Shown piece after piece: positions 1 through 64,000 of a DNA stretch of 64,000 nt. The DNA is from Candidatus Poribacteria bacterium. Lineage in GTDB: Bacteria > Poribacteria > WGA-4E > WGA-3G. The DNA lies in contig JAPPBX010000063.1 in assembly GCA_026702755.1 (NCBI GenBank), positions 1-64,000 on the forward strand. The letters run 5' to 3'. The notes beneath the pieces were generated by a model that was not told the origin of the DNA, made no database searches, and saw only the letters and a program-made list of their open reading frames with translations. The translations under genes and the position numbers were made by a program. Every line of letters begins with the position of its first letter. The stretch's first letter is position 1.

Positions 1-3
1 TGA

Positions 4-20
4 AGGATACCCAGTATCCT
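4..20. repeat. Short perfect hairpin (AGGATAC / GTATCCT)
   Basis: AGGATAC and GTATCCT form a 7-bp stem around a 3-base loop. A related string with GTATCCTGACTT occurs at about 52513-52535 upstream of the enolase-superfamily gene's stop. It is probably one of the small intergenic repeats of this genome; no gene was found in the first 186 bases. Confidence 0.4.
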
Positions 21-75
21 GACTTTTGGCAACTATTATTTATGAAACACCCTCAATTAATTAGACATTGTGGAA

Positions 76-96
76 GGCGAGGTTACAAACCTCGCC
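76..96. repeat. GCGAGG-type intergenic hairpin, copy 1
   Basis: GGCGAGGTT-ACA-AACCTCGCC is a perfect 9-bp stem with loop ACA. The same architecture with the same ACA loop occurs at 47189-47209. Looser relatives are at 15079-15098, 21514-21535 and 60409-60425. All lie in intergenic DNA. Confidence 0.7.
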
Positions 97-186
97 AGCG
101 AAGGAGAGGTGTTTTGTGGGATGTAAAATCCTCAAAAGTTCTAAGTGCTTTTCCAAAGCTGCCTATTCACTCAAGGAGATCCTTCC

Positions 187-3100
187 ATGTTTGGACGAGA
201 AAAATTCTCAGTTGTCGTATGTGTGTTGTATCTTATATCCTGCACCTTTTATCTTTCCTCGATTAGTTTTGCCCAAGACGAACAGATCATTGAACGCTAC
301 AAACTAATGCTCAGTCGCAATCCGAAAGAGGGGAGTACGTTTGATCGACTCTACCAGTTTTATCTGGAAGGGACGGGTTTAGATGCTATGGTAACCGACT
401 ATCAAGCGGAGGCACAAGCCAAACCGGACGATTCAAACGTTCAACTCATCTTGGGACACATCTACAAACGTCTTGGAAAGGACCTTGAGACTGTTGCAGC
501 GTATCAACGCGCTGTTGAGCTTGCTCCGAACGATTATTACGCGCATTTCGCGTTGGGACAGATGTATGCAACGTTGCGGCGGCACGAAGAGGCGATCGGT
601 GCGTTGACGAAGGCAGCAGAATTGTCGGAAGAAACACAGGCGGCATCTCCTGAAGAGTTGATGGATGTATATAAAGCACTTGGGCGCGCCTACTTCAGTC
701 GAGACCGGGTGGACGAAGCAATTGCGGCGTGGGGAAAAATCCCTGAACTTGATCCGGAAAACATCTTTTCCCGTATTGAACTCGCGGATCTTTTCCGAGA
801 GCAGGAACTCTATGATCAGGCAATCGCACAACATGAAGCGATTATTCAACTTAAAACAGAGGATCCATATCGGATCTGCTTGAGTCGTCGAGAAATTGGG
901 AACATTCACGAGGCAAAAGGCGATTATGAGGATGCCATTCAAAGTTACGATACTGCGATGGCTTTAACAGCACCGGGCAATTGGCTGCGGAAAGATCTTC
1001 AACACCGCATTATCGGTATTTACGCCGCTGATGGCAATTGGGAAGGGCTGATTGCGCACTATCAACAGAAACTTGAGGACACACCGAACGATCCCGAACT
1101 CATCGGTCTGCTCGCTGCCGCATACATTGAGAACCATCAATTAGATGAAGGTATCACTACATATCAGAAGGCAGCAGAACTCGCCCCGACAGACGCTGGA
1201 ATCCGATTAAATTTAATCACCGCCCTCCGCAGTGCTGAGAAATTTGAAGACGCAGCAACTGCTTATGAATCCCTCAGCGAGCAACAACCTGACGATTTCG
1301 GCATCTACCGCGAACTCGGCGAGTTGTACTTGCAGTTGGAAGATGAAAGCAAGGCAAGGGCAACATATCAGCGGATGCTTGACCGAGACCCCGATAACGC
1401 AGGAACACACCTTATCCTCGCCGAAATTTATGCTGGAAATGACTGGATAGACGATGCCATCGCAGCATACCAAAAAGCGATTTCCGTTGACCTCAACAAT
1501 CTTGACTATATTGAATTTTTCGGCGAATTCTACTTCCGTCAGGGAAACCGTCAAAAGACTGTGGAGACGTGGAATCAACTGGTTGCAGGTGACAAAGCAA
1601 CTGCTGAGAACTATGACCGATTGGCGAAGTTACTTGATGCCAAGGATTTTCGCACCGAAGCCATCGCTGCGAGTCGGGAAGCGGTTACGTTGATGCCCGA
1701 TGCCTATCGTTATCGTGAAGCACTGGCGCAGCGGCTCACAGAGACGAAGAACTACGACGAGGCATTGGCAGAATATGCTGAGGCGGAGAAACTCGCACCC
1801 AACGAATTCTTCGCTGAACAGATGGCTGACCAGCAAATCGAAATCTATCGGCGGCAAGGGACGCTTGTTGGAAAAATTGAGGCATTGGAGGCGGAACTTA
1901 ACAAGCAGGAAATTGCTCCGGCTGATGCCTTTACCCAACAGAAGCAGCTTGCCAAGATGTACCTCAAGTTGGGTAATATTACCTACGCAATTGAAGTGCT
2001 TTTGAAGACGAAAGCACTCCAACCCGATGATATACTCATCAACCGTTGGCTTGCGGAGGTCTATACCCGACAGGGTTTGCGCGATGAAGCGGATGCTATC
2101 TACGCACATTTGATTGAAGTTGATAGTGCGAATGCGCGGGAATACTATGCAAACATTGCGCGCGCCCATCTGGCAATTATGGATTTTGATACTGCGACAG
2201 ACGCAGCGAAACAGGCAGTGGCGCACAGTCCCCGCAATCCTGAAGGACATCAGATGCTCGCGTTGATCGCTAAGCAGCTTGGCAACTATGAAACCGCTGT
2301 TGACAGCCTCAAGCAGGCGATTCGCCTTCGACCAGAAGCGACCGATATACGTTCTGAACTGGCAGAGGTTTATAAAATTTCGGGGAATCCCCGACAGGCG
2401 ATTGAGCAGTACTGGCGGTGCTGGGAGTTAAGCGAGAGTGTGAATGATAAACTTGCATTCGTCAAACCGCTCTCTGAGATATATTACGATTTGGGACGAC
2501 GCGGTGAGTTAGAAGAAAAGCTGAAACAGATGTCGCAGACGAATACGTTTGGCGTAGGTCCTGTCGTTGCCTTGGCGGAGCTTTATCAGATGGAGGGCGA
2601 CTTACCAAGCGCACGTTTCCAATTGGCGCGGGCATTAGATCAGGAGCGTGAAAATTCGGATCTGTTGGCACAACTCGTCAAAGTCAGTCTTGACCTTGGT
2701 GACACCCAAGAGGCACTCACCTATCAACAGCGACTCGCTAAGGCGCAACCCGATCCGATCCATCAGCAGCGACTCGGTGAGTTACTCTTTGATGTCGGAC
2801 GCGAACAGGAGGCAATCCAAGCGTGGACAAAATTGCTGCATGCCAAGAATCAACCGCTTGAGGCGGAGATTCGGCTCGCGACTTTGCTGATTCGGCACGG
2901 GCTGCTCGATGAAGCGATTTCTGTCCTTGACCGCGCGGCGGAAAAGATAACGGGGACAGATACCCATATTGCGCTATATCAGTTCGGTGCAGCGTTGGTT
3001 CAAATGAACGAGTTTGACCGCGCACAACCTCATTTCCAACGGATTCTGGACATGCCCGAACCCCCTAAGAGCACAACACAGAACGTCACTGCGAGTCGTT

Positions 3101-6100
3101 CAGGGTGGGGTCCTCCTGGAATCAACATACGCAAATTCGATCTCCCGCAGCAACTCATCTGGGATATTCAAGGACAGCCCTTTGGAGGCAGCGGCGGACA
3201 GCGGTGGATACCGAAAAGCTTTGAGGAGGCACAAGCCGGTGCACTCGTGCAGTTGACAACAATCGCACAACAGCAGCGGAAATTGACGGAACTGATTGAA
3301 CAATTTGAGGCAGAGGCGGACGCGAATCCGAAGAACGTCCAGAATCTCGAAACACTGGTGCAGATCTATATCTTGACAGACAACACCGACAAGACGAAAG
3401 AAACAATTGATCGGTTGCTTGCTGTATCCCCGAACGATCCTCTCTATCGAAGCCTGCGATTGAGTCGCTCAATGCGGCAGGACATTGATTATGAAACTTT
3501 GAAAAAATACCTTGATGAAATAACCGGACTGACACCCGAGGCACGACTCTGGTATATCGCTCAATATGCTGGCGATTTCTATCGTCGTGGATCGAAAGCA
3601 GATGCTGAAAAACTGGCGGCAGAGCTTGAGACAGCAGAGATAACCGATCTCGGCACCGGTTCAATGCTGGTGAGTACCCTCGCGCAGATGAACAGGACCG
3701 ACGCGGCGGAGAGAATCCTCGCGCAACTTCCAATACCAGCACTTCCCACAGGACCCCAGACTTTGACGATGGGACGACCGTCACCTATACAGCAACAGTG
3801 GAGCCAATATAGAGGTATCTATCAGAGTCTCGTTAGTGCTTACGTTCGTGCGGAGCAGACAGACAAAGCGGTTGCCCTGCTCTGGACATTCTTTGAGCGA
3901 ACTAAACCCTACACAGCGAGTGCACGGCGCGTCTCAAACATCGCACGCGCCTCTCACTCCTACAGTGGTTATTCACCGCTTCAATCAAGTTACCCATCGC
4001 CCACAACTTACTACGATCAGGGCCGTTTGCAGTATCTCCAGCAGGTTTTCAGCCAGTTGTGGATCGCAAATCAACAGGACGTTTTGTACGCCAAATTGCA
4101 GGCTGAGTTGGATGGCGCGAAAGGCAGGGAACGCATCTATCCGGGTTTAGCGTTGAGTTATTGCTATTGGTGGGAAGGACAGCGCGACAAATCAGAGGAA
4201 ATCCTGTCGGCGTTGCAAAAGGAACTCCCTGATGACCTTACGCTCAAACTCAACACCGTTTTCGTCCTTGTTCAGACGGGACAGCATACGGAAGTGTTAG
4301 ATTTACTTGAGGAACTTGCCGCGGCAGATCCAAGAAACCGCCATCAGTATTATAACCTCACACTCCAACTCGCCGCACATACAGGGGACACCGTCGCTGT
4401 CCGTGAGTTGGTAACAAAGGTACTGAATTCGCCGATCGGTGTTCGGGAACTGCATCAATTCTCGCAAAAACTCCAACAGAGTGGGCTTACGCAGTACGCC
4501 ATCGCTGTCGCCAAGAAAGCAGCGGTGCTGGCAATGTCACAACGCGATCCAAACTTCCTGATAGATTTAGGGCGCCATTTAGAGGATTTAGGTCGCGGGA
4601 AGGATGCAGCGCGTATTGCTGAACGGGCCCTGCGTTTTGCGAACCAACGTGACCGGTACGGTCAGACGCTGTACTCATGGGATTTTCAGCAAGCATCACA
4701 AATGGTCGGGCGTTCCAAAGCCATACGGGAGCGCGAACCGCAATTGGTTGCGGCCGTCCAAAATGACCCGGATTCGTTCCAAGCGCGCGTCAAACTGGCG
4801 ACCTTCTACGAAAGTACCACTCAACTGAAAAAGGCATCGGACGCGTTTGAGGCAGCACTTGAACTGCGCCCTAAGGACAACATGACTCGACAACGGTACG
4901 CGCAGATGCTCCAGCGAAGCGGGCAGGCGAAAGAGGCTGTTACCCAATACATCGTCCTCCTCAAAGACAACCCAAATGCGATGGGTTATAACTATTGGGA
5001 GGTAATGGAAACCTTCTTCCAGGCAAGCAAGGTTGATGAACTCGTTTCGCTGGCAAAAGAGATGATCGTGCCGTCTGTTGGCAGGAATTTCGGCAACGAT
5101 TTCGCTCGAAGCGTAGCACGCGAGTGTATGGATAATAACAGAGCCAAAGCGGCGATTGAACTCTATGAAAAGATTATTGAGGTTCAACCTGACCAGACCT
5201 ATACATATAACGATTTAGCGTCTGCTTACGCTGCTGTCGGTGAACCAGAGAAAGCCATCCAGTTCTTGCGTGAGAAACTAGACCATCTGGATAAGAAACT
5301 TACACAAGATTCTTATGCACAAGTCCAAATTGTAACGAAGCTTACCGAGCTTCATAAAACATCGGGTGGAATAGAAACGTTGGTAACGGAATATGAGGCG
5401 AAACTCGCTGAGAAGCCGGAAGACCCGGCGTTGCTCTACCTCGTTGCCTCAATGAAGATTGCTGCAGGCGATCTCGAAGGGTCAAAAACATTCGTTGACC
5501 GATTGCTTGATGATGATGCCGTATTAGTAAACAGCCGATGGTTGAACAGTCTCGCGGATGCCTATCGAACCGCGAGCGACCGGGACCGTGAACGCCTCCT
5601 GCTTGAGACCGCAATTGCAAAGATGAACCCAGGGGATACGTGGGGGCTCTCAGAAAGTTACCAAAAACTCGGCACAGTGTACGCTCGCGAAGACGAGAAG
5701 CAGAAAGCACAGGATGCGTTCCGTAAGATGGGAACACTCCGACTGTTGCAAGGGAGGGGTTTCTACGAAAAAGAGCAGATAGCGAACACATACATGCAAC
5801 ACGAAATGTTCGATGATGCCGAAGTACTCTTTAACGAAATCATCAATGATTTCTCAACGCAACAGTGGACGCGAGAGCAGGCGCAGCGGCAGTTGGCGGA
5901 GATTAAACGACGACGCGATGGACCCACAACTACAACCCGAACGCCTGAAGAAGTGCCGAAGTTCAACGTTGGAATGCAGCGAACATTAGCGCAGCAACAT
6001 GCTCGGAGCGGTCAGGTCAAGAAGGCTATTGATATTTACGAGCAGATTGCAAAGGTGATGCCTGAAGACCTTGAATCACAAGCACAACTTGCAAGGCTTT

Positions 6101-9000
6101 ATTCACGCCAAAATAAGCACGATAAAGCAGTTGACATCTGGAGCGCGTTACTCGAAGCGGACCCAGAGAATACGAAGTATCAGGACGGACTTGTTGATAC
6201 CTACCGAGATGCCGACAAAACCGATGAGGCACTTGAACTCGCGCAGCAATACATTGCATCGGATCCGGAAAGTAGTGTTCACCATGTCCGACTTGCTGAG
6301 CTTTACGCTGCTGACGATCAAGTGGATACGGCTATTGACACCTATAAAAAAGCGATTGAACTCGGTACCGGCGATGGAGAGGCATACCTCAAGTTGGCGC
6401 AGCTTTATCTCCGTAAAGATGACCTTGACGCGGCAGAAAAAGCGTTTGCGGATGCCATTCAACACACCGGTGAGGAGTGGGAACGACGGAATATTGAACG
6501 GCAGCTCATGGATCTCTACCGCCGTCAAGGTAAGTTGGAGGAGATGCTAAAGCAGGCAGAGGAGGTAGGCACGCTGACGCTTGAGATGCAACAGGAGCGC
6601 GCCCAAGAGTACCGTAACGCTGGCGAATTGGAAAAAGCCGTCACTGCCTACAAGAAAGCATTGGAGATGACCTCCCAAAGATGGGATCGAAGTAACATCG
6701 CTAATGAGCTGCTACAAGTCTACGCGCAACTCGGCGAAAACGACTTGGCAATGGAACTCTATGAAACGCAGTCTCAGTCCCGCTCAACGGGTGTATCAAT
6801 CCACCACGGTCCGTCAGGTATCAAAGTCATGTTCGGTGGAGATGAGGCACGTGAAACCTTGATTAACGCCTATAAGAATCAAGGAAAACTTGAAGCGTTG
6901 ACGGACATCTTTGAGGGTAAGCTTGAAGCGGATGCGGATAATCCAGCACTGCTTGAGATGATCGCTGAAATTTATCGGAATGCCGACAATCATGAAAAGA
7001 CGGCGGAAGCCTATCAGGCACTCTGTAAAGCGCAGCCCAGCAATGTCCGCGGTTTTTACTATGCTGCTGCCGCTCTCTATAAGACGAACCAACCTGAGTT
7101 GGCAAAAGAATTGATGGACCAAGGGGAAGTCGCGCTTTCGGCGAACAACCGCAGCGGGGATATGTGGTTCCTCGCGGCACTTGCATCTATCTGTCTTGAA
7201 GGGGAAATGTATGACGCTGCCATCAAATTCGTTGAAGATGCGATTGCTGCAAGTTCAAGATTCGGTGGTTTCTCGTCCGGTGTCGGGAATTTATATGGGA
7301 TTCTTGGGAAGAGTTACTTAGGCACGAAACAGTACGAAGAAGCTGCTAATGCCTATCAACAGGTGGTAAACCTCTCCAGACACAATTATGAGCGGGATCG
7401 GGCGGAAGCATCCTTACGCCGGGTACATAGAGAAGGTAACCTTTATGAAAAGAAAATTCCCGAACAGTTGCAGCGGGTTGAGAACAATCCCGACGATCCG
7501 GATGCCCACTTCGAGCTTGCTCAAACCTACGAGTGGAGCGGTAAAGTTGACGAGGCAGTTGCGCAATATGAGAAAGTTGTCGAACTTCAACCCGATAACG
7601 CTGAGTGGCACAAAAAAATCGGCGACCTCACCCGAAAATCGCGTCAGGGAGACGAAGCCGCGCGCTTAGCGAAGGCGGGTGCTGCTTATGAAAAAGCGAT
7701 TGAACTTGAGCCGACTTCATATCAATCCTACAGTTCGTTGGCACAAACGCACGTGAAAGCGGATCGGTTATCCGAGGCGGAGGCGGTATACCGTCGCGCC
7801 TTAGATGCTTCTCTTGAGGATCACGAATATAGTAGTGCCCTCCGAGGCATCTGGAAGCTGTACGCTGATGCGGATCAAGAGGACAAGGGCCTCGCTGTCC
7901 TTGAAGAAGTGAGGTCGGATTTTGACGAAAAAGAGCGCACAAATGCTATGCTACTTGAACTGTTAGGGGATGCCTACAAAGAAGCAGAGGATGCAGAAGA
8001 AGCGGACGCTGTATACGCCGAATGGCTGGCGATTCGACAGAAAGAGGTGAATCGGAATCAACGCGAGTGGGACTATCGTCTGCTTGCTGATCAGCTTCTG
8101 AGAAAGGGCATCATGCCGGAGGTGGCGTTGGAACTCGCCGAACGCGCCTCACAGATGCGGAGTGATTGGAGTTTCGCCTTAACGTTGGCGGATGCTTATG
8201 TCACGAACGACCGGTATGAGGAAGCATTGGAACAATTCAAGCGCGCTATGAACGGTATGAGTCAGAGATACTCAGATACGGGGAGGCGGTTTTGGTCAGG
8301 TGTTGCTCAAGCAGGCAAGAATGCCAAGGACGAAGAGCGTTACGTCGAAATGGTGAAGGAACTGGTAAATCTCCCTTCCAGTAATCCGACGACTCAACTA
8401 CATGCCAATGTAGCATTGGCACAGTTCTATCATGAACGCGATCTCCCTGAGAAGGCGAAAGCGTATATGGATAAAACTGCCTTCATCGCTGAGAATGCGT
8501 GGTGGATCATTGGTACGTTTGACAATGCAGACGGAATCGGTTATAATAAGGCTTACATCCCGGAGACCGAGACGCAGTTTGACACAACTGCGGAATACGA
8601 GGGTGTAGATGAGCAGGTGCGTTGGAAGAAGCAGGCGGATGATACGTTCGATGGATTCATTGATTTTCGACAAATCCTCGACAAAAACGTCAATTGGAGT
8701 ACAGCCTACGCTTGGACGACCGTGAACTCACCCGACGAGCGAAAAGCCCAATTCCATTTCAGCAGCGGTGTTCAGGCGAAACTCTGGTTAAACGGCGAAG
8801 AGGTCTTTACACATAGTGAATCCCATGACTTCGCGATGCATCAGGATACCATTCCGATAACGCTCAAAGCCGGTGAAAACGGTATTCTTGTCAAAGTTTG
8901 TAGTGAGAATACACACGCTTTGGGATTCTATCTACGGCTTACCAATATGGATGGAGAACCCTTTGCGGATTTAAAACTCAGCAGTTCAGAGGAGAATTAA
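187..9000 (+). CDS. Giant exported TPR-repeat protein with C-terminal galactose-binding-like domain
   Basis: This 2937-residue protein begins with a signal peptide (FSVVVCVLYLISCTFYLSS then SFAQ). The rest is almost entirely tetratricopeptide repeats, with recurring A-x-x-x-Y-x-x-A/L and P-x-D/N spacing, so it should be a long solenoid scaffold in the periplasm or on the cell surface. Two non-TPR insertions are visible, a Gly/Pro-rich one near residues 955-1010 and a short one near 2195-2225. The last ~170 residues (from ENAWWIIGTFDN) form a beta-rich domain with a K-L-W-L-N-G-E-E motif, like the accessory domains of glycoside hydrolase family 2. I chose ATG 187 over the upstream in-frame start because AAGGAG lies 8 bases before it and the signal peptide begins there. 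It leads the MoxR/Bat block. The protein partners are unknown. Confidence 0.9.
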   Translation: MFGREKFSVVVCVLYLISCTFYLSSISFAQDEQIIERYKLMLSRNPKEGSTFDRLYQFYLEGTGLDAMVTDYQAEAQAKPDDSNVQLILGHIYKRLGKDLETVAAYQRAVELAPNDYYAHFALGQMYATLRRHEEAIGALTKAAELSEETQAASPEELMDVYKALGRAYFSRDRVDEAIAAWGKIPELDPENIFSRIELADLFREQELYDQAIAQHEAIIQLKTEDPYRICLSRREIGNIHEAKGDYEDAIQSYDTAMALTAPGNWLRKDLQHRIIGIYAADGNWEGLIAHYQQKLEDTPNDPELIGLLAAAYIENHQLDEGITTYQKAAELAPTDAGIRLNLITALRSAEKFEDAATAYESLSEQQPDDFGIYRELGELYLQLEDESKARATYQRMLDRDPDNAGTHLILAEIYAGNDWIDDAIAAYQKAISVDLNNLDYIEFFGEFYFRQGNRQKTVETWNQLVAGDKATAENYDRLAKLLDAKDFRTEAIAASREAVTLMPDAYRYREALAQRLTETKNYDEALAEYAEAEKLAPNEFFAEQMADQQIEIYRRQGTLVGKIEALEAELNKQEIAPADAFTQQKQLAKMYLKLGNITYAIEVLLKTKALQPDDILINRWLAEVYTRQGLRDEADAIYAHLIEVDSANAREYYANIARAHLAIMDFDTATDAAKQAVAHSPRNPEGHQMLALIAKQLGNYETAVDSLKQAIRLRPEATDIRSELAEVYKISGNPRQAIEQYWRCWELSESVNDKLAFVKPLSEIYYDLGRRGELEEKLKQMSQTNTFGVGPVVALAELYQMEGDLPSARFQLARALDQERENSDLLAQLVKVSLDLGDTQEALTYQQRLAKAQPDPIHQQRLGELLFDVGREQEAIQAWTKLLHAKNQPLEAEIRLATLLIRHGLLDEAISVLDRAAEKITGTDTHIALYQFGAALVQMNEFDRAQPHFQRILDMPEPPKSTTQNVTASRSGWGPPGINIRKFDLPQQLIWDIQGQPFGGSGGQRWIPKSFEEAQAGALVQLTTIAQQQRKLTELIEQFEAEADANPKNVQNLETLVQIYILTDNTDKTKETIDRLLAVSPNDPLYRSLRLSRSMRQDIDYETLKKYLDEITGLTPEARLWYIAQYAGDFYRRGSKADAEKLAAELETAEITDLGTGSMLVSTLAQMNRTDAAERILAQLPIPALPTGPQTLTMGRPSPIQQQWSQYRGIYQSLVSAYVRAEQTDKAVALLWTFFERTKPYTASARRVSNIARASHSYSGYSPLQSSYPSPTTYYDQGRLQYLQQVFSQLWIANQQDVLYAKLQAELDGAKGRERIYPGLALSYCYWWEGQRDKSEEILSALQKELPDDLTLKLNTVFVLVQTGQHTEVLDLLEELAAADPRNRHQYYNLTLQLAAHTGDTVAVRELVTKVLNSPIGVRELHQFSQKLQQSGLTQYAIAVAKKAAVLAMSQRDPNFLIDLGRHLEDLGRGKDAARIAERALRFANQRDRYGQTLYSWDFQQASQMVGRSKAIREREPQLVAAVQNDPDSFQARVKLATFYESTTQLKKASDAFEAALELRPKDNMTRQRYAQMLQRSGQAKEAVTQYIVLLKDNPNAMGYNYWEVMETFFQASKVDELVSLAKEMIVPSVGRNFGNDFARSVARECMDNNRAKAAIELYEKIIEVQPDQTYTYNDLASAYAAVGEPEKAIQFLREKLDHLDKKLTQDSYAQVQIVTKLTELHKTSGGIETLVTEYEAKLAEKPEDPALLYLVASMKIAAGDLEGSKTFVDRLLDDDAVLVNSRWLNSLADAYRTASDRDRERLLLETAIAKMNPGDTWGLSESYQKLGTVYAREDEKQKAQDAFRKMGTLRLLQGRGFYEKEQIANTYMQHEMFDDAEVLFNEIINDFSTQQWTREQAQRQLAEIKRRRDGPTTTTRTPEEVPKFNVGMQRTLAQQHARSGQVKKAIDIYEQIAKVMPEDLESQAQLARLYSRQNKHDKAVDIWSALLEADPENTKYQDGLVDTYRDADKTDEALELAQQYIASDPESSVHHVRLAELYAADDQVDTAIDTYKKAIELGTGDGEAYLKLAQLYLRKDDLDAAEKAFADAIQHTGEEWERRNIERQLMDLYRRQGKLEEMLKQAEEVGTLTLEMQQERAQEYRNAGELEKAVTAYKKALEMTSQRWDRSNIANELLQVYAQLGENDLAMELYETQSQSRSTGVSIHHGPSGIKVMFGGDEARETLINAYKNQGKLEALTDIFEGKLEADADNPALLEMIAEIYRNADNHEKTAEAYQALCKAQPSNVRGFYYAAAALYKTNQPELAKELMDQGEVALSANNRSGDMWFLAALASICLEGEMYDAAIKFVEDAIAASSRFGGFSSGVGNLYGILGKSYLGTKQYEEAANAYQQVVNLSRHNYERDRAEASLRRVHREGNLYEKKIPEQLQRVENNPDDPDAHFELAQTYEWSGKVDEAVAQYEKVVELQPDNAEWHKKIGDLTRKSRQGDEAARLAKAGAAYEKAIELEPTSYQSYSSLAQTHVKADRLSEAEAVYRRALDASLEDHEYSSALRGIWKLYADADQEDKGLAVLEEVRSDFDEKERTNAMLLELLGDAYKEAEDAEEADAVYAEWLAIRQKEVNRNQREWDYRLLADQLLRKGIMPEVALELAERASQMRSDWSFALTLADAYVTNDRYEEALEQFKRAMNGMSQRYSDTGRRFWSGVAQAGKNAKDEERYVEMVKELVNLPSSNPTTQLHANVALAQFYHERDLPEKAKAYMDKTAFIAENAWWIIGTFDNADGIGYNKAYIPETETQFDTTAEYEGVDEQVRWKKQADDTFDGFIDFRQILDKNVNWSTAYAWTTVNSPDERKAQFHFSSGVQAKLWLNGEEVFTHSESHDFAMHQDTIPITLKAGENGILVKVCSENTHALGFYLRLTNMDGEPFADLKLSSSEEN

Positions 9001-9069
9001 CTGGTAGTAGTAAATAATTCTGGGTTTGTAGTGGCGCAATTCACTGCTTTCCCTAAGGCAGGTAGTCTT

Positions 9070-9312
9070 GTAGGTTGGGTTGAGCGGAACTCAAAAGCAG
9101 GATGTGGTGTTACAAATACGCGTGAAGTTTGATAGGTGGTCATATCCACTTAACAACGCAGCGAAACCCAACTTCATACCGCCAGAATCTGGGAAATTTT
9201 GCAACAAAGGCGTTGGGTTTCACTCAGTTTCTGTTTGATGTAATGTGTATCGATGGATTTCATTCTCTTTAACTTTTCGGAGATTTGATGGAATCCGTTC
9301 AACCCAACCTAC
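9070..9312. repeat. GTAGGTTGGG-type inverted-repeat element, copy A
   Basis: The left end GTAGGTTGGGTTGAGCGG (9070-9087) and right end CCGTTCAACCCAACCTAC (9295-9312) are inverted repeats with one mismatch. The inner segment from about 9207 (AAGGCGTTGGGTTTCACT...) is closely repeated at 62487-62597. A degraded relative lies at 24407-24515. The element fills most of the 414-base gap between the TPR gene and the next gene. No gene was seen in it. Confidence 0.75.
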
Positions 9313-9414
9313 GCTGCTAAGGAGACTAAACTTCTGTAGGGATTTAAGTTATAGATGCGGTTTACAACTGCGCTCAAAGAACAGACATACAAAAAGTAAA
9401 GAAGGAGAAGCCTC

Positions 9415-10899
9415 ATGGACGAAAAATTAATTCTCGAAAAAATTCGGCACGTCCGTCACCGTCTGAACATTCAACGGTATTTTCAGACCTTCGCGACGTT
9501 CCTCTTCTACGGATTTTTGGCGTGTGTTCCGTTAGTTATTGTTGACAGCGTCACGTCCTTTAACGTTCCACCCCTCGTTTTTCTTTGGGTGGTGCTCGGT
9601 ATTGCTGTGAGTGCCTTTGCGGTTCGCCTCATTCGCCCTGTGAGCCTCTACGAGACGGCGCGGAGAATTGACACAGATGCTTCCCTCAAGGACCGTGTCA
9701 TAAGCGGCTTGGAACAAATTCAGCAGCGGATTGATGAACCCTTGACGGCTCTGCAACTTCAGGATACCTCTAACAGGTTAAAAGCAGTACCCGTGAAGCA
9801 GGTCGCCCGCTACGTTGTCCCGCGCGAGACGAAATTCATTGTGCTCATCGCTGCTTTCCTCGTTACTTTTTCATTTGTTGAATTTTTCGCTCCCTCAGCA
9901 ACTTCAACGGAGATTGACTTCTCACCGCAAATCGCAGCCGAAGCAGACACGCTGTTGAAACGGATTGAGGAAGTGAAGAAGGAGGCGGAACGGGACGAGG
10001 ATACGGAGCTTGAGGAGCTCTTGGAAGAGATTGAGAAAAGAGCATTGGAATTGAAAAAACCGCAGATCGCTCCGAAAGAGGCACTTGCCAGAATGACTGA
10101 GTTGAGCGCGCTTTTGAAGACGAAGATTGATCCGCTCAAGATGGCACAGCAGCAAGAACTCATGAAGGGGTTAGGGCAACAGTTCATCGGTAATCCCTAC
10201 CTCGGCGAATTCGGACACCAGTTGAAACGCGGCGATTATCAACAAGCAGCAACGAAACTTGACGACGTAACCAAAGATTTGCCAAAGTCCGATAAGGAGA
10301 AACGTCAAAATCTTGCCGATGCGCTCAAACGGGGTGGGAAACACCTCGAAGGTAGCGATCTCGATGGACTTGGAAGCGAGCTGTCAGGAGCAGGCGAAGG
10401 TTTGGATGGTGACAATATCGAAGGGGCAAGAGTTCGGCTCCGCGCCTCAAGCAAAAAGATTCGGGATCTCGCCCTCCTTAAAAATAGAAATGTGCGGTTA
10501 GCGGAACTACTTTCCGAATGTGAGGCTTGTAAGGCAGGTATCGCTGGGGCTTGTAGTGCCGCTGGAATTAATAAGGCTACGGGATTGGCAAAGGCACTGA
10601 GCGTCAGTCCGAGCAATGGGGTAGGCAACACAACATCGGCGAGTCAACTCGGTCAAGTGACATCTCTTGATTCTGTCTTGAATCTTGAACAGATTACGGG
10701 TGTCCAAGGAGAGGGTGCTTCGACCGTCCAAACCTCTAAGGCATCTGCAGAAGGACAACAATCCGCTGTGAGTTATAAAGAGGCGTACACGAAGTATCAG
10801 AAGCTTTCTGAGGATGTCCTCACCCAAGAACAGATTCCGTTGGGTTATAAGTTTTACGTGAAACGCTACTTTGAATCCATTAAGCCGAGTAGTAAATAG
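9415..10899 (+). CDS. Membrane-anchored coiled-coil protein of the MoxR/Bat cluster
   Basis: The protein has 494 residues. Two hydrophobic segments (about 24-46 and 51-73) form an N-terminal hairpin and a third lies at about 140-160. A strongly charged Glu/Lys coiled-coil follows (about 175-225), then a long helical and low-complexity extracytoplasmic part, and a C-terminal motif ending in IPLGYKFYVKRYFESI. This arrangement is like the large membrane proteins (DUF4175-like) found beside MoxR/DUF58/BatA genes, but I could not assign a family with certainty. GAAGGAGA lies about 7 bases upstream of the ATG. The downstream neighbour is the MoxR ATPase gene, separated by a heptamer-repeat region. 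Confidence 0.75.
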   Translation: MDEKLILEKIRHVRHRLNIQRYFQTFATFLFYGFLACVPLVIVDSVTSFNVPPLVFLWVVLGIAVSAFAVRLIRPVSLYETARRIDTDASLKDRVISGLEQIQQRIDEPLTALQLQDTSNRLKAVPVKQVARYVVPRETKFIVLIAAFLVTFSFVEFFAPSATSTEIDFSPQIAAEADTLLKRIEEVKKEAERDEDTELEELLEEIEKRALELKKPQIAPKEALARMTELSALLKTKIDPLKMAQQQELMKGLGQQFIGNPYLGEFGHQLKRGDYQQAATKLDDVTKDLPKSDKEKRQNLADALKRGGKHLEGSDLDGLGSELSGAGEGLDGDNIEGARVRLRASSKKIRDLALLKNRNVRLAELLSECEACKAGIAGACSAAGINKATGLAKALSVSPSNGVGNTTSASQLGQVTSLDSVLNLEQITGVQGEGASTVQTSKASAEGQQSAVSYKEAYTKYQKLSEDVLTQEQIPLGYKFYVKRYFESIKPSSK

Positions 10900-10996
10900 T
10901 TATCAGTTATTAGTTATTAGTTAAGAGATATGTTGTGGCACTGGCAGAAAATGTTACCACCACAGAGATTAACTGACGACTGACGACTGGAAACTA
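10900..10996. repeat. Heptamer repeat array in inverted arrangement, copy 1
   Basis: TTATCAG-TTATTAG-TTATTAG-TTAAGAG at the left is answered by AACTGAC-GACTGAC-GACTGGA at the right, giving an imperfect hairpin made of 7-base units. It separates the coiled-coil gene from the MoxR gene. A second array occurs at 12885-13013. Confidence 0.6.
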
Positions 10997-11011
10997 TACT
11001 ATAGGAGAAAC

Positions 11012-11995
11012 ATGTCCGAACACGCTGAAGAAAAATATGAAGAATTCCGTGAGACTTTCCTGAAAATACAACAAGAGGTTTCCAAACGAATTGTTGGGCA
11101 AAAGGAAATCATTGAGGGTGTTCTGATCTGCCTCATGACGGGAGGACATGCACTGTTAGAAGGTGTCCCTGGGTTAGGCAAAACCTTGCTAATCCGAACG
11201 CTGCACGAGGTGTTGGACCTCAAATTTTCCCGAATTCAGTTCACGCCGGATCTGATGCCAGCGGACATTATCGGTACCACTGTGGTTGCTGAAGATGAAG
11301 AGGGACGCAAGTTCTTTGAATTCCAACCCGGTCCCGTATTCGCCAATCTTATCCTTGCCGACGAAATCAACCGAGCGACTCCTAAGACACAATCAGCTTT
11401 GTTAGAGGCGATGCAGGAGAAATCTGTGACCGTTGCAGGACAGCAGCGGGAATTGGATCTGCCTTTCTTTGTTATGGCGACACAAAACCCTTTGGAGATG
11501 GAAGGTACCTACCCGTTGCCCGAAGCGCAACTTGATCGCTTCTTTTTCAAACTCAAGGTTGAATACCCAAGCCTTGACGAACTCGACCTCGTTATGGAGC
11601 GCACGACGAGACGTGAGATGCCAACTGTTGATAAAGTCTGTGATGGTGCGCAGATCAATATGTTGGAACAGAGTGTCCGGGATATTCTCGTCGCTGAGGA
11701 CGTGCGTAGGTACGCCTTGCAGCTGATATTGGGTACACACCCCGAAGCAGAAGATGCCCCAGAACTCACCAAGAAGTATGTCCGCTACGGTTCGAGTCCC
11801 CGTGGCGCACAGGCGTTAATTCTCGGTGGAAAGGTCCGGGCAATTCTCGATGGCAGGTACAATGTTGCCCGTGAAGACATTCAAGCTGTTGCCTTGCCAA
11901 GCCTGCGGCATCGTCTCATCCTCAGCTTTGAAGGCGAAGCGGAAGGGATTGATCCCGATGGCATCATTCAGCATTTGCTGGAAGCGATTGAATGA
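11012..11995 (+). CDS. MoxR-family AAA+ ATPase
   Basis: This is a 327-residue AAA+ ATPase, presumably a chaperone-like partner that remodels VWA-domain proteins encoded next to it. The Walker A motif is G-V-P-G-L-G-K-T at residues 51-58. The Walker B region is L-I-L-A-D-E-I-N-R (about 113-121), followed by the MoxR-typical P-K-T-Q-S-A-L-L-E-A-M-Q-E. Sensor-1 is M-A-T-Q-N-P, followed by G-T-Y-P-L-P-E-A-Q-L-D-R-F-F. The length is typical for the family. TAGGAGA precedes the ATG. The stop overlaps the ATG of the DUF58 gene (ATGA), so the two are translationally coupled. Confidence 0.97.
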   Translation: MSEHAEEKYEEFRETFLKIQQEVSKRIVGQKEIIEGVLICLMTGGHALLEGVPGLGKTLLIRTLHEVLDLKFSRIQFTPDLMPADIIGTTVVAEDEEGRKFFEFQPGPVFANLILADEINRATPKTQSALLEAMQEKSVTVAGQQRELDLPFFVMATQNPLEMEGTYPLPEAQLDRFFFKLKVEYPSLDELDLVMERTTRREMPTVDKVCDGAQINMLEQSVRDILVAEDVRRYALQLILGTHPEAEDAPELTKKYVRYGSSPRGAQALILGGKVRAILDGRYNVAREDIQAVALPSLRHRLILSFEGEAEGIDPDGIIQHLLEAIE

Positions 11996-12882
11996 TGAAC
12001 GATACACAGGCTGCCTTCGACAGCGAATTCCTCAAAAAACTTGAATACCTCTATATCGTCTCCAAAAAGATTTTTGCCGGACGCATCAAAGCGGAGCGGC
12101 GGAGTACACGCCGAGGTGTCAGTGTCGAATTTGCTGATTATCGCAACTATACCGCGGGCGACGATTTTCGTTATATTGATTGGAACGCTTTCGCACGTTT
12201 GGATGAACTCCTGCTGAAACTCTATGAGGAGCGGGAGGATCTGCACATCTATTTCCTCGTTGATGCGAGTCGGTCAATGACCTACGGCGAATTGCCGAAG
12301 TTAACCTACGCGAAACGCGTCGCTGCTGCGCTCGCCTACATCGGTTTATCCAACCTCGACCGGATTAGCATTACCGCCTTCAACAACACGCGTGTGCATC
12401 GGCTCCCGACAGAGCGTGGCAAAGGTAAAATTTTCACCGTGCTTGACTTTCTTGAGCAGATTAATGGTACCGGCGAAACGGATTTGGAGAACGCCTTCCA
12501 CAACTTCATTCATACGACCAAACGCCGCGGGCTTGTCGTTCTAATTTCTGACCTCTTTGATCCGAGTGGGTTTGCAAATGGGTTGAATGTGTTGAAGTTT
12601 CAGAAGCATGAACTCTTCGTAATCCAGGTCATTGATCAGAAAGAGGTCACCCCCGACCTACTCGGTGACTATCATCTCATTGACGTTGAAACGGATCGGC
12701 TCCGTCAAGTCACTATCAACGAAAATCATATCAAACGGTATCAGGCACTTTTCAAAAAATATTGCGACGATCTGGATTTATACTGCACACAACGCGAAAT
12801 CAGCCTTGTACGGACGACGACAGAATCACCCTTTGAGGAGCTCATCCTACGCATCTTCAGGATGGGAGGTTTCGTCTCTTAA
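11992..12882 (+). CDS. DUF58 domain protein (VWA-like), MoxR partner
   Basis: The 296-residue protein shows the DUF58 signature R-x-Y-x-x-G-D-D-F-R-Y-I-D-W-N-A-F-A-R near residues 51-66, followed by a VWA-like fold beginning F-L-V-D-A-S-R-S-M, a D-x-S-x-S-like MIDAS metal site. No transmembrane segment is seen, so it is probably cytoplasmic and works with MoxR. The start ATG overlaps the end of the MoxR gene by four bases. A second ATG is three bases downstream. The gene is followed by the second heptamer repeat array rather than directly by the BatA-like gene. Confidence 0.93.
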   Translation: MMNDTQAAFDSEFLKKLEYLYIVSKKIFAGRIKAERRSTRRGVSVEFADYRNYTAGDDFRYIDWNAFARLDELLLKLYEEREDLHIYFLVDASRSMTYGELPKLTYAKRVAAALAYIGLSNLDRISITAFNNTRVHRLPTERGKGKIFTVLDFLEQINGTGETDLENAFHNFIHTTKRRGLVVLISDLFDPSGFANGLNVLKFQKHELFVIQVIDQKEVTPDLLGDYHLIDVETDRLRQVTINENHIKRYQALFKKYCDDLDLYCTQREISLVRTTTESPFEELILRIFRMGGFVS

Positions 12883-12884
12883 TA

Positions 12885-13013
12885 GTTGTCAGTTACCAGT
12901 TAAGACGCGTGATCGGTCCGATAAAACAGACTGCCACAAGTGACTCTTTAACTCTTTAACTGAAAACTGAAAGGTTTTCGCAGAAAACCGTACTGACAAC
13001 TGACAACCGTTAA
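12885..13013. repeat. Heptamer repeat array in inverted arrangement, copy 2
   Basis: TTGTCAG-TTACCAG-TTAAGAC on the left and CTGACAA-CTGACAA-C on the right are inverted relatives. Between them are ACTGAAAACTGAAAG units and a perfect hairpin GGTTTTC-GCA-GAAAACC at 12973-12989. The array reaches to within a few bases of the next start codon and leaves no Shine-Dalgarno sequence there. Confidence 0.6.
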
Positions 13014-13016
13014 AAA

Positions 13017-15071
13017 ATGAATTTCTTATCCCCGACCTCACTTTTTCTATTTGGGCTGGCTATTCCGATTGTCGCACTGTACATCCTCAGGCTGCGGCGG
13101 CGACGCGAACCTGTCTCCACACTGATGTTCTGGGAGGAACTTTTCAGAGAGAGACAGACGACCTCACTGTTTCAGAGACTGAAGCATCTCCTATCGCTCC
13201 TGCTGCAGCTCCTGTTTCTGGCACTTTTGGTACTTGCTGTGGCGCGACCGCAGTTCGCGTTTCTAACGAAGTCGGCTCGGCAGCTCGTATTGATTATTGA
13301 CCGGTCAGCGAGCATGAACGCCGTTGAGGATTCCGAGGGACGCACGCGGTTGGAATCTGCTAAGCAGCGTGCACTGCAAACAGTAGATGGTCTCCGTTTC
13401 ATGGACGAAATGACTGTGATTAGTTCCCATACGCAACCTGTAATTCACAGTCCATTTACCAATCACCAGAGATCACTGCGGGAGGCGATTAACGCAATCA
13501 AGCCAACCGACATCAGCACGGACCTTGAGCCAGCATTTGATTTAGCATCCGCGATTGCCCAAACGAAGCCCAATCCCGAAATCGTTATCTTCAGCGATTT
13601 CCAGTCTGTTTCCGAATCGCTGCTTGTTAAACTCAATAGTAAAGTAGAACAGGACAAGGATACCGAAGAACCAGACTCAGAAATCAAGCACCGTCTGGTC
13701 AGGATAGGAGAAGCGAAAAATAATGTCGGTATCACGCAGTTCCGCGTCCGAAAGAGTCTCGTCAACCCTTTTGATTACGAAACGCTTTTGCGCGTCGTGA
13801 ATGCCTCAGAGGAGGAGCGACAGTTCAACGTTGAACTCTATTTCAAGGAGGACCTCTTTGACGTGCGTCCCTACACGCTTGCGCCGGGCGAAAGCAAATC
13901 CGAGATTTTTAGCAACTTTACATTTGAAGGCGGAGAACTCAAAGCCGTTTTGGATATTGAAGACGCACTCTCCACGGACAACGTTGCTTATGCGGCACTC
14001 CCGAAGCGTGAGCGTATCTCTGTTCTGCTGGTGACAGAGGAGAATCCATTTCTTGAAAAAGCACTCGCCGTTGATGAACAGCTTGATCTCAGCGTTGTCA
14101 CACCAGCGGCGTATGAATCCTCTGCACCACTTGAAAGCCATGACTCGGAAGGCAAGCGTGCCTATCAGGTCGTCATCTTTGACCGATACAGTCCGCCGAC
14201 CCTTGGCGATGGAAATTACATGTTTATCTATCCACCGGCTGGTTCTTCATCTTTAGAAACTTCCGGCACGGAACTGAAATGGAACATCGGGGCATCCTTG
14301 GAAACACCGATTATCACGGATTGGGAGCGGACACACCCAATTCTACGGCATGTTCATCTTGAGAACGTTCAGATCGGTGAGGCGTATCAGATTACGCCAC
14401 CGGCGACAGCAGAGGTGCTTGCCCGTTCATTTGAGTCACCTGTGTTGTTTGTTGACGTTGCACCGAACCGGAAAATTGTCTTCGCAGCCATTGATATTCT
14501 GCAATCTGATCTGCCGCTTCGCATTGCCTTTCCTGTGATTATTGCCAACACGATTCAGTGGTTTCAACAGCGTACGGGGATCCAAGAATACTATCTCCAA
14601 ACAGGGGAAGTCCTACAACAGCGGATTGAACCGCTATCGGAAGCGGATTCACCCCAAGACGTGCCGAGAAGTGTAACAATCACGGGACCTGGAGATGAGA
14701 CGTGGGAGATGCCTATTGAGCAGGGTGAGATACTTTTTGATCAAACGCAACGTGCCGGTTTTTATGAACTGAAACTTGCGAATGGATCGTTATCGGAGGC
14801 AACCACACCTACAAGAGAGGAGGATTCCCCATTGGAAGCAGCCGCTTCTGCAGAGGAAGAGAATGACGGAATTTTGTGGGCAGTCAATCTCGCTGATGAA
14901 ATGGAGTCACACATCGGGACAGACGCAGCAATTGAGGACCTGCTCGAAGAATCGGTGTTACCGAGCGGTGCTGCGCTTTTGCACTATCCACCGTGGGTTT
15001 ATTTGGTATTCCTCGCTGTCGGATTGAGTGTTGTCGAATGGTTTTTATATCAACGGAGGCGAATCGATTAA
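13017..15071 (+). CDS. BatA-like VWA membrane protein
   Basis: The 684-residue protein has the BatA N-terminal arrangement: a first hydrophobic segment (residues ~8-22), R-L-R-R-R-R-E-P and L-M-F-W-E-E-L, then a second hydrophobic segment (about 59-75). A VWA domain follows with MIDAS motif D-R-S-A-S-M near residue 93. A large beta-rich extracytoplasmic region comes next, and the protein closes with a transmembrane helix (L-V-F-L-A-V-G-L-S-V-V-E-W-F) and a basic tail. It probably sits in the inner membrane and interacts with MoxR/DUF58. The ATG has no recognisable ribosome-binding site because the upstream heptamer array runs up to it. Confidence 0.9.
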   Translation: MNFLSPTSLFLFGLAIPIVALYILRLRRRREPVSTLMFWEELFRERQTTSLFQRLKHLLSLLLQLLFLALLVLAVARPQFAFLTKSARQLVLIIDRSASMNAVEDSEGRTRLESAKQRALQTVDGLRFMDEMTVISSHTQPVIHSPFTNHQRSLREAINAIKPTDISTDLEPAFDLASAIAQTKPNPEIVIFSDFQSVSESLLVKLNSKVEQDKDTEEPDSEIKHRLVRIGEAKNNVGITQFRVRKSLVNPFDYETLLRVVNASEEERQFNVELYFKEDLFDVRPYTLAPGESKSEIFSNFTFEGGELKAVLDIEDALSTDNVAYAALPKRERISVLLVTEENPFLEKALAVDEQLDLSVVTPAAYESSAPLESHDSEGKRAYQVVIFDRYSPPTLGDGNYMFIYPPAGSSSLETSGTELKWNIGASLETPIITDWERTHPILRHVHLENVQIGEAYQITPPATAEVLARSFESPVLFVDVAPNRKIVFAAIDILQSDLPLRIAFPVIIANTIQWFQQRTGIQEYYLQTGEVLQQRIEPLSEADSPQDVPRSVTITGPGDETWEMPIEQGEILFDQTQRAGFYELKLANGSLSEATTPTREEDSPLEAAASAEEENDGILWAVNLADEMESHIGTDAAIEDLLEESVLPSGAALLHYPPWVYLVFLAVGLSVVEWFLYQRRRID

Positions 15072-15078
15072 GGTAGTA

Positions 15079-15138
15079 GGGGCGAGGTCACCTCGTCCAC
15101 ACGGATTGGGGGATTCAGTCTGGGAATAGACTGAATCC
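15079..15138. repeat. Two adjacent hairpins between the BatA-like and membrane-protein genes
   Basis: The first is a GCGAGG-type hairpin (GGGCGAGGT/ACCTCGTCC, 15079-15098). The second is a perfect 11-bp stem GGATTCAGTCT / AGACTGAATCC with loop GGGAAT (15111-15138). There is no U-tract after it, so it may be an attenuating or mRNA-stabilising structure within the operon rather than a terminator. Confidence 0.55.
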
Positions 15139-15191
15139 ATTCCTTGTATTACATCCCCAACCGCTACGATGCTTGGTGAACGGAGATATAG

Positions 15192-16238
15192 GTGAACAAC
15201 AGCAATACATTCACACCTCAACCGATGAGATTTGCCGAGATTCTGGACACAACCTTTAGTCTCTATCGGAAGCATTTTCTATTATTCTTGGGCATTATTA
15301 TTCTCTATTTCTGTGGGGTTTTGGTAGAATATTTATCTGAAAGGTTCCTTCCTGAATTCTCTGGAAAAAATTTTGTAGTCGATCTTGTTGATATACCTTT
15401 CACGCTTATAAGTATGGGCGGAATAATCGTAGCGACGGCTACAATCTATTTAAGTGGGCGTATTACAAGCCGAAATGCATTGAAGCAAGCCAGACATCGG
15501 TTCTGGCACGTGTTGGCGTGTGCTTTTGTATGGAGTTTGGCTTTTGATATATCAAGGATTGGTGTCGTTTTTCCTATGATTTCTATGATAAATCCTATAA
15601 CTCGGTGGGCTCCGGGTTCTCCTGTTGATACCGACCCTCTAATACATTTTTCCTACATGCTCGCTTTTCTTAGGTTAGTTTCTATGCCTTTCTCAATCTA
15701 TCTTCAGACTCCTTTGTGGCACATCATCAGTTTTTTACTATTTTTTGTGATGAAACCAGGGTTGTTATGGATACAGTTGATTCTGTTCGCCTTTGTACCT
15801 TTCTCAATTTACTATGCCGTGCGTTGGACATTCGCTACCTCAGTTGTTCTGCTTGAGGAATCCCCTATCCGACGCGCGTTTAAGAGGAGCAGCGGGCTAA
15901 CCCGTGGTAATTGGTGGCGAGTGTGGGGAGTGCTAATCTCCTTTTCCGTGTTAACCTTCGCTGTTCAGCGTATCTTGGAGAGCACAGTCGGATTCATTCT
16001 TATTTTAACAAGATTGGCGGGTGCGGTAAGCCCTATGGACATCTTTCGATGGGCGGTAATGTACACGTCCATTGATGCTGATCCACTGTTCTACACGATT
16101 ATGATGTGGACGGGTTTCATCGTTAGAACGCTTGTTTTTCCGATTTGGGTCATCGGCATTACACTTTTGTACTTTGATTTACGAATACGAAAAGAGGGAT
16201 TTAATGGCGAAATGCCACTAAACAATACCACTAACTGA
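15192..16238 (+). CDS. Multi-pass membrane protein with N-terminal F-x-E-I-L-D-x-x-F motif
   Basis: The 348-residue protein is mostly hydrophobic, with about six membrane segments. The opening P-M-R-F-A-E-I-L-D-T-T-F-S-L-Y-R-K-H-F resembles the start of a broad family of glycerophosphodiesterase-membrane-domain-like integral membrane proteins. I see no catalytic motif. The start is GTG with CGGAGA four to five bases upstream; an in-frame ATG twelve codons in is the alternative. It lies within the MoxR/Bat block between the two VWA genes, so a role in that envelope system is likely but unproven. It is noticeably more AT-rich than its neighbours. Confidence 0.75.
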   Translation: MNNSNTFTPQPMRFAEILDTTFSLYRKHFLLFLGIIILYFCGVLVEYLSERFLPEFSGKNFVVDLVDIPFTLISMGGIIVATATIYLSGRITSRNALKQARHRFWHVLACAFVWSLAFDISRIGVVFPMISMINPITRWAPGSPVDTDPLIHFSYMLAFLRLVSMPFSIYLQTPLWHIISFLLFFVMKPGLLWIQLILFAFVPFSIYYAVRWTFATSVVLLEESPIRRAFKRSSGLTRGNWWRVWGVLISFSVLTFAVQRILESTVGFILILTRLAGAVSPMDIFRWAVMYTSIDADPLFYTIMMWTGFIVRTLVFPIWVIGITLLYFDLRIRKEGFNGEMPLNNTTN

Positions 16239-16254
16239 ATATCTCAATAAAATT

Positions 16255-18831
16255 ATGGAAATTACACGCCCACTTTTACTTTTACTGCTACTTTTCTTAC
16301 CGGCTCTTTACTACGGTTACCGGCGGAGCCTCGTGGATTTGTCACGGACGCAGCGAGTCATTAGTTTGGTTGTTCGGATTATCATTGTCGTCCTGCTGAT
16401 TCTGAGCGTTGCCGATGTCCAGTACCTGAAGACAGATGATAAATTGGCGGTTATGTTTTTGGCGGACATTTCGGATAGTATCTCGGACGATGGGTTGACG
16501 AAAGCGACGGATTATGTCAACGAAGCACTGAAATCACGAGACGGGAACCAGCAAAGTGGTCTCATCGCATTTACGGACAAAGCGGAGGTCGTTCAAGCAT
16601 TACTGAAAAATGGAGATGAGCCTGATGCTGAATTGAAACTCACTGAAGTCAAGCAGGCGTGGCTGGAGACGGATGAGGACGCGGGTGATACAACGAACAT
16701 CGCACAGGCAATTGAGACTGCATGGGGAACTTTCCCCGCAAATGCGAATAAGCGTATCGTCCTTATCACGGATGGTGTTGAGACACAGGGGGACGCTGTT
16801 CACACTGCACTTCGTGGGAAGGATTTCGGCATACAAATCGACACGGTGCCGCTATATCCGAGCGATGAACCGGAGGTCATGGTTCAAAGACTTGATATGC
16901 CAGCACAGGTCAAACAGGGTGCGCCGTTCAATGTAGAGGTGCTCATCCACAGCAACCATGAAGATGTAGCAGAGATCCGACTCTTCAAGAACAAATTCGA
17001 GGTGGCTAAACAGGAGGCTCGGCTTGAAGAGGGTGAAAATCGGGTAGTGTTTACCCAAACGGCTATGGACAGCGGCACGCTTACTTACGATGCGCTCTGC
17101 CGATCCACCAAAGATACGCGCTACGACAATAACCGTGCACTCGGCATCGTTTCGGTCTCTGGTAAACCGAAAGTGCTGCTCATCGATGAAAACGAGTCGC
17201 AAGCCCGTTATCTGACACGCGCGCTTGAAGATGCCAAAATTCGCGTTGATGTCCGTAACGGATTGGGCGTACCGAATGAACTCGCAGATTTGCAAAACTA
17301 TGAACTCGTTATTTTCAGCAATGTGCCCGCTAACCGGCTCACCCAAAATCAGATGGAACTTATCCGCACCTACGTACAAGACCTCGGCGGCGGCTTCATG
17401 ATGCTCGGCAGCGAAAACAGTTTCGGACTCGGTGGCTATTACAAAACGCCAATCGAAACGATTTTGCCTGTCCACACGGATACAGAGAAGAAAAAAGAAA
17501 CGCCTTCTTTGGCAATGGTCTTGGTTATTGACAAATCTGGGAGTATGGGTGGCATTAAGATTGAGTTAGCAAAAGCCGCAGCGCGTGCCACCGTTGAACT
17601 GCTTGGGAAACGTGATAAAATAGGGGTTGTTGCCTTTGATGGTTCCCCGTTCTGGATTGCGGAGATGCATGATGCTTCGGACAAATTGTACCTCTCCGAT
17701 CAGATCGGTTCAATCACCGCGAGTGGTGGCACGAATCTCTATCCGGCACTTGAGCAGGCGTATTTCGCCCTGACGGAGACGACAGCGAAACTCAAGCACG
17801 TCATCGTCCTCAGCGATGGACAGTCACAAGATGGGGACTGGTACGGTATTGCCAGTTCTATGCGGAACGAACGTATCACGATCTCAACGGTCGGCATCGG
17901 GAGTGGTGCTGACATGAACCTCCTTGGCAACCTCGCTAACTGGGGTGGTGGACGGGATTACTTTACGCAGGACCCGTATAGCATCCCACAGATTTTCGCG
18001 AAGGAGACTGTTACGGCTTCCAAATCTGCAATTATTGACGAACCTTTCATACCGCAGCGTATCAAGCCCACTCAGGTCTTGAGCGGAATAGATCTTGAAC
18101 TCGCACCCTTTCTGCTCGGTTATGTTGCTACGCAGCCGCGTCCGACGGCTGAAGTCTTCCTTGTTTCCGACCGCGGTGATCCGCTACTGGCAAGTTGGCA
18201 GTATGGTTTGGGGAAATCTGTCGCGTTTACCTCTGATGCTAAAGCACGTTGGGCTTCGGATTGGTTGGATTGGGGCGGCTATGGCAAGTTCTGGACGCAA
18301 TTGGTGCGTGATACAATGCGGAAGGCGACGCTCAGCAATTTTCAGGCGGAAATCAGGAAGGAGAAGGGGATTGCGCATCTCGCTATTGATGCGCTTGACG
18401 ACGCGGGAGATTTCCTGAATCAACTGGAAAACGATATTTCCCTTATTTCGCCCGATCTCAAGAAGAAACAACTCGCTGTTACACAAACCGCTCCTGGGCG
18501 ATATGAACTCGATTTTCCGACGAAAGACGTTGGGCCCTATTTCCTGAATGTCATGCAAAAACAGGCAGGCGAAGTCGTCAATACGCAAGTTACCGGCACT
18601 GTCGTTTCTTACCCACAGGAATATCTCGTTCATAACGCCAATGACGCGCTTCTTACACAACTCGCTGCGGTATCGGGTGGAAAATTCAACGCTTCAGCCG
18701 AGGACGCGTTCCGTCCCCCTGAAGAGCAAGTCGCGCTGCGTATCCATCTATGGCGACCGTTCCTCATCGCTGCCCTATTTCTATTGCTCGTGGATATTGC
18801 GTTGCGTCGCGTTGATTTCAAGCGCGCCTAA
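16255..18831 (+). CDS. Double-VWA membrane protein with GATase-like domain (BatB-like)
   Basis: The 858-residue protein starts with two hydrophobic segments (residues ~4-20 and 35-52). A first VWA-like domain follows with D-I-S-D-S-I-S near residue 72. Residues ~300-410 form a class-I-glutamine-amidotransferase-like fold (V-L-L-I-D-E-N ... G-G-G-F-M-M-L-G-S-E-N-S-F), without a clear nucleophile Cys. A second VWA domain with an intact MIDAS, D426-K-S-G-S430, follows. The last ~20 residues before R-R-V-D-F-K-R-A form a transmembrane helix. It is probably an inner-membrane protein with its VWA domains in the periplasm, working with the MoxR/DUF58 proteins. It is followed within 13 bases by the HEXXH protein. 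Confidence 0.9.
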   Translation: MEITRPLLLLLLLFLPALYYGYRRSLVDLSRTQRVISLVVRIIIVVLLILSVADVQYLKTDDKLAVMFLADISDSISDDGLTKATDYVNEALKSRDGNQQSGLIAFTDKAEVVQALLKNGDEPDAELKLTEVKQAWLETDEDAGDTTNIAQAIETAWGTFPANANKRIVLITDGVETQGDAVHTALRGKDFGIQIDTVPLYPSDEPEVMVQRLDMPAQVKQGAPFNVEVLIHSNHEDVAEIRLFKNKFEVAKQEARLEEGENRVVFTQTAMDSGTLTYDALCRSTKDTRYDNNRALGIVSVSGKPKVLLIDENESQARYLTRALEDAKIRVDVRNGLGVPNELADLQNYELVIFSNVPANRLTQNQMELIRTYVQDLGGGFMMLGSENSFGLGGYYKTPIETILPVHTDTEKKKETPSLAMVLVIDKSGSMGGIKIELAKAAARATVELLGKRDKIGVVAFDGSPFWIAEMHDASDKLYLSDQIGSITASGGTNLYPALEQAYFALTETTAKLKHVIVLSDGQSQDGDWYGIASSMRNERITISTVGIGSGADMNLLGNLANWGGGRDYFTQDPYSIPQIFAKETVTASKSAIIDEPFIPQRIKPTQVLSGIDLELAPFLLGYVATQPRPTAEVFLVSDRGDPLLASWQYGLGKSVAFTSDAKARWASDWLDWGGYGKFWTQLVRDTMRKATLSNFQAEIRKEKGIAHLAIDALDDAGDFLNQLENDISLISPDLKKKQLAVTQTAPGRYELDFPTKDVGPYFLNVMQKQAGEVVNTQVTGTVVSYPQEYLVHNANDALLTQLAAVSGGKFNASAEDAFRPPEEQVALRIHLWRPFLIAALFLLLVDIALRRVDFKRA

Positions 18832-18843
18832 AGGAATGTGTTG

Positions 18844-19539
18844 ATGGTCATGACAGAATGGGGTGCAAGCGCGTCCTCAAAGCATTTCACCTATAAAGTG
18901 GAAACACAGCGTCCGTGGAAGCCTGAAACGGTGCTTGAACTCTTAGAACAGGCACATCAGGAATTTGAAAGCCTCATGGGACCGGGCTTGGATACTGTGA
19001 TTGAAGTCGAAGACCGAATCTGTGAACCTAATAATTTAGGTGCGCGCGCCGAGATAAACAAACAGGTTCACTCCGCTCAAGGGTATACCGTAGAGGTCAA
19101 ATTCATCTGTGAATTTCCGCAGAACTATGGTGACACCGAGCAAGAACAGAATCTGGCATACCATTTCTTTGTTCATGAACTTTTTCATTGCTGGATTGGT
19201 GGGAATGTATTGAACGGTTATGGATTAATCGTTGAAGCAATTACCCAGTATATGACGGATTGGACGCTTGTTCACTTGGGATGGTGCACCGAAGATTTAT
19301 TGATTCAGGGACGAATTAACAGTCAACAAATCGTAGACACCGCAAACCCACCTCACGCAGCCATCGCCACATACAAACTTCTGTTCGATCAGATGCACAC
19401 CGATGATTCAGAGAATCTCTTCGCTTTCTGTAAGGATTTAGCCGACTGTTTCCGTCAACAACGAAGTCGAAAAGAAACGGATATATCCCGTATTTTGCAG
19501 CGATACTTGGGAACAGCGTTGGAAGAATCCAAGGCATAG
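18844..19539 (+). CDS. Small HEXXH metallopeptidase-like protein
   Basis: The 231-residue protein has H111-E-L-F-H115, followed after 15 residues by Glu131 in V-E-A-I-T-Q-Y. The context F-F-V-H-E-L-F-H-C-W-I-G-G resembles the gluzincin (M1/M61) active site, where the third zinc ligand normally sits in N-E-G-F. Here that segment reads V-E-A, and the spacing is shorter than in M1. No signal peptide is present, so it should be cytoplasmic. ATG 18844 was chosen because AAGGA lies eight bases upstream; GTG 18838 and ATG 18850 are alternatives. It is the last gene of the MoxR/Bat block, only 12 bases after the double-VWA gene. Catalytic activity is inference. Confidence 0.75.
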   Translation: MVMTEWGASASSKHFTYKVETQRPWKPETVLELLEQAHQEFESLMGPGLDTVIEVEDRICEPNNLGARAEINKQVHSAQGYTVEVKFICEFPQNYGDTEQEQNLAYHFFVHELFHCWIGGNVLNGYGLIVEAITQYMTDWTLVHLGWCTEDLLIQGRINSQQIVDTANPPHAAIATYKLLFDQMHTDDSENLFAFCKDLADCFRQQRSRKETDISRILQRYLGTALEESKA

Positions 19540-19550
19540 CGAAATCAATT

Positions 19551-19583
19551 AAAGCCTCTTTCATGGAAAAAGAGGCTTTTTTC
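19551..19583 (+). terminator. Rho-independent terminator of the MoxR/Bat block
   Basis: AAAGCCTCTTT and AAAGAGGCTTT form an 11-bp stem around a short loop, followed by a run of T. It lies 12 bases after the stop of the HEXXH protein gene. Confidence 0.9.
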
Positions 19584-19757
19584 AAATAGGCCCCCAAGAC
19601 AAAACAGCCGTGTATCTCAGTGAATTCTTTTGACAGGTCCTGATTGTATGTGTTACCATAATGGATAAAATGTATTGAGAATACTGAAAATTAATATGTC
19701 CCAGAATCGAATCTAAGTAGAATGTTGACAACACAATGAGGTTGTGGAGATGACAAA

Positions 19758-21071
19758 ATGAACATTACCCAATTCATAATGGAAGAGGTCCGTTGTTTCA
19801 GTGAACGCCAGACACTTGAAATTCGACCGTTGACTTTTTTGGTCGGGGAAAACAGTACTGGTAAGACGACAACACTTGCCTGTTTCCATGTATTAGCAAA
19901 TTATTTGCGGGGTAATGGTGTAGATTTTAATTTAGCCCCCTATTCCATGGGGACCTTCAGAGACATTGTCAGAAACAGTCGAAAAAGAGACAAAGTTTTT
20001 AAACTTGGATTCACTCATAAATATGGCAATGAAAATGTTGAACCAACATTTGAATTTGTTGAGAAAAAGGAAGGATTTGAACCCACGGTGAGTTCGGTCA
20101 CAGTGAAATTCAGTAACGGAACAATCGTTTTTAATAAAATTAAAGGTGAATTGGAATGGATGAAGCACTTAACCACCTTTGATGTAAAACGAAATCAATA
20201 TTGGATAGATTGTAGAAATGATGTTTTCACCAGACTCTTCCTTGATATCTCCTTAGATTCACTAAAAGGGCAAATTGAAGGAAGAACTGCCTTAGCAAAA
20301 TATTTGAAAGCACTTGGAAATGCGGCAAGCATCGTCTATCAGCCATGGGATATATGGGACACCATATCCATATTTAGCACTTCACCTATTCGCTCACGTC
20401 CTAAACGAACTTACGATCCGACAAGGGAATTTGATGATCCAGAAGGCAGCGATGTTCCGATGTATTTAATGCGGATTGAAGCGACCGACGAGCAGAATTG
20501 GGAAGCGTTAAAAACACAATTAGTTGAGTTTGGTAGGAATTCTGGATTGTTTGAGAACATAGATGTAAAAAACTTTGGACGCTCCTTGGGTGCTCCATTC
20601 CAACTACAGGTCAAAGTACGTGGTCCTAAAGCAAATATCACTGATGTCGGCTACGGGGTCAGTCAGATTCTACCAATTTTAGTGCAGATTTTAAATCCGA
20701 GTATTTCTAAGAATGTTCGGCGTGATCCAATGCAGTCATTTTTTTCTTTATTACAACAACCTGAAATTCACTTGCATCCAAAAGCACAGGCAGAATTTTC
20801 TTCTTTGTTGGTGAAATTGGCTAACAAGGGCAATCAGTCATTCATTATTGAGACACATAGCGATTATATGATTGATCGTGCACGCATTGAGATCAGAAAG
20901 GGAAATATCCGTCCAGAAGATGTGTCCTTGATCTATTTTGAACCCAAAGGAAATATTGTCAATGTCCATAATATCGGTTTTGATAAGGAGGCGAATCTAA
21001 TCAATGTTCCACCACATTATAGGGATTTTTTTCTAAAAGAATCTAAACGACTTATGGGGTTTGAAGATTAG
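19758..21071 (+). CDS. SMC/OLD-like AAA ATPase (candidate defence ATPase)
   Basis: The 437-residue protein has Walker A G-E-N-S-T-G-K-T at residues 30-37, a signature-like G-Y-G-V-S-Q-I-L-P-I-L near 298-308, a Walker B-type region (Q-Q-P-E-I-H-L-H-P-K-A-Q, ~333-345) and a conserved I-E-T-H-S-D-Y-M-I-D-R. These are the marks of the RecF/SMC-like ATPases that act as sensors in many phage-defence systems (OLD, Gabija, PARIS, retron-type ATPases). It has no TOPRIM domain of its own. TGGAGA lies about 9 bases upstream of the ATG. The next gene, a PIN-like nuclease, starts within three bases of its stop, which suggests a two-component sensor-effector operon. The region is more AT-rich than the preceding block, a hint of transfer. 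Confidence 0.88.
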   Translation: MNITQFIMEEVRCFSERQTLEIRPLTFLVGENSTGKTTTLACFHVLANYLRGNGVDFNLAPYSMGTFRDIVRNSRKRDKVFKLGFTHKYGNENVEPTFEFVEKKEGFEPTVSSVTVKFSNGTIVFNKIKGELEWMKHLTTFDVKRNQYWIDCRNDVFTRLFLDISLDSLKGQIEGRTALAKYLKALGNAASIVYQPWDIWDTISIFSTSPIRSRPKRTYDPTREFDDPEGSDVPMYLMRIEATDEQNWEALKTQLVEFGRNSGLFENIDVKNFGRSLGAPFQLQVKVRGPKANITDVGYGVSQILPILVQILNPSISKNVRRDPMQSFFSLLQQPEIHLHPKAQAEFSSLLVKLANKGNQSFIIETHSDYMIDRARIEIRKGNIRPEDVSLIYFEPKGNIVNVHNIGFDKEANLINVPPHYRDFFLKESKRLMGFED

Positions 21072-21074
21072 GTG

Positions 21075-21503
21075 ATGTGTGTAATTTTGGATGCAAATAC
21101 TTTTGGTAAATTTAAGAACCCCACTGATGAAGATATGGCACCTGTGTGGAAATGGTTGGATAACAGAAATGGCAAAATCGTCTACGCTAACACTGAAAAA
21201 TTTGAGGATGAGTGGGAAAAGGGAGGGATGAGTCCCTTAAGAGACCAGATGATGCGGGCGGGTCAACTTAAGTTAGTATCTGAAGGTGTACAAGAAAAGG
21301 CGAATGAATTGGAAGGTGAAATAGCATCAAACGACGAGCATATTATTGCATTGGCTATAGTAGCAAGCGTGAAAGTGCTAATATCTTACCGAGAGGGCGA
21401 CGGCGATTTATTTGATGATTTTAGGGATAAGAATTTAGTTGGAGGCAGAGTATATACGAGAAAAACGCATACACACCTACTGAAGAAAGACACCTGCCCG
21501 TAA
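21075..21503 (+). CDS. PIN-like nuclease, partner of the upstream ATPase
   Basis: The 142-residue protein opens with V-I-L-D6-A-N, the first acidic position of PIN domains. Acidic residues recur mid-protein (E-K-F-E-D-E-W). S-N-D87-E-H-I-I-A-L-A matches the central PIN motif, and S-Y-R-E-G-D-G-D-L-F-D-D-F (~106-118) matches the C-terminal acidic motif. It is therefore likely to be a metal-dependent RNase or DNase. The start overlaps or abuts the ATPase stop (GTG 21072 or ATG 21075). No cognate VapB-like antitoxin is present, so control is probably exerted by the ATPase. The family call rests on motif spacing only. Confidence 0.75.
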   Translation: MCVILDANTFGKFKNPTDEDMAPVWKWLDNRNGKIVYANTEKFEDEWEKGGMSPLRDQMMRAGQLKLVSEGVQEKANELEGEIASNDEHIIALAIVASVKVLISYREGDGDLFDDFRDKNLVGGRVYTRKTHTHLLKKDTCP

Positions 21504-21513
21504 AATGAAGTAA

Positions 21514-21535
21514 TGCGAGGCATGGCAACCTCGCA
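21514..21535. repeat. GCGAGG-type intergenic hairpin between convergent genes
   Basis: TGCGAGG / CCTCGCA stem of 7 bp around CATGGCAA. It sits between the converging PIN-like and TPP-enzyme genes and could also slow transcription from either side. Confidence 0.5.
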
Positions 21536-21553
21536 CTACCACATAATTCTCCT

Positions 21554-23227
21554 TTAGGAGGGCATCCAAGTCCGTGGTGCAATCCCTTCCACGTGCGTTT
21601 TCACATCCACGACTGCTGGCTGACCTGAAGCAAACGCCTGATCCAGTGCCCTTGAGAGTTCACTCGGTTTGTTGACCGTGATCCCGAAACATCCCATTGA
21701 TTCTGCCATCTTCGCGAAATCTGCGTCTGGGAACAGCCAGAGTTCATCGGAACCCGCTGTCCGTCCGCCATAAACCGACTCAACACCACCCTGTTCTTGG
21801 TTCAGTGAGTGGTTATTGTTCACAACGATAACGGCATTAATTCCAGATTTCATTGCCGTGTCGAGTTCGGTCATGTGATACCAGATGCCGCCGTCTCCTG
21901 TGAAACAGAGCACGGGTCTATCGGGTTGTGCGCACTTCGCGCCCATCGCCGCGGGGACACCCCATCCCAACGAACCTGAGCAACGTATGAAGCTCTGATC
22001 GGGATGTTTAAAGTCAATCATCGTGCCGGTCCAGATGCCTGAATGCCCTGTGTCGGACACAAGGATCGCGTCTGATGGGAGATAATCTGTCAGTTCACGG
22101 CAGAGGCGTTCCGGTAGCATCGGGAGTCGCTCTGAATTAACTTTTTCGCTGACGCTTTCTCTCCAGTTGTTCACCAATTCTTGCACGCAATTGACCCATT
22201 CAGTGCGCGGTGTCGTCGTTTCTGCTGCTTCAAGCATCCGTCTTAACGTATTCCGCACGTCTCCCTGCATCCCTAACTGAATAGGATAATTCCGTCCGAG
22301 TTCATCTGGATTAATATCGAGTTGTATAATCGGTGTCCCTTGTGGCGGGATCTTGTATCCGTTGGTTACCTGTCCACCGGTGTGGCTGCCGATAAAGAAG
22401 ACGAGGTCTGCTTCGCATACCGCTTGATTGGCGCACGCCCGCGAGTATGAACCGGGGGTTCCGACTGCCAGCGGATGATCACTAGGGAACATCGCCTTGG
22501 CATTCAGAGAGGTCGCTACTGGAATCGAGAGTTTTTCTGCCAATGCTACGAGTTCTGCGCGTGCGTCTGAAGCCGTTACGCCGCCACCGGCTACAATGAG
22601 GGGTTGTTTCGCGTTGGAGAGGAGTTCGAGAGCCTCTGTTACCTTTTCTGCTTCTGCTTCCGGTCGGAACGGTGGGAGTTGGGTAAACGCCTCTTCAACG
22701 ATTACCTCAAGTTCGCCTTCCCGATCAATAACCGACGACCCCGCGATGCCCTCGAAGTCGAGATGGGCCGGTCCTGGTGTCCCTGTGGTTGCAGCACGAA
22801 AGGCTTGGCGCAGATAAAAGGGAAGCTGCTCGGGTGTCGCAACATAAGCACTATATTTTGTAACAGCAGAAAACGGATTAACGTGGTCTACCTCTTGATA
22901 GGCGTGCCGTTGCTGATTGATTTGGTTTTCCTTACCGGTAATCGCAATCACCGGCGCGCAAGCGAGATAGGCATCTTGTAATCCGGCGGCGAGGTTGACT
23001 GCTCCGACAGATTGTGCCATACAGAGACTCGGACTGCGATTCACACGAGCGTAGGCATCCGCCATATACGCTGCCGCTTTCTCGCCATGTGTCTGGACCC
23101 GCTTAATCCCAAGATTTTCCATCTCCATTAAAGCCCGCGGCCCGATATAGGGCATAAAAAAAACGTGGGTAATCCCATACCCGTGAACGGTTTCAGCAAT
23201 AAATTTAGCACCTGTCATTTTCGGCAT
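21554..23227 (-). CDS. Thiamine-diphosphate-dependent enzyme, acetolactate-synthase-like
   Basis: The 557-residue protein has the three-domain PYR / central / PP architecture of the IlvB family. The catalytic Glu49 lies in T-H-G-E-K-A-A-A-Y-M-A-D-A-Y-A-R. The C-terminal TPP-Mg motif is F-T-G-D-G-G-I-W-Y-H-M-T-E-L-D-T-A ... V-V-N-N-N-H. Length fits the family. ATG 23227 was chosen over the longer open frame because AGAGGAGA precedes it and because the conserved sequence begins there. It is a single gene on the minus strand with no IlvN-like regulatory subunit beside it, so the substrate may not be that of branched-chain synthesis. Confidence 0.9.
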   Translation of the reverse strand: MPKMTGAKFIAETVHGYGITHVFFMPYIGPRALMEMENLGIKRVQTHGEKAAAYMADAYARVNRSPSLCMAQSVGAVNLAAGLQDAYLACAPVIAITGKENQINQQRHAYQEVDHVNPFSAVTKYSAYVATPEQLPFYLRQAFRAATTGTPGPAHLDFEGIAGSSVIDREGELEVIVEEAFTQLPPFRPEAEAEKVTEALELLSNAKQPLIVAGGGVTASDARAELVALAEKLSIPVATSLNAKAMFPSDHPLAVGTPGSYSRACANQAVCEADLVFFIGSHTGGQVTNGYKIPPQGTPIIQLDINPDELGRNYPIQLGMQGDVRNTLRRMLEAAETTTPRTEWVNCVQELVNNWRESVSEKVNSERLPMLPERLCRELTDYLPSDAILVSDTGHSGIWTGTMIDFKHPDQSFIRCSGSLGWGVPAAMGAKCAQPDRPVLCFTGDGGIWYHMTELDTAMKSGINAVIVVNNNHSLNQEQGGVESVYGGRTAGSDELWLFPDADFAKMAESMGCFGITVNKPSELSRALDQAFASGQPAVVDVKTHVEGIAPRTWMPS

Positions 23228-23366
23228 AAGTTTTTCTCCTCTTTTGGCACTGCTTGTCAAACCAAAACTTGCTCTACAAGAGTGGTGTGGCTTGCGACAC
23301 GATGTGAGAAGCATTCTATCAGTTTTCAGCATAACTTGCAAGCGTGAACTTGAGATAAAAATAAAT

Positions 23367-23396
23367 TTGGTAGTAAATCGTTGAAGGTGCTATAAT
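23367..23396 (+). promoter_or_regulatory. Candidate sigma70-type promoter for the LamG gene
   Basis: TTGGTA (23367-23372), 18 bases, then TATAAT (23391-23396). The start codon is 132 bases downstream. A hairpin GCGGAA / TTCCGC (23491-23512) lies directly before the Shine-Dalgarno AAGGAG. Confidence 0.5.
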
Positions 23397-23527
23397 TATC
23401 TCAACGATATCGTCTGAACCAAAGTTCGCAGGGTTCAAGGATAGCAGGATTGTAGATATTTCGAGGTCACACCAAAGATTCTCAATAGATGCGGAAACGT
23501 TCTCACTTCCGCAAGGAGCAAGGGACT

Positions 23528-24370
23528 ATGAAAAGACTAATCTATCTCCTTACGCTTACACTGGTTATTGCAGCACTTTCCAACAACGGATATACAGAGC
23601 CAGTGGTGACAGATGGACTTGTGAGTTATTGGACTTTTGACCGGCAGGACATTGATGGCGGCACAGTCAAAGATGTCTGGGGCGAAAATGATGGGAAAAT
23701 CGTCGGTGCTCCAAAGATTGTTGACGGTCACGTGGGGGAAGCACTCGAATTTGATGGCTCTGATGATTATGTCAACTTGACAAACCTCGGCGATTTTGGA
23801 GAGCAGGTCGGTACCTCTACATTTGAAGCTTGGGTCAAAACCGGTTTCAAGAAGAATTGGACGACGCTATTTAAAGTCCTTGATCAGGGGTGCAATATGG
23901 CGTGGGCAATCGATGTCAACCGGAGTGCGAAAGCGGGTTTTCCGCTTGCTGAAGACATTGTCCACTATTACGTCCGTCAGAAATCGGCGGCGGGCTGCAA
24001 CGCCATCGCTGTTGAAATTGAATTTGCCCTGTCAGACGGCAAATGGCATCACATCGTTTTCGCAATTGTAGACGCTGGCAAAGCCGAAGTCAGTATCTAT
24101 ATGGATGGTGAACCACAAGAGGTGATCGAAGGTGCTGTAAAAGACCTCGACACCTTTGTTCCGTTTGTGGAGCCGGTCTATATCGGTGCGGCGAACAATC
24201 GCGGCAATGTTGAGCGGCATTTCCCCGGTATCATTGATGAGGTACGTATTTACGACCGACCGCTCACAGCTGACGAAGTAACCCGTAATTTTGAATCCAA
24301 AATAGGTTTGTCCGTTCAAGCTGCCGAGAAGTTATCTATTGTCTGGGCGACCTTGAAGACAGAATTATAG
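23528..24370 (+). CDS. Secreted LamG/concanavalin-like protein, paralogue 1
   Basis: The 280-residue protein has a signal peptide (K-R-L-I-Y-L-L-T-L-T-L-V-I-A-A-L) followed by one LamG/LamGL domain: D-G-L-V-S-Y-W-T-F-D, A-L-E-F-D-G-S-D-D-Y-V, F-E-A-W-V-K, W-H-H-I-V and G-I-I-D-E-V-R-I-Y-D-R-P-L. Such domains bind glycans or proteins outside the cell. ATG 23528 was chosen because AAGGAG lies 9 bases upstream and the signal peptide begins there. The final 18 residues contain A-A-E-K-L-S-I-V-W-A-T-L-K, a tail shared with two other LamG proteins in this window. The next gene is a close paralogue. Confidence 0.88.
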   Translation: MKRLIYLLTLTLVIAALSNNGYTEPVVTDGLVSYWTFDRQDIDGGTVKDVWGENDGKIVGAPKIVDGHVGEALEFDGSDDYVNLTNLGDFGEQVGTSTFEAWVKTGFKKNWTTLFKVLDQGCNMAWAIDVNRSAKAGFPLAEDIVHYYVRQKSAAGCNAIAVEIEFALSDGKWHHIVFAIVDAGKAEVSIYMDGEPQEVIEGAVKDLDTFVPFVEPVYIGAANNRGNVERHFPGIIDEVRIYDRPLTADEVTRNFESKIGLSVQAAEKLSIVWATLKTEL

Positions 24371-24406
24371 GATAACGTGAGTTCAATAATAAAAATTAAC
24401 GTACAC

Positions 24407-24515
24407 GTAGGTTGGGTAGAGTGGTAAAAGACTATGTCCTTTCAGGTGTACAGAGAGTTCCGATTTTCGATGTTTCATTTATTTAGATCGATATAGCGAA
24501 ACCCAACAATCCAAC
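24407..24515. repeat. GTAGGTTGGG-type element, copy C (degraded)
   Basis: It starts GTAGGTTGGGTAGAGTGG and ends with CGAAACCCAACAATCCAAC, the same plan as copies A and B but more diverged inside. It lies between the two LamG paralogues. The remaining bases of this ~300-base gap hold nothing that I recognise. Confidence 0.55.
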
Positions 24516-24673
24516 TAAATAGTTCCTAATTTTTCCAAATTTAGACTTGTGTAGGAACGTTGGAAAATGATATACCCTGTCTATCAAAAAGATTTGAAGG
24601 CAGATTTCATAAGTGTCCGTTGTGTAGGCATACCTTACCGTGCGATTTCTGTGCATCTAAAGGAGCAATTACC

Positions 24674-25678
24674 ATGAAAAGGTTACTTTACTTGCTGACG
24701 ATTGCCTTAACTATCTCCATATTTTCCCACAGCGGGAACACGGCGATAGTGACAGATGGGCTTGTGAGTTATTGGACATTTGATCGACAGGACATTGTTG
24801 ATAACACAGCCAAGGATGTTTGGGGCAAAAACGATGGAACAATTGTAGGAAATCCCAAACTTGTTGCTGGCCGAAGGAACAGTGCCTTGGAATTTGATGG
24901 TTTTGACGATTATGTGAACCTGACAAACCTCGGCGATTTTGGCAGTCAGGTTGGTACGTCTACATTTGAAGCTTGGGTCAAAACCAGCTTGAAGAAAGAA
25001 CGCTCGACCACACTCTTCAAAGTCCGAGATGCAGATTGTGGTATGGGTTGGGGAATGGATCTCAACGGCTGGACAGAACGCCCCCGGGATCCCCATATAC
25101 CTGGATTGGATAAAGAAATTAATCTCAACGACTGGCAGAGAGCTAATCACAACGGTTGGAAGGACTTCGCTAACTTACCCCCTATCTTAGCAATGAACCC
25201 GGGGGTGAATCTTGCTTTTGATAATAACATTAGTTTTAATAAGGATGTCATTCGTCTGTATCTTGCCTATAAATCGGGGCAGCGTGGATGCAGACATTCG
25301 GCCTCTGGATGGCGGTTCCCGATTTCTGATGGAGAATGGCATCACCTTGTCTATGTCAATGGAGTTCCTTATGTAGATGAAGATGGACGCGAGTTGCGAG
25401 AAAGAGCCATCTTTATAGACGGTAAACGGGAATGGCTCAGTAGGTATAGGATTGAGGAAACCGACAGTTTTATCCCGTTCACGGAACCTGTCTATCTTGG
25501 TGCCGGGAACAATCTTGGTGAGGCAGAAGCGTTCTTCAACGGGATCATTGATGAAGTCCGTATCTACGATCGACCCCTCACTCAAGACGAAGTGACCCAG
25601 AACTTTGAAATTGAACTATCCGTTGAGGCAGCCGAGAAACTTCCTGTCGTTTGGGGTGCTCTGAAGACAGCACAATAG
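24674..25678 (+). CDS. Secreted LamG/concanavalin-like protein, paralogue 2
   Basis: The 334-residue protein is a paralogue of the preceding LamG protein: same signal peptide type (K-R-L-L-Y-L-L-T-I-A-L-T-I-S-I-F), same I-V-T-D-G-L-V-S-Y-W-T-F-D-R-Q-D-I start, same Y-V-N-L-T-N-L-G-D-F-G block and same G-I-I-D-E-V-R-I-Y-D-R-P-L-T end. It carries an extra insertion of about 50 residues in the middle (from about residue 130). ATG 24674 has AAAGGAG 8 bases upstream; the longer open frame lacks such a site. The C-terminus A-A-E-K-L-P-V-V-W-G-A-L-K repeats the tail of its neighbour. A local duplication with divergence is the simplest origin. Confidence 0.87.
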   Translation: MKRLLYLLTIALTISIFSHSGNTAIVTDGLVSYWTFDRQDIVDNTAKDVWGKNDGTIVGNPKLVAGRRNSALEFDGFDDYVNLTNLGDFGSQVGTSTFEAWVKTSLKKERSTTLFKVRDADCGMGWGMDLNGWTERPRDPHIPGLDKEINLNDWQRANHNGWKDFANLPPILAMNPGVNLAFDNNISFNKDVIRLYLAYKSGQRGCRHSASGWRFPISDGEWHHLVYVNGVPYVDEDGRELRERAIFIDGKREWLSRYRIEETDSFIPFTEPVYLGAGNNLGEAEAFFNGIIDEVRIYDRPLTQDEVTQNFEIELSVEAAEKLPVVWGALKTAQ

Positions 25679-25711
25679 CATTGCGTTAACAACAGCCATA
25701 AAAGGAATTTA

Positions 25712-26497
25712 ATGTTCACACCTCACGAAAAATGGTTTTTTGACCACCACGGATTCATCATCCTCCGTAAAGTCGTGCCACCTGAGGACATCCAACGAAT
25801 GATTGAACTCGGTAACCAGTGGTACGACACGCCCTTGGAAGAACTTCCACCACCGCTCACCTCTACCTCCCGAACAGGTGATCGTTCCGCGACGATTGCC
25901 CATTGGATTAATCATATCCAATACGGCGACCCTGTCTTCCAACGGCTTGTGCTTAACCGAGAGATTATGCGGGTGATTATCGCCCTGACGCGAGGGACTC
26001 CCTGTCTCGTTGATTGTGCCTTGACGAAGAACTACAAAACCTCCGATGACATCCACTTCCATGCCTCCGGTCAAGATTATAGCGTGGACGAATCTGGACC
26101 TCGAGCGGGTTTCCTCAACGCTGGGACTTCGTTAGTTGACGTGCCATCAGGGACAGGGTTCGTCTGTCTGCCCGGAAGCCATAAGCGTAACTTTGAACCG
26201 CCTGATGACCTCTCAATCTATGATGGCCCCCCAACGGTTATCAACGTCCCTGTCAACGCTGGCGATTGTGTTATCTTTACTGAAGCACTCTATCACGGTG
26301 GAAGACGCTGGACGGAATCCTATCCCCGATACACTATTTTTAATCGTTATATTGACAACGCATCACACAATTCCCTTCCCATTGAGAGCCACAAACATCT
26401 GATTTCGGACGAGGTCTACGAGTTGGAGCAGCCCGCAGTTCGGGGACAACGGAAACAAGTTGTAAAACGGATTTTGAGTGAATTAGACGCACGCTGA
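25712..26497 (+). CDS. Phytanoyl-CoA dioxygenase (PhyH) family protein
   Basis: The 261-residue protein fits the length and motif order of PhyH-type Fe(II)/2-oxoglutarate oxygenases: an early F-D-H-H-G-F-I-I-L-R-K-V-V, a first metal-ligand region around H-F-H-A-S-G-Q-D, the central P-S-G-T-G-F-V-C-L-P-G-S-H-K-R-N-F and the distal ligand region A-G-D-C-V-I-F-T-E-A-L-Y-H-G-G. The distal R-Y-T-I-F-N-R-Y probably contacts 2-oxoglutarate. The exact first H-x-D ligand pair is not obvious. The next gene starts 9 bases after the stop, so the two are probably one operon. Substrate unknown; this family is expanded in marine bacteria. Confidence 0.87.
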   Translation: MFTPHEKWFFDHHGFIILRKVVPPEDIQRMIELGNQWYDTPLEELPPPLTSTSRTGDRSATIAHWINHIQYGDPVFQRLVLNREIMRVIIALTRGTPCLVDCALTKNYKTSDDIHFHASGQDYSVDESGPRAGFLNAGTSLVDVPSGTGFVCLPGSHKRNFEPPDDLSIYDGPPTVINVPVNAGDCVIFTEALYHGGRRWTESYPRYTIFNRYIDNASHNSLPIESHKHLISDEVYELEQPAVRGQRKQVVKRILSELDAR

Positions 26498-26506
26498 GGT
26501 GCTACG

Positions 26507-28630
26507 ATGCAAACATGCCAGCCGTATCCACTTGGCGAACCGGGACAGATGGCGACGTATCGGTATGAAGGTGAAGACCCGCTGCCGAATACGATTGTGA
26601 GAACATTCACTTGGGCAATCGGTTCGGTTGAGGAAAAGGCTGGTGTGCCCTATCAGTGGATCTGTCTCCGCGCAACGAAAGTATCCGGTGAAAAATTTTC
26701 TGTCTGGTTGCTCAGTGAAAATATACCGTCCGAGGATGTGAAGGCAGCCAGCGCGACCACGTCCCGTTACATCCTCCAAATTGGAGACGATATTCCTTTG
26801 GAATTCCATGATAGATTCACTGGAAAACCTGTCTTACCCGGACTCGGCGCGTGGCAATATCTTTTCCCTAAGCCCGCAGATGAAACGGCGCGAGATAATC
26901 TCTTCCCGCAAACAGTAAAATATCTTGGACATACCTATCGGCTCACGCAGATATCCGATTCAGGTGAATCTGACGCACCGCCCGATACGCAGCTCCTTTC
27001 ACTCCGTCCTGAGACTCTTATCGGACCCCCCAGCAACACGAGGCAGAAGGACGAAACGCGCCGCTACGACCTGTCCGATTATGAACTCGTCTCTTTGACT
27101 GAAGCAGATTACGATGAAATGATTGCGGCAGGAATCAACTGTGTCCGCGTTGATACAGAACAGGTCGAATGGGTTAAGAAGCGCAACGTTTTTTATTGGG
27201 GAATTGACGCGGTTGCACTCGGGTATCCTGAGTGTTTATATCGAAGCAACTACCTCGGTCCCGCTATTTTTATGGACGAACCCGCTGTCTGCACACGGGA
27301 CCATGTGCTTCGACCCAAGTTAGAGACGGATGTGGCATTTCGGAAAGCGATAACACCGCAACTCGCCTTTGAAGCGTTCCAAGACTATTTCCACACCGCC
27401 AAATACGATGGCGCGCCTACACGGCTATACAAAGGTTTGGAAGCACACCCGGACGTGGATTTAGGAGACATGGAGTTTCTTCAGCAGAATCTATATACGT
27501 GGGAGACCATCGTCAGTTCAGCAGTGTACCAGTTGTCAGAGGGAAACGCAGAGACACCTACCGCGATCGTTTTTGAACCACCCGGTAGGATTGGAACGAT
27601 GCGAACGCTACCTGAAATGAATATGGCTTACGGCTGCCAAATCCCGATAGACAACCCGAAAAATCTGGCGAGTATCCTCTACGGCTTCCTACGCGGTGCA
27701 GCGAGGCAAACCGATAAAGGGTGGGGCATGAGCATCTACGGACAGGTACACCGTGCAGACGCGTTCTGGCTACAGACGCACGCTTACGACTTGGGCGCGC
27801 GACATTTCCACTACTGGGATAGTTATCAGCTTGCTTGTGTACCTTATGGTGAAATCCTTGCACTCTCACGAAATCTGAGTGCCCATGTTGAAAGCCATCC
27901 GCATAGGAATCTTGAAGAACTCCGCACAGCCGCGGAAATAGTTATTCTGTTACCACCCGGCTACAATCTGGGACACGTTGAGATGGGTAGGGGTAATCTC
28001 TGGGGTTTGGGGGAACTCAATTTAGAGAGGCGCAACAGAGAGGGTGTCAAATATCGCACCGTGATGCACAACTTCTTTACCGAGATTGAGAGAGCGATCC
28101 GACTCGGTGTTGCCTTTGACCTCCTTTGGGATTTAGCCGAACTTAAGTTGTCCGATTATCGTGAAGTCGTCCGGATTCGAGAGGATGGCAAGGTGGAGGT
28201 CCGTGAAGGTGAGGAGACGGTCTTACACGAAGGCGCGAGGATACCACCCCGTCCAACCGGTGTCTCGCCGACGTTGACTGTTGATGTGTCTGTTTCACAA
28301 GTCAATGCCTCAATTGAAGTCCATGCTTGCGCGACTGTGACCGAAGGATCCGCCTCAGTTTACTACACGCGAGGTGCTGACGAAAATGGTGTCTATAGTA
28401 ACGAGATAGTACTCTGGGAATTGTTCGGTCCAGGAGAAGAGGATTACCGTTTCTTGAATAGAGAACAATCGGAAGTCCGCATCACTCAAACGGGATCGGT
28501 CGCCGGTGTGGAAGTTCGTTTTGAACTTAGACATCCTGGTGACTATCACCTTCGAGCCGCAACCGTTGACATGGCGGGTCGCACAGCGGTCGCGTGGGAA
28601 GCTATTACCGTTTCCAATGCGCGTGTCTAA
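26507..28630 (+). CDS. Glycoside-hydrolase-like TIM-barrel protein
   Basis: The 707-residue protein has no signal peptide. The middle carries short signatures of a GH-like (beta/alpha)8 barrel: I-A-A-G-I-N-C-V-R-V-D, A-I-F-M-D-E-P-A-V, W-G-M-S-I-Y-G-Q and D-L-G-A-R-H-F-H-Y-W-D-S, in that order. A beta-rich Ig-like domain occupies the last ~120 residues (L-R-H-P-G-D-Y-H-L-R-A-A-T-V-D). The Glu in M-D-E-P could be catalytic. The gene follows the PhyH gene by 9 bases with a GAGG-type site before the ATG. I do not recognise a named family, so substrate and activity are open. Confidence 0.7.
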   Translation: MQTCQPYPLGEPGQMATYRYEGEDPLPNTIVRTFTWAIGSVEEKAGVPYQWICLRATKVSGEKFSVWLLSENIPSEDVKAASATTSRYILQIGDDIPLEFHDRFTGKPVLPGLGAWQYLFPKPADETARDNLFPQTVKYLGHTYRLTQISDSGESDAPPDTQLLSLRPETLIGPPSNTRQKDETRRYDLSDYELVSLTEADYDEMIAAGINCVRVDTEQVEWVKKRNVFYWGIDAVALGYPECLYRSNYLGPAIFMDEPAVCTRDHVLRPKLETDVAFRKAITPQLAFEAFQDYFHTAKYDGAPTRLYKGLEAHPDVDLGDMEFLQQNLYTWETIVSSAVYQLSEGNAETPTAIVFEPPGRIGTMRTLPEMNMAYGCQIPIDNPKNLASILYGFLRGAARQTDKGWGMSIYGQVHRADAFWLQTHAYDLGARHFHYWDSYQLACVPYGEILALSRNLSAHVESHPHRNLEELRTAAEIVILLPPGYNLGHVEMGRGNLWGLGELNLERRNREGVKYRTVMHNFFTEIERAIRLGVAFDLLWDLAELKLSDYREVVRIREDGKVEVREGEETVLHEGARIPPRPTGVSPTLTVDVSVSQVNASIEVHACATVTEGSASVYYTRGADENGVYSNEIVLWELFGPGEEDYRFLNREQSEVRITQTGSVAGVEVRFELRHPGDYHLRAATVDMAGRTAVAWEAITVSNARV

Positions 28631-28759
28631 GTACATTCTTTTTCGATTTTCCTATTTTAATTCTGAAATTTTCCATAAATCTTACATTTTATGCAACCTT
28701 CCTACCCGCAGCACATCTCTTATATATTATGAGAGACAACATGCTTTTGGAGGTGGCAC

Positions 28760-31700
28760 ATGCGAAACAACGACGCTGAATTAATTCAACAAACCTTAAC
28801 AGGCGACCAGCGCGCTTTCGGTACACTTGTACGAAGGTACCAAAAACCGCTCCATGCACTTGTATGGCGGAAAATAGGCGACTTCCACATTGCTGAGGAG
28901 ATCACGCAGGATATTTTTCTTAACGTTTACAAAAAACTACAGACATTGAAAAATCCGAATCGGTTTGCGGGATGGCTTTATGTAATTGCTTCCCGCCGAT
29001 GTATCGCTTGGTTAAAAAAGAAGCGGATTCCAATGAAATCGTTAGATGCGATGCCACCAGAGGAATTGGAAGAGCTGGCTTACGCACAATATCACGCGGA
29101 ACGACAAGACGAGGTCGTGAGTGAACGGCACCGCGAAATTGTCAAACGTCTCCTTCAGAAATTGCCGGAGAGTGAACGCACCGTTGTAACGCTCCACTAT
29201 CTCGGTGACATGTCATGCGAAGACATTAGCAAGTTTTTGGGTGTATCACCGAACACCGTCAAGAGTCGGCTCCATCGCGCTCGCAAGCGATTGAAGAAAG
29301 AGGAACGCATGGTTCGTGACGTTTTGGGCGGTTTCCAGTTATCCGCGTCGTTAACTGAGAATATTCTGAGAGAAGTTGCTCATATCGAACCCACAACACC
29401 AGCGGGGGGTAAGCCGTGGATACCGTGGGCAGTAGCAGCTTCAACGACCATTTTCGTTATACTTTTGATGGGAAGCGGTACACAGTATTTAGCCCGTTTC
29501 CAGCAGCCCTACAGTTTGAATGTTAGATCAGAGACAACCGTTGAACTCGTTGACACGCCTCTTGTTCATGCCTCAAAGAAAAAAATTGATGTCAGAAATC
29601 AATTTGGGAATACTGACGTACCGGGTAGAAATAACAGAAACACTCATCTCGGAGCGGATGCACGCCAAATTGTTGCCGACCAATCGGAGCGATCCGATAC
29701 ATCCATTGTAAAATCGCGGTGGATTCCGATGGGCGGACCAGAAGGCACTTCTGGTGGCAGAGCCGGTTTGTTTGCGACATCCAAGCGAACCCTTTACGCC
29801 GTTGCAGCAAGGGGGATTTACAGGTTGACAGAAAACAAAGATGCCTGGACCCTTATCTGCGAAAGCAGCCCAACCCGTCAGTTTCAGGCACCGATGGCAG
29901 AACATGAAAATATGCTCTATGTTTTAACACCCAATCATCTATTAGCCTCAACCGATGAGGGTGAGACATGGGATACCGTTGGTCCGCGACCAAAGGGACG
30001 TGCTTTTGAGTTGCTCATCACAGACAGAGCATTTTACCTTGTTTTTGAAAAACATATCTTTCGGTCTGACGATGCTGGTAAAAGTTGGATACCGATGATG
30101 CAGGAGTTGCACGCCCAGATTACAAAAAGGAATGCTTCACCTGACATCTCAATTTCGGACGCTGTCGCGCTTGACAACAGTGTATTTGTTGGGACAAACC
30201 AAGGACTTTACCGTGTTACCACCGGCGTTTGGGAGAGGTTGCCTTTCTACGGTCCCCAATTTATTAATTCATTGATCGCTACCGAGGGTAAACTTTATGT
30301 TGTAGCGGGTCCCGATTTTACACAGTCTACAATATTTGAGTATCAAAGCTTAGATTTTTCAGTTGAGATATTAAAGGCGCCGCCGAGAATTTTTCGGTCA
30401 ATCGACCTTGGCGATACTTGGGTCGATATTTCACCGGCGATAGGAAAAAACGAAAGAGGGGAGTTATGGATGGAGATACCGCCAACAGATGACAAGTTCC
30501 GACTCCAAATGTTCAGTGGTCTCCAGTTAGTCGCAGTTGGCGAAAGGCTCGTAGTGATGGGGACACGCGTCTTACTATATTCACAGGATAACGGCGATAC
30601 GTGGACAGACATCGGAAAAGACATCAACATTGGCGAGAATGCGTTGAGTCAGAGCGTTTTCCCAGTTGTCGCGTTGGACGAAAATAACTTTTATACCTCG
30701 GATATTACAGGGATAGCCCGATCAATGGATGCTGGTGTTTCGTGGCACCCCTTTTCCAACGGAATGGTGAACTCTCATATTCAGAGTTTGATTCCCCTTG
30801 AAAACGCGCTCTGTGCACTCACTCCTGAAGGTGTGGTTAAATCAACGGATATCGGAGAATCGTGGACATCCATTGGGATAGATGCTCATGCTATCGTTGT
30901 GAAAAAAGGGAAACTTCAAAAGAAACAGACGGCTCCAGATTTGCTGAGCGATGCCAAAATTGCGAAGGATAAGGGTTCACTTTATGTCAGTAACAGTACA
31001 GCCGATAGCGTCGGTTTTTATCGCCTTTCTACTGATGGAGGTGTACTGATGTCCGTTCAAGGAATTCCGGCTTTTGTTGAGGATACACTGCAGGTTGAAT
31101 GGCAGAAAAAAATTAATAATGCGCCTGGCGATCGTGGATTAAATCGCAAGCAAAAAGCGGATAGGCCCCGTATCATTGAAGAATATCTGACGAACGGTGG
31201 TTTTACAATTACCGACGAAACCGTCTTTATGGAATTCCGACACCAACTTTTCAGATGGCGAAAAGGTGAAGCCCAATGGTTCAATACGGGTATCATAGAT
31301 ACCACCGAACGTGCTGCCGGTGCAGATGCATCCAAAGGTCTCACGCTCGCGGCTTCACAGAACGTCGTCTATGCTGGTAAACGGGATGGATCCCTATTTC
31401 AATCGCTTGACAGCGGAAAGAATTGGAAAGAGATTACCGCAAATTTACCTTTTGTTTTCACATATTTTGAAGAGATAGTTTTTGCTGGTTCCACCGTTTA
31501 TGTCGTAACAGATCAAGGTGTTATGAACTCTCATGACGGTGTCAATTGGAACGCACTCACCGATACCAAAGGAGACCGAATTCAGATGACTCGGATAGCG
31601 GTAGATGGTGATACGGTCTACGGTGTGTGCAGCCAAGGCGTTTATCGCATGGACACCGGAACAGATACATGGATTCAGATGGCATCCGAGATTCCATACA

Positions 31701-31795
31701 AGATAACGGCTTTCGCCGTTGACCGCGGTATCTTCTACATCGGTACACGACGCCGCGGTGTACTCCGTCTGCATCTTGACCAATCCAACAATTAA
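28760..31795 (+). CDS. ECF sigma factor fused to a membrane helix and a Ycf48/BNR-like beta-propeller
   Basis: This 1011-residue protein is a fusion. Residues 1-~95 are sigma70 region 2 (G-D-Q-R-A-F-G-T-L-V-R-R-Y ... A-E-E-I-T-Q-D-I-F-L-N-V-Y-K-K-L). Residues ~130-185 are region 4 with a helix-turn-helix (M-S-C-E-D-I-S-K-F-L-G-V-S-P-N-T-V-K-S-R-L-H-R-A-R-K). One transmembrane helix follows at about 219-243. From about residue 315 on there are many repeats of the type S-x-D-x-G-x-x-W, as in Ycf48/sialidase-like propellers, which would lie outside the membrane. GGAGG lies 7 bases before the ATG. No separate anti-sigma gene is adjacent. GCAACC (28693-28698) and TATATT (28721-28726) upstream may belong to an autoregulated promoter. 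Sigma activity while membrane-tethered is inference. Confidence 0.88.
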   Translation: MRNNDAELIQQTLTGDQRAFGTLVRRYQKPLHALVWRKIGDFHIAEEITQDIFLNVYKKLQTLKNPNRFAGWLYVIASRRCIAWLKKKRIPMKSLDAMPPEELEELAYAQYHAERQDEVVSERHREIVKRLLQKLPESERTVVTLHYLGDMSCEDISKFLGVSPNTVKSRLHRARKRLKKEERMVRDVLGGFQLSASLTENILREVAHIEPTTPAGGKPWIPWAVAASTTIFVILLMGSGTQYLARFQQPYSLNVRSETTVELVDTPLVHASKKKIDVRNQFGNTDVPGRNNRNTHLGADARQIVADQSERSDTSIVKSRWIPMGGPEGTSGGRAGLFATSKRTLYAVAARGIYRLTENKDAWTLICESSPTRQFQAPMAEHENMLYVLTPNHLLASTDEGETWDTVGPRPKGRAFELLITDRAFYLVFEKHIFRSDDAGKSWIPMMQELHAQITKRNASPDISISDAVALDNSVFVGTNQGLYRVTTGVWERLPFYGPQFINSLIATEGKLYVVAGPDFTQSTIFEYQSLDFSVEILKAPPRIFRSIDLGDTWVDISPAIGKNERGELWMEIPPTDDKFRLQMFSGLQLVAVGERLVVMGTRVLLYSQDNGDTWTDIGKDINIGENALSQSVFPVVALDENNFYTSDITGIARSMDAGVSWHPFSNGMVNSHIQSLIPLENALCALTPEGVVKSTDIGESWTSIGIDAHAIVVKKGKLQKKQTAPDLLSDAKIAKDKGSLYVSNSTADSVGFYRLSTDGGVLMSVQGIPAFVEDTLQVEWQKKINNAPGDRGLNRKQKADRPRIIEEYLTNGGFTITDETVFMEFRHQLFRWRKGEAQWFNTGIIDTTERAAGADASKGLTLAASQNVVYAGKRDGSLFQSLDSGKNWKEITANLPFVFTYFEEIVFAGSTVYVVTDQGVMNSHDGVNWNALTDTKGDRIQMTRIAVDGDTVYGVCSQGVYRMDTGTDTWIQMASEIPYKITAFAVDRGIFYIGTRRRGVLRLHLDQSNN

Positions 31796-31813
31796 ATTTG
31801 ACGGAGATATTTC

Positions 31814-32701
31814 ATGAAATATGTCAAAGAGACATTTTTGATGATCCTCTTGATGTTACCTTTAACGCTCTCTGCGGTGCCCCATGAACCTTCCCCTGCT
31901 GGAGGGGGTTGGCTTGAACTGAATCCACAGCTGCCGCTCGTGCAAACTGAAAAACCATGGTTTCCTGATTATCCGGGTCCGCTAACGATTGAGGCGTGGA
32001 TATATATAGAAGAACCGCCGAACCTTCAAAGTGCTTTCTCACTTGTTGGACAAACAAGTCGTTTCAATTGGGCAATTCTTGGACATTCCGGGGATAGCAA
32101 TTTTGATGGTGTTCCAGATTCTATTGGAGGCATTCTTACCCAGGAACATAATGGAACTTCAGGTATGGTCACCACACATCTACCAGCTAGGAAATGGGTA
32201 CATTACGTAGCGGTAATTGACAATGGTGTTACTGTAGGAAGCAGCGGTTTTATTACACAAATAAGTCACGGGGAATCTCTGGCAACTGCTAACAACCGAT
32301 TGATCATAGGTGGGGTTCCAGTATTGACTGAAATTGCTTTTCCGAACAAGCAAGAAACGGTTCTTGGGACAGGGGTATATATTGATGAACTACGAATCAG
32401 TTGTGTCCTGCGCTACAAGTTGGGTGAAAATTATACTGTTCCAACCAAGGCGTTTACATCGGATATTGATACACTCGGATTATATCATTTTGATGGTGAA
32501 TCAACAGAACACTACCAGGACGCGTCAGAGCACCGGATTCCGTTAATTCGTAGTAAAGAAAATGCCGAATCCAAAAAGGAAAAACTTGCGGTCGAAGCCC
32601 CCAATAAATTAGCCACTATATGGGGCACCCTGAAATCTGCACGATCGAGGTTGGAGAATTTTTTCCTCGAACTAATGAACCTAATGATCATGATGATCTG
32701 A
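31814..32701 (+). CDS. Secreted LamG-like protein, paralogue 3
   Basis: The 295-residue protein has a signal peptide ending L-T-L-S-A, then a LamG-like domain (P-L-T-I-E-A-W-I-Y-I-E, W-V-H-Y-V-A-V-I-D, Y-I-D-E-L-R-I-S, T-L-G-L-Y-H-F-D-G-E). ACGGAG lies 9-10 bases upstream of the ATG, 18 bases after the sigma-propeller gene. Near the C-terminus, E-A-P-N-K-L-A-T-I-W-G-T-L-K-S matches the tail motif of the other LamG proteins, but here about 19 further residues follow (L-E-N-F-F-L-E-L-M-N-L-M-I-M-M-I), possibly from loss of the original stop. It is paired with the interrupted paralogue downstream. Confidence 0.82.
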   Translation: MKYVKETFLMILLMLPLTLSAVPHEPSPAGGGWLELNPQLPLVQTEKPWFPDYPGPLTIEAWIYIEEPPNLQSAFSLVGQTSRFNWAILGHSGDSNFDGVPDSIGGILTQEHNGTSGMVTTHLPARKWVHYVAVIDNGVTVGSSGFITQISHGESLATANNRLIIGGVPVLTEIAFPNKQETVLGTGVYIDELRISCVLRYKLGENYTVPTKAFTSDIDTLGLYHFDGESTEHYQDASEHRIPLIRSKENAESKKEKLAVEAPNKLATIWGTLKSARSRLENFFLELMNLMIMMI

Positions 32702-32848
32702 TCGGGACAGTAAACGTAAGGATCGTCAGCATCGTAAATGGGCTTATACTACATATGGATTTTATCTGACCATTATCTCCGACAGGAATTAAAGATACCT
32801 GCTATTCTATCAAAACTGTGTAAACCCTAATTTTGAAGGAAGTAGATT

Positions 32849-33622
32849 ATGCAATGTATTAGAAAAATTTTCTTGATGATTATAGGCATTATTTTTACAG
32901 TGCCTTTACCGCTCCTTGCAGCACCGCATGAACCGTCTCCTGCTGGAGGGGGTTGGCTTGAACTGAATCCGGAGCTGCCGCTCGTGCAAACCGAAAAGCC
33001 TTGGTTTCCCGATTATCCCGGTCCACTAACGATTGAAGCGTGGGTATACATAGACAGACCACCGAGCGTTCAGGATATCATATCACTGGAGGCTGGATCT
33101 CGTGCTGCCTTTTCCATAGCGGGTCAGACAGACCGGTTCACCTGTGCCATCGTTGGTGATGGATACAAAGCAAGTCCCGCTATCGTTACAAGGGGTGTTG
33201 GGGCTGGATCCGGGAAGATATGAGGGACACTACCTACCAGGCGGTGGGTCTATTACGTGGCAATAATTGACGGCGGTTCTACTGTCGGGTGCGGTGGAGC
33301 TATCTCTGGACTAACACCCGGGAGCCGTCTCGCATCTGTGAATGAACCTCTCCTTATCGGTGGTGTTCCAGTTTTAAGGGAAAGTGCGCTGAAAGCGGTG
33401 CCTGCCTCTGGGATGTATATTGACGAACTGAGAATCAGTCGTGTTGTGCGTTATGACGTAGGTGCGTATAATACACCCATTGGCGCATTTACTTCAGACG
33501 ATGATACACTCGGTTTGTACCATTTTGATGGAGCGTCAACCGAACGTTATGAGGATGCCTCACCGCACAAGATTCCATTAATCCGCGTTAAGAAGCAGAC
33601 CAAATCCAGGTCAAATCAGTAA
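32849..33622 (+). pseudogene. LamG-like protein, paralogue 4, interrupted by an in-frame TGA
   Basis: The frame from ATG 32849 (signal peptide, P-H-E-P-S-P-A-G-G-G-W-L-E-L-N-P, P-L-T-I-E-A-W-V-Y-I-D) meets TGA at 33221-33223. It then continues without any frame change (W-V-Y-Y-V-A-I-I-D-G-G, Y-I-D-E-L-R-I-S-R-V-V-R, D-T-L-G-L-Y-H-F-D-G-A) to 33622. The intact neighbour at 31814 aligns on both sides, with Thr at the position of the stop, so this is a single nonsense mutation or a sequence error. GAAGGAAG precedes the ATG. Its C-terminus lacks the K-L-x-x-x-W-G-x-L-K tail. Confidence 0.75.
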
Positions 33623-33669
33623 ATCCCTCTAATTTCCACCTCCTCTATTCTCGGAAACCCATTTCAAAC

Positions 33670-33700
33670 TTTATGCCTTCCCGCTGGCAAGGTTTTTTTC
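33670..33700 (+). terminator. Weak possible terminator after the interrupted LamG gene
   Basis: CCTT and AAGG form a short stem around CCCGCTGGC, followed by TTTTTTT. The stem is only 4-5 bp, so the call is weak. Confidence 0.3.
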
Positions 33701-33756
33701 CTAACCACGCCTTTCGCTGTTTCTCAATTTAAGTCCTTTTTCAAAAACATCAAACG

Positions 33757-33765
33757 TGGTATAAT
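33757..33765 (+). promoter_or_regulatory. Extended -10 promoter for the PQQ-propeller operon
   Basis: TGGTATAAT is a perfect TG-n-TATAAT element; no good -35 lies upstream, as is usual for extended -10 promoters. The predicted leader of about 160 bases contains a hairpin ATTAAGAC / GTCTTAAT (33865-33890). Confidence 0.45.
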
Positions 33766-33933
33766 AGTATATCAAAAGATATGCAGAACAAAACTATCTC
33801 TTGCGCTGTCAGATTCATAAGCGCGACATAATGAGATGTTTCTAACAGACGCACAGCGTTAAACATTAAGACCTTTTTCAGCGTCTTAATAGGGTTACAG
33901 ATACCCGTAAAATACATGAGGAGGAACAGAAGT

Positions 33934-35256
33934 TTGCACCATTGGAAATCAAACCTTTTTCGACTATTTACTTGCTTTGTTCTGGTGGTTTCCCTTTCCA
34001 TGCCTGCTATCGCTGGCGATTGGCCGACGTGGCGGGGACCAAACCAAGACGGCACCTCAACTGAAACTGGGTTAATCTCATCTTGGTCGGTTGAAGGTGA
34101 GAACCTACTCTGGGAAGCGGAATTTATCGGACGTTCAACACCGATTGTGCTCAACGGCAGAGTCTACGTCATGGGGCGTGTCGGTAAAGACATCACCGAA
34201 CAGGAACGCGTTGCCTGCTTCGACGCAGAAACCGGTGAACGCCTATGGAATTATCAGTTTAACGTCTTTCACACCACCATCACCTTCAACCGAGTCGGCT
34301 GGACGAGCCTCGCTGGCGACCCAGAGACAGGGAATATCTATGCGCACGGTGTCCAAGGACTTTTCTTCTGCTTCGACAAGGATGGCAATGTCCTTTGGTC
34401 GCGTTCACTCACAGAGGAATATGGACGGATATCGGGTTACGGGGGGCGCGTTCATACTCCCATTATTGCTGGCGACCTCGTCGTGATTAGTTATCTCAAT
34501 TCGGGTTGGGGCGATCAAGCCGCAACACGCCACCGCTATTTTGCCTTCGATAAACGGACCGGCGAACTGATTTGGATTTCAACCCCCGGCGGTAGACCCT
34601 TAGACACAACTTACTCCACGCCAGTCGTTACCACTATCAATGGACAGCAGCTCATTATTGGTGGTAACGCTGATGGCGGTATCTACGCCATGAAACAGAA
34701 TACCGGAGAGATGGTCTGGGGATTTAAACTGAGTCAACGCGGTATCAATACATCTGTCATCGTTTCAGGCACGAAGGTCTACGCCTCGCATAGCGAAGAG
34801 AATATAGACAATACAGAGATGGGACGCGTCGTTTGTATTGACGCAACCGGCACCGGGGATGTCACTAAAACCCACGAACTCTGGCGGTATGACGCGGTTA
34901 ACGTTGGATACGCGTCTCCGACAATTCACGGTGGACACCTCTATGTTGTGGATAATTCCGCTAACGTTCATGCTGTGAATGCGGATACAGGTGAGCTTCT
35001 CTGGATGCACAACATCGGCAAAGTCGGTAAAGGTTCTCCTGTCTGGGCAGATGGAAAACTCTATGTCCCGGAAGTCAACGGTGGTTTTGCGATCCTTCAA
35101 CCCAGTGAAGATAAGTGTGAGACGTTAAGCACGCAAGAGATCAGTCGGGCAGCGGAGGAGCATTACGTCGAGATTTACGGTTCACCGGCTATCGCTGATG
35201 GACGTATCTATTTCACGACAGAAGAACGCCTCTACTGTCTCGGAGGGAAAAATTAA
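33934..35256 (+). CDS. Exported PQQ-like beta-propeller protein, first of operon
   Basis: The 440-residue protein has a signal peptide ending S-M-P-A-I-A, followed by G-D-W-P-T-W-R-G-P-N-Q-D-G-T, the usual start of PQQ-binding-like (PF13360-type) eight-bladed propellers. Blade motifs follow, such as G-E-R-L-W-N-Y, G-N-V-L-W-S-R, G-E-L-I-W-I-S, G-E-M-V-W-G-F and G-E-L-L-W-M-H. I prefer the TTG at 33934 because AGGAGG sits 9-10 bases before it. The in-frame ATG at 33916 contains that site inside the coding sequence and has none of its own. The stop overlaps the next ATG by one base (TAATG). A dehydrogenase role is not shown; many of these proteins are structural. Confidence 0.88.
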   Translation: MHHWKSNLFRLFTCFVLVVSLSMPAIAGDWPTWRGPNQDGTSTETGLISSWSVEGENLLWEAEFIGRSTPIVLNGRVYVMGRVGKDITEQERVACFDAETGERLWNYQFNVFHTTITFNRVGWTSLAGDPETGNIYAHGVQGLFFCFDKDGNVLWSRSLTEEYGRISGYGGRVHTPIIAGDLVVISYLNSGWGDQAATRHRYFAFDKRTGELIWISTPGGRPLDTTYSTPVVTTINGQQLIIGGNADGGIYAMKQNTGEMVWGFKLSQRGINTSVIVSGTKVYASHSEENIDNTEMGRVVCIDATGTGDVTKTHELWRYDAVNVGYASPTIHGGHLYVVDNSANVHAVNADTGELLWMHNIGKVGKGSPVWADGKLYVPEVNGGFAILQPSEDKCETLSTQEISRAAEEHYVEIYGSPAIADGRIYFTTEERLYCLGGKN

Positions 35257-36176
35257 TGAGAAATTCTATCCTACTTTACGTTATTCTGATCGTGTGTATC
35301 CTCGCCGCTGGTTGTACGAGCAAAGAGATGGCACCGGAGCCGATGAAGATGTCAACTGCCCCCGCTGTCTCGCTCCTGCTTACGCCTGCTGAAACGCTCA
35401 CATCAGGTGAATCTGTTGCGTTCAGTGTCATTGGGTTCGATGCAGCGGGTAAACAGACAGAAGCAGTCGGTGCCACGGAATGGAGCAAAACCGGCTTGAC
35501 CGGTACGCTTCAAGATGGCACATTCACACCTGATAAAAATGCAGGCGCACACGCTGGCACAGTTACTGTCCAATCGGGCAATATGAAAACGATGGCTCGT
35601 GTTCGTGTTATTCCATCACTCCCGTGGTCGCAAAATTTTGAGGGGATTGAGCTCGAAAAGATACCCACGCACTGGATTGGCGCGACCGGCAAGTTTTTTG
35701 TGCGCGAGAAAGATGAAAATAAAATTCTTGTCAAACCGCCCCCCGTACGCGGTTTAGACCGATCGAATGTCTACATCGGTCCCGCCACAATGAAAGACTA
35801 TCAGATTCAAATTGACTTAATGGGCACAAAAAATAAACGCAGAGTCCCGGATATGGGACTCATTGCGAACCGATATACGTTGGATATGCAAGGTAGACAC
35901 CAACGTCTGCAAATCCGTTCATGGGCATCAGACTTACGGATGGCGAAGACAATCGACTTCGCTTGGGAGACAGGTGTCTGGTACACAATGAAAATGATGG
36001 TAGAAATTGCTGATGATAAAGCAATCATCCGTGGAAAAGTATGGCGAACTGGCGAATCTGAACCGGCAGAATGGACGATCACTGCTGAAGATCCATTGCC
36101 GAATCGCGAGGGAAGCCCGGGTATCTACGGTAACTCCCCAGCTGATATCTATTATGACAATCTTAAGGTATGGTAG
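35256..36176 (+). CDS. Lipoprotein with Ig-like and jelly-roll domains
   Basis: The 306-residue protein has a lipoprotein signal (I-V-C-I-L-A-A-G-C, Cys at residue ~20). Residues ~40-125 look like a bacterial Ig-like domain (L-T-S-G-E-S-V-A-F-S-V-I-G-F-D-A-A-G-K). The rest is a beta-sandwich of the laminin G / DUF1080-like kind (W-S-Q-N-F-E-G ... T-M-K-D-Y-Q-I-Q-I-D ... Y-Y-D-N-L-K-V-W). It is translated from an ATG overlapping the preceding stop by one base and lies between two PQQ-like propeller genes, so the three products probably act together at the cell envelope. Confidence 0.82.
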   Translation: MRNSILLYVILIVCILAAGCTSKEMAPEPMKMSTAPAVSLLLTPAETLTSGESVAFSVIGFDAAGKQTEAVGATEWSKTGLTGTLQDGTFTPDKNAGAHAGTVTVQSGNMKTMARVRVIPSLPWSQNFEGIELEKIPTHWIGATGKFFVREKDENKILVKPPPVRGLDRSNVYIGPATMKDYQIQIDLMGTKNKRRVPDMGLIANRYTLDMQGRHQRLQIRSWASDLRMAKTIDFAWETGVWYTMKMMVEIADDKAIIRGKVWRTGESEPAEWTITAEDPLPNREGSPGIYGNSPADIYYDNLKVW

Positions 36177-36224
36177 TCCTCTAACGAAAACCACGCGTAA
36201 GAAGAAAACAAAGGAGTCGTTCAA

Positions 36225-37673
36225 TTGAAACCTTTTTGGCAATCACGATTTATCTACATCATAAAACTCGCGGTATTTCTTCCTTTTATGGTGTCTGCCG
36301 TCTCCCCGGAAAAAGAGATCGCCTTGTGGGGCGGCACGCTAAGCCGTAATATGGTCTCCGACGAAAAGAATATCCCCGCAAGTTGGGATTTGGAAACCGG
36401 TGAAAATATCAAATGGACAGCAGAGCTCGGTTCGCAAAGTTACGCAGGACCCCTCATCATTGGCGGGAAAGTTTTCGTCGGTACAAATAACAAGGCACTC
36501 TACAACCCAAAACTGACCGGTGATCGCGGGAATCTTATGGCATTTCGCGAATCCGATGGCAAATTCCTCTGGCAATCGACCCACACCAAACTCCCGGCAG
36601 GCAGGGTAAACGACTGGCCCCTGCAGGGAATCTGTTCCACGCCGTTTATTGAAGGTGATCGACTCTACTATATCTCCAACCGTTGTGAAGTCGTCTGTGT
36701 TGACACTGAAGGTTTCCTTGATGGTGAAAACGACGGCCCCTTTACCGACGAAACCGAAACAAGTGAGATTGATGGAGACATCATTTGGAGCTACGATATG
36801 ATGGACGAGTTAGATGTCTTTCCACACAATCTCGCGACCTGTTCACCACTCGCAGTTGGTGATCTTCTTTTCTTGGAAACGAGTAACGGTGTTGATGAAG
36901 GGCATATACATATCCCTTCACCAGATGCTCCATCCTTTATTGCTTTGAATAAGAATACAGGAGAACTTGTGTGGGAGGATGCCTCCCCTGCCGAAAATAT
37001 ACTGCACGGGCAGTGGTCAAACCCCGCTTACGGTGTTATCAAAGGTGTCCCGCAGGTTATCATCCCTGGTGGTGATGGTTGGGTCTATGCGTTTGCGCCG
37101 GAAACAGGTGATATCATCTGGAAGTTTGACTGTAATCCTAAAGATTCCGTTTGGGAACTCGGCGGACGTGGCACACGCAACAACATCATCTCAACCCCTG
37201 TTGTTTATGACGACAAGGTTTTTATCGCTGTTGGACAAGACCCGGAACACGGTGAAGGCGTAGGACATCTCTGGTGCATTGATGCTTCACAAACCGGCGA
37301 TATTACCGAGACCGCAGGTGTATGGCATTTCGGCGGTGAACAGTTCAATCGCACAATGTCCACTGTAGCTATTGCTGATGGCCTCCTCTATATCTCAGAC
37401 TTGAGCGGATTCCTCTATTGCTTGGATGTGAACACTGGGGATCTCTATTGGAAACACGATGCTTTCGCTGCAATTTGGGGTTCCCCCTATGTTGTGGACG
37501 GCAAGGTTTATCTCGGCGACGAAGATGGCGATGTTGTTATCCTGAAAGCAGGTAAAACTGAACAGGTACTGTTTGAAACCAATATGGGTAGTGCTGTTTA
37601 TACGACACCTGTGGCAGTGAACGGGGTGCTTTACATTGTAACCCGTAATACACTGGTTGCAATTTCTGAATAG
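36225..37673 (+). CDS. Exported PQQ-like beta-propeller protein, third of operon
   Basis: The 482-residue protein starts at TTG 36225 with a perfect AAGGAG 8 bases upstream. A signal peptide ([17 protein letters not shown]) is followed by a PQQ-like propeller with repeated blade motifs (G-K-F-L-W-Q-S, G-D-I-I-W-S-Y, G-E-L-V-W-E-D, G-D-I-I-W-K-F, G-D-L-Y-W-K-H). The opening [11 protein letters not shown] is like the family's usual W-P-x-x-R-G-x-x-x-x-G. It is related to the first gene of the operon but clearly diverged from it. Confidence 0.88.
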
Positions 37674-37733
37674 GAGACTGCTAAATACCAGAATCATTTG
37701 GAATCTATCGCATATCTTGTGAGGTACTATCAC

Positions 37734-38339
37734 ATGGCGTATAGTAACTTTACATTGGAAACAGTACGGAAAGCATTTGACATAGAAGAGGTTGATATCG
37801 CTGGACTTTTCTCTGAGAGTGAACCGATGGCTCCGAGTGAACTGCTTACCGCCGTGTTGGCGAGAAACATACCATTAGCTACTGCTATCGGAACCGAGAA
37901 AGCAAAGTCAGAATTGATTGTCGCCAATGTTCTTGTTGAACTCCGTGAGCAGTTAAATCTAAGCATCAGTCTCTTTTCTGGAATTGATTTCAACGTTGAT
38001 GACGAGAGGGGCCTGACAGGTGTTTGTGATTTTTTGGTAAGTCTCTCACCAGTACAATTTGGTTTGGAAGCACCGGTCATCATCCTTGTTGAAGCAAAGA
38101 ACGATAATCTTGAAATTGGTCTTGGGCAATGTGTGGCAGAAATGGTTGCTGCCCAGCACTTTAACGCTGAAGAAGATAACGACATTCCGTGTATCTATGG
38201 AGCGACGACTTCGGGCACAGAGTGGCGGTTCCTCAAATTGAGAGGGAAGAGGCTCTATATTGATATGCTTCCCTACCAAATTGAACGCTGCGACAAAATA
38301 CTTGGTATCCTCGCAAACATGGTGGCTCAAAAAGCCTAA
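37734..38339 (+). CDS. PD-(D/E)XK nuclease-like protein
   Basis: The 201-residue protein has G-V-C-D-F-L-V ... V-I-I-L-V-E-A-K-N, the D ... E-x-K core of the PD-(D/E)XK fold, followed by the usual Gln helix (L-G-Q-C-V-A-E-M). It has no recognisable DNA-binding or helicase domain. ATG 37734 was taken with GAGGT about 9 bases upstream; the longer frame from 37698 lacks a site. The next gene encodes a CopG-type antitoxin, 26 bases after the stop. It could be a defence or toxin nuclease; its substrate is unknown. Confidence 0.72.
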   Translation: MAYSNFTLETVRKAFDIEEVDIAGLFSESEPMAPSELLTAVLARNIPLATAIGTEKAKSELIVANVLVELREQLNLSISLFSGIDFNVDDERGLTGVCDFLVSLSPVQFGLEAPVIILVEAKNDNLEIGLGQCVAEMVAAQHFNAEEDNDIPCIYGATTSGTEWRFLKLRGKRLYIDMLPYQIERCDKILGILANMVAQKA

Positions 38340-38365
38340 GCGCGAAATTTTAGGAGACTCCAAAA

Positions 38366-38626
38366 ATGAAAGCGTTGCAGGTACCAGAATTTTCAACTTA
38401 CGAGGAAGAAGCCGCTTTTTGGGATAACCTTGACACCGCCGATTTTATGGGAGACGATGGAGAATGGTTTCGTTTTGAGACGAATCAAGCGATTCGTGTG
38501 GCAATTCTTCCGGAAATCGCTGAAGAACTTATGAAAAAAGCGCGCGCGCGAGGTGTGTCAATTGAGACCTTAGTGAATGTTGTTTTAGTTGAGCACGTTA
38601 GGGAATCAGTTGAACACATTGATTAG
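38366..38626 (+). CDS. CopG-type antitoxin (PF12441-like)
   Basis: The 86-residue protein has the two-part pattern of the CopG antitoxin family: an N-terminal F-x-x-x-E-E-E-A-A-F-W-D-N-L-D-T-A-D-F, then a ribbon-helix-helix-like V-A-I-L-P-E-I-A-E-E-L-M-K-K-A-R-A-R-G-V-S-I-E-T-L-V. TAGGAGA lies about 8 bases before the ATG. Its usual BrnT/RelE-type toxin partner is not adjacent. The neighbour is instead the PD-(D/E)XK protein, which raises the possibility that this is its antidote or regulator. Confidence 0.72.
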   Translation: MKALQVPEFSTYEEEAAFWDNLDTADFMGDDGEWFRFETNQAIRVAILPEIAEELMKKARARGVSIETLVNVVLVEHVRESVEHID

Positions 38627-38677
38627 TTAAATTTGAAAGTGCCAAGTAAATGGTACTTTGTAGAAAGTTTTATACAA

Positions 38678-39751
38678 ATGAACCTTACCCGAAAAATTAA
38701 TGAAGCCCGAAAAGCACTCGATGCACACGTCCGGGAAATCGTCAAATGGCACTTTAGCCCAAAGACCGGATGTCCCTTCTGGCTGGAGTACGCAGAAAAT
38801 CTCGATTTTGACCCGCGAAAAGAGATCGGTGGCTATGCGGATCTCAAGTGTCTCGGACATTTTGAAGACGAATGGCTCCGCGGTGGGCCCGTCCGACGTT
38901 GGGTCCCGAAGGCTTACGCCAATGATCCGATTTATGTCTTTGAAACCGGTGGTTCGACGGGCGTACCGAAGTCGCGCATTAGTGTACGTGATTTTCACAT
39001 TGATTATGAAATATTCAGTGAAACGCTTTCTGATGAAAGTTTCCCACCCGGTAGCGATTGGCTTATGTTAGGTCCAACGGGGCCGCGGCGTTTACGGCTC
39101 GCCGTTGAGCATCTCGCACAACATCGGGGTGGCATCTGTTTCCACGTTGATCTCGACCCACGTTGGGTGAACCAACTCGTGCGTTACGGGAAAAATGAGG
39201 AATTGGACGCGTATAAAAACCATGTGATCTCACAGGCACTCAATGTGCTGCGCGCCCATGAAAACGTCCAATGTCTCTTTACAACACCGAAGTTGTTAGA
39301 GGCGTTGTGTGAGAAAATTTCGTTGCCAAAGGTCGGTATTAAAGGTATTTTTTGTGGGGGAACCGAGATGGACGCACAGTTTCACCGTTTCGCCCGTGAG
39401 GAACTCGTTCCGGGCATTGATTTTATTCCAACATACGGGAATACACTTATGGGTTTAGCCACTTGTAAGCCATTCGATCCAGCGGACAACTATGCGATTA
39501 TCTATTATCCACCGCATCCGCGCGCTATCATTGAATTGGTTAACCCTGAAAATCCGGAGGAGCTTGTCGATTACGGCGAAACCGGGCGCGTCATGCTAAC
39601 CACGTTAACAAAAGAGTTTTTTGTGCCACGTTTTCTGGAACGTGACGAAGCCGAGCGCGCCGAACCGATTCCCGAATATCCGTGGGACGGTGTTGAGAAC
39701 CTCCGCCTGCTTACGGAACTCCAGGAAAGTGTCGTCGTGGGTGTTTACTAA
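38678..39751 (+). CDS. Adenylate-forming enzyme, LuxE/phenylacetate-CoA-ligase-like
   Basis: The 357-residue protein carries the AMP-binding P-loop-like motif E89-T-G-G-S-T-G-V-P-K98. A Y-G-N-T-L-M-G motif follows (residues ~255-261), and a second acidic motif Y-G-E-T-G-R-V near 306. It is shorter than full ANL enzymes and resembles LuxE acyl-protein synthetases or the N-domain of phenylacetate-CoA ligases. It would activate a carboxylate with ATP. ATG 38678 was chosen because conserved sequence starts there, but no good ribosome site is seen; TTG 38633 is the alternative. Its last 148 bases are repeated at 40475. A LuxC-like reductase lies at 42529. Confidence 0.75.
   Translation: MNLTRKINEARKALDAHVREIVKWHFSPKTGCPFWLEYAENLDFDPRKEIGGYADLKCLGHFEDEWLRGGPVRRWVPKAYANDPIYVFETGGSTGVPKSRISVRDFHIDYEIFSETLSDESFPPGSDWLMLGPTGPRRLRLAVEHLAQHRGGICFHVDLDPRWVNQLVRYGKNEELDAYKNHVISQALNVLRAHENVQCLFTTPKLLEALCEKISLPKVGIKGIFCGGTEMDAQFHRFAREELVPGIDFIPTYGNTLMGLATCKPFDPADNYAIIYYPPHPRAIIELVNPENPEELVDYGETGRVMLTTLTKEFFVPRFLERDEAERAEPIPEYPWDGVENLRLLTELQESVVVGVY
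39604..39751 (+). repeat. Direct repeat, left copy (3' end of the adenylate-forming gene)
   Basis: 148 bases, through the TAA stop, match 40475-40622 with about 12 mismatches by eye (about 92%). Ten of the twelve are synonymous in the reading frame. The two copies bracket the antitoxin/toxin module. Confidence 0.9.
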
Positions 39752-39776
39752 GCACTCTTAATCACAGGAGATAAAC

Positions 39777-40109
39777 ATGGAAGAGATTAAAACCGTTGAA
39801 ATACAAGACCTAATATACGAAGAAACCTATACCGCTCACATTCAGAAAAATGGAGCTACGTGGATCGGGTGGATACCGGAAGTTCCGAAAGTCAAGTGTT
39901 GTGAGGAAAACACGCAGGAAGCGTTGCTAAAAACCCTCGCAAAAGTCCTTCATGAAACCTTAGTCACTGCAGAAGAAGAATGGGATAGACAAATTGAGGA
40001 AGACTTAAAAGCAGGACATCTTGATGATCTCTTACAAAAAGCAGAAGAAAATTTCAAAGCTGGCAAGTACTACGAGATAGAAGACCTCCGGAAATTCTTG
40101 GAAAAGTAG
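39777..40109 (+). CDS. HicB-like antitoxin
   Basis: The 110-residue protein has a HicB-like fold pattern: Y-T-A-H-I-Q-K-N-G-A-T-W-I-G-W-I-P-E-V-P-K-V-K-C-C-E-E-N-T-Q-E-A-L-L-K-T-L. A helical C-terminus follows (L-L-Q-K-A-E-E-N-F-K-A-G-K-Y-Y-E-I-E-D-L), of the type that neutralises RelE/ParE toxins. CAGGAGA lies about 8 bases before the ATG. A RelE/ParE-type toxin remnant follows 109 bases downstream, so this is the antitoxin half of a broken pair. The module lies between two copies of the 3' end of the preceding enzyme gene. Confidence 0.75.
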   Translation: MEEIKTVEIQDLIYEETYTAHIQKNGATWIGWIPEVPKVKCCEENTQEALLKTLAKVLHETLVTAEEEWDRQIEEDLKAGHLDDLLQKAEENFKAGKYYEIEDLRKFLEK

Positions 40110-40218
40110 TTTTTTAGTGCTTATGGAATAACTATGAACAGAAATGTGTCCAACAAACTGGGCTTCTTGATACAAAAATCGGAAATTTTTGAGTAAACGC
40201 GAACAAATATAGAGCAAC

Positions 40219-40479
40219 ATGAGCCATATTCTGAATGCTGATTTTTGGAGGTTTTGCGCGAAACTTCCGCGCGATGTTTGAAGACGAGTCCCTCAGAAAT
40301 TTGAACTGCTAACGCGAAATCCAAGACATCCTTCTCTTCGTTTTAAAAAGGTTGGGATTCTTTGGGCGATTCGAATCGGTAACGAATATAGAGCTTTAGC
40401 ACGGAAAAAGAACGGGGTATTCGACTGGTTTTGGATCGGAAAACATGATGAATACATAAGGCGGATTCGAGAAGGTTGA
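40219..40479 (+). pseudogene. RelE/ParE-type toxin with one in-frame nonsense codon
   Basis: Reading from ATG 40219 gives an 86-codon frame with a single TGA at 40279-40281 (codon 21, in L-P-R-D-V-stop-R-R-V). The rest, N-P-R-H-P-S-L-R-F-K-K-V ... Y-R-A-L-A-R ... F-D-W-F-W-I-G-K-H-D-E-Y, is the classic C-terminal pattern of these mRNA-interferase or gyrase-targeting toxins. CAG or CGA to TGA would explain the stop. No stem-loop suited to UGA recoding follows. It is the expected partner of the HicB-like antitoxin gene upstream, and its stop overlaps the right copy of the 148-bp direct repeat. Confidence 0.85.
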
Positions 40480-40622
40480 CGAAAGAATTTTTTGTGCCCC
40501 GTTTTCTAGAACGTGACGAAGCCGAGCGCGCCGAACCGATTCCAGAATATCCTTGGGACGGTGTTGAGAACCGCTGCCTGCTTACGGAACTCCAAGAAAG
40601 CGTCGTCGTGGGCGTTTACTAA
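40475..40622 (+). repeat. Direct repeat, right copy (orphan 3' end of the adenylate-forming gene)
   Basis: It keeps an open frame for the last ~48 residues (F-F-V-P-R-F-L-E-R-D-E-A-E-R ... V-V-V-G-V-Y-stop) with mostly synonymous differences from 39604-39751, but has no start or upstream domain. The similarity extends weakly to the AACAGGAGA that serves the next gene. Confidence 0.9.
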
Positions 40623-40652
40623 ATTGTCTTAACAAACAGGAGAGAAAATAAG

Positions 40653-41810
40653 GTGATAGTGGACTTTAGTAATGTTCTTAGCAGCATAGCGGATGTGCAA
40701 GTGCAAGCACATTGGGAACCAATAGCGGATGCTACGTACAACTTGCATCAGCCAACACGAGAACAGTTCGATAGGCTCAAAGCACGGTTGCCAGAACCAG
40801 TGAATATGGAGTGGGAACAGGCGTTAGAACTTTTCAATCTCAAACCTGTGCACCCATTGAAGAACTACAGCCAAGTTGACTTTCAAGTTTTTCTACCACC
40901 TTCGGCTGCTAATGTAGGGGATATTTGGGAACTTGACCCGAAAGGGATTCTCCCATTCCTCCATCAGTTTCACCCGGGTGCAACAACGGAGATCACCATC
41001 TCTTCTCACAGAACGCCTAAGTCTGACGGTGCGAGGGCGTGTTTACGGGCAATTTCGCCCGATTACGCCGAGGTTGTCTTCCGAATTCATGCGCAGTTCG
41101 TGCTGGACGCGTCTGGTATCCGTTTGTTGCCATCACAGTTTGCAGGACGATTGGTACTGAATCGAAAGGAAGGAGAAGTTGTCGAGTTTTCTCTGTTTCT
41201 TCCGTCACGCAATAGCAATGTAGATGTTAATGTGTTCAGGGCAGCAGACATAGCTTTTATCCCTCGCATGGAACTTTCCACTTTATCAAGCACACCTGTA
41301 CGCGAGATAGCATGGGAAACAGCGATCACTGAGGAGGAAGCGTACAAAACGTTAGCGACTGCGTTCTACAAGTTTGCTAAAATTGAGTGGAGCCCAATTG
41401 AAGATGCCGTTGCACTCGCGAAAGTAACAAATCGTCCTATCCATGCGTTAGTTTTATTTGGTGCACTTGATGATGAATCGTGCTGAGGGACGGGTAAAAT
41501 TTTGAGAGCGGGTCCGCTCTCTTCATCGGAAGTCATCAAGTTACTCAACGCGCACTTTGTCAATGTTTGGGTTCTATTGCGAGAGTTACCCGAACTGCAG
41601 GACGGTGCCAAAGGAGCTGCTGCCGCTATGTTAGCGACAAAACTCCAAGCGCATTTTGTATATCCGGTGGACTCTCTGATTCTGACGCCAGCGTTGGAGT
41701 TTGTCCAACATCTGCCCACGAATGAGTTTCACAAATCTTTTCCCGGTAATGAAAAAAAATCCGAATATTTTAGATGGCTAAAGTCATCTTTAGCGCAAGT
41801 AGATAGATAG
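40653..41810 (+). CDS. Candidate selenoprotein: N-terminal unknown domain plus thioredoxin-like domain with Cys-Sec motif
   Basis: Read through TGA 41484-41486 as selenocysteine, the frame encodes 385 residues. Residues 1-~240 are an unrecognised soluble domain (V-D-F-Q-V-F-L-P-P ... R-L-V-L-N-R-K-E-G-E-V-V-E-F). From ~265, P-I-H-A-L-V-L-F-G-A-L-D-D-E-S-C277-U278-G-T-G-K-I-L-R continues into S-E-V-I-K-L-L-N-A-H-F-V-N-V-W-V, the pattern of thioredoxin-7-type folds (strand, redox motif, helix, strand). The same frame runs on without any shift to TAG 41808-41810. A stem-loop with a GGUC loop lies 24 bases after the UGA. The start is GTG with AGGAG 10 bases upstream. No signal peptide is seen. 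A plain nonsense mutation is the alternative, but the stop lies exactly at a redox position. Confidence 0.75.
41484..41521 (+). promoter_or_regulatory. Candidate bacterial SECIS element
   Basis: UGA at 41484-41486 is followed after 17 bases by GAGAGCG (41504-41510), loop GGTC (41511-41514) and CGCTCTC (41515-41521), a perfect 7-bp stem. The loop begins 24 bases after the UGA and begins with G, which fits the bacterial SECIS model (loop 16-37 bases from UGA, G in its first two bases). GGUC is also in the E. coli fdhF loop. Confidence 0.7.
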
Positions 41811-41831
41811 ACACTGAAGAGGAGTCTAAGT

Positions 41832-42527
41832 ATGATAACGAAAATTGAGAAAGTCTTCCGTTCACCCTATTCCGTACCGAACGGTTTGCAAGTTACGGAC
41901 GACGGTTTATGGATCGTTGATCAGATTACCGATAGAGTCGCTTTAGTTGAAATCACATCAGACCCGGACTATACCGTACCGAAACTCATCCGCGATATTC
42001 CGAGCGAATCCTCGAACACAAGCGGGATGACATACGGCGGTGGCGCGCTCTGGTTAGCAGCGAATGGTACTGGCGAACGCTGGCGTCCCGTACGGGATAC
42101 AGATGCCGAGACAGGTGAGATCTTCCAAGTGGATCCCGATACTGGCGAAACCCTCGGACGATACCCGATACCTGATGGCGGCGGCACGCACGGTGTCGAA
42201 TATGACCACTACGATGAGGGACATCTCTGGGTCCAAACCCTCAAAGATCAGGTCACACATAAGGTCAGGATTTCGGATTGGTCTATCCAAAAGACGCTTC
42301 CATTGCCTCATGGACGTGGACACGGCATGGTTCGCGTTGAAGATGGGCTTTGGTGTACGCATACCTCTGATAGAGTCATCGTCAAACTTGATCTTGAAGA
42401 CGGCACGCCGCTTGATGTGATTGAGGTTCCTGAAGACTGCCCAGAACCGCACGGTTTATCCCTCTATGGGGACGATTTCCTTTATTGCGATGCTTCTTCG
42501 GGATGGGTCGCGAAGATTACATGGTAA
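41832..42527 (+). CDS. SMP-30/virginiamycin-B-lyase-like beta-propeller protein
   Basis: The 231-residue protein is made of short propeller blades: G-L-Q-V-T-D-D-G-L-W-I-V-D-Q, G-M-T-Y-G-G-G-A-L-W-L-A-A-N-G, G-T-H-G-V-E-Y-D ... G-H-L-W-V, G-H-G-M-V-R-V-E-D-G-L-W-C-T and P-H-G-L-S-L-Y-G-D-D-F-L-Y-C-D. Conserved His residues open the later blades, as in virginiamycin B lyase and SMP-30-like hydrolases. There is no signal peptide, so it should be cytoplasmic. GAGGAG lies about 9 bases before the ATG. It is immediately followed by the ALDH/LuxC-like gene, one base after the stop. Confidence 0.75.
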   Translation: MITKIEKVFRSPYSVPNGLQVTDDGLWIVDQITDRVALVEITSDPDYTVPKLIRDIPSESSNTSGMTYGGGALWLAANGTGERWRPVRDTDAETGEIFQVDPDTGETLGRYPIPDGGGTHGVEYDHYDEGHLWVQTLKDQVTHKVRISDWSIQKTLPLPHGRGHGMVRVEDGLWCTHTSDRVIVKLDLEDGTPLDVIEVPEDCPEPHGLSLYGDDFLYCDASSGWVAKITW

Positions 42528-42528
42528 A

Positions 42529-43935
42529 ATGATACACATTCCAATTCTACGCGCCGGACGTTCTTACAGAAGTCTGAACACCGTTCGTGTGCCGCATATT
42601 AAAACAGGTAAACCCTTGGTTGAGGTGAGCCAAGCCAGCCGTGGCTTGATAGCGAAAGACCTCGTGGACATCGCCCTCCAAAAAGAGGTACTTGGGCAAC
42701 GTTCTGTTGCCGAATTAGTCGCTATCTGCAAGGAGGCAGCACGTCTTTTCACAACGGCAACGCTGCCACTTGACGGGACCGACCAATCGCCAACGGATTA
42801 TATCCAACAGGTCTCTGGGACAACCGGTCTACCCGAAGCACTCTGTCAGCAGAATTTAGTCAAGATTCAGGGTGTATTGGAAAACATAGACACGGTTTTG
42901 GACGGACTCACCCGCGGACTCGATTTGCAAGTGCTTGACACTGGGTGGGGTGTCCAAAATGGACGGACGTTGAGTTATGTCTGTGAAACGGATTCCTTGG
43001 GTGCTGTCCTGCCGAGCAATTCACCGGGCGTGCATTCGTTGTGGGTGCCTGCTATTCCGTTGAAAGTGCCGCTCGTCCTAAAACCGGGACGCGAGGAGCC
43101 GTGGACACCCTATCGGATAGCACAAGCGTTTATCGAAGCGGGTGCTCCCGCGGAGGCGTTCAGTTTCTATCCTACCGATTATTCTGGTGCTAATGAAATC
43201 CTTGTCCGATGTGGGCGTTCTATGCTTTTCGGTGGTGGTTCAACCGTCGCACCGTGGCTCAACACGCCCCGTGTTGAAATCCACGGACCGGGACGTAGTA
43301 AAATCATCATCCACGAAGGAGAACAGAGCGATTGGGAGCAATATCTCGATCTCATCATGGAATCGGTCGCTAAGAACGGTGGGCGCTCCTGTATTAACGC
43401 CTCTGGTGTCTGGGTGACAGCATACGGGCGTGAGATTGCTGAGGCGTTGACGGAACGCTTAGAACGTATTGAGCCGAAACCCTTGGATCACCCACAAGCC
43501 GGAATCGCAGCGTGGGCGAATCCGAAGGCTGCCCACAGTATTTCCTCGCTTATCGATCAACACCTTAAGGAACCGGGGGCAACGGAATTGACAATGGGTG
43601 ATCGAGTCGTCGAATTAGATGGCTGCACTTTTCTCAGACCGACTGTGATATGGTGTGAGGATGCGGAACACCCGTTGGCGAATACTGAATTCCCGTTCCC
43701 GTTTGTGAGTGTCGTGGAAGTTTCACCAGCGGAATTAGTTGAAGCCATCGACGCGACACTCGTTGCTACCGCGATTACAGAAGATGCATCGCTCATACAG
43801 AATCTCATAGCAACACCGCTTATTGACCGGCTGAATTTAGGTGCAATCCCGACGAATCAGATCTCTTGGGATAGCCCGCATGAGGGAAATCTGTTCGAGC
43901 ATCTCTATCGGCAGCGTGCTTTTCAGCATGGGTAG
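42529..43935 (+). CDS. Aldehyde dehydrogenase-fold reductase, LuxC-like acyl reductase
   Basis: The 468-residue protein has the ALDH fold order: cofactor-binding P-S-N-S-P-G-V-H-S-L-W-V-P-A and V-P-L-V-L-K-P-G, then M-L-F-G-G-G-S-T-V, and a nucleophile Cys288 in K-N-G-G-R-S-C-I-N-A-S-G. Length and Cys position agree with LuxC-type fatty acyl-CoA reductases. ATG 42529 (M-I-H-I-P-I-L-R-A-G-R) was chosen, one base after the preceding stop; the longer open frame overlaps the propeller gene. With the adenylate-forming enzyme at 38678 it could make up a LuxE/LuxC-style carboxylate-reducing pair, though about 2.8 kb of accessory DNA separates them. Confidence 0.8.
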   Translation: MIHIPILRAGRSYRSLNTVRVPHIKTGKPLVEVSQASRGLIAKDLVDIALQKEVLGQRSVAELVAICKEAARLFTTATLPLDGTDQSPTDYIQQVSGTTGLPEALCQQNLVKIQGVLENIDTVLDGLTRGLDLQVLDTGWGVQNGRTLSYVCETDSLGAVLPSNSPGVHSLWVPAIPLKVPLVLKPGREEPWTPYRIAQAFIEAGAPAEAFSFYPTDYSGANEILVRCGRSMLFGGGSTVAPWLNTPRVEIHGPGRSKIIIHEGEQSDWEQYLDLIMESVAKNGGRSCINASGVWVTAYGREIAEALTERLERIEPKPLDHPQAGIAAWANPKAAHSISSLIDQHLKEPGATELTMGDRVVELDGCTFLRPTVIWCEDAEHPLANTEFPFPFVSVVEVSPAELVEAIDATLVATAITEDASLIQNLIATPLIDRLNLGAIPTNQISWDSPHEGNLFEHLYRQRAFQHG

Positions 43936-43970
43936 TCCCTTGAAAAGATTTAATTTTTTTAGACGTTTGG

Positions 43971-43976
43971 TATCAT
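43971..43976 (+). promoter_or_regulatory. Candidate -10 for a leaderless sulfatase mRNA
   Basis: TGG-TATCAT is an extended -10-like element ending four bases before ATG 43981. No Shine-Dalgarno lies between, so transcription would start at or near the A of the start codon. Confidence 0.35.
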
Positions 43977-43980
43977 AGTC

Positions 43981-45480
43981 ATGACCGATAACCCGAATGT
44001 TATTCTCATCTTCGCGGACGATCTTGGACGCGGTATGCTCAGCTGCTATGGACAGCAACACTTTGAAACCCCGAATATTGATCGCCTCGCAAACGAAGGT
44101 ATGAAGTTCAATCATGCTTACGGTTGCGCGTTCTGCGCCCCATCCCGCGCCAGCATGTTGACAGGTCTCCACGATTGCCATGATGGGACGTGGACTTATA
44201 CACAAGGCGGACTCTACCACAGACTGAGTGCCGGGGAACTAACACTGGATCAGATTACAGAGTTAATCCATACAACAGGACTGCAAGCGGATCCCGACGA
44301 TGTCTTTTTGGCACAGATCGCCGAGGAAGCGGGTTACGTTACAGGACAGATTGGGAAACTCGAATGGGGTTTTGCCACGACTGGCGCGCGTATTCGTCGC
44401 CACGGTTGGCAGTATCACTACGGCTACTATGACCATCAGCGTTGCCACGGTTTTTATCCGCCTTATCTCTTTGAGAACGGACAACCCACGCCTATCCGAG
44501 GCAATACTCATGACGATTGCGGTGTACATCCGAATACGGAATCTCCTAAAAATATGGAGATTCGCAGCAATCGTCAAGGGAAAGCAGTATACTCTCAAGA
44601 CATTTTCAACGAGAAAATTATAGAATTCCTTCGCGACCACAAGGATAACCCTTTCTTTCTCTATCACCCTTCTCAGTTGCCACACGGACCGATTGCTATT
44701 CCTGACATTCATCCGGCAGTCAAGCAGTCTTCGGAGTTAACAACGTTTGAGAAAGAGTACGCCTCCATGATCCTAAAACTGGATGAGACCGTCGGGATTA
44801 TCTTGGACGAACTCGAACGCCTCGGAATAGACGACCGCACGATGATTGTTTTCTCCGCTGATAACGGCCATGAAGTGTACTACCGTCAGGAAGGACGAAC
44901 GACAGGTCGGCAAGTAGATTTGGACGGAAACCGATTTGACGACATCACAACGAAATTCTATTCGGAGACTGGCGGCGATGTGTTCAACGGAAACGACGGT
45001 ATGGGAGGCTTGAAATGGTCGAGTTGGGAAGGCGGTACGCGAATTCCTTATATTGTTCGCTTGCCCGGAAAGATTACACCCAGCAGTGTCTCCGATCTTA
45101 TGCTCACGAACTACGATCTAATGCCAACGCTCGCAGACTTTATCGGCGCGGAAATGCTGCAAGATAAAGATGGCGTATCCTTCTTACCGACGTTGCTTGA
45201 GAGGCATGAAGACCAGCAGCACCACGAGTGGGTTATATATGCCTCTCGGCTCGGCCCGGCACTCGTAACGGCAGATGGTTGGAAGTTACGGTATATCAAT
45301 AGCACAGACAGTTTCCAGTTATATCGTCTCCACGATGACTACCGCGAAGAGAACGATATCTCGGCAGATCATCCTGACCTCGTTGCCCGCCTCAGTGGGT
45401 GGATGCTCAATGCTTGTGATGGCGATTACCGAAACGGTACACCCGGAGCACATTTCGCTGGGTATCCCGATGAAAATTGA
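43981..45480 (+). CDS. Sulfatase (formylglycine-dependent)
   Basis: The 499-residue protein is a type I sulfatase. N-V-I-L-I-F-A-D-D-L-G supplies the first two metal Asp residues, C52-A-P-S-R56 is the Cys-type formylglycine signature (C-x-P-S-R), and M-I-V-F-S-A-D-N-G-H-E supplies the distal D-N-G-H site. Length is normal. There is no signal peptide, so unlike most sulfatases of this kind it appears cytoplasmic. No ribosome-binding site precedes the ATG. A maturase (anaerobic or FGE type) is not in the window. It probably hydrolyses a sulfated sugar or small ester; the substrate cannot be read from the sequence. Confidence 0.93.
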   Translation: MTDNPNVILIFADDLGRGMLSCYGQQHFETPNIDRLANEGMKFNHAYGCAFCAPSRASMLTGLHDCHDGTWTYTQGGLYHRLSAGELTLDQITELIHTTGLQADPDDVFLAQIAEEAGYVTGQIGKLEWGFATTGARIRRHGWQYHYGYYDHQRCHGFYPPYLFENGQPTPIRGNTHDDCGVHPNTESPKNMEIRSNRQGKAVYSQDIFNEKIIEFLRDHKDNPFFLYHPSQLPHGPIAIPDIHPAVKQSSELTTFEKEYASMILKLDETVGIILDELERLGIDDRTMIVFSADNGHEVYYRQEGRTTGRQVDLDGNRFDDITTKFYSETGGDVFNGNDGMGGLKWSSWEGGTRIPYIVRLPGKITPSSVSDLMLTNYDLMPTLADFIGAEMLQDKDGVSFLPTLLERHEDQQHHEWVIYASRLGPALVTADGWKLRYINSTDSFQLYRLHDDYREENDISADHPDLVARLSGWMLNACDGDYRNGTPGAHFAGYPDEN

Positions 45481-45521
45481 CCTAATCCTTCCAATTTCAA
45501 CCCATCAGAGAGGAATGTTTT

Positions 45522-46601
45522 ATGCTTATTGTTGATGCCCACCTTGATCTATCCATGAATGCGTTACAAGGCAACCGAGACTTACTGAGTTCCGCCTATA
45601 CGATTCGTACCCAAGAGGCGCGTACGTCCGGAAACCAAGGCACCGTCGCACTCCCAGAGATGCGTCAAGGACGAATTGCGCTGAGTTTCGTCACGCTATT
45701 TGCCCGCTCCACCGGTAGACCCTCTCCGCATTCTGATTTTGCGTCGCCTGCTCAATCCTACGGTATCGCACAAGGGCAATTGGCTTACTACCGTGCCTTA
45801 GAAAGAATGGGATACGTCCGCATTATCACGGACCGGGAACAATTAGACAGCCACGTCAACGCTTGGCAGAGTTGGGAGAGCACAGCGATAGGCGATGCCA
45901 GCGACTACGATAATGCCCCTCCCTTGGGGTTCGTGATTAGTATGGAGGGTGCCGACCCGATCCTTTATCCGACCCAATTACAAGATTGGGTTGATGGTGG
46001 GTTGCGTCTGATCGGACTAACACACTACGGTCCCGGACGTTACGCCGGTGGAACAGGCACAGAAATCGGATTAACCGAACTCGGTCGTCCTTTGCTCGCT
46101 GAAATGGAACGTTTAGGCGTTATCCTTGACCTCACGCACTGCTCCGATCAGGCATTCTGGCAGGCATTAGAGCACTACAACGGATTAGTCCTCGCGAGTC
46201 ATAATAACTGCCGGGCACTGGTGCCGCATCAGCGTCAGTTCAGCGATGAACAATTACGGGCAATCTTTGAACGGGATGGGGTCATCGGTGCTGCTTTTGA
46301 TGCATGGATGCTTCAACCGGGTTGGGTTACGGGTGAGAGTTCCAATGGAGGAGTTACTTTGAACAATGTCGTTGACCATATTGACTATGTTTGTCAACTG
46401 GCGGGCAACAACCGGCACGCTGCTATTGGCACGGATTTGGATGGCGGTTATGGGCGTGAGCAATCCCCCAGCGACTTGGACACCATCGCTGATCTGCAGA
46501 AGATACCGGGCTTATTGGCAGATCGTGGCTATAGCGACGATGATATCACCGCCATCATGCACGGCAACTGGCTGCGATTTTTGCACAAAGCATGGTCTTA
46601 G
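45522..46601 (+). CDS. Membrane dipeptidase (peptidase family M19)
   Basis: The 359-residue protein has the M19 renal-dipeptidase-like layout: V-D-A-H-L-D at the start (H-x-D zinc ligands), V-I-S-M-E-G-A-D (bridging Glu), G-L-R-L-I-G-L-T-H-Y-G, L-D-L-T-H-C-S and L-A-S-H-N-N-C-R (two metal His), and A-I-G-T-D-L-D-G-G-Y-G near the end. The length fits. No export signal is visible. GAGAGGAATG lies before the ATG. It would hydrolyse dipeptides, possibly D-amino-acid-containing. The downstream lipoprotein gene starts 15 bases after its stop. Confidence 0.92.
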   Translation: MLIVDAHLDLSMNALQGNRDLLSSAYTIRTQEARTSGNQGTVALPEMRQGRIALSFVTLFARSTGRPSPHSDFASPAQSYGIAQGQLAYYRALERMGYVRIITDREQLDSHVNAWQSWESTAIGDASDYDNAPPLGFVISMEGADPILYPTQLQDWVDGGLRLIGLTHYGPGRYAGGTGTEIGLTELGRPLLAEMERLGVILDLTHCSDQAFWQALEHYNGLVLASHNNCRALVPHQRQFSDEQLRAIFERDGVIGAAFDAWMLQPGWVTGESSNGGVTLNNVVDHIDYVCQLAGNNRHAAIGTDLDGGYGREQSPSDLDTIADLQKIPGLLADRGYSDDDITAIMHGNWLRFLHKAWS

Positions 46602-46616
46602 ATAAGGAGACCTTTC

Positions 46617-47033
46617 ATGAATCGAACACTTAGGCTTCTCGCCCTCGTTGTTATTGGATTGTTTGTTTTTCTGATTAGCGGGTGTTCAAGCAGATCCCGC
46701 CCTTACATTGAGCTTGATGGGATAGGCTTCAGCGCCGAATTCGGTCGTCTGAATAAACGTTCAGATCCTGTGCGGCACGTTCAAGGTGGCGCGCGCTTGA
46801 TCTTGGCTTACGATCTTCAGAGCCGTTCCATCACAGGACATGTGGAGAACATGACCCACCAAACATTGAAACGTGTTAGGGTTACAGTCCGCTTATCCAA
46901 TGGCATAAAACTCGGTCCAACGCGTGTAGCAGACCTTTCGCCAGGCGCAACGCAGGAAATCAAGTTTGCCGAGATAGACGGAGATTTTACGGGTTGGACG
47001 GCGCATGTTGAAGTAGGCGGGAATGAGGATTAA
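46617..47033 (+). CDS. Small lipoprotein with FxLYD-like domain
   Basis: The 138-residue protein has a lipoprotein signal with lipobox L-I-S-G-C (Cys near residue 23). The body (S-I-T-G-H-V-E-N-M-T-H-Q-T-L-K-R-V-R-V-T-V-R-L-S-N-G ... L-S-P-G-A-T-Q-E-I) is a small beta-sandwich like the FxLYD/DUF3426 group. AAGGAGA lies about 7 bases before the ATG. Its function is unknown. Confidence 0.75.
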   Translation: MNRTLRLLALVVIGLFVFLISGCSSRSRPYIELDGIGFSAEFGRLNKRSDPVRHVQGGARLILAYDLQSRSITGHVENMTHQTLKRVRVTVRLSNGIKLGPTRVADLSPGATQEIKFAEIDGDFTGWTAHVEVGGNED

Positions 47034-47453
47034 AGGCTATTCTATCGGTCAGCGTTCTTCAGAAAATTAACGCATATTCTTTGCAAAAAAATCATAGGAG
47101 GGTCGCCGCGCTGTAACAATCCTTCTATATAATGTGTATGTCTCTAAATTTATAGTAAAGTCCATAATTATTTATACACCGACACAAGGGCGAGGATACA
47201 ATCCTCGCCAGCGGTGGTGGGGTTTTGTTCCTTGACGAACTGTAAACGTATTTTTGGATTTTACTATAAATGAACCTAAGGAATCTATGCATTATATGGA
47301 AGATAACGGGCAGACATCAAGTTTTTGCCACTTGAAACAAAAACAGAAATCTGTTATGATTAAATCCGTAAAAGGAACTCTCTTTCGTACTTTTTGGTAT
47401 GAGGATACACAAAATTTTCCAAACTTTAGTATAAAAATAGCAAAGGCGAGCTT
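47034..47453. other. 420-base intergenic region with a GCGAGG hairpin
   Basis: It contains a perfect 9-bp hairpin GGCGAGGAT-ACA-ATCCTCGCC at 47189-47209 followed by GCCAGCGG and a G/T-rich tail, as at 76-96. An AT-rich stretch with several TATAAT-like strings precedes the STAS gene. No gene was found that I would defend. Confidence 0.6.
47189..47209. repeat. GCGAGG-type intergenic hairpin, copy 2
   Basis: Perfect 9-bp stem with loop ACA, identical in plan to 76-96. Confidence 0.7.
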
Positions 47454-47801
47454 ATGCAAGTCAATATTCAAAATAAAAACTTCACAATTTTAGAGATTCA
47501 AGGAAGAGTCGTCGGACAAGATGCGGTCGTGCTTAAAACCATGCTTGAGGAACATATTCAGGCACTTGAGGCGCAAGGTGGAGTTCCCACACTCATTTTC
47601 AATATGTCTGGGGCACAGACAATGGATAGTGCGGGCTTAGGTGTGCTTATCACTACCAGCACCCAGATCCGTCAGAATGGGGGACGGACGGCACTTGTTA
47701 ACGTCAATAAGGGCATCAGACGTATGTTAATTCGGACAAACCTGACATCACTTTTTGAATTTCCCAAAAACCTTGCAGAAGCGATAGCCAAAAGTTTCTA
47801 A
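47454..47801 (+). CDS. STAS-domain anti-anti-sigma factor
   Basis: The 115-residue single-domain protein has the SpoIIAA-type order: F-T-I-L-E-I-Q-G-R-V, then T-L-I-F-N-M-S-G-A-Q-T-M-D-S-A-G-L-G-V-L, where the Ser of D-S-A-G-L-G is the usual phosphorylation site, then G-R-T-A-L-V-N-V-N-K and L-F-E-F-P-K-N-L-A-E-A. It would bind an anti-sigma kinase when unphosphorylated. No kinase, phosphatase or sigma gene is adjacent, so its partner switch lies elsewhere. It converges with the DUF4159 gene. Confidence 0.92.
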   Translation: MQVNIQNKNFTILEIQGRVVGQDAVVLKTMLEEHIQALEAQGGVPTLIFNMSGAQTMDSAGLGVLITTSTQIRQNGGRTALVNVNKGIRRMLIRTNLTSLFEFPKNLAEAIAKSF

Positions 47802-47829
47802 TCGGACGAAACTTAGGAAAGAAACAGTT

Positions 47830-49200
47830 TTACTCCGCATACCCTGTCCTATCTATGTTCCCGCCATATTTCAGCGCATAAATTAGCAGATTCGACATAA
47901 ACCGATAGACATCCGTAGAACGTCGGAGCCGCAGCATCGTGCGGCTCTCAATTTCTGCAGTCTCCATTGCACACATATAATCCTTGCGATTGTAAACCAC
48001 CGCTAACCGATCGTCGATGATAATCCCTTTCTGAAAACGGAACTGCGTCGGTTGTGCGTTGTTCTCATTGCCCCAGAATACATCGCCACCGGTAGGCGGT
48101 TTCGGCAAATGGTAATGAATACTGTAGATTTCATGATCGTGGGGTAGAATATCAAGCGGGTACTCTGGAAAAATCTGCCTGAGTTCATCGGCGACGACAT
48201 GTGCGAAAAGTCCGTTGAAGCCGCAGTCATCGAAAAACAGCATCCCACCCTTTTCAACGATATATTTCCGAAGTGCGGCACGCTCTGCTGATGTGAAACC
48301 TGTTTGCAGCGGACCATCTTTCGCCAGCCCTCGTCCGACGGTAATATCTTTGTCGTGTCCTGTCATGATGATGAGTGGGGCATCCATAATCTGTGGATCG
48401 GTGAGTCGTAGCGCACCGCCAGCGAAATCCATATCCGCTCGAATCGGGGTGTGATCTTCCAACCATTTGATGAGTGCTGGAATGGCAGTCGGATCCTGCC
48501 ACCAATCCGAAAGTGAATGTTTGAGTCGAATTAACCGGATATGCCCACGGATCTCGTCTCCTGTGCCTTCAAGGATACCGCCTAATTTTTCTTTCGGTAT
48601 CTTTACAAAATTCCGCAATGTATCAATTCCATCTCCTAAACCTCCTGTCGGCAAAGAGCCGTCCAGAAATTCTGAAAGTCCACTTTTAGCAGCATTGGTG
48701 CCTCGACTTCTTACGACGGAAGATGCACCTTTTTCTATGACGGGTGCTTCTACTCTGGGAGTAACAGATGAATGTACGGATGAAGCATTAGGGGTCTCAC
48801 CGGTGGGGAGTGTCGGTGCTATCGCCATTTCCGTAGGATTCGGGACATCGGTTTCGAGGTCTAATGGTGCTACTTGCCGCACAACCTCCCTTTCGTTCTT
48901 TGGAAGTTGCTGCATAGGCGACACTTGTGTTAGTATGCGATTCGTGGGGATTTCTCTTGAAAGTGGAATGTTCGTCGAGACGGTCCGCCGAGTTGGGCGG
49001 GTTTCCACATCCGTTCTGGCAGGATTGAGCGTAACGAAGGTCGCCTCAAATGAATCTTTATTCAACTCCCGCTGTCCAGACAGCAGCAAGGCTGCTATCA
49101 GTACAAAGAGCAGATGCAATCCGACTGAGGCGATGACTGCATGAGGTTTGTATCGCAAGTTTCGGTTTACAAGCTGCACCGAAAAATGTCTCTGTTTCAT
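47830..49200 (-). CDS. DUF4159 protein with N-terminal membrane anchor
   Basis: The 456-residue protein has one N-terminal transmembrane helix (A-V-I-A-S-V-G-L-H-L-L-F-V-L-I-A-A-L-L-L, ~20-40), like TonB-type proteins. A long low-complexity linker follows, then a C-terminal DUF4159 domain (from ~230): D-A-P-L-I-I-M-T-G-H, L-R-K-Y-I-V-E-K-G-G-M-L-F-F-D-D-C-G, I-H-Y-H-L-P-K-P and S-T-D-V-Y-R-F-M-S-N-L-L-I-Y. DUF4159 proteins usually accompany MoxR/Bat clusters; here that cluster is about 30 kb away. GCAAGG lies before the ATG. Confidence 0.87.
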   Translation of the reverse strand: MKQRHFSVQLVNRNLRYKPHAVIASVGLHLLFVLIAALLLSGQRELNKDSFEATFVTLNPARTDVETRPTRRTVSTNIPLSREIPTNRILTQVSPMQQLPKNEREVVRQVAPLDLETDVPNPTEMAIAPTLPTGETPNASSVHSSVTPRVEAPVIEKGASSVVRSRGTNAAKSGLSEFLDGSLPTGGLGDGIDTLRNFVKIPKEKLGGILEGTGDEIRGHIRLIRLKHSLSDWWQDPTAIPALIKWLEDHTPIRADMDFAGGALRLTDPQIMDAPLIIMTGHDKDITVGRGLAKDGPLQTGFTSAERAALRKYIVEKGGMLFFDDCGFNGLFAHVVADELRQIFPEYPLDILPHDHEIYSIHYHLPKPPTGGDVFWGNENNAQPTQFRFQKGIIIDDRLAVVYNRKDYMCAMETAEIESRTMLRLRRSTDVYRFMSNLLIYALKYGGNIDRTGYAE

Positions 49201-49278
49201 TTTTTTTATTTACCTTGCGGTTCGTTACGGCTTGTGATCTTCGCTAAGAGGATGGAAGTTTCTTAGTCCCCGGTATCC

Positions 49279-49848
49279 TTAGAGATGCCGCTGAATTTGT
49301 AGATAACTCTGTGCATCTAACTCCCGATAATCTGGAATATCGTACCGGTTCCCTTGTACGTCTGTCACAAAAAGTCGTGCCGGGGGCACCTGTTTGATAT
49401 TCTGGTTCAGCCCACGCACCGAGAACGTTATACGTCCCCGCGCCGTTTGGACCTCCCACTCATGGATGCCGAATTGCTCTTTTACACGATACACTTTCTG
49501 AATTGTGGGTGTGAAATATCGTTTATCCAACTCTTCTCGTAGGATTTTCTGACTCTCCGGTGTGAGTTCTGATGGGTTCACGAGAATCCCGATTTCAGTG
49601 TCCTCATCGGCAGCGATGGAGATGTAACCATCTGGGTTGCTGAGCGGCATGAGCCTTCTCACCAGCACGCGTAGATGACAGACCTCATCCTGAATTTCGA
49701 GCCGTGCTGTCCCGACTTCAGCACGCGTGAACGTGAGTTGGGCTGCATCCAAATAACGCGGCGTAAAGTCATCCGGTTCAGACGACTCCGGTTTTGCCGT
49801 GTCATCTGTGGTAAGTGTGCCCTCTTTTTTTCCGTTTTCATTTTTCAT
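49279..49848 (-). CDS. DUF1854 protein, partner of the ABC exporter
   Basis: The 189-residue protein starts at ATG 49848, two bases after the ABC transporter stop, with GGAG in the end of that gene as ribosome site. The domain shows L-T-F-T-R-A-E-V-G-T-A-R-L-E, V-L-V-R-R-L-M-P-L-S-N-P-D-G-Y-I-S-I and Y-F-T-P-T-I-Q-K-V-Y-R-V-K-E-Q-F-G ... W-E-V-Q-T-A-R-G-R-I-T-F, the DUF1854 pattern. In other bacteria DUF1854 genes are paired with just this type of ABC transporter, sometimes near cyanophycin genes, none of which are seen here. Confidence 0.87.
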   Translation of the reverse strand: MKNENGKKEGTLTTDDTAKPESSEPDDFTPRYLDAAQLTFTRAEVGTARLEIQDEVCHLRVLVRRLMPLSNPDGYISIAADEDTEIGILVNPSELTPESQKILREELDKRYFTPTIQKVYRVKEQFGIHEWEVQTARGRITFSVRGLNQNIKQVPPARLFVTDVQGNRYDIPDYRELDAQSYLQIQRHL

Positions 49849-49850
49849 AT

Positions 49851-52172
49851 TTATCGCTCCACGGCTTGCGCTTGGGCGCGGATATTGGCAGCTTCCCTTT
49901 GCGTTTCTACAAGTTTGTAATAGATACCCTGTTGTTCCATAAGTTCCTCGTGAGAACCGCACTCAACACCCTTGCCTTTTTCGATCACGAAGAGACGATC
50001 GGCGTTTCGGAGCGTTGAAAGTCGGTGAGCAATTGCAAATGTCGTCCGGTTCTGCACCAATCTGTCAATCGCTTGCTGAATTTTCTTTTCGGTTTCTACA
50101 TCTACAGATGAAGTGGCTTCGTCGAGAATTAAGATACGCGGGTTGTGCAAAATCGCCCGTGCGATTGAAATGCGCTGTCTTTCACCTCCGGAGAGGCGTC
50201 CACCGCGTTCACCAACTTCTGTATCGTACCCGTCAGGGAACTTGACGATAAATTCGTGGGCATTCGCTGCCTTTGCTGCTGTGATAATATCCTCCATCTT
50301 GGCATCGGGATGCGCGTAGGCGATGTTCTCGGCAATCGTGCCGCTGAACAGATACGGTTCCTGTAGTACTACGCCAATCTGTTGACGCAAATCTTTGAGG
50401 TTGATTTGCTTGATGTCTTCACCGTCAATCTCCAACTGTCCAGAATCCGGTGTATAAAAACGGCAGATGAGGTTAATGAGCGTTGACTTCCCCGCCCCGG
50501 AATGACCGACCAATCCGATCATCTCACCGGGTTGCACGTGTAGATTGATGTCCCGAAGCACCGGTTTGTGGGAGTCGTAACCGAAGGTCATATTGTGAAA
50601 TCTAACCTCTCCTGTGATATTCGGCATCGCTTTAAGGTTGCCGTCGTCCAACTGTTCTGGTTGCGAGTCTATGACTTCAAAAAGCCGTTCCGCTGCTGTC
50701 ATTGAACGAGAAGCCCAGTTGATGAGCGGACTGATATAGCGCATCGGTTCATAGAACCTCATGAGATACCCATGGAAAGTCATGAGGGTGCCGAGGGACA
50801 TTGTTCCAGTGAGAACATCAAGCCCACCAACGTACCAGACGATGAGAGAACCCAACTGAATAGCAGACATCAAAGGTGGGTAGTAGGTCGCCCAGATCAT
50901 CTCAGCGTTGGTTTCATAATCCCGTGCATCGATGTTAGCATAGGCAAACCGGTTGACTTCACCGCGTTGTTGTCCGAAAGCGCGGACGACCCGAATACCA
51001 GATACCGAATCGTTGACGACATCGAACAGTTTTGAGCGTCGTCGCCACGCACGGTGCCAGAGGCTGCGGACTTTCTTCCAAAACCAACCTGCCCCGAAGA
51101 CGATTATCGGAATCGGGATTAGGATGAAACATGCCAATTTCCAGTTCATCCAGAAAAGGATACCTCCAATCCCAAAGAAGAGGAACACCTGCACAGCGAG
51201 AAACGAGAGTCCTTCTAACATAAAATCCTGAAGTCTTTCGCTGTCTTCTGTGATGTGTGAAATGACAGTACCTGTTGTTCGTTTGTCGAAAAATCGGATA
51301 GATAAGTTGTGCAAGTGCTGGTAGACATGAGACCGGATGTTTGCAGAGATGCGAAATGTCAACCAAGCCGCCAGACGTCCTTGGAAAATTGCAAATATCA
51401 AACTGATGACTTGTGCAGCTAACAGTGTACCAATAGCAACTGCTAAAGCGATTGTCGCGGGTTGAATCCTTCGGAATAGTTCCGCTAACCACGTTAACTG
51501 CGTATCCGCTGGCGGAGTAACAAGATTGTTCAACTGTAGGATATCGTCAATCAGAATACGATTGAAATATTGTGGCACTAAAGAAATAAGTGTTCCGACG
51601 ATGATGAGTGCAATAAAGAGAATTGCTCTACCGCGATAGGGTTGTATGTAGGACAGAATCCGTAGCATCACCTTGTGCTTCTTGGTGCATGCGGGGCAAG
51701 GCGAGAACTCATCTGGCAAGGGCAGCCCGCAGCTTTTACAGGCGTGATCCTCAGACTTATAGTCCCAAATGGGTGCTTCGTCGCGTTTGCCGTTTCGGAA
51801 CTCAATCTCGTCCCCGATGAATCGTGCGACAAACCCGAACTTTGAGGCACAACCATTGGAATACCTGATAAGGTCTACCGTTCCTTCTTCTGTTTCCAGT
51901 ACCAAGAGTCCAGCATCCACTACGATTTCGGGACGGATGCCAAGTACGCTCTGGTAGGGAATATAGTGGAGCACCTCACCTTCACTTGTTACAGTAAGTA
52001 TCGCCGCTTCTGTTAGCACGAACCATTCTTCACCGTAATGACCGTCTGAGCGGACATCACTTCGGACAGCAAACCGAATCTGTTCTATCGGGGTATCCAA
52101 ATTTTGTAATGTCTCTTTGAGTGAGTCGGGCAGCGCGTCAAGCGTACCCGTTGGTGTCTCTGCAGTTGCCAT
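49851..52172 (-). CDS. ABC exporter (fused permease/ATPase) with N-terminal PH-like and zinc-ribbon region
   Basis: The 773-residue protein has an unusual N-terminal ~160 residues: a PH-like segment (E-E-W-F-V-L-T-E-A-A-I-L-T-V) and a zinc ribbon C-K-S-C-G-L-P ... C-P-A-C near 144-163. A six-helix exporter domain follows (~175-480). The ATPase comes last, with Walker A G-H-S-G-A-G-K-S-T-L, signature L-S-G-G-E-R-Q-R and Walker B I-L-I-L-D-E-A-T-S-S-V-D. It should work as a homodimer or with DUF1854, which is encoded 2 bases downstream. The substrate is unknown. Confidence 0.92.
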   Translation of the reverse strand: MATAETPTGTLDALPDSLKETLQNLDTPIEQIRFAVRSDVRSDGHYGEEWFVLTEAAILTVTSEGEVLHYIPYQSVLGIRPEIVVDAGLLVLETEEGTVDLIRYSNGCASKFGFVARFIGDEIEFRNGKRDEAPIWDYKSEDHACKSCGLPLPDEFSPCPACTKKHKVMLRILSYIQPYRGRAILFIALIIVGTLISLVPQYFNRILIDDILQLNNLVTPPADTQLTWLAELFRRIQPATIALAVAIGTLLAAQVISLIFAIFQGRLAAWLTFRISANIRSHVYQHLHNLSIRFFDKRTTGTVISHITEDSERLQDFMLEGLSFLAVQVFLFFGIGGILFWMNWKLACFILIPIPIIVFGAGWFWKKVRSLWHRAWRRRSKLFDVVNDSVSGIRVVRAFGQQRGEVNRFAYANIDARDYETNAEMIWATYYPPLMSAIQLGSLIVWYVGGLDVLTGTMSLGTLMTFHGYLMRFYEPMRYISPLINWASRSMTAAERLFEVIDSQPEQLDDGNLKAMPNITGEVRFHNMTFGYDSHKPVLRDINLHVQPGEMIGLVGHSGAGKSTLINLICRFYTPDSGQLEIDGEDIKQINLKDLRQQIGVVLQEPYLFSGTIAENIAYAHPDAKMEDIITAAKAANAHEFIVKFPDGYDTEVGERGGRLSGGERQRISIARAILHNPRILILDEATSSVDVETEKKIQQAIDRLVQNRTTFAIAHRLSTLRNADRLFVIEKGKGVECGSHEELMEQQGIYYKLVETQREAANIRAQAQAVER

Positions 52173-52193
52173 TCCTTCTTTGTTCTCCCATAC

Positions 52194-52415
52194 TTACTTC
52201 CCGGGCGTGCGCTCGTCCGGATATTTCCAAAGGACTTTGCGATCAATAGACTTCCAACGCCTTGAATCAACGCGTTGGGTAACAAATATCTTCTTACCAC
52301 ACCTGCACCGTATATCGTGAACATGCCCGTTTGAACAGGTCTTTTTTTCAACAAAGTCGATACTGTCTTGGTGGACGCGATAACCGCGCCTGCATGAATA
52401 ACAGACTAAGTACAT
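52194..52415 (-). CDS. Small zinc-ribbon-like protein
   Basis: The 73-residue protein carries paired Cys/His positions: Y-L-V-C-Y-S-C-R-R-G-Y near the start and C-S-N-G-H-V-H-D-I-R-C-R-C-G-K-K-I-F in the middle, consistent with one or two small zinc sites. ATG 52415 was chosen with TGGAGAT 7 bases upstream; an in-frame ATG five codons earlier is possible. It lies just upstream of the ABC exporter gene on the same strand (21-base gap) and could share its transcript. Function unknown. Confidence 0.6.
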   Translation of the reverse strand: MYLVCYSCRRGYRVHQDSIDFVEKKTCSNGHVHDIRCRCGKKIFVTQRVDSRRWKSIDRKVLWKYPDERTPGK

Positions 52416-52546
52416 GACGAATATCTCCATCTACTGTGTTTCCGAATATTGGATACTCACCTTTATAAAAACCCGTTTCTCGCAATTTAATTCAAAAAAT
52501 ATGACTTTCTATGTAGGATGTCTCTGTATCCTGACTTCATGCTGAC

Positions 52547-53665
52547 TTAAGCAACAACAGAGTGCTTCTCCAAAACCTCGTCGTTCAGTTCAACACCAAG
52601 TCCGGGCTTCGTTGAGGGAATGATGTATCCATCTTCCCACTGCAACGGTTCCTTAAGTATTTCAGCGTGGAAACCATCCCATGTATGGATGCCTTCCTGA
52701 ATCAGGAAATTCGGACTGCAGACATCCAATTGGATATTTGCCGCGCCGCCAATCGGACCGCCGTATAGATGCGGTGCGATCTGGGCATAGTGTGCTTCAC
52801 CCATAGAGGCAATCTTCTTCGCTTCAAGGATACCACCTGTAATCGTCAAATCCATCTGCAAAATAGATGCTGCCTGTTGCTCCAGCAGATCCGCGAACTC
52901 ATATTTTGTCAATAATCGTTCTCCGGTGGCGATTGGAATGCTCGTTGACTGGGCAACGCGTACCATCTCCTTGATATTCTCCGGTGGTATCGGTTCCTCG
53001 AACCAGAGCGGATCGTACTGTTCCACGCGTTTCGCAAAACGGATTGCGCTATTGGTGTTGAATTGCCCATGTGTCCCGATTAGAATATCACACCTATCAC
53101 CAACGGCATCGCGAATGCCACGGATGACACTCTCAGCATAATCAAGGGTTTCTAACCTATCGGCAGTACCTGCATCGACCGGGTCAAACTTGACAGCGGT
53201 AAAACCTTTTTCGACGTAAGAGAGCGCGAGTTCGCCTGTTTTTTCTGGAGAATCGCCGCGCCGCCATTGCAACAGGTAGGAATAAGCGCGCAGTTTCTCA
53301 TGGAACATACCACCTAATAGGTTGTAAATCGGCTGATTCAACGCTTTGCCAACGATGTCCCAGCACGCCATCTCGATCGCACTCATTGCTGGTGTCGTCA
53401 GTGGACCCGAGTGCCGTACACAGGGACCTTCATAGAGGGTTGACCAGATTTTTTCAATCCGAAACGGGTCCGTTCCAATCAAGAAACGCTCGCCCCAATC
53501 TTTGATGAGTTCAACGACGACATGATTCAGTTGTGTATGATAGGTACATTCGCCTACGCCTTCGATGCCATCATCGGTTATCAGCTTGACGAAAATCCAA
53601 CGTCTTCCACCCCAGTGTGGCGGCGGCACATCAACGAGATACGTTTTCACATCAACAATCTTCAT
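52547..53665 (-). CDS. Enolase-superfamily enzyme (mandelate racemase / galactonate dehydratase-like)
   Basis: The 372-residue protein has the full capping plus barrel layout: M-K-I-V-D-V-K-T-Y-L-V start, G-I-E-G-V-G-E-C-T-Y, S-A-I-E-M-A-C-W-D-I-V-G-K-A-L-N-Q-P-I-Y-N-L-L-G-G, then G-F-T-A-V-K-F-D-P-V (K-x-D in place of K-x-K), W-F-E-E-P-I-P-P-E-N and I-A-T-G-E-R-L. A distal P-H-L-Y-G-G-P-I-G region follows. These give the three acidic Mg ligands and suggest a sugar-acid dehydratase. GCAAGGAAAG lies before the ATG. Confidence 0.9.
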   Translation of the reverse strand: MKIVDVKTYLVDVPPPHWGGRRWIFVKLITDDGIEGVGECTYHTQLNHVVVELIKDWGERFLIGTDPFRIEKIWSTLYEGPCVRHSGPLTTPAMSAIEMACWDIVGKALNQPIYNLLGGMFHEKLRAYSYLLQWRRGDSPEKTGELALSYVEKGFTAVKFDPVDAGTADRLETLDYAESVIRGIRDAVGDRCDILIGTHGQFNTNSAIRFAKRVEQYDPLWFEEPIPPENIKEMVRVAQSTSIPIATGERLLTKYEFADLLEQQAASILQMDLTITGGILEAKKIASMGEAHYAQIAPHLYGGPIGGAANIQLDVCSPNFLIQEGIHTWDGFHAEILKEPLQWEDGYIIPSTKPGLGVELNDEVLEKHSVVA

Positions 53666-53857
53666 TCTTTTAACTTTCCTTGCGGAGTAACGACGTGGGT
53701 TTGGTATTCACATACCTTTCAAAAGATCTAGGGAAACACCCAAGCAAAAACCCCTCCACTACGTTACGGGCTACGGTTTTCTGGTAGATAGCAGCGAAGA
53801 ATTATCATCGAAGCCAATCAACAGTTAACCTTATTTTTTTACTTTCGTTGCGGTTGG

Positions 53858-56083
53858 CTATGGGTTCCACCAATAGGTCACTTTGCCAACCAAGGTGGTA
53901 TCGAGCAATCCTGATGTTATACTGTCTGTCCCATACGTCTGGTTGAAAACGAAATAAAAATCACTACCGGGGCGGTAGATGTAATTGACTAAGAAATTCG
54001 TGGTAACCAGATTCCGGTCACTGTTCCATTGTACATAAAGCTTGGTAAAGAGGTCAGTGGAGAAGGAATAGACGACACGTCCACCGAAGACGTTTGTATC
54101 AAAAGAGGCCTGTTCGTCAGATTCTTCTTGTTGCGGTAGTGTGACACGGTTAAACTCGTATCTCGGTTCCAAACTAAAGCGTCCACCGAACCGAAGGTCG
54201 AGACGGAGGTCAAATCCTCGTCGGGTGCCGTTGTAGAAATCCCCGACATTGAACCCAAAACGTCCGTTGAAGACCTTGCCTTCAGCGTTGAGCATGAGGT
54301 TGTAGTTATTATAACTGTACTTGCCTCTTGGAATGACAATTCCTTCTCGAATCTCAAAGTCCTCGGTAAGGTTCTCAAAGTTTCGGTGGATGCGGAGTCC
54401 ACCCCAACCGTTGGTTTCCAATTCGAGCCACGTGCTCCAAATAAAAGTTCGCGTTTCTAATTCATTGTCCGAATTGAGAATGATGTCGATCTCCGGTCCA
54501 GCCCACATCCGACGAAATCCATACCAATGGAGGTAAGGGGTGGCGCGGACTTCGCTCCGAAACCATCGGCTTCCTGTGCGGTACACATAGCCAGCTTCCG
54601 GATTGAAATCGTCGCCAATGTCTGTATAGGAGGCGTTCACTCGTGCGACTTCGCTCTGCCAATTTCCGCCGAAGTACAACGCGTTTGTGTTTCCGGTGGG
54701 AGGGGTTTGCTCGTTGACGAGGTCGTTTGGTTCAAAGGTACGTGCCCAGAGTCCTCGAAAATTCATCCTGTCGGTGGGACGATAGATAAAATCAACGCCA
54801 GTTGCTCGATTGTGTGCATCAGGACCTTGCTTATTAATCCCAATCACACCGAGGCTCGAACCTGTAAAAAGATCGCGCTTGATACGCAAAACCGAGTAGT
54901 TTGTTCTGTCAACATCAACTGCGTCTAAATTTTCTGTAGCGTCGGCTGCATACTTATCCGTGAAAACGTTCAGAAGCCCAACACCGAAGCCTCCGACTTT
55001 ACCGGTAATCTTTCCGCCTGTCAAAATCGGGATTGCGTGTCCTTCTTCAATACCGATGCGACGACTGTAGAAAAGTAGGAGCGGTGGCGGTGCATTGAAA
55101 CTTGTCCGTGGGATGCCAAAGTCGAATAAGCCTGCGCCCTCTAAGAAGAATTGGCGTTTTTCTGGGAAAAAAAGACTGAACCGCGTTAAGTTCGCTTGTT
55201 CTTGGTCCGCTTCAACCTGTGCGAAGTCTGTGTTGACGGTTAAATCAGCTGTCAGGTTTGAGGTGACACTCACCTTCATGTCTCCTCCAAAGTCGAACAC
55301 ACCAAAGGTTCCTTCCTCATCTGTCCGGGCGACACCGGGGAGGAGATACGGTAGGAGCTCAATATTCCGGCGTTGTGAGATACCTGATAAACCGGTCAGC
55401 GTTCCTAAGTGCGTTGTCCGATAGCGTGCCAGGAAGGTATAGGCTGCTGGCACTGGTGACCATGTGCCTTCTTCCTGATTCTTCTGGATAGTGCGTCCAA
55501 GATTCAAGCCCCATGTTAGTGCTTCTTCACTCTTAAACCTCAATTGACTGAAGGGGATCGCTATCTCTGTTGTCCAATTATCGCCGTTAATTTTCGCTCG
55601 AGAGTCCCAAACCGCGTTCCAGTTCTCGTTTCGACTGTCGCCGCTGTCCATGAGCGCGACATCTTCCCGCGCTCCCAGCGGATTGACTCTGAAGAAGAAG
55701 CCGCTGCGCCTATCGTTATAGGTATCCAGTAGGACAAAGACGTTGTCTTGGTCCCACATCATCGCGTCGCGTCGCATCTTATTCGCAATAATCTTGGAAC
55801 GGTCAGGTTCGCTGCAGACGAAACCGAAATAGATATGTCTGTCATCGTAAAGGATGCGAACTTCTGTTGATTCCGTCAGCGGTTCGCCAGCATCGGGTTC
55901 AAATTGAATAAATTGACGGATGGGTGTTGCTTTCTGCCAATCGGACTCTGTGAGTTCACCGTCGATTTCGATGCTCTCATAAGTACGGTATGCTTCTGCT
56001 TGGAGTTCCTCAGTTTCGGCATGCACGCCAACACCAATAGAAAAGAGGAATAGTATCGATAGCCATCTACATAGATTATCCAT
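53858..56083 (-). CDS. Exported CBM9-like / DUF5916 outer-membrane beta-barrel protein
   Basis: The 741-residue protein has a signal peptide ending G-V-H-A. An N-terminal carbohydrate-binding family-9-like domain follows (I-E-I-D-G-E-L-T-E-S-D-W-Q-K-A ... W-T-T-E-I-A-I-P-F-S-Q-L-R-F). The DUF5916 region starts with L-L-P-Y-L-L-P-G-V-A-R-T, D-L-T-V-N-T-D-F-A-Q-V-E-A-D and F-F-P-E-K-R-Q-F-F-L-E-G. Alternating hydrophobic strands run to the C-terminus and end ...Y-W-W-N-P. It should sit in the outer membrane. A promoter at 56134-56162 appears to use the TnpB element's end as its -35. Confidence 0.9.
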   Translation of the reverse strand: MDNLCRWLSILFLFSIGVGVHAETEELQAEAYRTYESIEIDGELTESDWQKATPIRQFIQFEPDAGEPLTESTEVRILYDDRHIYFGFVCSEPDRSKIIANKMRRDAMMWDQDNVFVLLDTYNDRRSGFFFRVNPLGAREDVALMDSGDSRNENWNAVWDSRAKINGDNWTTEIAIPFSQLRFKSEEALTWGLNLGRTIQKNQEEGTWSPVPAAYTFLARYRTTHLGTLTGLSGISQRRNIELLPYLLPGVARTDEEGTFGVFDFGGDMKVSVTSNLTADLTVNTDFAQVEADQEQANLTRFSLFFPEKRQFFLEGAGLFDFGIPRTSFNAPPPLLLFYSRRIGIEEGHAIPILTGGKITGKVGGFGVGLLNVFTDKYAADATENLDAVDVDRTNYSVLRIKRDLFTGSSLGVIGINKQGPDAHNRATGVDFIYRPTDRMNFRGLWARTFEPNDLVNEQTPPTGNTNALYFGGNWQSEVARVNASYTDIGDDFNPEAGYVYRTGSRWFRSEVRATPYLHWYGFRRMWAGPEIDIILNSDNELETRTFIWSTWLELETNGWGGLRIHRNFENLTEDFEIREGIVIPRGKYSYNNYNLMLNAEGKVFNGRFGFNVGDFYNGTRRGFDLRLDLRFGGRFSLEPRYEFNRVTLPQQEESDEQASFDTNVFGGRVVYSFSTDLFTKLYVQWNSDRNLVTTNFLVNYIYRPGSDFYFVFNQTYGTDSITSGLLDTTLVGKVTYWWNP

Positions 56084-56133
56084 GGTATATAAAGTGGGAA
56101 CACGACCTCCTTGATTATCTTAAGCTTTTTCTT

Positions 56134-56162
56134 ATTATACCACATTTAGTCAATGTACCCAA
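56134..56162 (-). promoter_or_regulatory. Candidate promoter of the DUF5916 gene, overlapping the TnpB element end
   Basis: On the minus strand TTGGGT (56162-56157), 17 bases, TATAAT (56139-56134), with TG one base before the -10. The -35 lies in the first bases of the right-end hairpin of the TnpB element. Confidence 0.45.
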
Positions 56163-56275
56163 GCCTAAAGACTTGGGCTTGTTAGGAGTTCATCAAACAA
56201 TAGGGGTTGTCTGACGTTCTCTAAGCCCGCGTCTGGTGCTTTGTTCGTGTTTCTCGCTTCATAGAGGTCGGTAAC

Positions 56276-57460
56276 TCAACGCTCTCCACGATGGGCGCAA
56301 GCCGCCCGTAAGAGTATGTTTATCGCAGCGTTGTGGTCTCGGTCTAAAGACATGCCACAAAAACTACAATCAAATGTTCGTATCGCCAGTGAAAGTTTTT
56401 TTCGCGACTTCTTACCACAACAGGAGCAAGTTTGCGAGGTATTCTTAGGATCAACTTGGTGGAAATGGAAACCGTCTCTTTCGGCTATGTTTCCAGCCCA
56501 CTGAAAGAAGGTTGCCCAAGACGCATCGGAAATGCTCTTGCTGAGGTGTTTGTTCTGAATCATATTGGAGATCTTTAGATTCTCTGTTACCAACACATTA
56601 TTTTTCTGATGGTGGTAGAGTTTGTAGACGAGTTTGCCGATAAAGTCTTTACGTTTGTTTGTCGTTCGTTCATGGTGCAATGCGAGTTTATGTTGCTGTT
56701 TTTTCGTGCGGTTGCTTCCTTTTTTCTTTCGGGAAAGGTCTTTAGAGTGTTTTCGGAGCAGTCCTTCTGCTTGGCGATACCAGCGGCGGTTATCTTCTTT
56801 TTCGCCTTCGGAAGTCGTCAAGTAATGCGCAGTGCCAACGTCAACGGCGATTGCGTCTGTCGGTTCAACTTTCGGAGGGTCGGGTATCTCACAAGAGATG
56901 TGGGCATACCAGCCACTTGCTTTCTTGACGATTGTTACCTCTTTCGGGTCACCTTGTAGGGGACGGTGCATGCGTATCTTGACTTCGCCTAACTTCGGCA
57001 CTTTTAAGCGATTGTGCCTAAAATTGGTCTCTATTATCGGGTTCTCACGAATGCGTATTGTCTGCTTGTCAGTGTCTTTCGTCTTTTTACGAACAACTTG
57101 GGTATATTTGCGAAGACTCCATGTTAGAGAACGCACACGCTTTTTATGGCGAGGATACCCTTTTTTGGCATCTCCGTTCTTACAACGTTTGCGGAATGCA
57201 GCAAAGGCTTTGTCGGTTCTTCGCAACGTGTGGTTCTGGAAATCTTGTGGCACGGAGCGGAAATCATCATATTTCTCACGGGCACCTGTGAGAAGGGTTT
57301 GCTGCTCAGAGAGGGAAACAAAAATACCTTCAGTCTCATACGCAACAAGCCTATCGTGGCGCGCAGAGTTCTGGAGTTCGCACAAGTGCTCAAACCACAG
57401 TAACAATGTTTGTTCCTGTGTTTTCGTAGGATACATAGGATAGACAAAAGTTAATTTCAT
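56276..57460 (-). CDS. tnpB: TnpB RNA-guided nuclease
   Basis: The 394-residue protein has all three RuvC acidic residues in their usual settings: D207 (A-V-D-V-G-T), E293 (V-T-E-N-L-K-I) and D375 (L-D-R-D-H-N-A-A). A C-x-x-C ... C-x-x-C zinc finger (C345/C348, C365/C368) lies between the last two. It should therefore be catalytically intact. The N-terminal part carries the R-R-T-D-K-A-F-A-A-F-R-K-R-C ... Y-P-R-H-K motif. A TTGATG-17-TATAAT promoter and a long palindromic leader lie upstream. Such proteins use RNA from the element's right end to cut DNA at the donor joint and so keep the element in place. Confidence 0.95.
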   Translation of the reverse strand: MKLTFVYPMYPTKTQEQTLLLWFEHLCELQNSARHDRLVAYETEGIFVSLSEQQTLLTGAREKYDDFRSVPQDFQNHTLRRTDKAFAAFRKRCKNGDAKKGYPRHKKRVRSLTWSLRKYTQVVRKKTKDTDKQTIRIRENPIIETNFRHNRLKVPKLGEVKIRMHRPLQGDPKEVTIVKKASGWYAHISCEIPDPPKVEPTDAIAVDVGTAHYLTTSEGEKEDNRRWYRQAEGLLRKHSKDLSRKKKGSNRTKKQQHKLALHHERTTNKRKDFIGKLVYKLYHHQKNNVLVTENLKISNMIQNKHLSKSISDASWATFFQWAGNIAERDGFHFHQVDPKNTSQTCSCCGKKSRKKLSLAIRTFDCSFCGMSLDRDHNAAINILLRAACAHRGER

Positions 57461-57470
57461 GGTATATCAG

Positions 57471-57552
57471 GTATCAGGCGTTTATCCCCTACGACGTGGG
57501 AGGCAAGCACGTTACCGAGGGGTAACGCGTCGTATGCTTGCCAACCTGATAC
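57471..57552 (-). other. Nested palindromic leader of tnpB
   Basis: GTATCAGG (57471-57478) pairs with CCTGATAC (57545-57552), GGCAAGCA (57502-57509) with TGCTTGCC (57535-57542), and CGTTACC (57510-57516) with GGTAACG (57521-57527). TACGACG (57490-57496) could instead pair with CGTCGTA (57528-57534), a crossing alternative. It lies between the tnpB promoter and its ATG, where no clear Shine-Dalgarno exists. Confidence 0.7.
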
Positions 57553-57556
57553 TCTA

Positions 57557-57585
57557 ATTATACTACATTTCGGACCGAACATCAA
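57557..57585 (-). promoter_or_regulatory. Candidate promoter of tnpB
   Basis: On the minus strand TTGATG (57585-57580), 17 bases, TATAAT (57562-57557). The start codon is at 57460. Confidence 0.5.
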
Positions 57586-57710
57586 ATATATTTTCGCGTT
57601 CTGATCCTTTCCAAGAGGGCGGTTTTTCCTCCCAAACCTAAAGGATTGGGATTCCAAAACCGACTATTCCCTTGAAATTCTGCACATTCTTATACCGTAA
57701 AAAAAGATTT

Positions 57711-57739
57711 GACTTTGGGCGGAAATTATGGCATGATTA
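57711..57739 (+). promoter_or_regulatory. Weak candidate promoter of katG
   Basis: TTGACT, 17 bases, CATGAT. The -10 matches the consensus at four of six positions. The gene starts about 105 bases downstream; no clear OxyR or PerR site was seen. Confidence 0.3.
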
Positions 57740-57825
57740 ATACAACTTTCGGAGATCCATTTGGATTTTTTAAATAAGTTCTTAAAGTAAGGAATACGTC
57801 AAAGAATAGATTAGAAAAAATGTAA

Positions 57826-60033
<2,208 letters not shown>

Positions 60034-60049
60034 TCTTGGTGAGGTAAGG

Positions 60050-60084
60050 GCAGTGGGAGCGTGGAACCCTTATGCTCCCATTGC
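60050..60084 (+). terminator. Stem-loop after katG
   Basis: GCAGTGGGAGC / GCTCCCATTGC form an 11-bp stem with one G-U pair and a 13-base loop, 17 bases after the katG stop. There is no T-run, so it may be an mRNA end stabiliser rather than a classical terminator. Confidence 0.5.
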
Positions 60085-60136
60085 TCCAATTCGTTGTGTG
60101 GGTTCTGGGTCCTGTGAGGTGAAGGGTTGGTTAAAC

Positions 60137-60295
60137 CTAATTATCTTCAGAGTCTTTAGGGGGTTTTGGCTGAGGTTTATCTTTTCCATTTTTAGCCCAT
60201 TCTACCCACTCTGCATGCTTTTGCTTCGCTCCTTCTAACCGGGCTCTCTGAAGTTTTTTCTCCTGACGTTTTTCGAGAATCCTTTTGACTAACAT
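60137..60295 (-). CDS. Small highly charged protein, 52 residues
   Basis: On the minus strand an ATG at 60295 opens a frame of 52 codons. The product starts M-L-V-K-R-I-L-E-K-R-Q-E-K-K-L-Q-R, continues A-K-Q-K-H-A-E-W-V-E-W-A-K, and ends in a Lys/Pro-rich tail, then TAG. A strong Shine-Dalgarno GGGAGGT lies 3-9 bases before the ATG. The protein would be one basic amphipathic or coiled-coil helix. It is convergent with katG and divergent from the transporter gene. The otherwise empty 500-base gap and the strong ribosome site make it likely to be real. Function unknown. Confidence 0.65.
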   Translation of the reverse strand: MLVKRILEKRQEKKLQRARLEGAKQKHAEWVEWAKNGKDKPQPKPPKDSEDN

Positions 60296-60408
60296 GATAA
60301 CCTCCCAGATTTCCATTTTAATCTTTTTTTTTATTTGTCAACTCGTTTTAATGCTACAGGTTATTTTGCCTATCCTCCGTCCTTCCGCATTTCCATGCTT
60401 GGTGTAGG

Positions 60409-60425
60409 AGCGAGTTTTACTCGCT
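60409..60425. repeat. Short hairpin AGCGAGT / ACTCGCT
   Basis: Perfect 7-bp stem with loop TTT inside GTAGGAGCGAGTTTTACTCG; a looser member of the GCGAG-type intergenic hairpins. It is followed by CTGATTACTGACCGCTAAC, which resembles the heptamer repeats. Confidence 0.5.
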
Positions 60426-60541
60426 ATACCTACTGATTACTGACCGCTAACAGTTTCCGACCGTTCTAAAGAATCTTATTGATTTTCTCCCCAAAGTGTG
60501 GGAAAATACAGAGAGTCTACCCCTTTACAGACAGGAGAACT

Positions 60542-61855
60542 ATGAAAAACGATAAGAAAACGATTTTCGGTTGGTGCATGTATGACTGCGCGAATTCCGC
60601 CTATATCACCACTGTAATCGCCGCTATATTGCCGAATTATTTTGCGAAAGCCATTGTAGGCGAAGCAGGTGTGGACATTCTCGGCATGAATGTGAGTGCG
60701 ACGGCGTTGTGGGGCTATATGTTGGGAACCGCGGCGTTCTGTGTGTTCCTCTTTGCACCCGTGCTTGGGGCGATTGCCGATTTCTCTGCCGCAAAAAAAC
60801 GGTTTCTTATGGGGTTCGCGTATATGGGCAGTATCTTCGCAACAATGCTCTATTTTTGTGAGTCCGGTGATGTCGGATTGACGATTCTGCTATTTCTCGG
60901 TTCTCAAATTTGCTTTGTCGGCGGTAATGTTTTCTACGATGCGTTCTTACCACAGATCGCCTCCGAAGACAAACTGGATTCCGTTTCTGCCAGGGGATAT
61001 GCGTTTGGGTACATCGGTGGTTCGCTCCAATTTGCGCTTGTGCTTGCCCTCGTCGCTATGCAAAAGACTCCAGCGGATCAAGCAATGGCGGCACGCATCG
61101 GGATGGCGATGACGGGTATCTGGTGGGCAGGTTGGACGCTGTTAACGCTGAAATACCTAAAAGAGGAAAAAACGTCGTATCAGCTTCCAGAGGCACACCG
61201 CAACAAACCCAAACCTATCGCCTATCTCATCCTCGGCATCAGTCGGACGCTTTCGACCGCGAAACGGGTCGGACGCTTTAAACACCTTACCCTCTTCCTC
61301 ATCGCCTATATGATATATAACGACGGGATCCACACCGTTACCAGCATGGCGACAATTTACGGCACAGAAGAATTAAATCTTTCGGCAACGGCACTCATGG
61401 TCACCCTCCTGTTGGTGCAAGTGGTTGCGATAGCGGGTGCGTTGATCTTCAGTCGGCTCGCAAATCGCATTGGTGCGAAACGCTCCGTGATGTTTGCCTT
61501 GGTTCTGTGGAGTGGGGTTGTTACGTATGGATACTTTATTCATACCGCAACGGAATTTTTTGTTCTGGGAATAGTTGTTGGTGTGGTCCTCGGTGGGACA
61601 CAGGCGTTGAGCCGTTCCTTTTATGGCGCGATGATTCCAGAGCAGGCAAGTGCGGAGTTTTACGGATTCTATTCTGTCTTCAGCAAGTTTTCCTCAATTT
61701 GGGGACCCGTAACGTTCGGTGTTATCGAACAGATCACCGGCAGTGCCCGTCTTGCCATCATTTCATTGATGATTTTCTTTATTGTCGGATTGGTGCTGCT
61801 GGGTTTTGTGGATGAGACAAAGGCAAAGGCGGACAGGGATAAGTTTTCATTCTAA
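60542..61855 (+). CDS. MFS transporter, UMF1 family
   Basis: The 437-residue protein has about twelve membrane segments and opens with I-F-G-W-C-M-Y-D-C-A-N-S-A-Y-I-T-T-V-I, the signature of the UMF1 (Atg22-like) branch of the major facilitator superfamily. P-V-L-G-A-I-A-D-F-S-A-A-K-K-R follows and, later, V-V-G-V-V-L-G-G-T-Q-A-L-S-R-S. ATG 60542 was chosen because CAGGAGA lies 6-7 bases upstream and the family motif begins there; the upstream open frame is not supported. The substrate is unknown; Atg22-type proteins export amino acids. Confidence 0.93.
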   Translation: MKNDKKTIFGWCMYDCANSAYITTVIAAILPNYFAKAIVGEAGVDILGMNVSATALWGYMLGTAAFCVFLFAPVLGAIADFSAAKKRFLMGFAYMGSIFATMLYFCESGDVGLTILLFLGSQICFVGGNVFYDAFLPQIASEDKLDSVSARGYAFGYIGGSLQFALVLALVAMQKTPADQAMAARIGMAMTGIWWAGWTLLTLKYLKEEKTSYQLPEAHRNKPKPIAYLILGISRTLSTAKRVGRFKHLTLFLIAYMIYNDGIHTVTSMATIYGTEELNLSATALMVTLLLVQVVAIAGALIFSRLANRIGAKRSVMFALVLWSGVVTYGYFIHTATEFFVLGIVVGVVLGGTQALSRSFYGAMIPEQASAEFYGFYSVFSKFSSIWGPVTFGVIEQITGSARLAIISLMIFFIVGLVLLGFVDETKAKADRDKFSF

Positions 61856-61934
61856 AATATTTGGAACCTCGTCAGAAGGTCTTATAGATCCACATCAGTT
61901 CTTGTCACAATAATTTCTCAAAGGAGACGAAACA

Positions 61935-62423
61935 ATGAAACTTATGAAATATCGCCAAGTGCTGCTAATGAACCTTTTAGCCATATTTGGATTCTCGATG
62001 ATATGTGGGTGTTCGGCGTTCGGACCGAAAAAGATTGAACGTCCGGAAGTTCCGCCCGATTTTCCGTTTCCTGTCGTTTGGCTGCAACCTAAAGAAAAGG
62101 CTGTGCGTATTGATGAGTTGACCGAGCGAGAATTGTGGGGACTCGTTATGGTTAAGAAATGGAAGGAAGGAAACCGTTTTGTTGGGACCAGCATGGATAC
62201 CGATACTGGGAAAGTGTATTTGTACTATCCTAATGTTGTTTATGTGAAATGGGAAGATACCGAACTGCCTGATGGTACACTCACTAAATATGCCTCTGAG
62301 ATTTCAGGACCAGGTGGTAGCACAATTACAGACCAAGTCCGGGAGGGAATACTTCCCCCAGGCGTACTCGTATTAGACATGGATTCTTCGGGCATAGATC
62401 CGTATGTGTACCTATTAGACTGA
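61935..62423 (+). CDS. Lipoprotein of unknown function
   Basis: The 162-residue protein has a lipoprotein signal with lipobox M-I-C-G-C (Cys near residue 26). The body is beta-rich (K-A-V-R-I-D-E-L-T-E-R-E-L-W-G-L-V-M-V-K, K-V-Y-L-Y-Y-P-N-V-V-Y-V-K-W). AAGGAGA lies about 8 bases before the ATG. No family recognised. Confidence 0.75.
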   Translation: MKLMKYRQVLLMNLLAIFGFSMICGCSAFGPKKIERPEVPPDFPFPVVWLQPKEKAVRIDELTERELWGLVMVKKWKEGNRFVGTSMDTDTGKVYLYYPNVVYVKWEDTELPDGTLTKYASEISGPGGSTITDQVREGILPPGVLVLDMDSSGIDPYVYLLD

Positions 62424-62486
62424 CTCGGTGGATGCCCCGATGTTGGCAGATGGCAGCCTACTGTCATGCTTCCAGCGTTTCACGCA

Positions 62487-62597
62487 AGGGCGTTGGGTTT
62501 CACTTGGTTTCTGTTTGATGTAACGTCTATGGAGCGAGCGTGTTCATCCTCCTATGGCTTTTCAGGATTTTGGTGGTATCCGTTCAACCCAACCTAC
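62487..62597. repeat. GTAGGTTGGG-type element, copy B
   Basis: From AAGGGCGTTGGGTTTCAC through TTTCTGTTTGATGTAA to CCGTTCAACCCAACCTAC (62580-62597) it closely follows 9207-9312 of copy A, with a different middle. It lies between the converging lipoprotein and TonB-like genes. The rest of this 228-base gap holds nothing else that I recognise. Confidence 0.75.
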
Positions 62598-62651
62598 AAT
62601 AACGGACATTTCTAAAATTGATAGTTATGGTGGGTTTCTGAAGCGCGCCAC

Positions 62652-63527
62652 TTAATTCGCTAACTCGAAAATAATTGGGAGTTCCAGTCGCAGGCTGTTT
62701 CCCTCTTGTTCTTCGGGGAAGGGTGGATAAGGCACGGCATTTCGGACAGCGGCGAGCGCGGCGTTGTCCAATGCCTTTGAGCCGGAGGGATCCGTAACAA
62801 CTGGGTTCTTGATAGTTCCATCTTTGAAAAGCGTGAACCGAACCGTTGTGGTGCTACCATCGTCTAAATTGCGGACGCGTGGTGGGAAACGTTGGACCTG
62901 TTTTATTCGGTCCCGCACCGCTTTTAAGAATTCGTTGAACGACTGTTTCGCATCCCCTAAGTTGACAGAGGCGAGTTCAAGATTGCCCGGGTCGTTGAAT
63001 TCCGTTTGTGCGAGGCTTGTTCCCATATCCATTCTCGTGACCAAACTTGTGGACTCAAACTTCGGCACCTCAAACTTTGGCATTGTTGTAACGATGTTTG
63101 TCTGTTGTCGAGTTGCCTTAAACAGATTTTTACCGATTCCAGTTACGTTGGGTGCCATCACTGGACGTGTGGAGACATCACTCGTCGGCAGCGTGAAACG
63201 TGCGTTCCCCATCGGGATTTTAGCATCCGTTGTGACGGGTTGTCCTTTGGGAGCCTGGAGCTTAGAAAACTTCGGTTTTCTGGGTTGTCGTGTTGTACGA
63301 GGCGGTGTACGGCGTTTCGGCTCTGGTTTCGTGGCTTCTAAAACGACACTCTCTACTTTGTCTTTGTTTGTATCTAACACTGTTTTTTGAATAAAGTAGA
63401 TAGCACCAATAATAATTCCAACTACATGCAGTCCGATTGCGAAACCCCATGCGATTCGGATCGCTTTCCTTTTGCGTTGTTGGGCGGCTTCTCGGTTCTG
63501 CCTCTGAACATCGGTCATTGTCATCAT
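62652..63527 (-). CDS. TonB-like energy-transducing protein
   Basis: The 291-residue protein has one N-terminal membrane helix (I-A-W-G-F-A-I-G-L-H-V-V-G-I-I-I-G-A-I-Y, ~26-46), a Pro/Lys/Arg-rich linker (E-P-K-R-R-T-P-P-R-T-T), and a C-terminal TonB/TolA-type domain (V-R-F-T-L-F-K-D-G-T-I-K-N-P-V-V ... A-L-D-N-A-A-L-A-A-V-R-N-A-V-P-Y-P-P-F-P). It would link inner-membrane energy to an outer-membrane partner. No ExbB/ExbD genes are in the window. Start: ATG 63527, or one of two further in-frame ATGs within 9 bases. Confidence 0.88.
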   Translation of the reverse strand: MMTMTDVQRQNREAAQQRKRKAIRIAWGFAIGLHVVGIIIGAIYFIQKTVLDTNKDKVESVVLEATKPEPKRRTPPRTTRQPRKPKFSKLQAPKGQPVTTDAKIPMGNARFTLPTSDVSTRPVMAPNVTGIGKNLFKATRQQTNIVTTMPKFEVPKFESTSLVTRMDMGTSLAQTEFNDPGNLELASVNLGDAKQSFNEFLKAVRDRIKQVQRFPPRVRNLDDGSTTTVRFTLFKDGTIKNPVVTDPSGSKALDNAALAAVRNAVPYPPFPEEQEGNSLRLELPIIFELAN

Positions 63528-63579
63528 ATTCTTCTTTTCCCCTTCCTTTCAGCACTCTGTAGACGTGCTATATCAGTAA

Positions 63580-64000
63580 TTAGTCTTCATAACTCAGTAG
63601 CTTATATCTGTTGTTTTTAACAACTACCGAGCCGAGAATCTTCAATTCCCTCTGTTCACCAGCGGCATTCTGTAATGTCAAAACGGTTCCACGCAAAAGT
63701 TGGAACCCCTCATAAGTCTCCTGTGGTCGGTCAAAGCGGATGTCAACAAACTTCAGGTTGTGCCCTCCGAAGTGAGCGATCCACTTTCTCATACCTATAT
63801 TGCACTTTTTATTTAGATTTGACCAAGCAAAATCGCCTGGAAAATTGTTGGGTGGACGGCTTGCAGGGAACGCGGGCCAAATCCAATCAAGATACTCCTC
63901 GCGTTGCACACGTAGGCGGTCCAACTGTTCGATATCTTTTCGATTGAGTGCGTCTACAACTGCCAGACCAAGTTGGCATGGCGAGTCGAGACTATTTTTC
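63580..64000 (-). CDS. Hypothetical protein, N-terminus beyond the window
   Basis: The frame is open from the window edge, reading L-G-L-A-V-V-D-A-L-N-R-K-D-I-E-Q-L-D-R-L-R-V before R-E-E-Y-L-D-W-I-W-P-A-F-P-A-S-R-P-P, so this is the C-terminal ~140 residues of a longer gene rather than one starting at the internal TTG. The later part is beta-rich (F-V-D-I-R-F-D-R-P-Q-E-T-Y-E-G-F-Q-L-L-R-G-T-V-L-T-L). The pattern of a short helix then a W-P motif recalls small secreted proteins, but no family is certain. The TonB-like gene lies 52 bases downstream on the same strand. Confidence 0.65.
   Translation of the reverse strand, partial: KNSLDSPCQLGLAVVDALNRKDIEQLDRLRVQREEYLDWIWPAFPASRPPNNFPGDFAWSNLNKKCNIGMRKWIAHFGGHNLKFVDIRFDRPQETYEGFQLLRGTVLTLQNAAGEQRELKILGSVVVKNNRYKLLSYED

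Follow-up and report, generated by a model that had tools for sequence, protein, structure and literature searches.

Transcription is normally controlled across the bacterial membrane by two or more proteins, either a kinase and a regulator or a sigma factor and an anti-sigma factor. Single-chain sigma receptors are already known, however, from ECF52, IutY and the planctomycete ECF–WD40 proteins. In ECF52 (SCO4117), ECF48 and ECF53, an ECF sigma factor, a transmembrane part and an outside domain share one chain (PMC5826349, PMC8999054). The outside domain of ECF52, a group described as exclusive to Actinobacteria, is carbohydrate-binding, and positive autoregulation and proteolytic release have been proposed (PMC5826349, PMC8999054). 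In IutY of Pseudomonas putida (ECF243), the sigma domain is freed from a single chain by Prc and RseP, and in variants with about 50 periplasmic residues, Prc is no longer needed (PMC5411451). Finally, Planctomycetes (Gemmataceae) have lineage-expanded ECF factors joined to WD40 repeats (PMC8567305).

The window analysed here, by which we mean the whole stretch of 64,000 nucleotides from a member of Candidatus Poribacteria, carries a gene (P0001, 28760..31795, + strand) for a fusion of a sigma factor, a transmembrane (TM) helix and a double propeller. Poribacteria are abundant, uncultured sponge symbionts, and our literature search found no paper describing sigma fusions in them.

P0001 shares with ECF52, ECF48 and ECF53 the C-terminal fusion with a TM helix, but the zinc-finger anti-sigma domain that these groups carry between sigma factor and membrane is absent, a linker of about 37 residues taking its place, and the ectodomain of ECF52 differs from the double propeller of P0001. 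Like IutY, P0001 unites a sigma factor, a TM helix and a periplasmic part in a single chain. In IutY, however, the periplasmic part serves as the anti-sigma domain in a cell-surface-signalling system and has an outer-membrane siderophore receptor as its partner, whereas in P0001 this part is a double propeller for which no such partner was identified. The planctomycete proteins are alike by architecture, with an ECF factor joined to propeller repeats, and WD40 ectodomains also occur in some paralogues in the present genome (for example, L088); in P0001, GH74/BNR-like propellers stand in place of the WD40 repeats that follow the planctomycete sigma factor. In the Bacteroides hybrid two-component systems BT4663 and BT4673, a large propeller-based periplasmic sensor is likewise connected to transcription within one chain. 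Foldseek matches their structures to the P0001 ectodomain at E values of about 1e-16 to 1e-20, with poor overall superposition (TM-score of about 0.2), and their output consists of kinase and response-regulator domains, neither of which was found in P0001 by Pfam search, rather than of a sigma factor. As variants on these known designs, the double-propeller sensor, the cassette on which sensors are swapped and the scale are new, and the common outside motif is notable.

Domain architecture of the fusion protein

P0001 is encoded by a single uninterrupted open reading frame (ORF) of 1011 amino acids. Residues 1–181 (28760..29302, +) form an ECF sigma factor, with Pfam matches to Sigma70_r2 at residues 23–89 (E = 4e-12) and to Sigma70_r4_2 at residues 126–178 (E = 1e-18), a score above the cut-off of the NCBIfam sigma70-ECF superfamily, and the ECF (group IV sigma-70) layout of regions 2 and 4 without regions 1.1 and 3. 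The closest solved structures to this part are those of SigW and sigma-E. A juxtamembrane linker, predicted to be cytoplasmic (residues 181–217, 29300..29410, +) and containing a short helix (LTENILREV), leads into one TM helix (residues 219–242, 29414..29485, +), which is assigned from hydrophobicity, selection and charge pattern and is the sole hydrophobic helix of the protein, with its peak at residues 221–239. Beyond the helix come a conserved outside juxtamembrane segment with the motif RFQxPYxxxAxSExTxE (residues 243–295, 29486..29644, +), hereafter the FQxPY segment, and an ectodomain of two GH74/BNR-like beta-propellers (residues 320–1011, 29717..31792, +).

Several lines of evidence bear on the fold of the ectodomain. 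Pfam matches C-terminal to the sigma factor are to DUF6242, Sortilin-Vps10 and BNR. In the AlphaFold model of P0001 (mean pLDDT 71.6), the sigma part is helical and the ectodomain mainly beta, with the region of linker and helix poorly defined. The best PDB matches of the ectodomain are GH74 xyloglucanases (Foldseek to 2cn2, E = 7.8e-22), profile searches match it to GH74 chains (for example, 4lgn, E = 5.5e-14), and it also matches Ycf48 (8am5, E = 2.5e-7). Together, the Foldseek and profile matches and the model indicate a GH74-like double beta-propeller. The initial annotation had read the chain as an ECF sigma factor (regions 2 and 4), one TM helix and an outside Ycf48/BNR-like propeller; Pfam, hydrophobicity and the uninterrupted ORF bear out this order of parts, and the BNR and Ycf48 matches agree with the label given to the propeller, which is, however, double and GH74-like. 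GH74 glycoside hydrolases have a pair of catalytic aspartates; across 69 relatives of P0001, D847 is the only strictly invariant acidic residue of the ectodomain.

Conservation, selection and topology

The architecture was also sought in related genomes, where the whole P0001 frame is intact in 6 same-genus orthologues from Candidatus Poribacteria assemblies (72–85% identity), one of them on a single-contig chromosome, and further relatives occur across the phylum. A search of the homologues for a stop or frame break at residues 190–220 found no conserved one; the orthologues keep the frame. Median dN/dS among the P0001 orthologues is 0.068 in the sigma part, 0.193 in the linker, 0.076 in the TM helix and 0.17–0.20 in the propeller. 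By these values, the join is translated and under selection, and purifying selection on the TM helix is, by this estimate, about as strong as on the sigma domain.

These results bear on whether an assembly artefact or a frame error fused two genes. Most of the genomes used are metagenome assemblies, and some paralogues contain in-frame stops, both of which would be in keeping with an artefact. However, the uninterrupted architecture also occurs in independently assembled orthologues, single-contig chromosomes included, and purifying selection runs through the sigma–propeller join. As it stands, this explanation is refuted, and we give it a negligible probability.

Across 292 cassettes, each comprising a sigma factor, linker, helix and outside segment, the mean net charge is +1.0 before the helix and −2.7 after it, and the charge is higher before than after in 97%. 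This drop in charge across the helix supports an N-inside/C-outside topology of P0001, in which the sigma part lies inside and the propeller outside. The proposal that a transcription factor and a would-be sensor stand on opposite sides of the membrane in one chain thus gains support, and there is no sign in P0001 of an inverted topology with the propeller in the cytoplasm.

A family of sigma fusions in Poribacteria

The architecture of P0001 is one of dozens in its genome. Sigma region 2 has 81 matches in the genome, more than half of them within open frames of 400–1352 residues; 36 sigma–linker–helix cassettes from this genome were aligned, so that the membrane fusions number at least 36, and about 14 further sigma fusions have no helix. 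Full-length relatives of P0001 are found in every searched genome of the genus, and the cassette profile is matched by 85 of the 85 Poribacterial genomes searched. Within the family to which the window belongs, the profile matches are strong and many per genome (at most 27 being scored); in several distant Poribacterial families, the scores are weaker and at the sigma level only. Sigma–TM fusions with diverged outside segments occur in further families belonging to the order, in one more member of the class and in one distant family.

The ectodomains of these fusions vary. In this genome, 17 are GH74/BNR-like propellers, 6 are WD40 and 2 are Kelch, with PD40, Reg_prop, GHL15 and others as single cases. 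On a tree of the cassettes, 11 changes are required to account for the BNR label, and well-supported branches force at least 5 of them; a Kelch protein and a BNR protein, for example, are supported sisters. The sensor has been swapped repeatedly on one chassis, and one sigma–linker–helix–FQxPY cassette has come to be combined with many ectodomains.

Beyond the sigma factor, the most conserved stretch of the cassette is RFQxPYxxxAxSExTxE, directly outside the membrane. In the 292 cassettes, which have differing ectodomains, Q248, P250 and Y251 are kept at 99–100%, and the mean entropy is 1.10 bits in the outside FQxPY segment, compared with 1.78 in the helix and 0.90–1.15 in sigma regions 2 and 4. 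The segment is present with different ectodomains and missing from the fusions without a TM helix. Conservation equal to that of the sigma factor, while the ectodomains vary, fits a shared processing or readout site, and on the simplest reading the FQxPY segment would be a common site of processing or of contact with a partner.

On the other side of the membrane, linkers of the P0001 type contain the conserved short helix and a K-P-x-x-P-W motif. Pfam search of P0001 found no zinc-finger anti-sigma domain in the linker or elsewhere, and no ZAS-type anti-sigma gene lies beside any fusion, all 7 of the 7 zf-HC2 matches of the genome being directly behind stand-alone sigma genes. The earlier remark that the usual separate anti-sigma factor is missing therefore holds for the ZAS type (zf-HC2), at which the search of the genome was directed and beyond which other types would be missed.

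Promoter motifs

Upstream of P0001, a −35-like element, TGCAACC (28692..28698, +), is followed after 15 nt by a −10-like element, CATCTCT (28714..28720, +), and then by a ribosome binding site recognized by its sequence, GGAGG (28749..28753, +). The −35-like element is kept in position and sequence in 6 of 6 orthologues, the −10-like element reads CRTCTCT or CCTCTCT in them, and the combination TGCAACC-N14-18-CRTCTC is almost confined to P0001 orthologues. In the wider family, an ECF-type motif, TGCAACC...CGTCA (score of at least 11 of 14), lies upstream of 54% of the 310 fusion genes in the fetched loci, compared with 4.4% of shuffled upstreams. Spacings of 15–17 nt are favoured, and the consensus of the fusion genes is AATtATGCAACCtTTt.....cTAA.t.gCGTCAcTa. 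Promoters read by ECF sigma factors have a −35 element of AAC type and a −10 element of CGTC type, and it is motifs of this sort that precede the fusion genes. About half of the fusions have no clear promoter motif of ECF type, and the −10 element of P0001 is unlike that of the majority; the majority pattern finds no match in the window because P0001 has the variant with a 15-nt spacer and CRTCTC.

A strict form of the pattern has 26 matches in this genome compared with 5 in the control, and 353 matches in 20 genomes compared with 103 in the reversed control. Of the 26, about half stand in front of sigma fusions, and others precede STAS-like proteins, an ABC ATPase, a MoxR-type ATPase and a Reg_prop-like protein, as named by sequence inspection. 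The divergent sigma–FtsZ subgroup has a different conserved upstream motif, TTTTAAACC...CTCTT. That the type of promoter motif tracks the type of sigma factor suggests that each fusion sigma may read its own promoter.

The small STAS-like proteins behind the family promoter motif (L171 and L186) look by eye to be of the anti-sigma antagonist type. The promoter of the ABC ATPase (L193) has near-identical copies in several other genomes, and ABC-2-like permeases follow one sigma fusion (L092:2983-7796).

Downstream genes

A gene for an exported LamG protein (31814..32701, +) starts 18 nt after the fusion and has a matching extra copy in one close relative (L265); a second exported LamG gene (32849..33625, +) is the one that adjoins the fusion in orthologous loci. 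The linkage of fusion and LamG is kept in these loci, only one of which departs from a gap of about 20 nt. Given this close downstream position, in the orthologous loci as well as in the window, LamG is probably part of the operon of the fusion, in agreement with the initial annotation, which had named the LamG proteins as possible targets. In a quarter of cases across the family, the fusion is followed by another sigma fusion. Downstream genes of other kinds encode an N-terminal hydrophobic segment in 78% of cases, or 86% if the distance is at most 60 nt, compared with a background of 42%; by this measure, fusions tend to stand before diverse proteins predicted to be exported.

The second LamG gene contains an in-frame TGA (33221-33223). 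This TGA persists in at least 9 orthologous copies, and the protein is conserved both before and after it; in homologues elsewhere, the position is taken by Arg, Thr, Met, Val or other residues, but not by Cys. The genome has a tRNA-Sec gene (78 bits), and a search for a selenocysteine hairpin after the TGA gave nothing better than shuffled sequence (z = −0.8). Selenocysteine, readthrough and restart at GTG 33257 are candidate readings.

Models of activation

We propose, with a probability of roughly one half, that P0001 is a one-piece transmembrane receptor in which cleavage triggered by the ectodomain frees the ECF sigma factor to drive its own operon. The outside double propeller would serve to bind a ligand, for which a glycan or a surface protein is the likeliest candidate, and binding would make the conserved FQxPY segment accessible to a site-1 protease. 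The helix would then be cut by an RseP-like site-2 protease, and the freed sigma domain would bind core RNA polymerase and transcribe, from its own promoter, the operon with the exported LamG genes. The sequences themselves show the architecture and how it is conserved, the existence of a family, the exchange of ectodomains and the promoter motifs upstream of fusion genes; ligand binding, autoregulation and proteolytic release are steps that we infer. Proteolytic activation is plausible from the example of IutY and from the one full-length RseP-like protease gene in the genome, and the conserved outside segment of the P0001 type, at about 50 residues, resembles the periplasmic remainder of the IutY variants mentioned above. 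Counting against the model, neither a cleavage site nor a site-1 protease nor a ligand was found for P0001. Three further points weigh against it: with no recognizable anti-sigma domain, there is no evident cause for the tethered sigma factor to be inactive; the ECF-type motif is not clear in about half of the fusions and deviates in its −10 element in P0001; and a different sigma factor might act at the P0001 promoter instead. Cleavage is also no universal rule, because two paralogues (L074) and other sigma fusions have no TM helix.

The sigma factor could instead act while still anchored, with the ligand shifting the conformation of the linker and the sigma factor recruiting polymerase at the membrane; one-component membrane regulators of the ToxR/CadC type act without cleavage. 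Besides the failure to find a protease site, it is in favour of such tethered activity that linker 181–217 is the sole cytoplasmic element other than the sigma factor and has a conserved helix (pLDDT of about 85 in a model of the module), and that the fusions without a TM helix show other ways of controlling a sigma factor. We nevertheless regard it as unlikely: a shared site of processing or partner contact is the easier reading of the FQxPY conservation next to the membrane on its outer side, and IutY, the one single-chain sigma receptor described in a review as experimentally characterized for this mechanism, is cut (PMC8999054, PMC5411451). The linker might also be a minimal anti-sigma element in cis that holds the sigma factor closed, as in CnrY–CnrH, until the ectodomain lifts the inhibition, whether by cleavage or not, and this would be compatible with release by proteolysis. 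The module model best matches anti-sigma-bound conformations (SigW–RsiW, 5wur; CnrH–CnrY, 4cxf, TM-score 0.70 on the target). Fusions from other Poribacterial families show a related linker motif, and the linker resembles, by eye and over short stretches of few sequences, the segments that precede the helix in the genome's own anti-sigma factors. However, the domain arrangement of the module model is uncertain (pTM 0.59), and the linker motif is retained in some soluble fusions that have no membrane switch. The mean-field coupling analysis of contacts between linker helix and sigma factor is too weak to tell either way, with helix-to-sigma pairs faring no better than implausible TM-to-sigma pairs in the 292 cassettes, which amount to only 90 effective sequences. 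We consider an inhibitory linker possible, if somewhat doubtful.

A very improbable reading is that the sigma factor and the propeller become separate products, through an internal start or constitutive cleavage, and that the fusion has no signalling role. Soluble sigma fusions (FtsZ, DnaN, WD40) do have, at the join, an internal ATG with a ribosome-binding-like purine stretch in front of it. By contrast, start codons are not conserved at the P0001-type join, M184 included, selection on the TM helix is strong, and the outside part lacks its own signal peptide.

Returning to a cleaved one-piece receptor as the preferred reading, the protease and the target operons can be tested directly through the shared FQxPY segment and the readable promoters. 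A large part of the outside sensing of the whole lineage seems to be built on single proteins, with dozens of examples per genome and visible exchange of sensors, and the fusion family provides a map of what Poribacteria may sense in the sponge host. Other bacteria use histidine kinases as a general output module. Tentatively, and at somewhat less than even odds, Poribacteria may use the ECF sigma factor as such a module, with dozens of exchangeable outside sensors, one shared processing machinery in the membrane, few related promoters and no anti-sigma factor, and with copies of the housekeeping proteins DnaN, FtsZ and DnaE, joined to the sigma module, as possible internal sensors.

Sigma fusions lacking the membrane helix

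In two tandem paralogues (L074:4871-7624 and 7701-10544, +), the end of the linker, the TM helix and the outside segment are absent; a BNR double propeller directly follows the sigma factor and would be cytoplasmic. Another fusion (L068:4454-8497, −) combines an ECF sigma factor, an FtsZ domain and most of DNA polymerase III alpha in one frame of 1347 amino acids, and such frames, with lengths of 1349–1758 amino acids, occur in 11 of the 14 genomes of the genus (orthologues L326–L331). An ECF sigma factor fused to the DnaN sliding clamp (L064:4568-6289, +; orthologues L332–L337) is likewise found in 11 of the 14 genomes searched, and relatives also carry separate dnaN-like frames of about 375 amino acids. 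Further soluble sigma fusions (L055, L063, L057 and L062) include an M61 peptidase-like protein, an AhpC/TlpA-like thioredoxin with a repeat region and one C-terminus without a Pfam match. An ATG that follows a ribosome-binding-like purine stretch lies at the join of soluble fusions to FtsZ, WD40, DnaN and others (L064:10964-12184, +; L073:3327-5945, −; L090:5627-6832, −; and L068), a pattern that would be expected if a stop codon had been lost and the downstream protein were still produced on its own as well.
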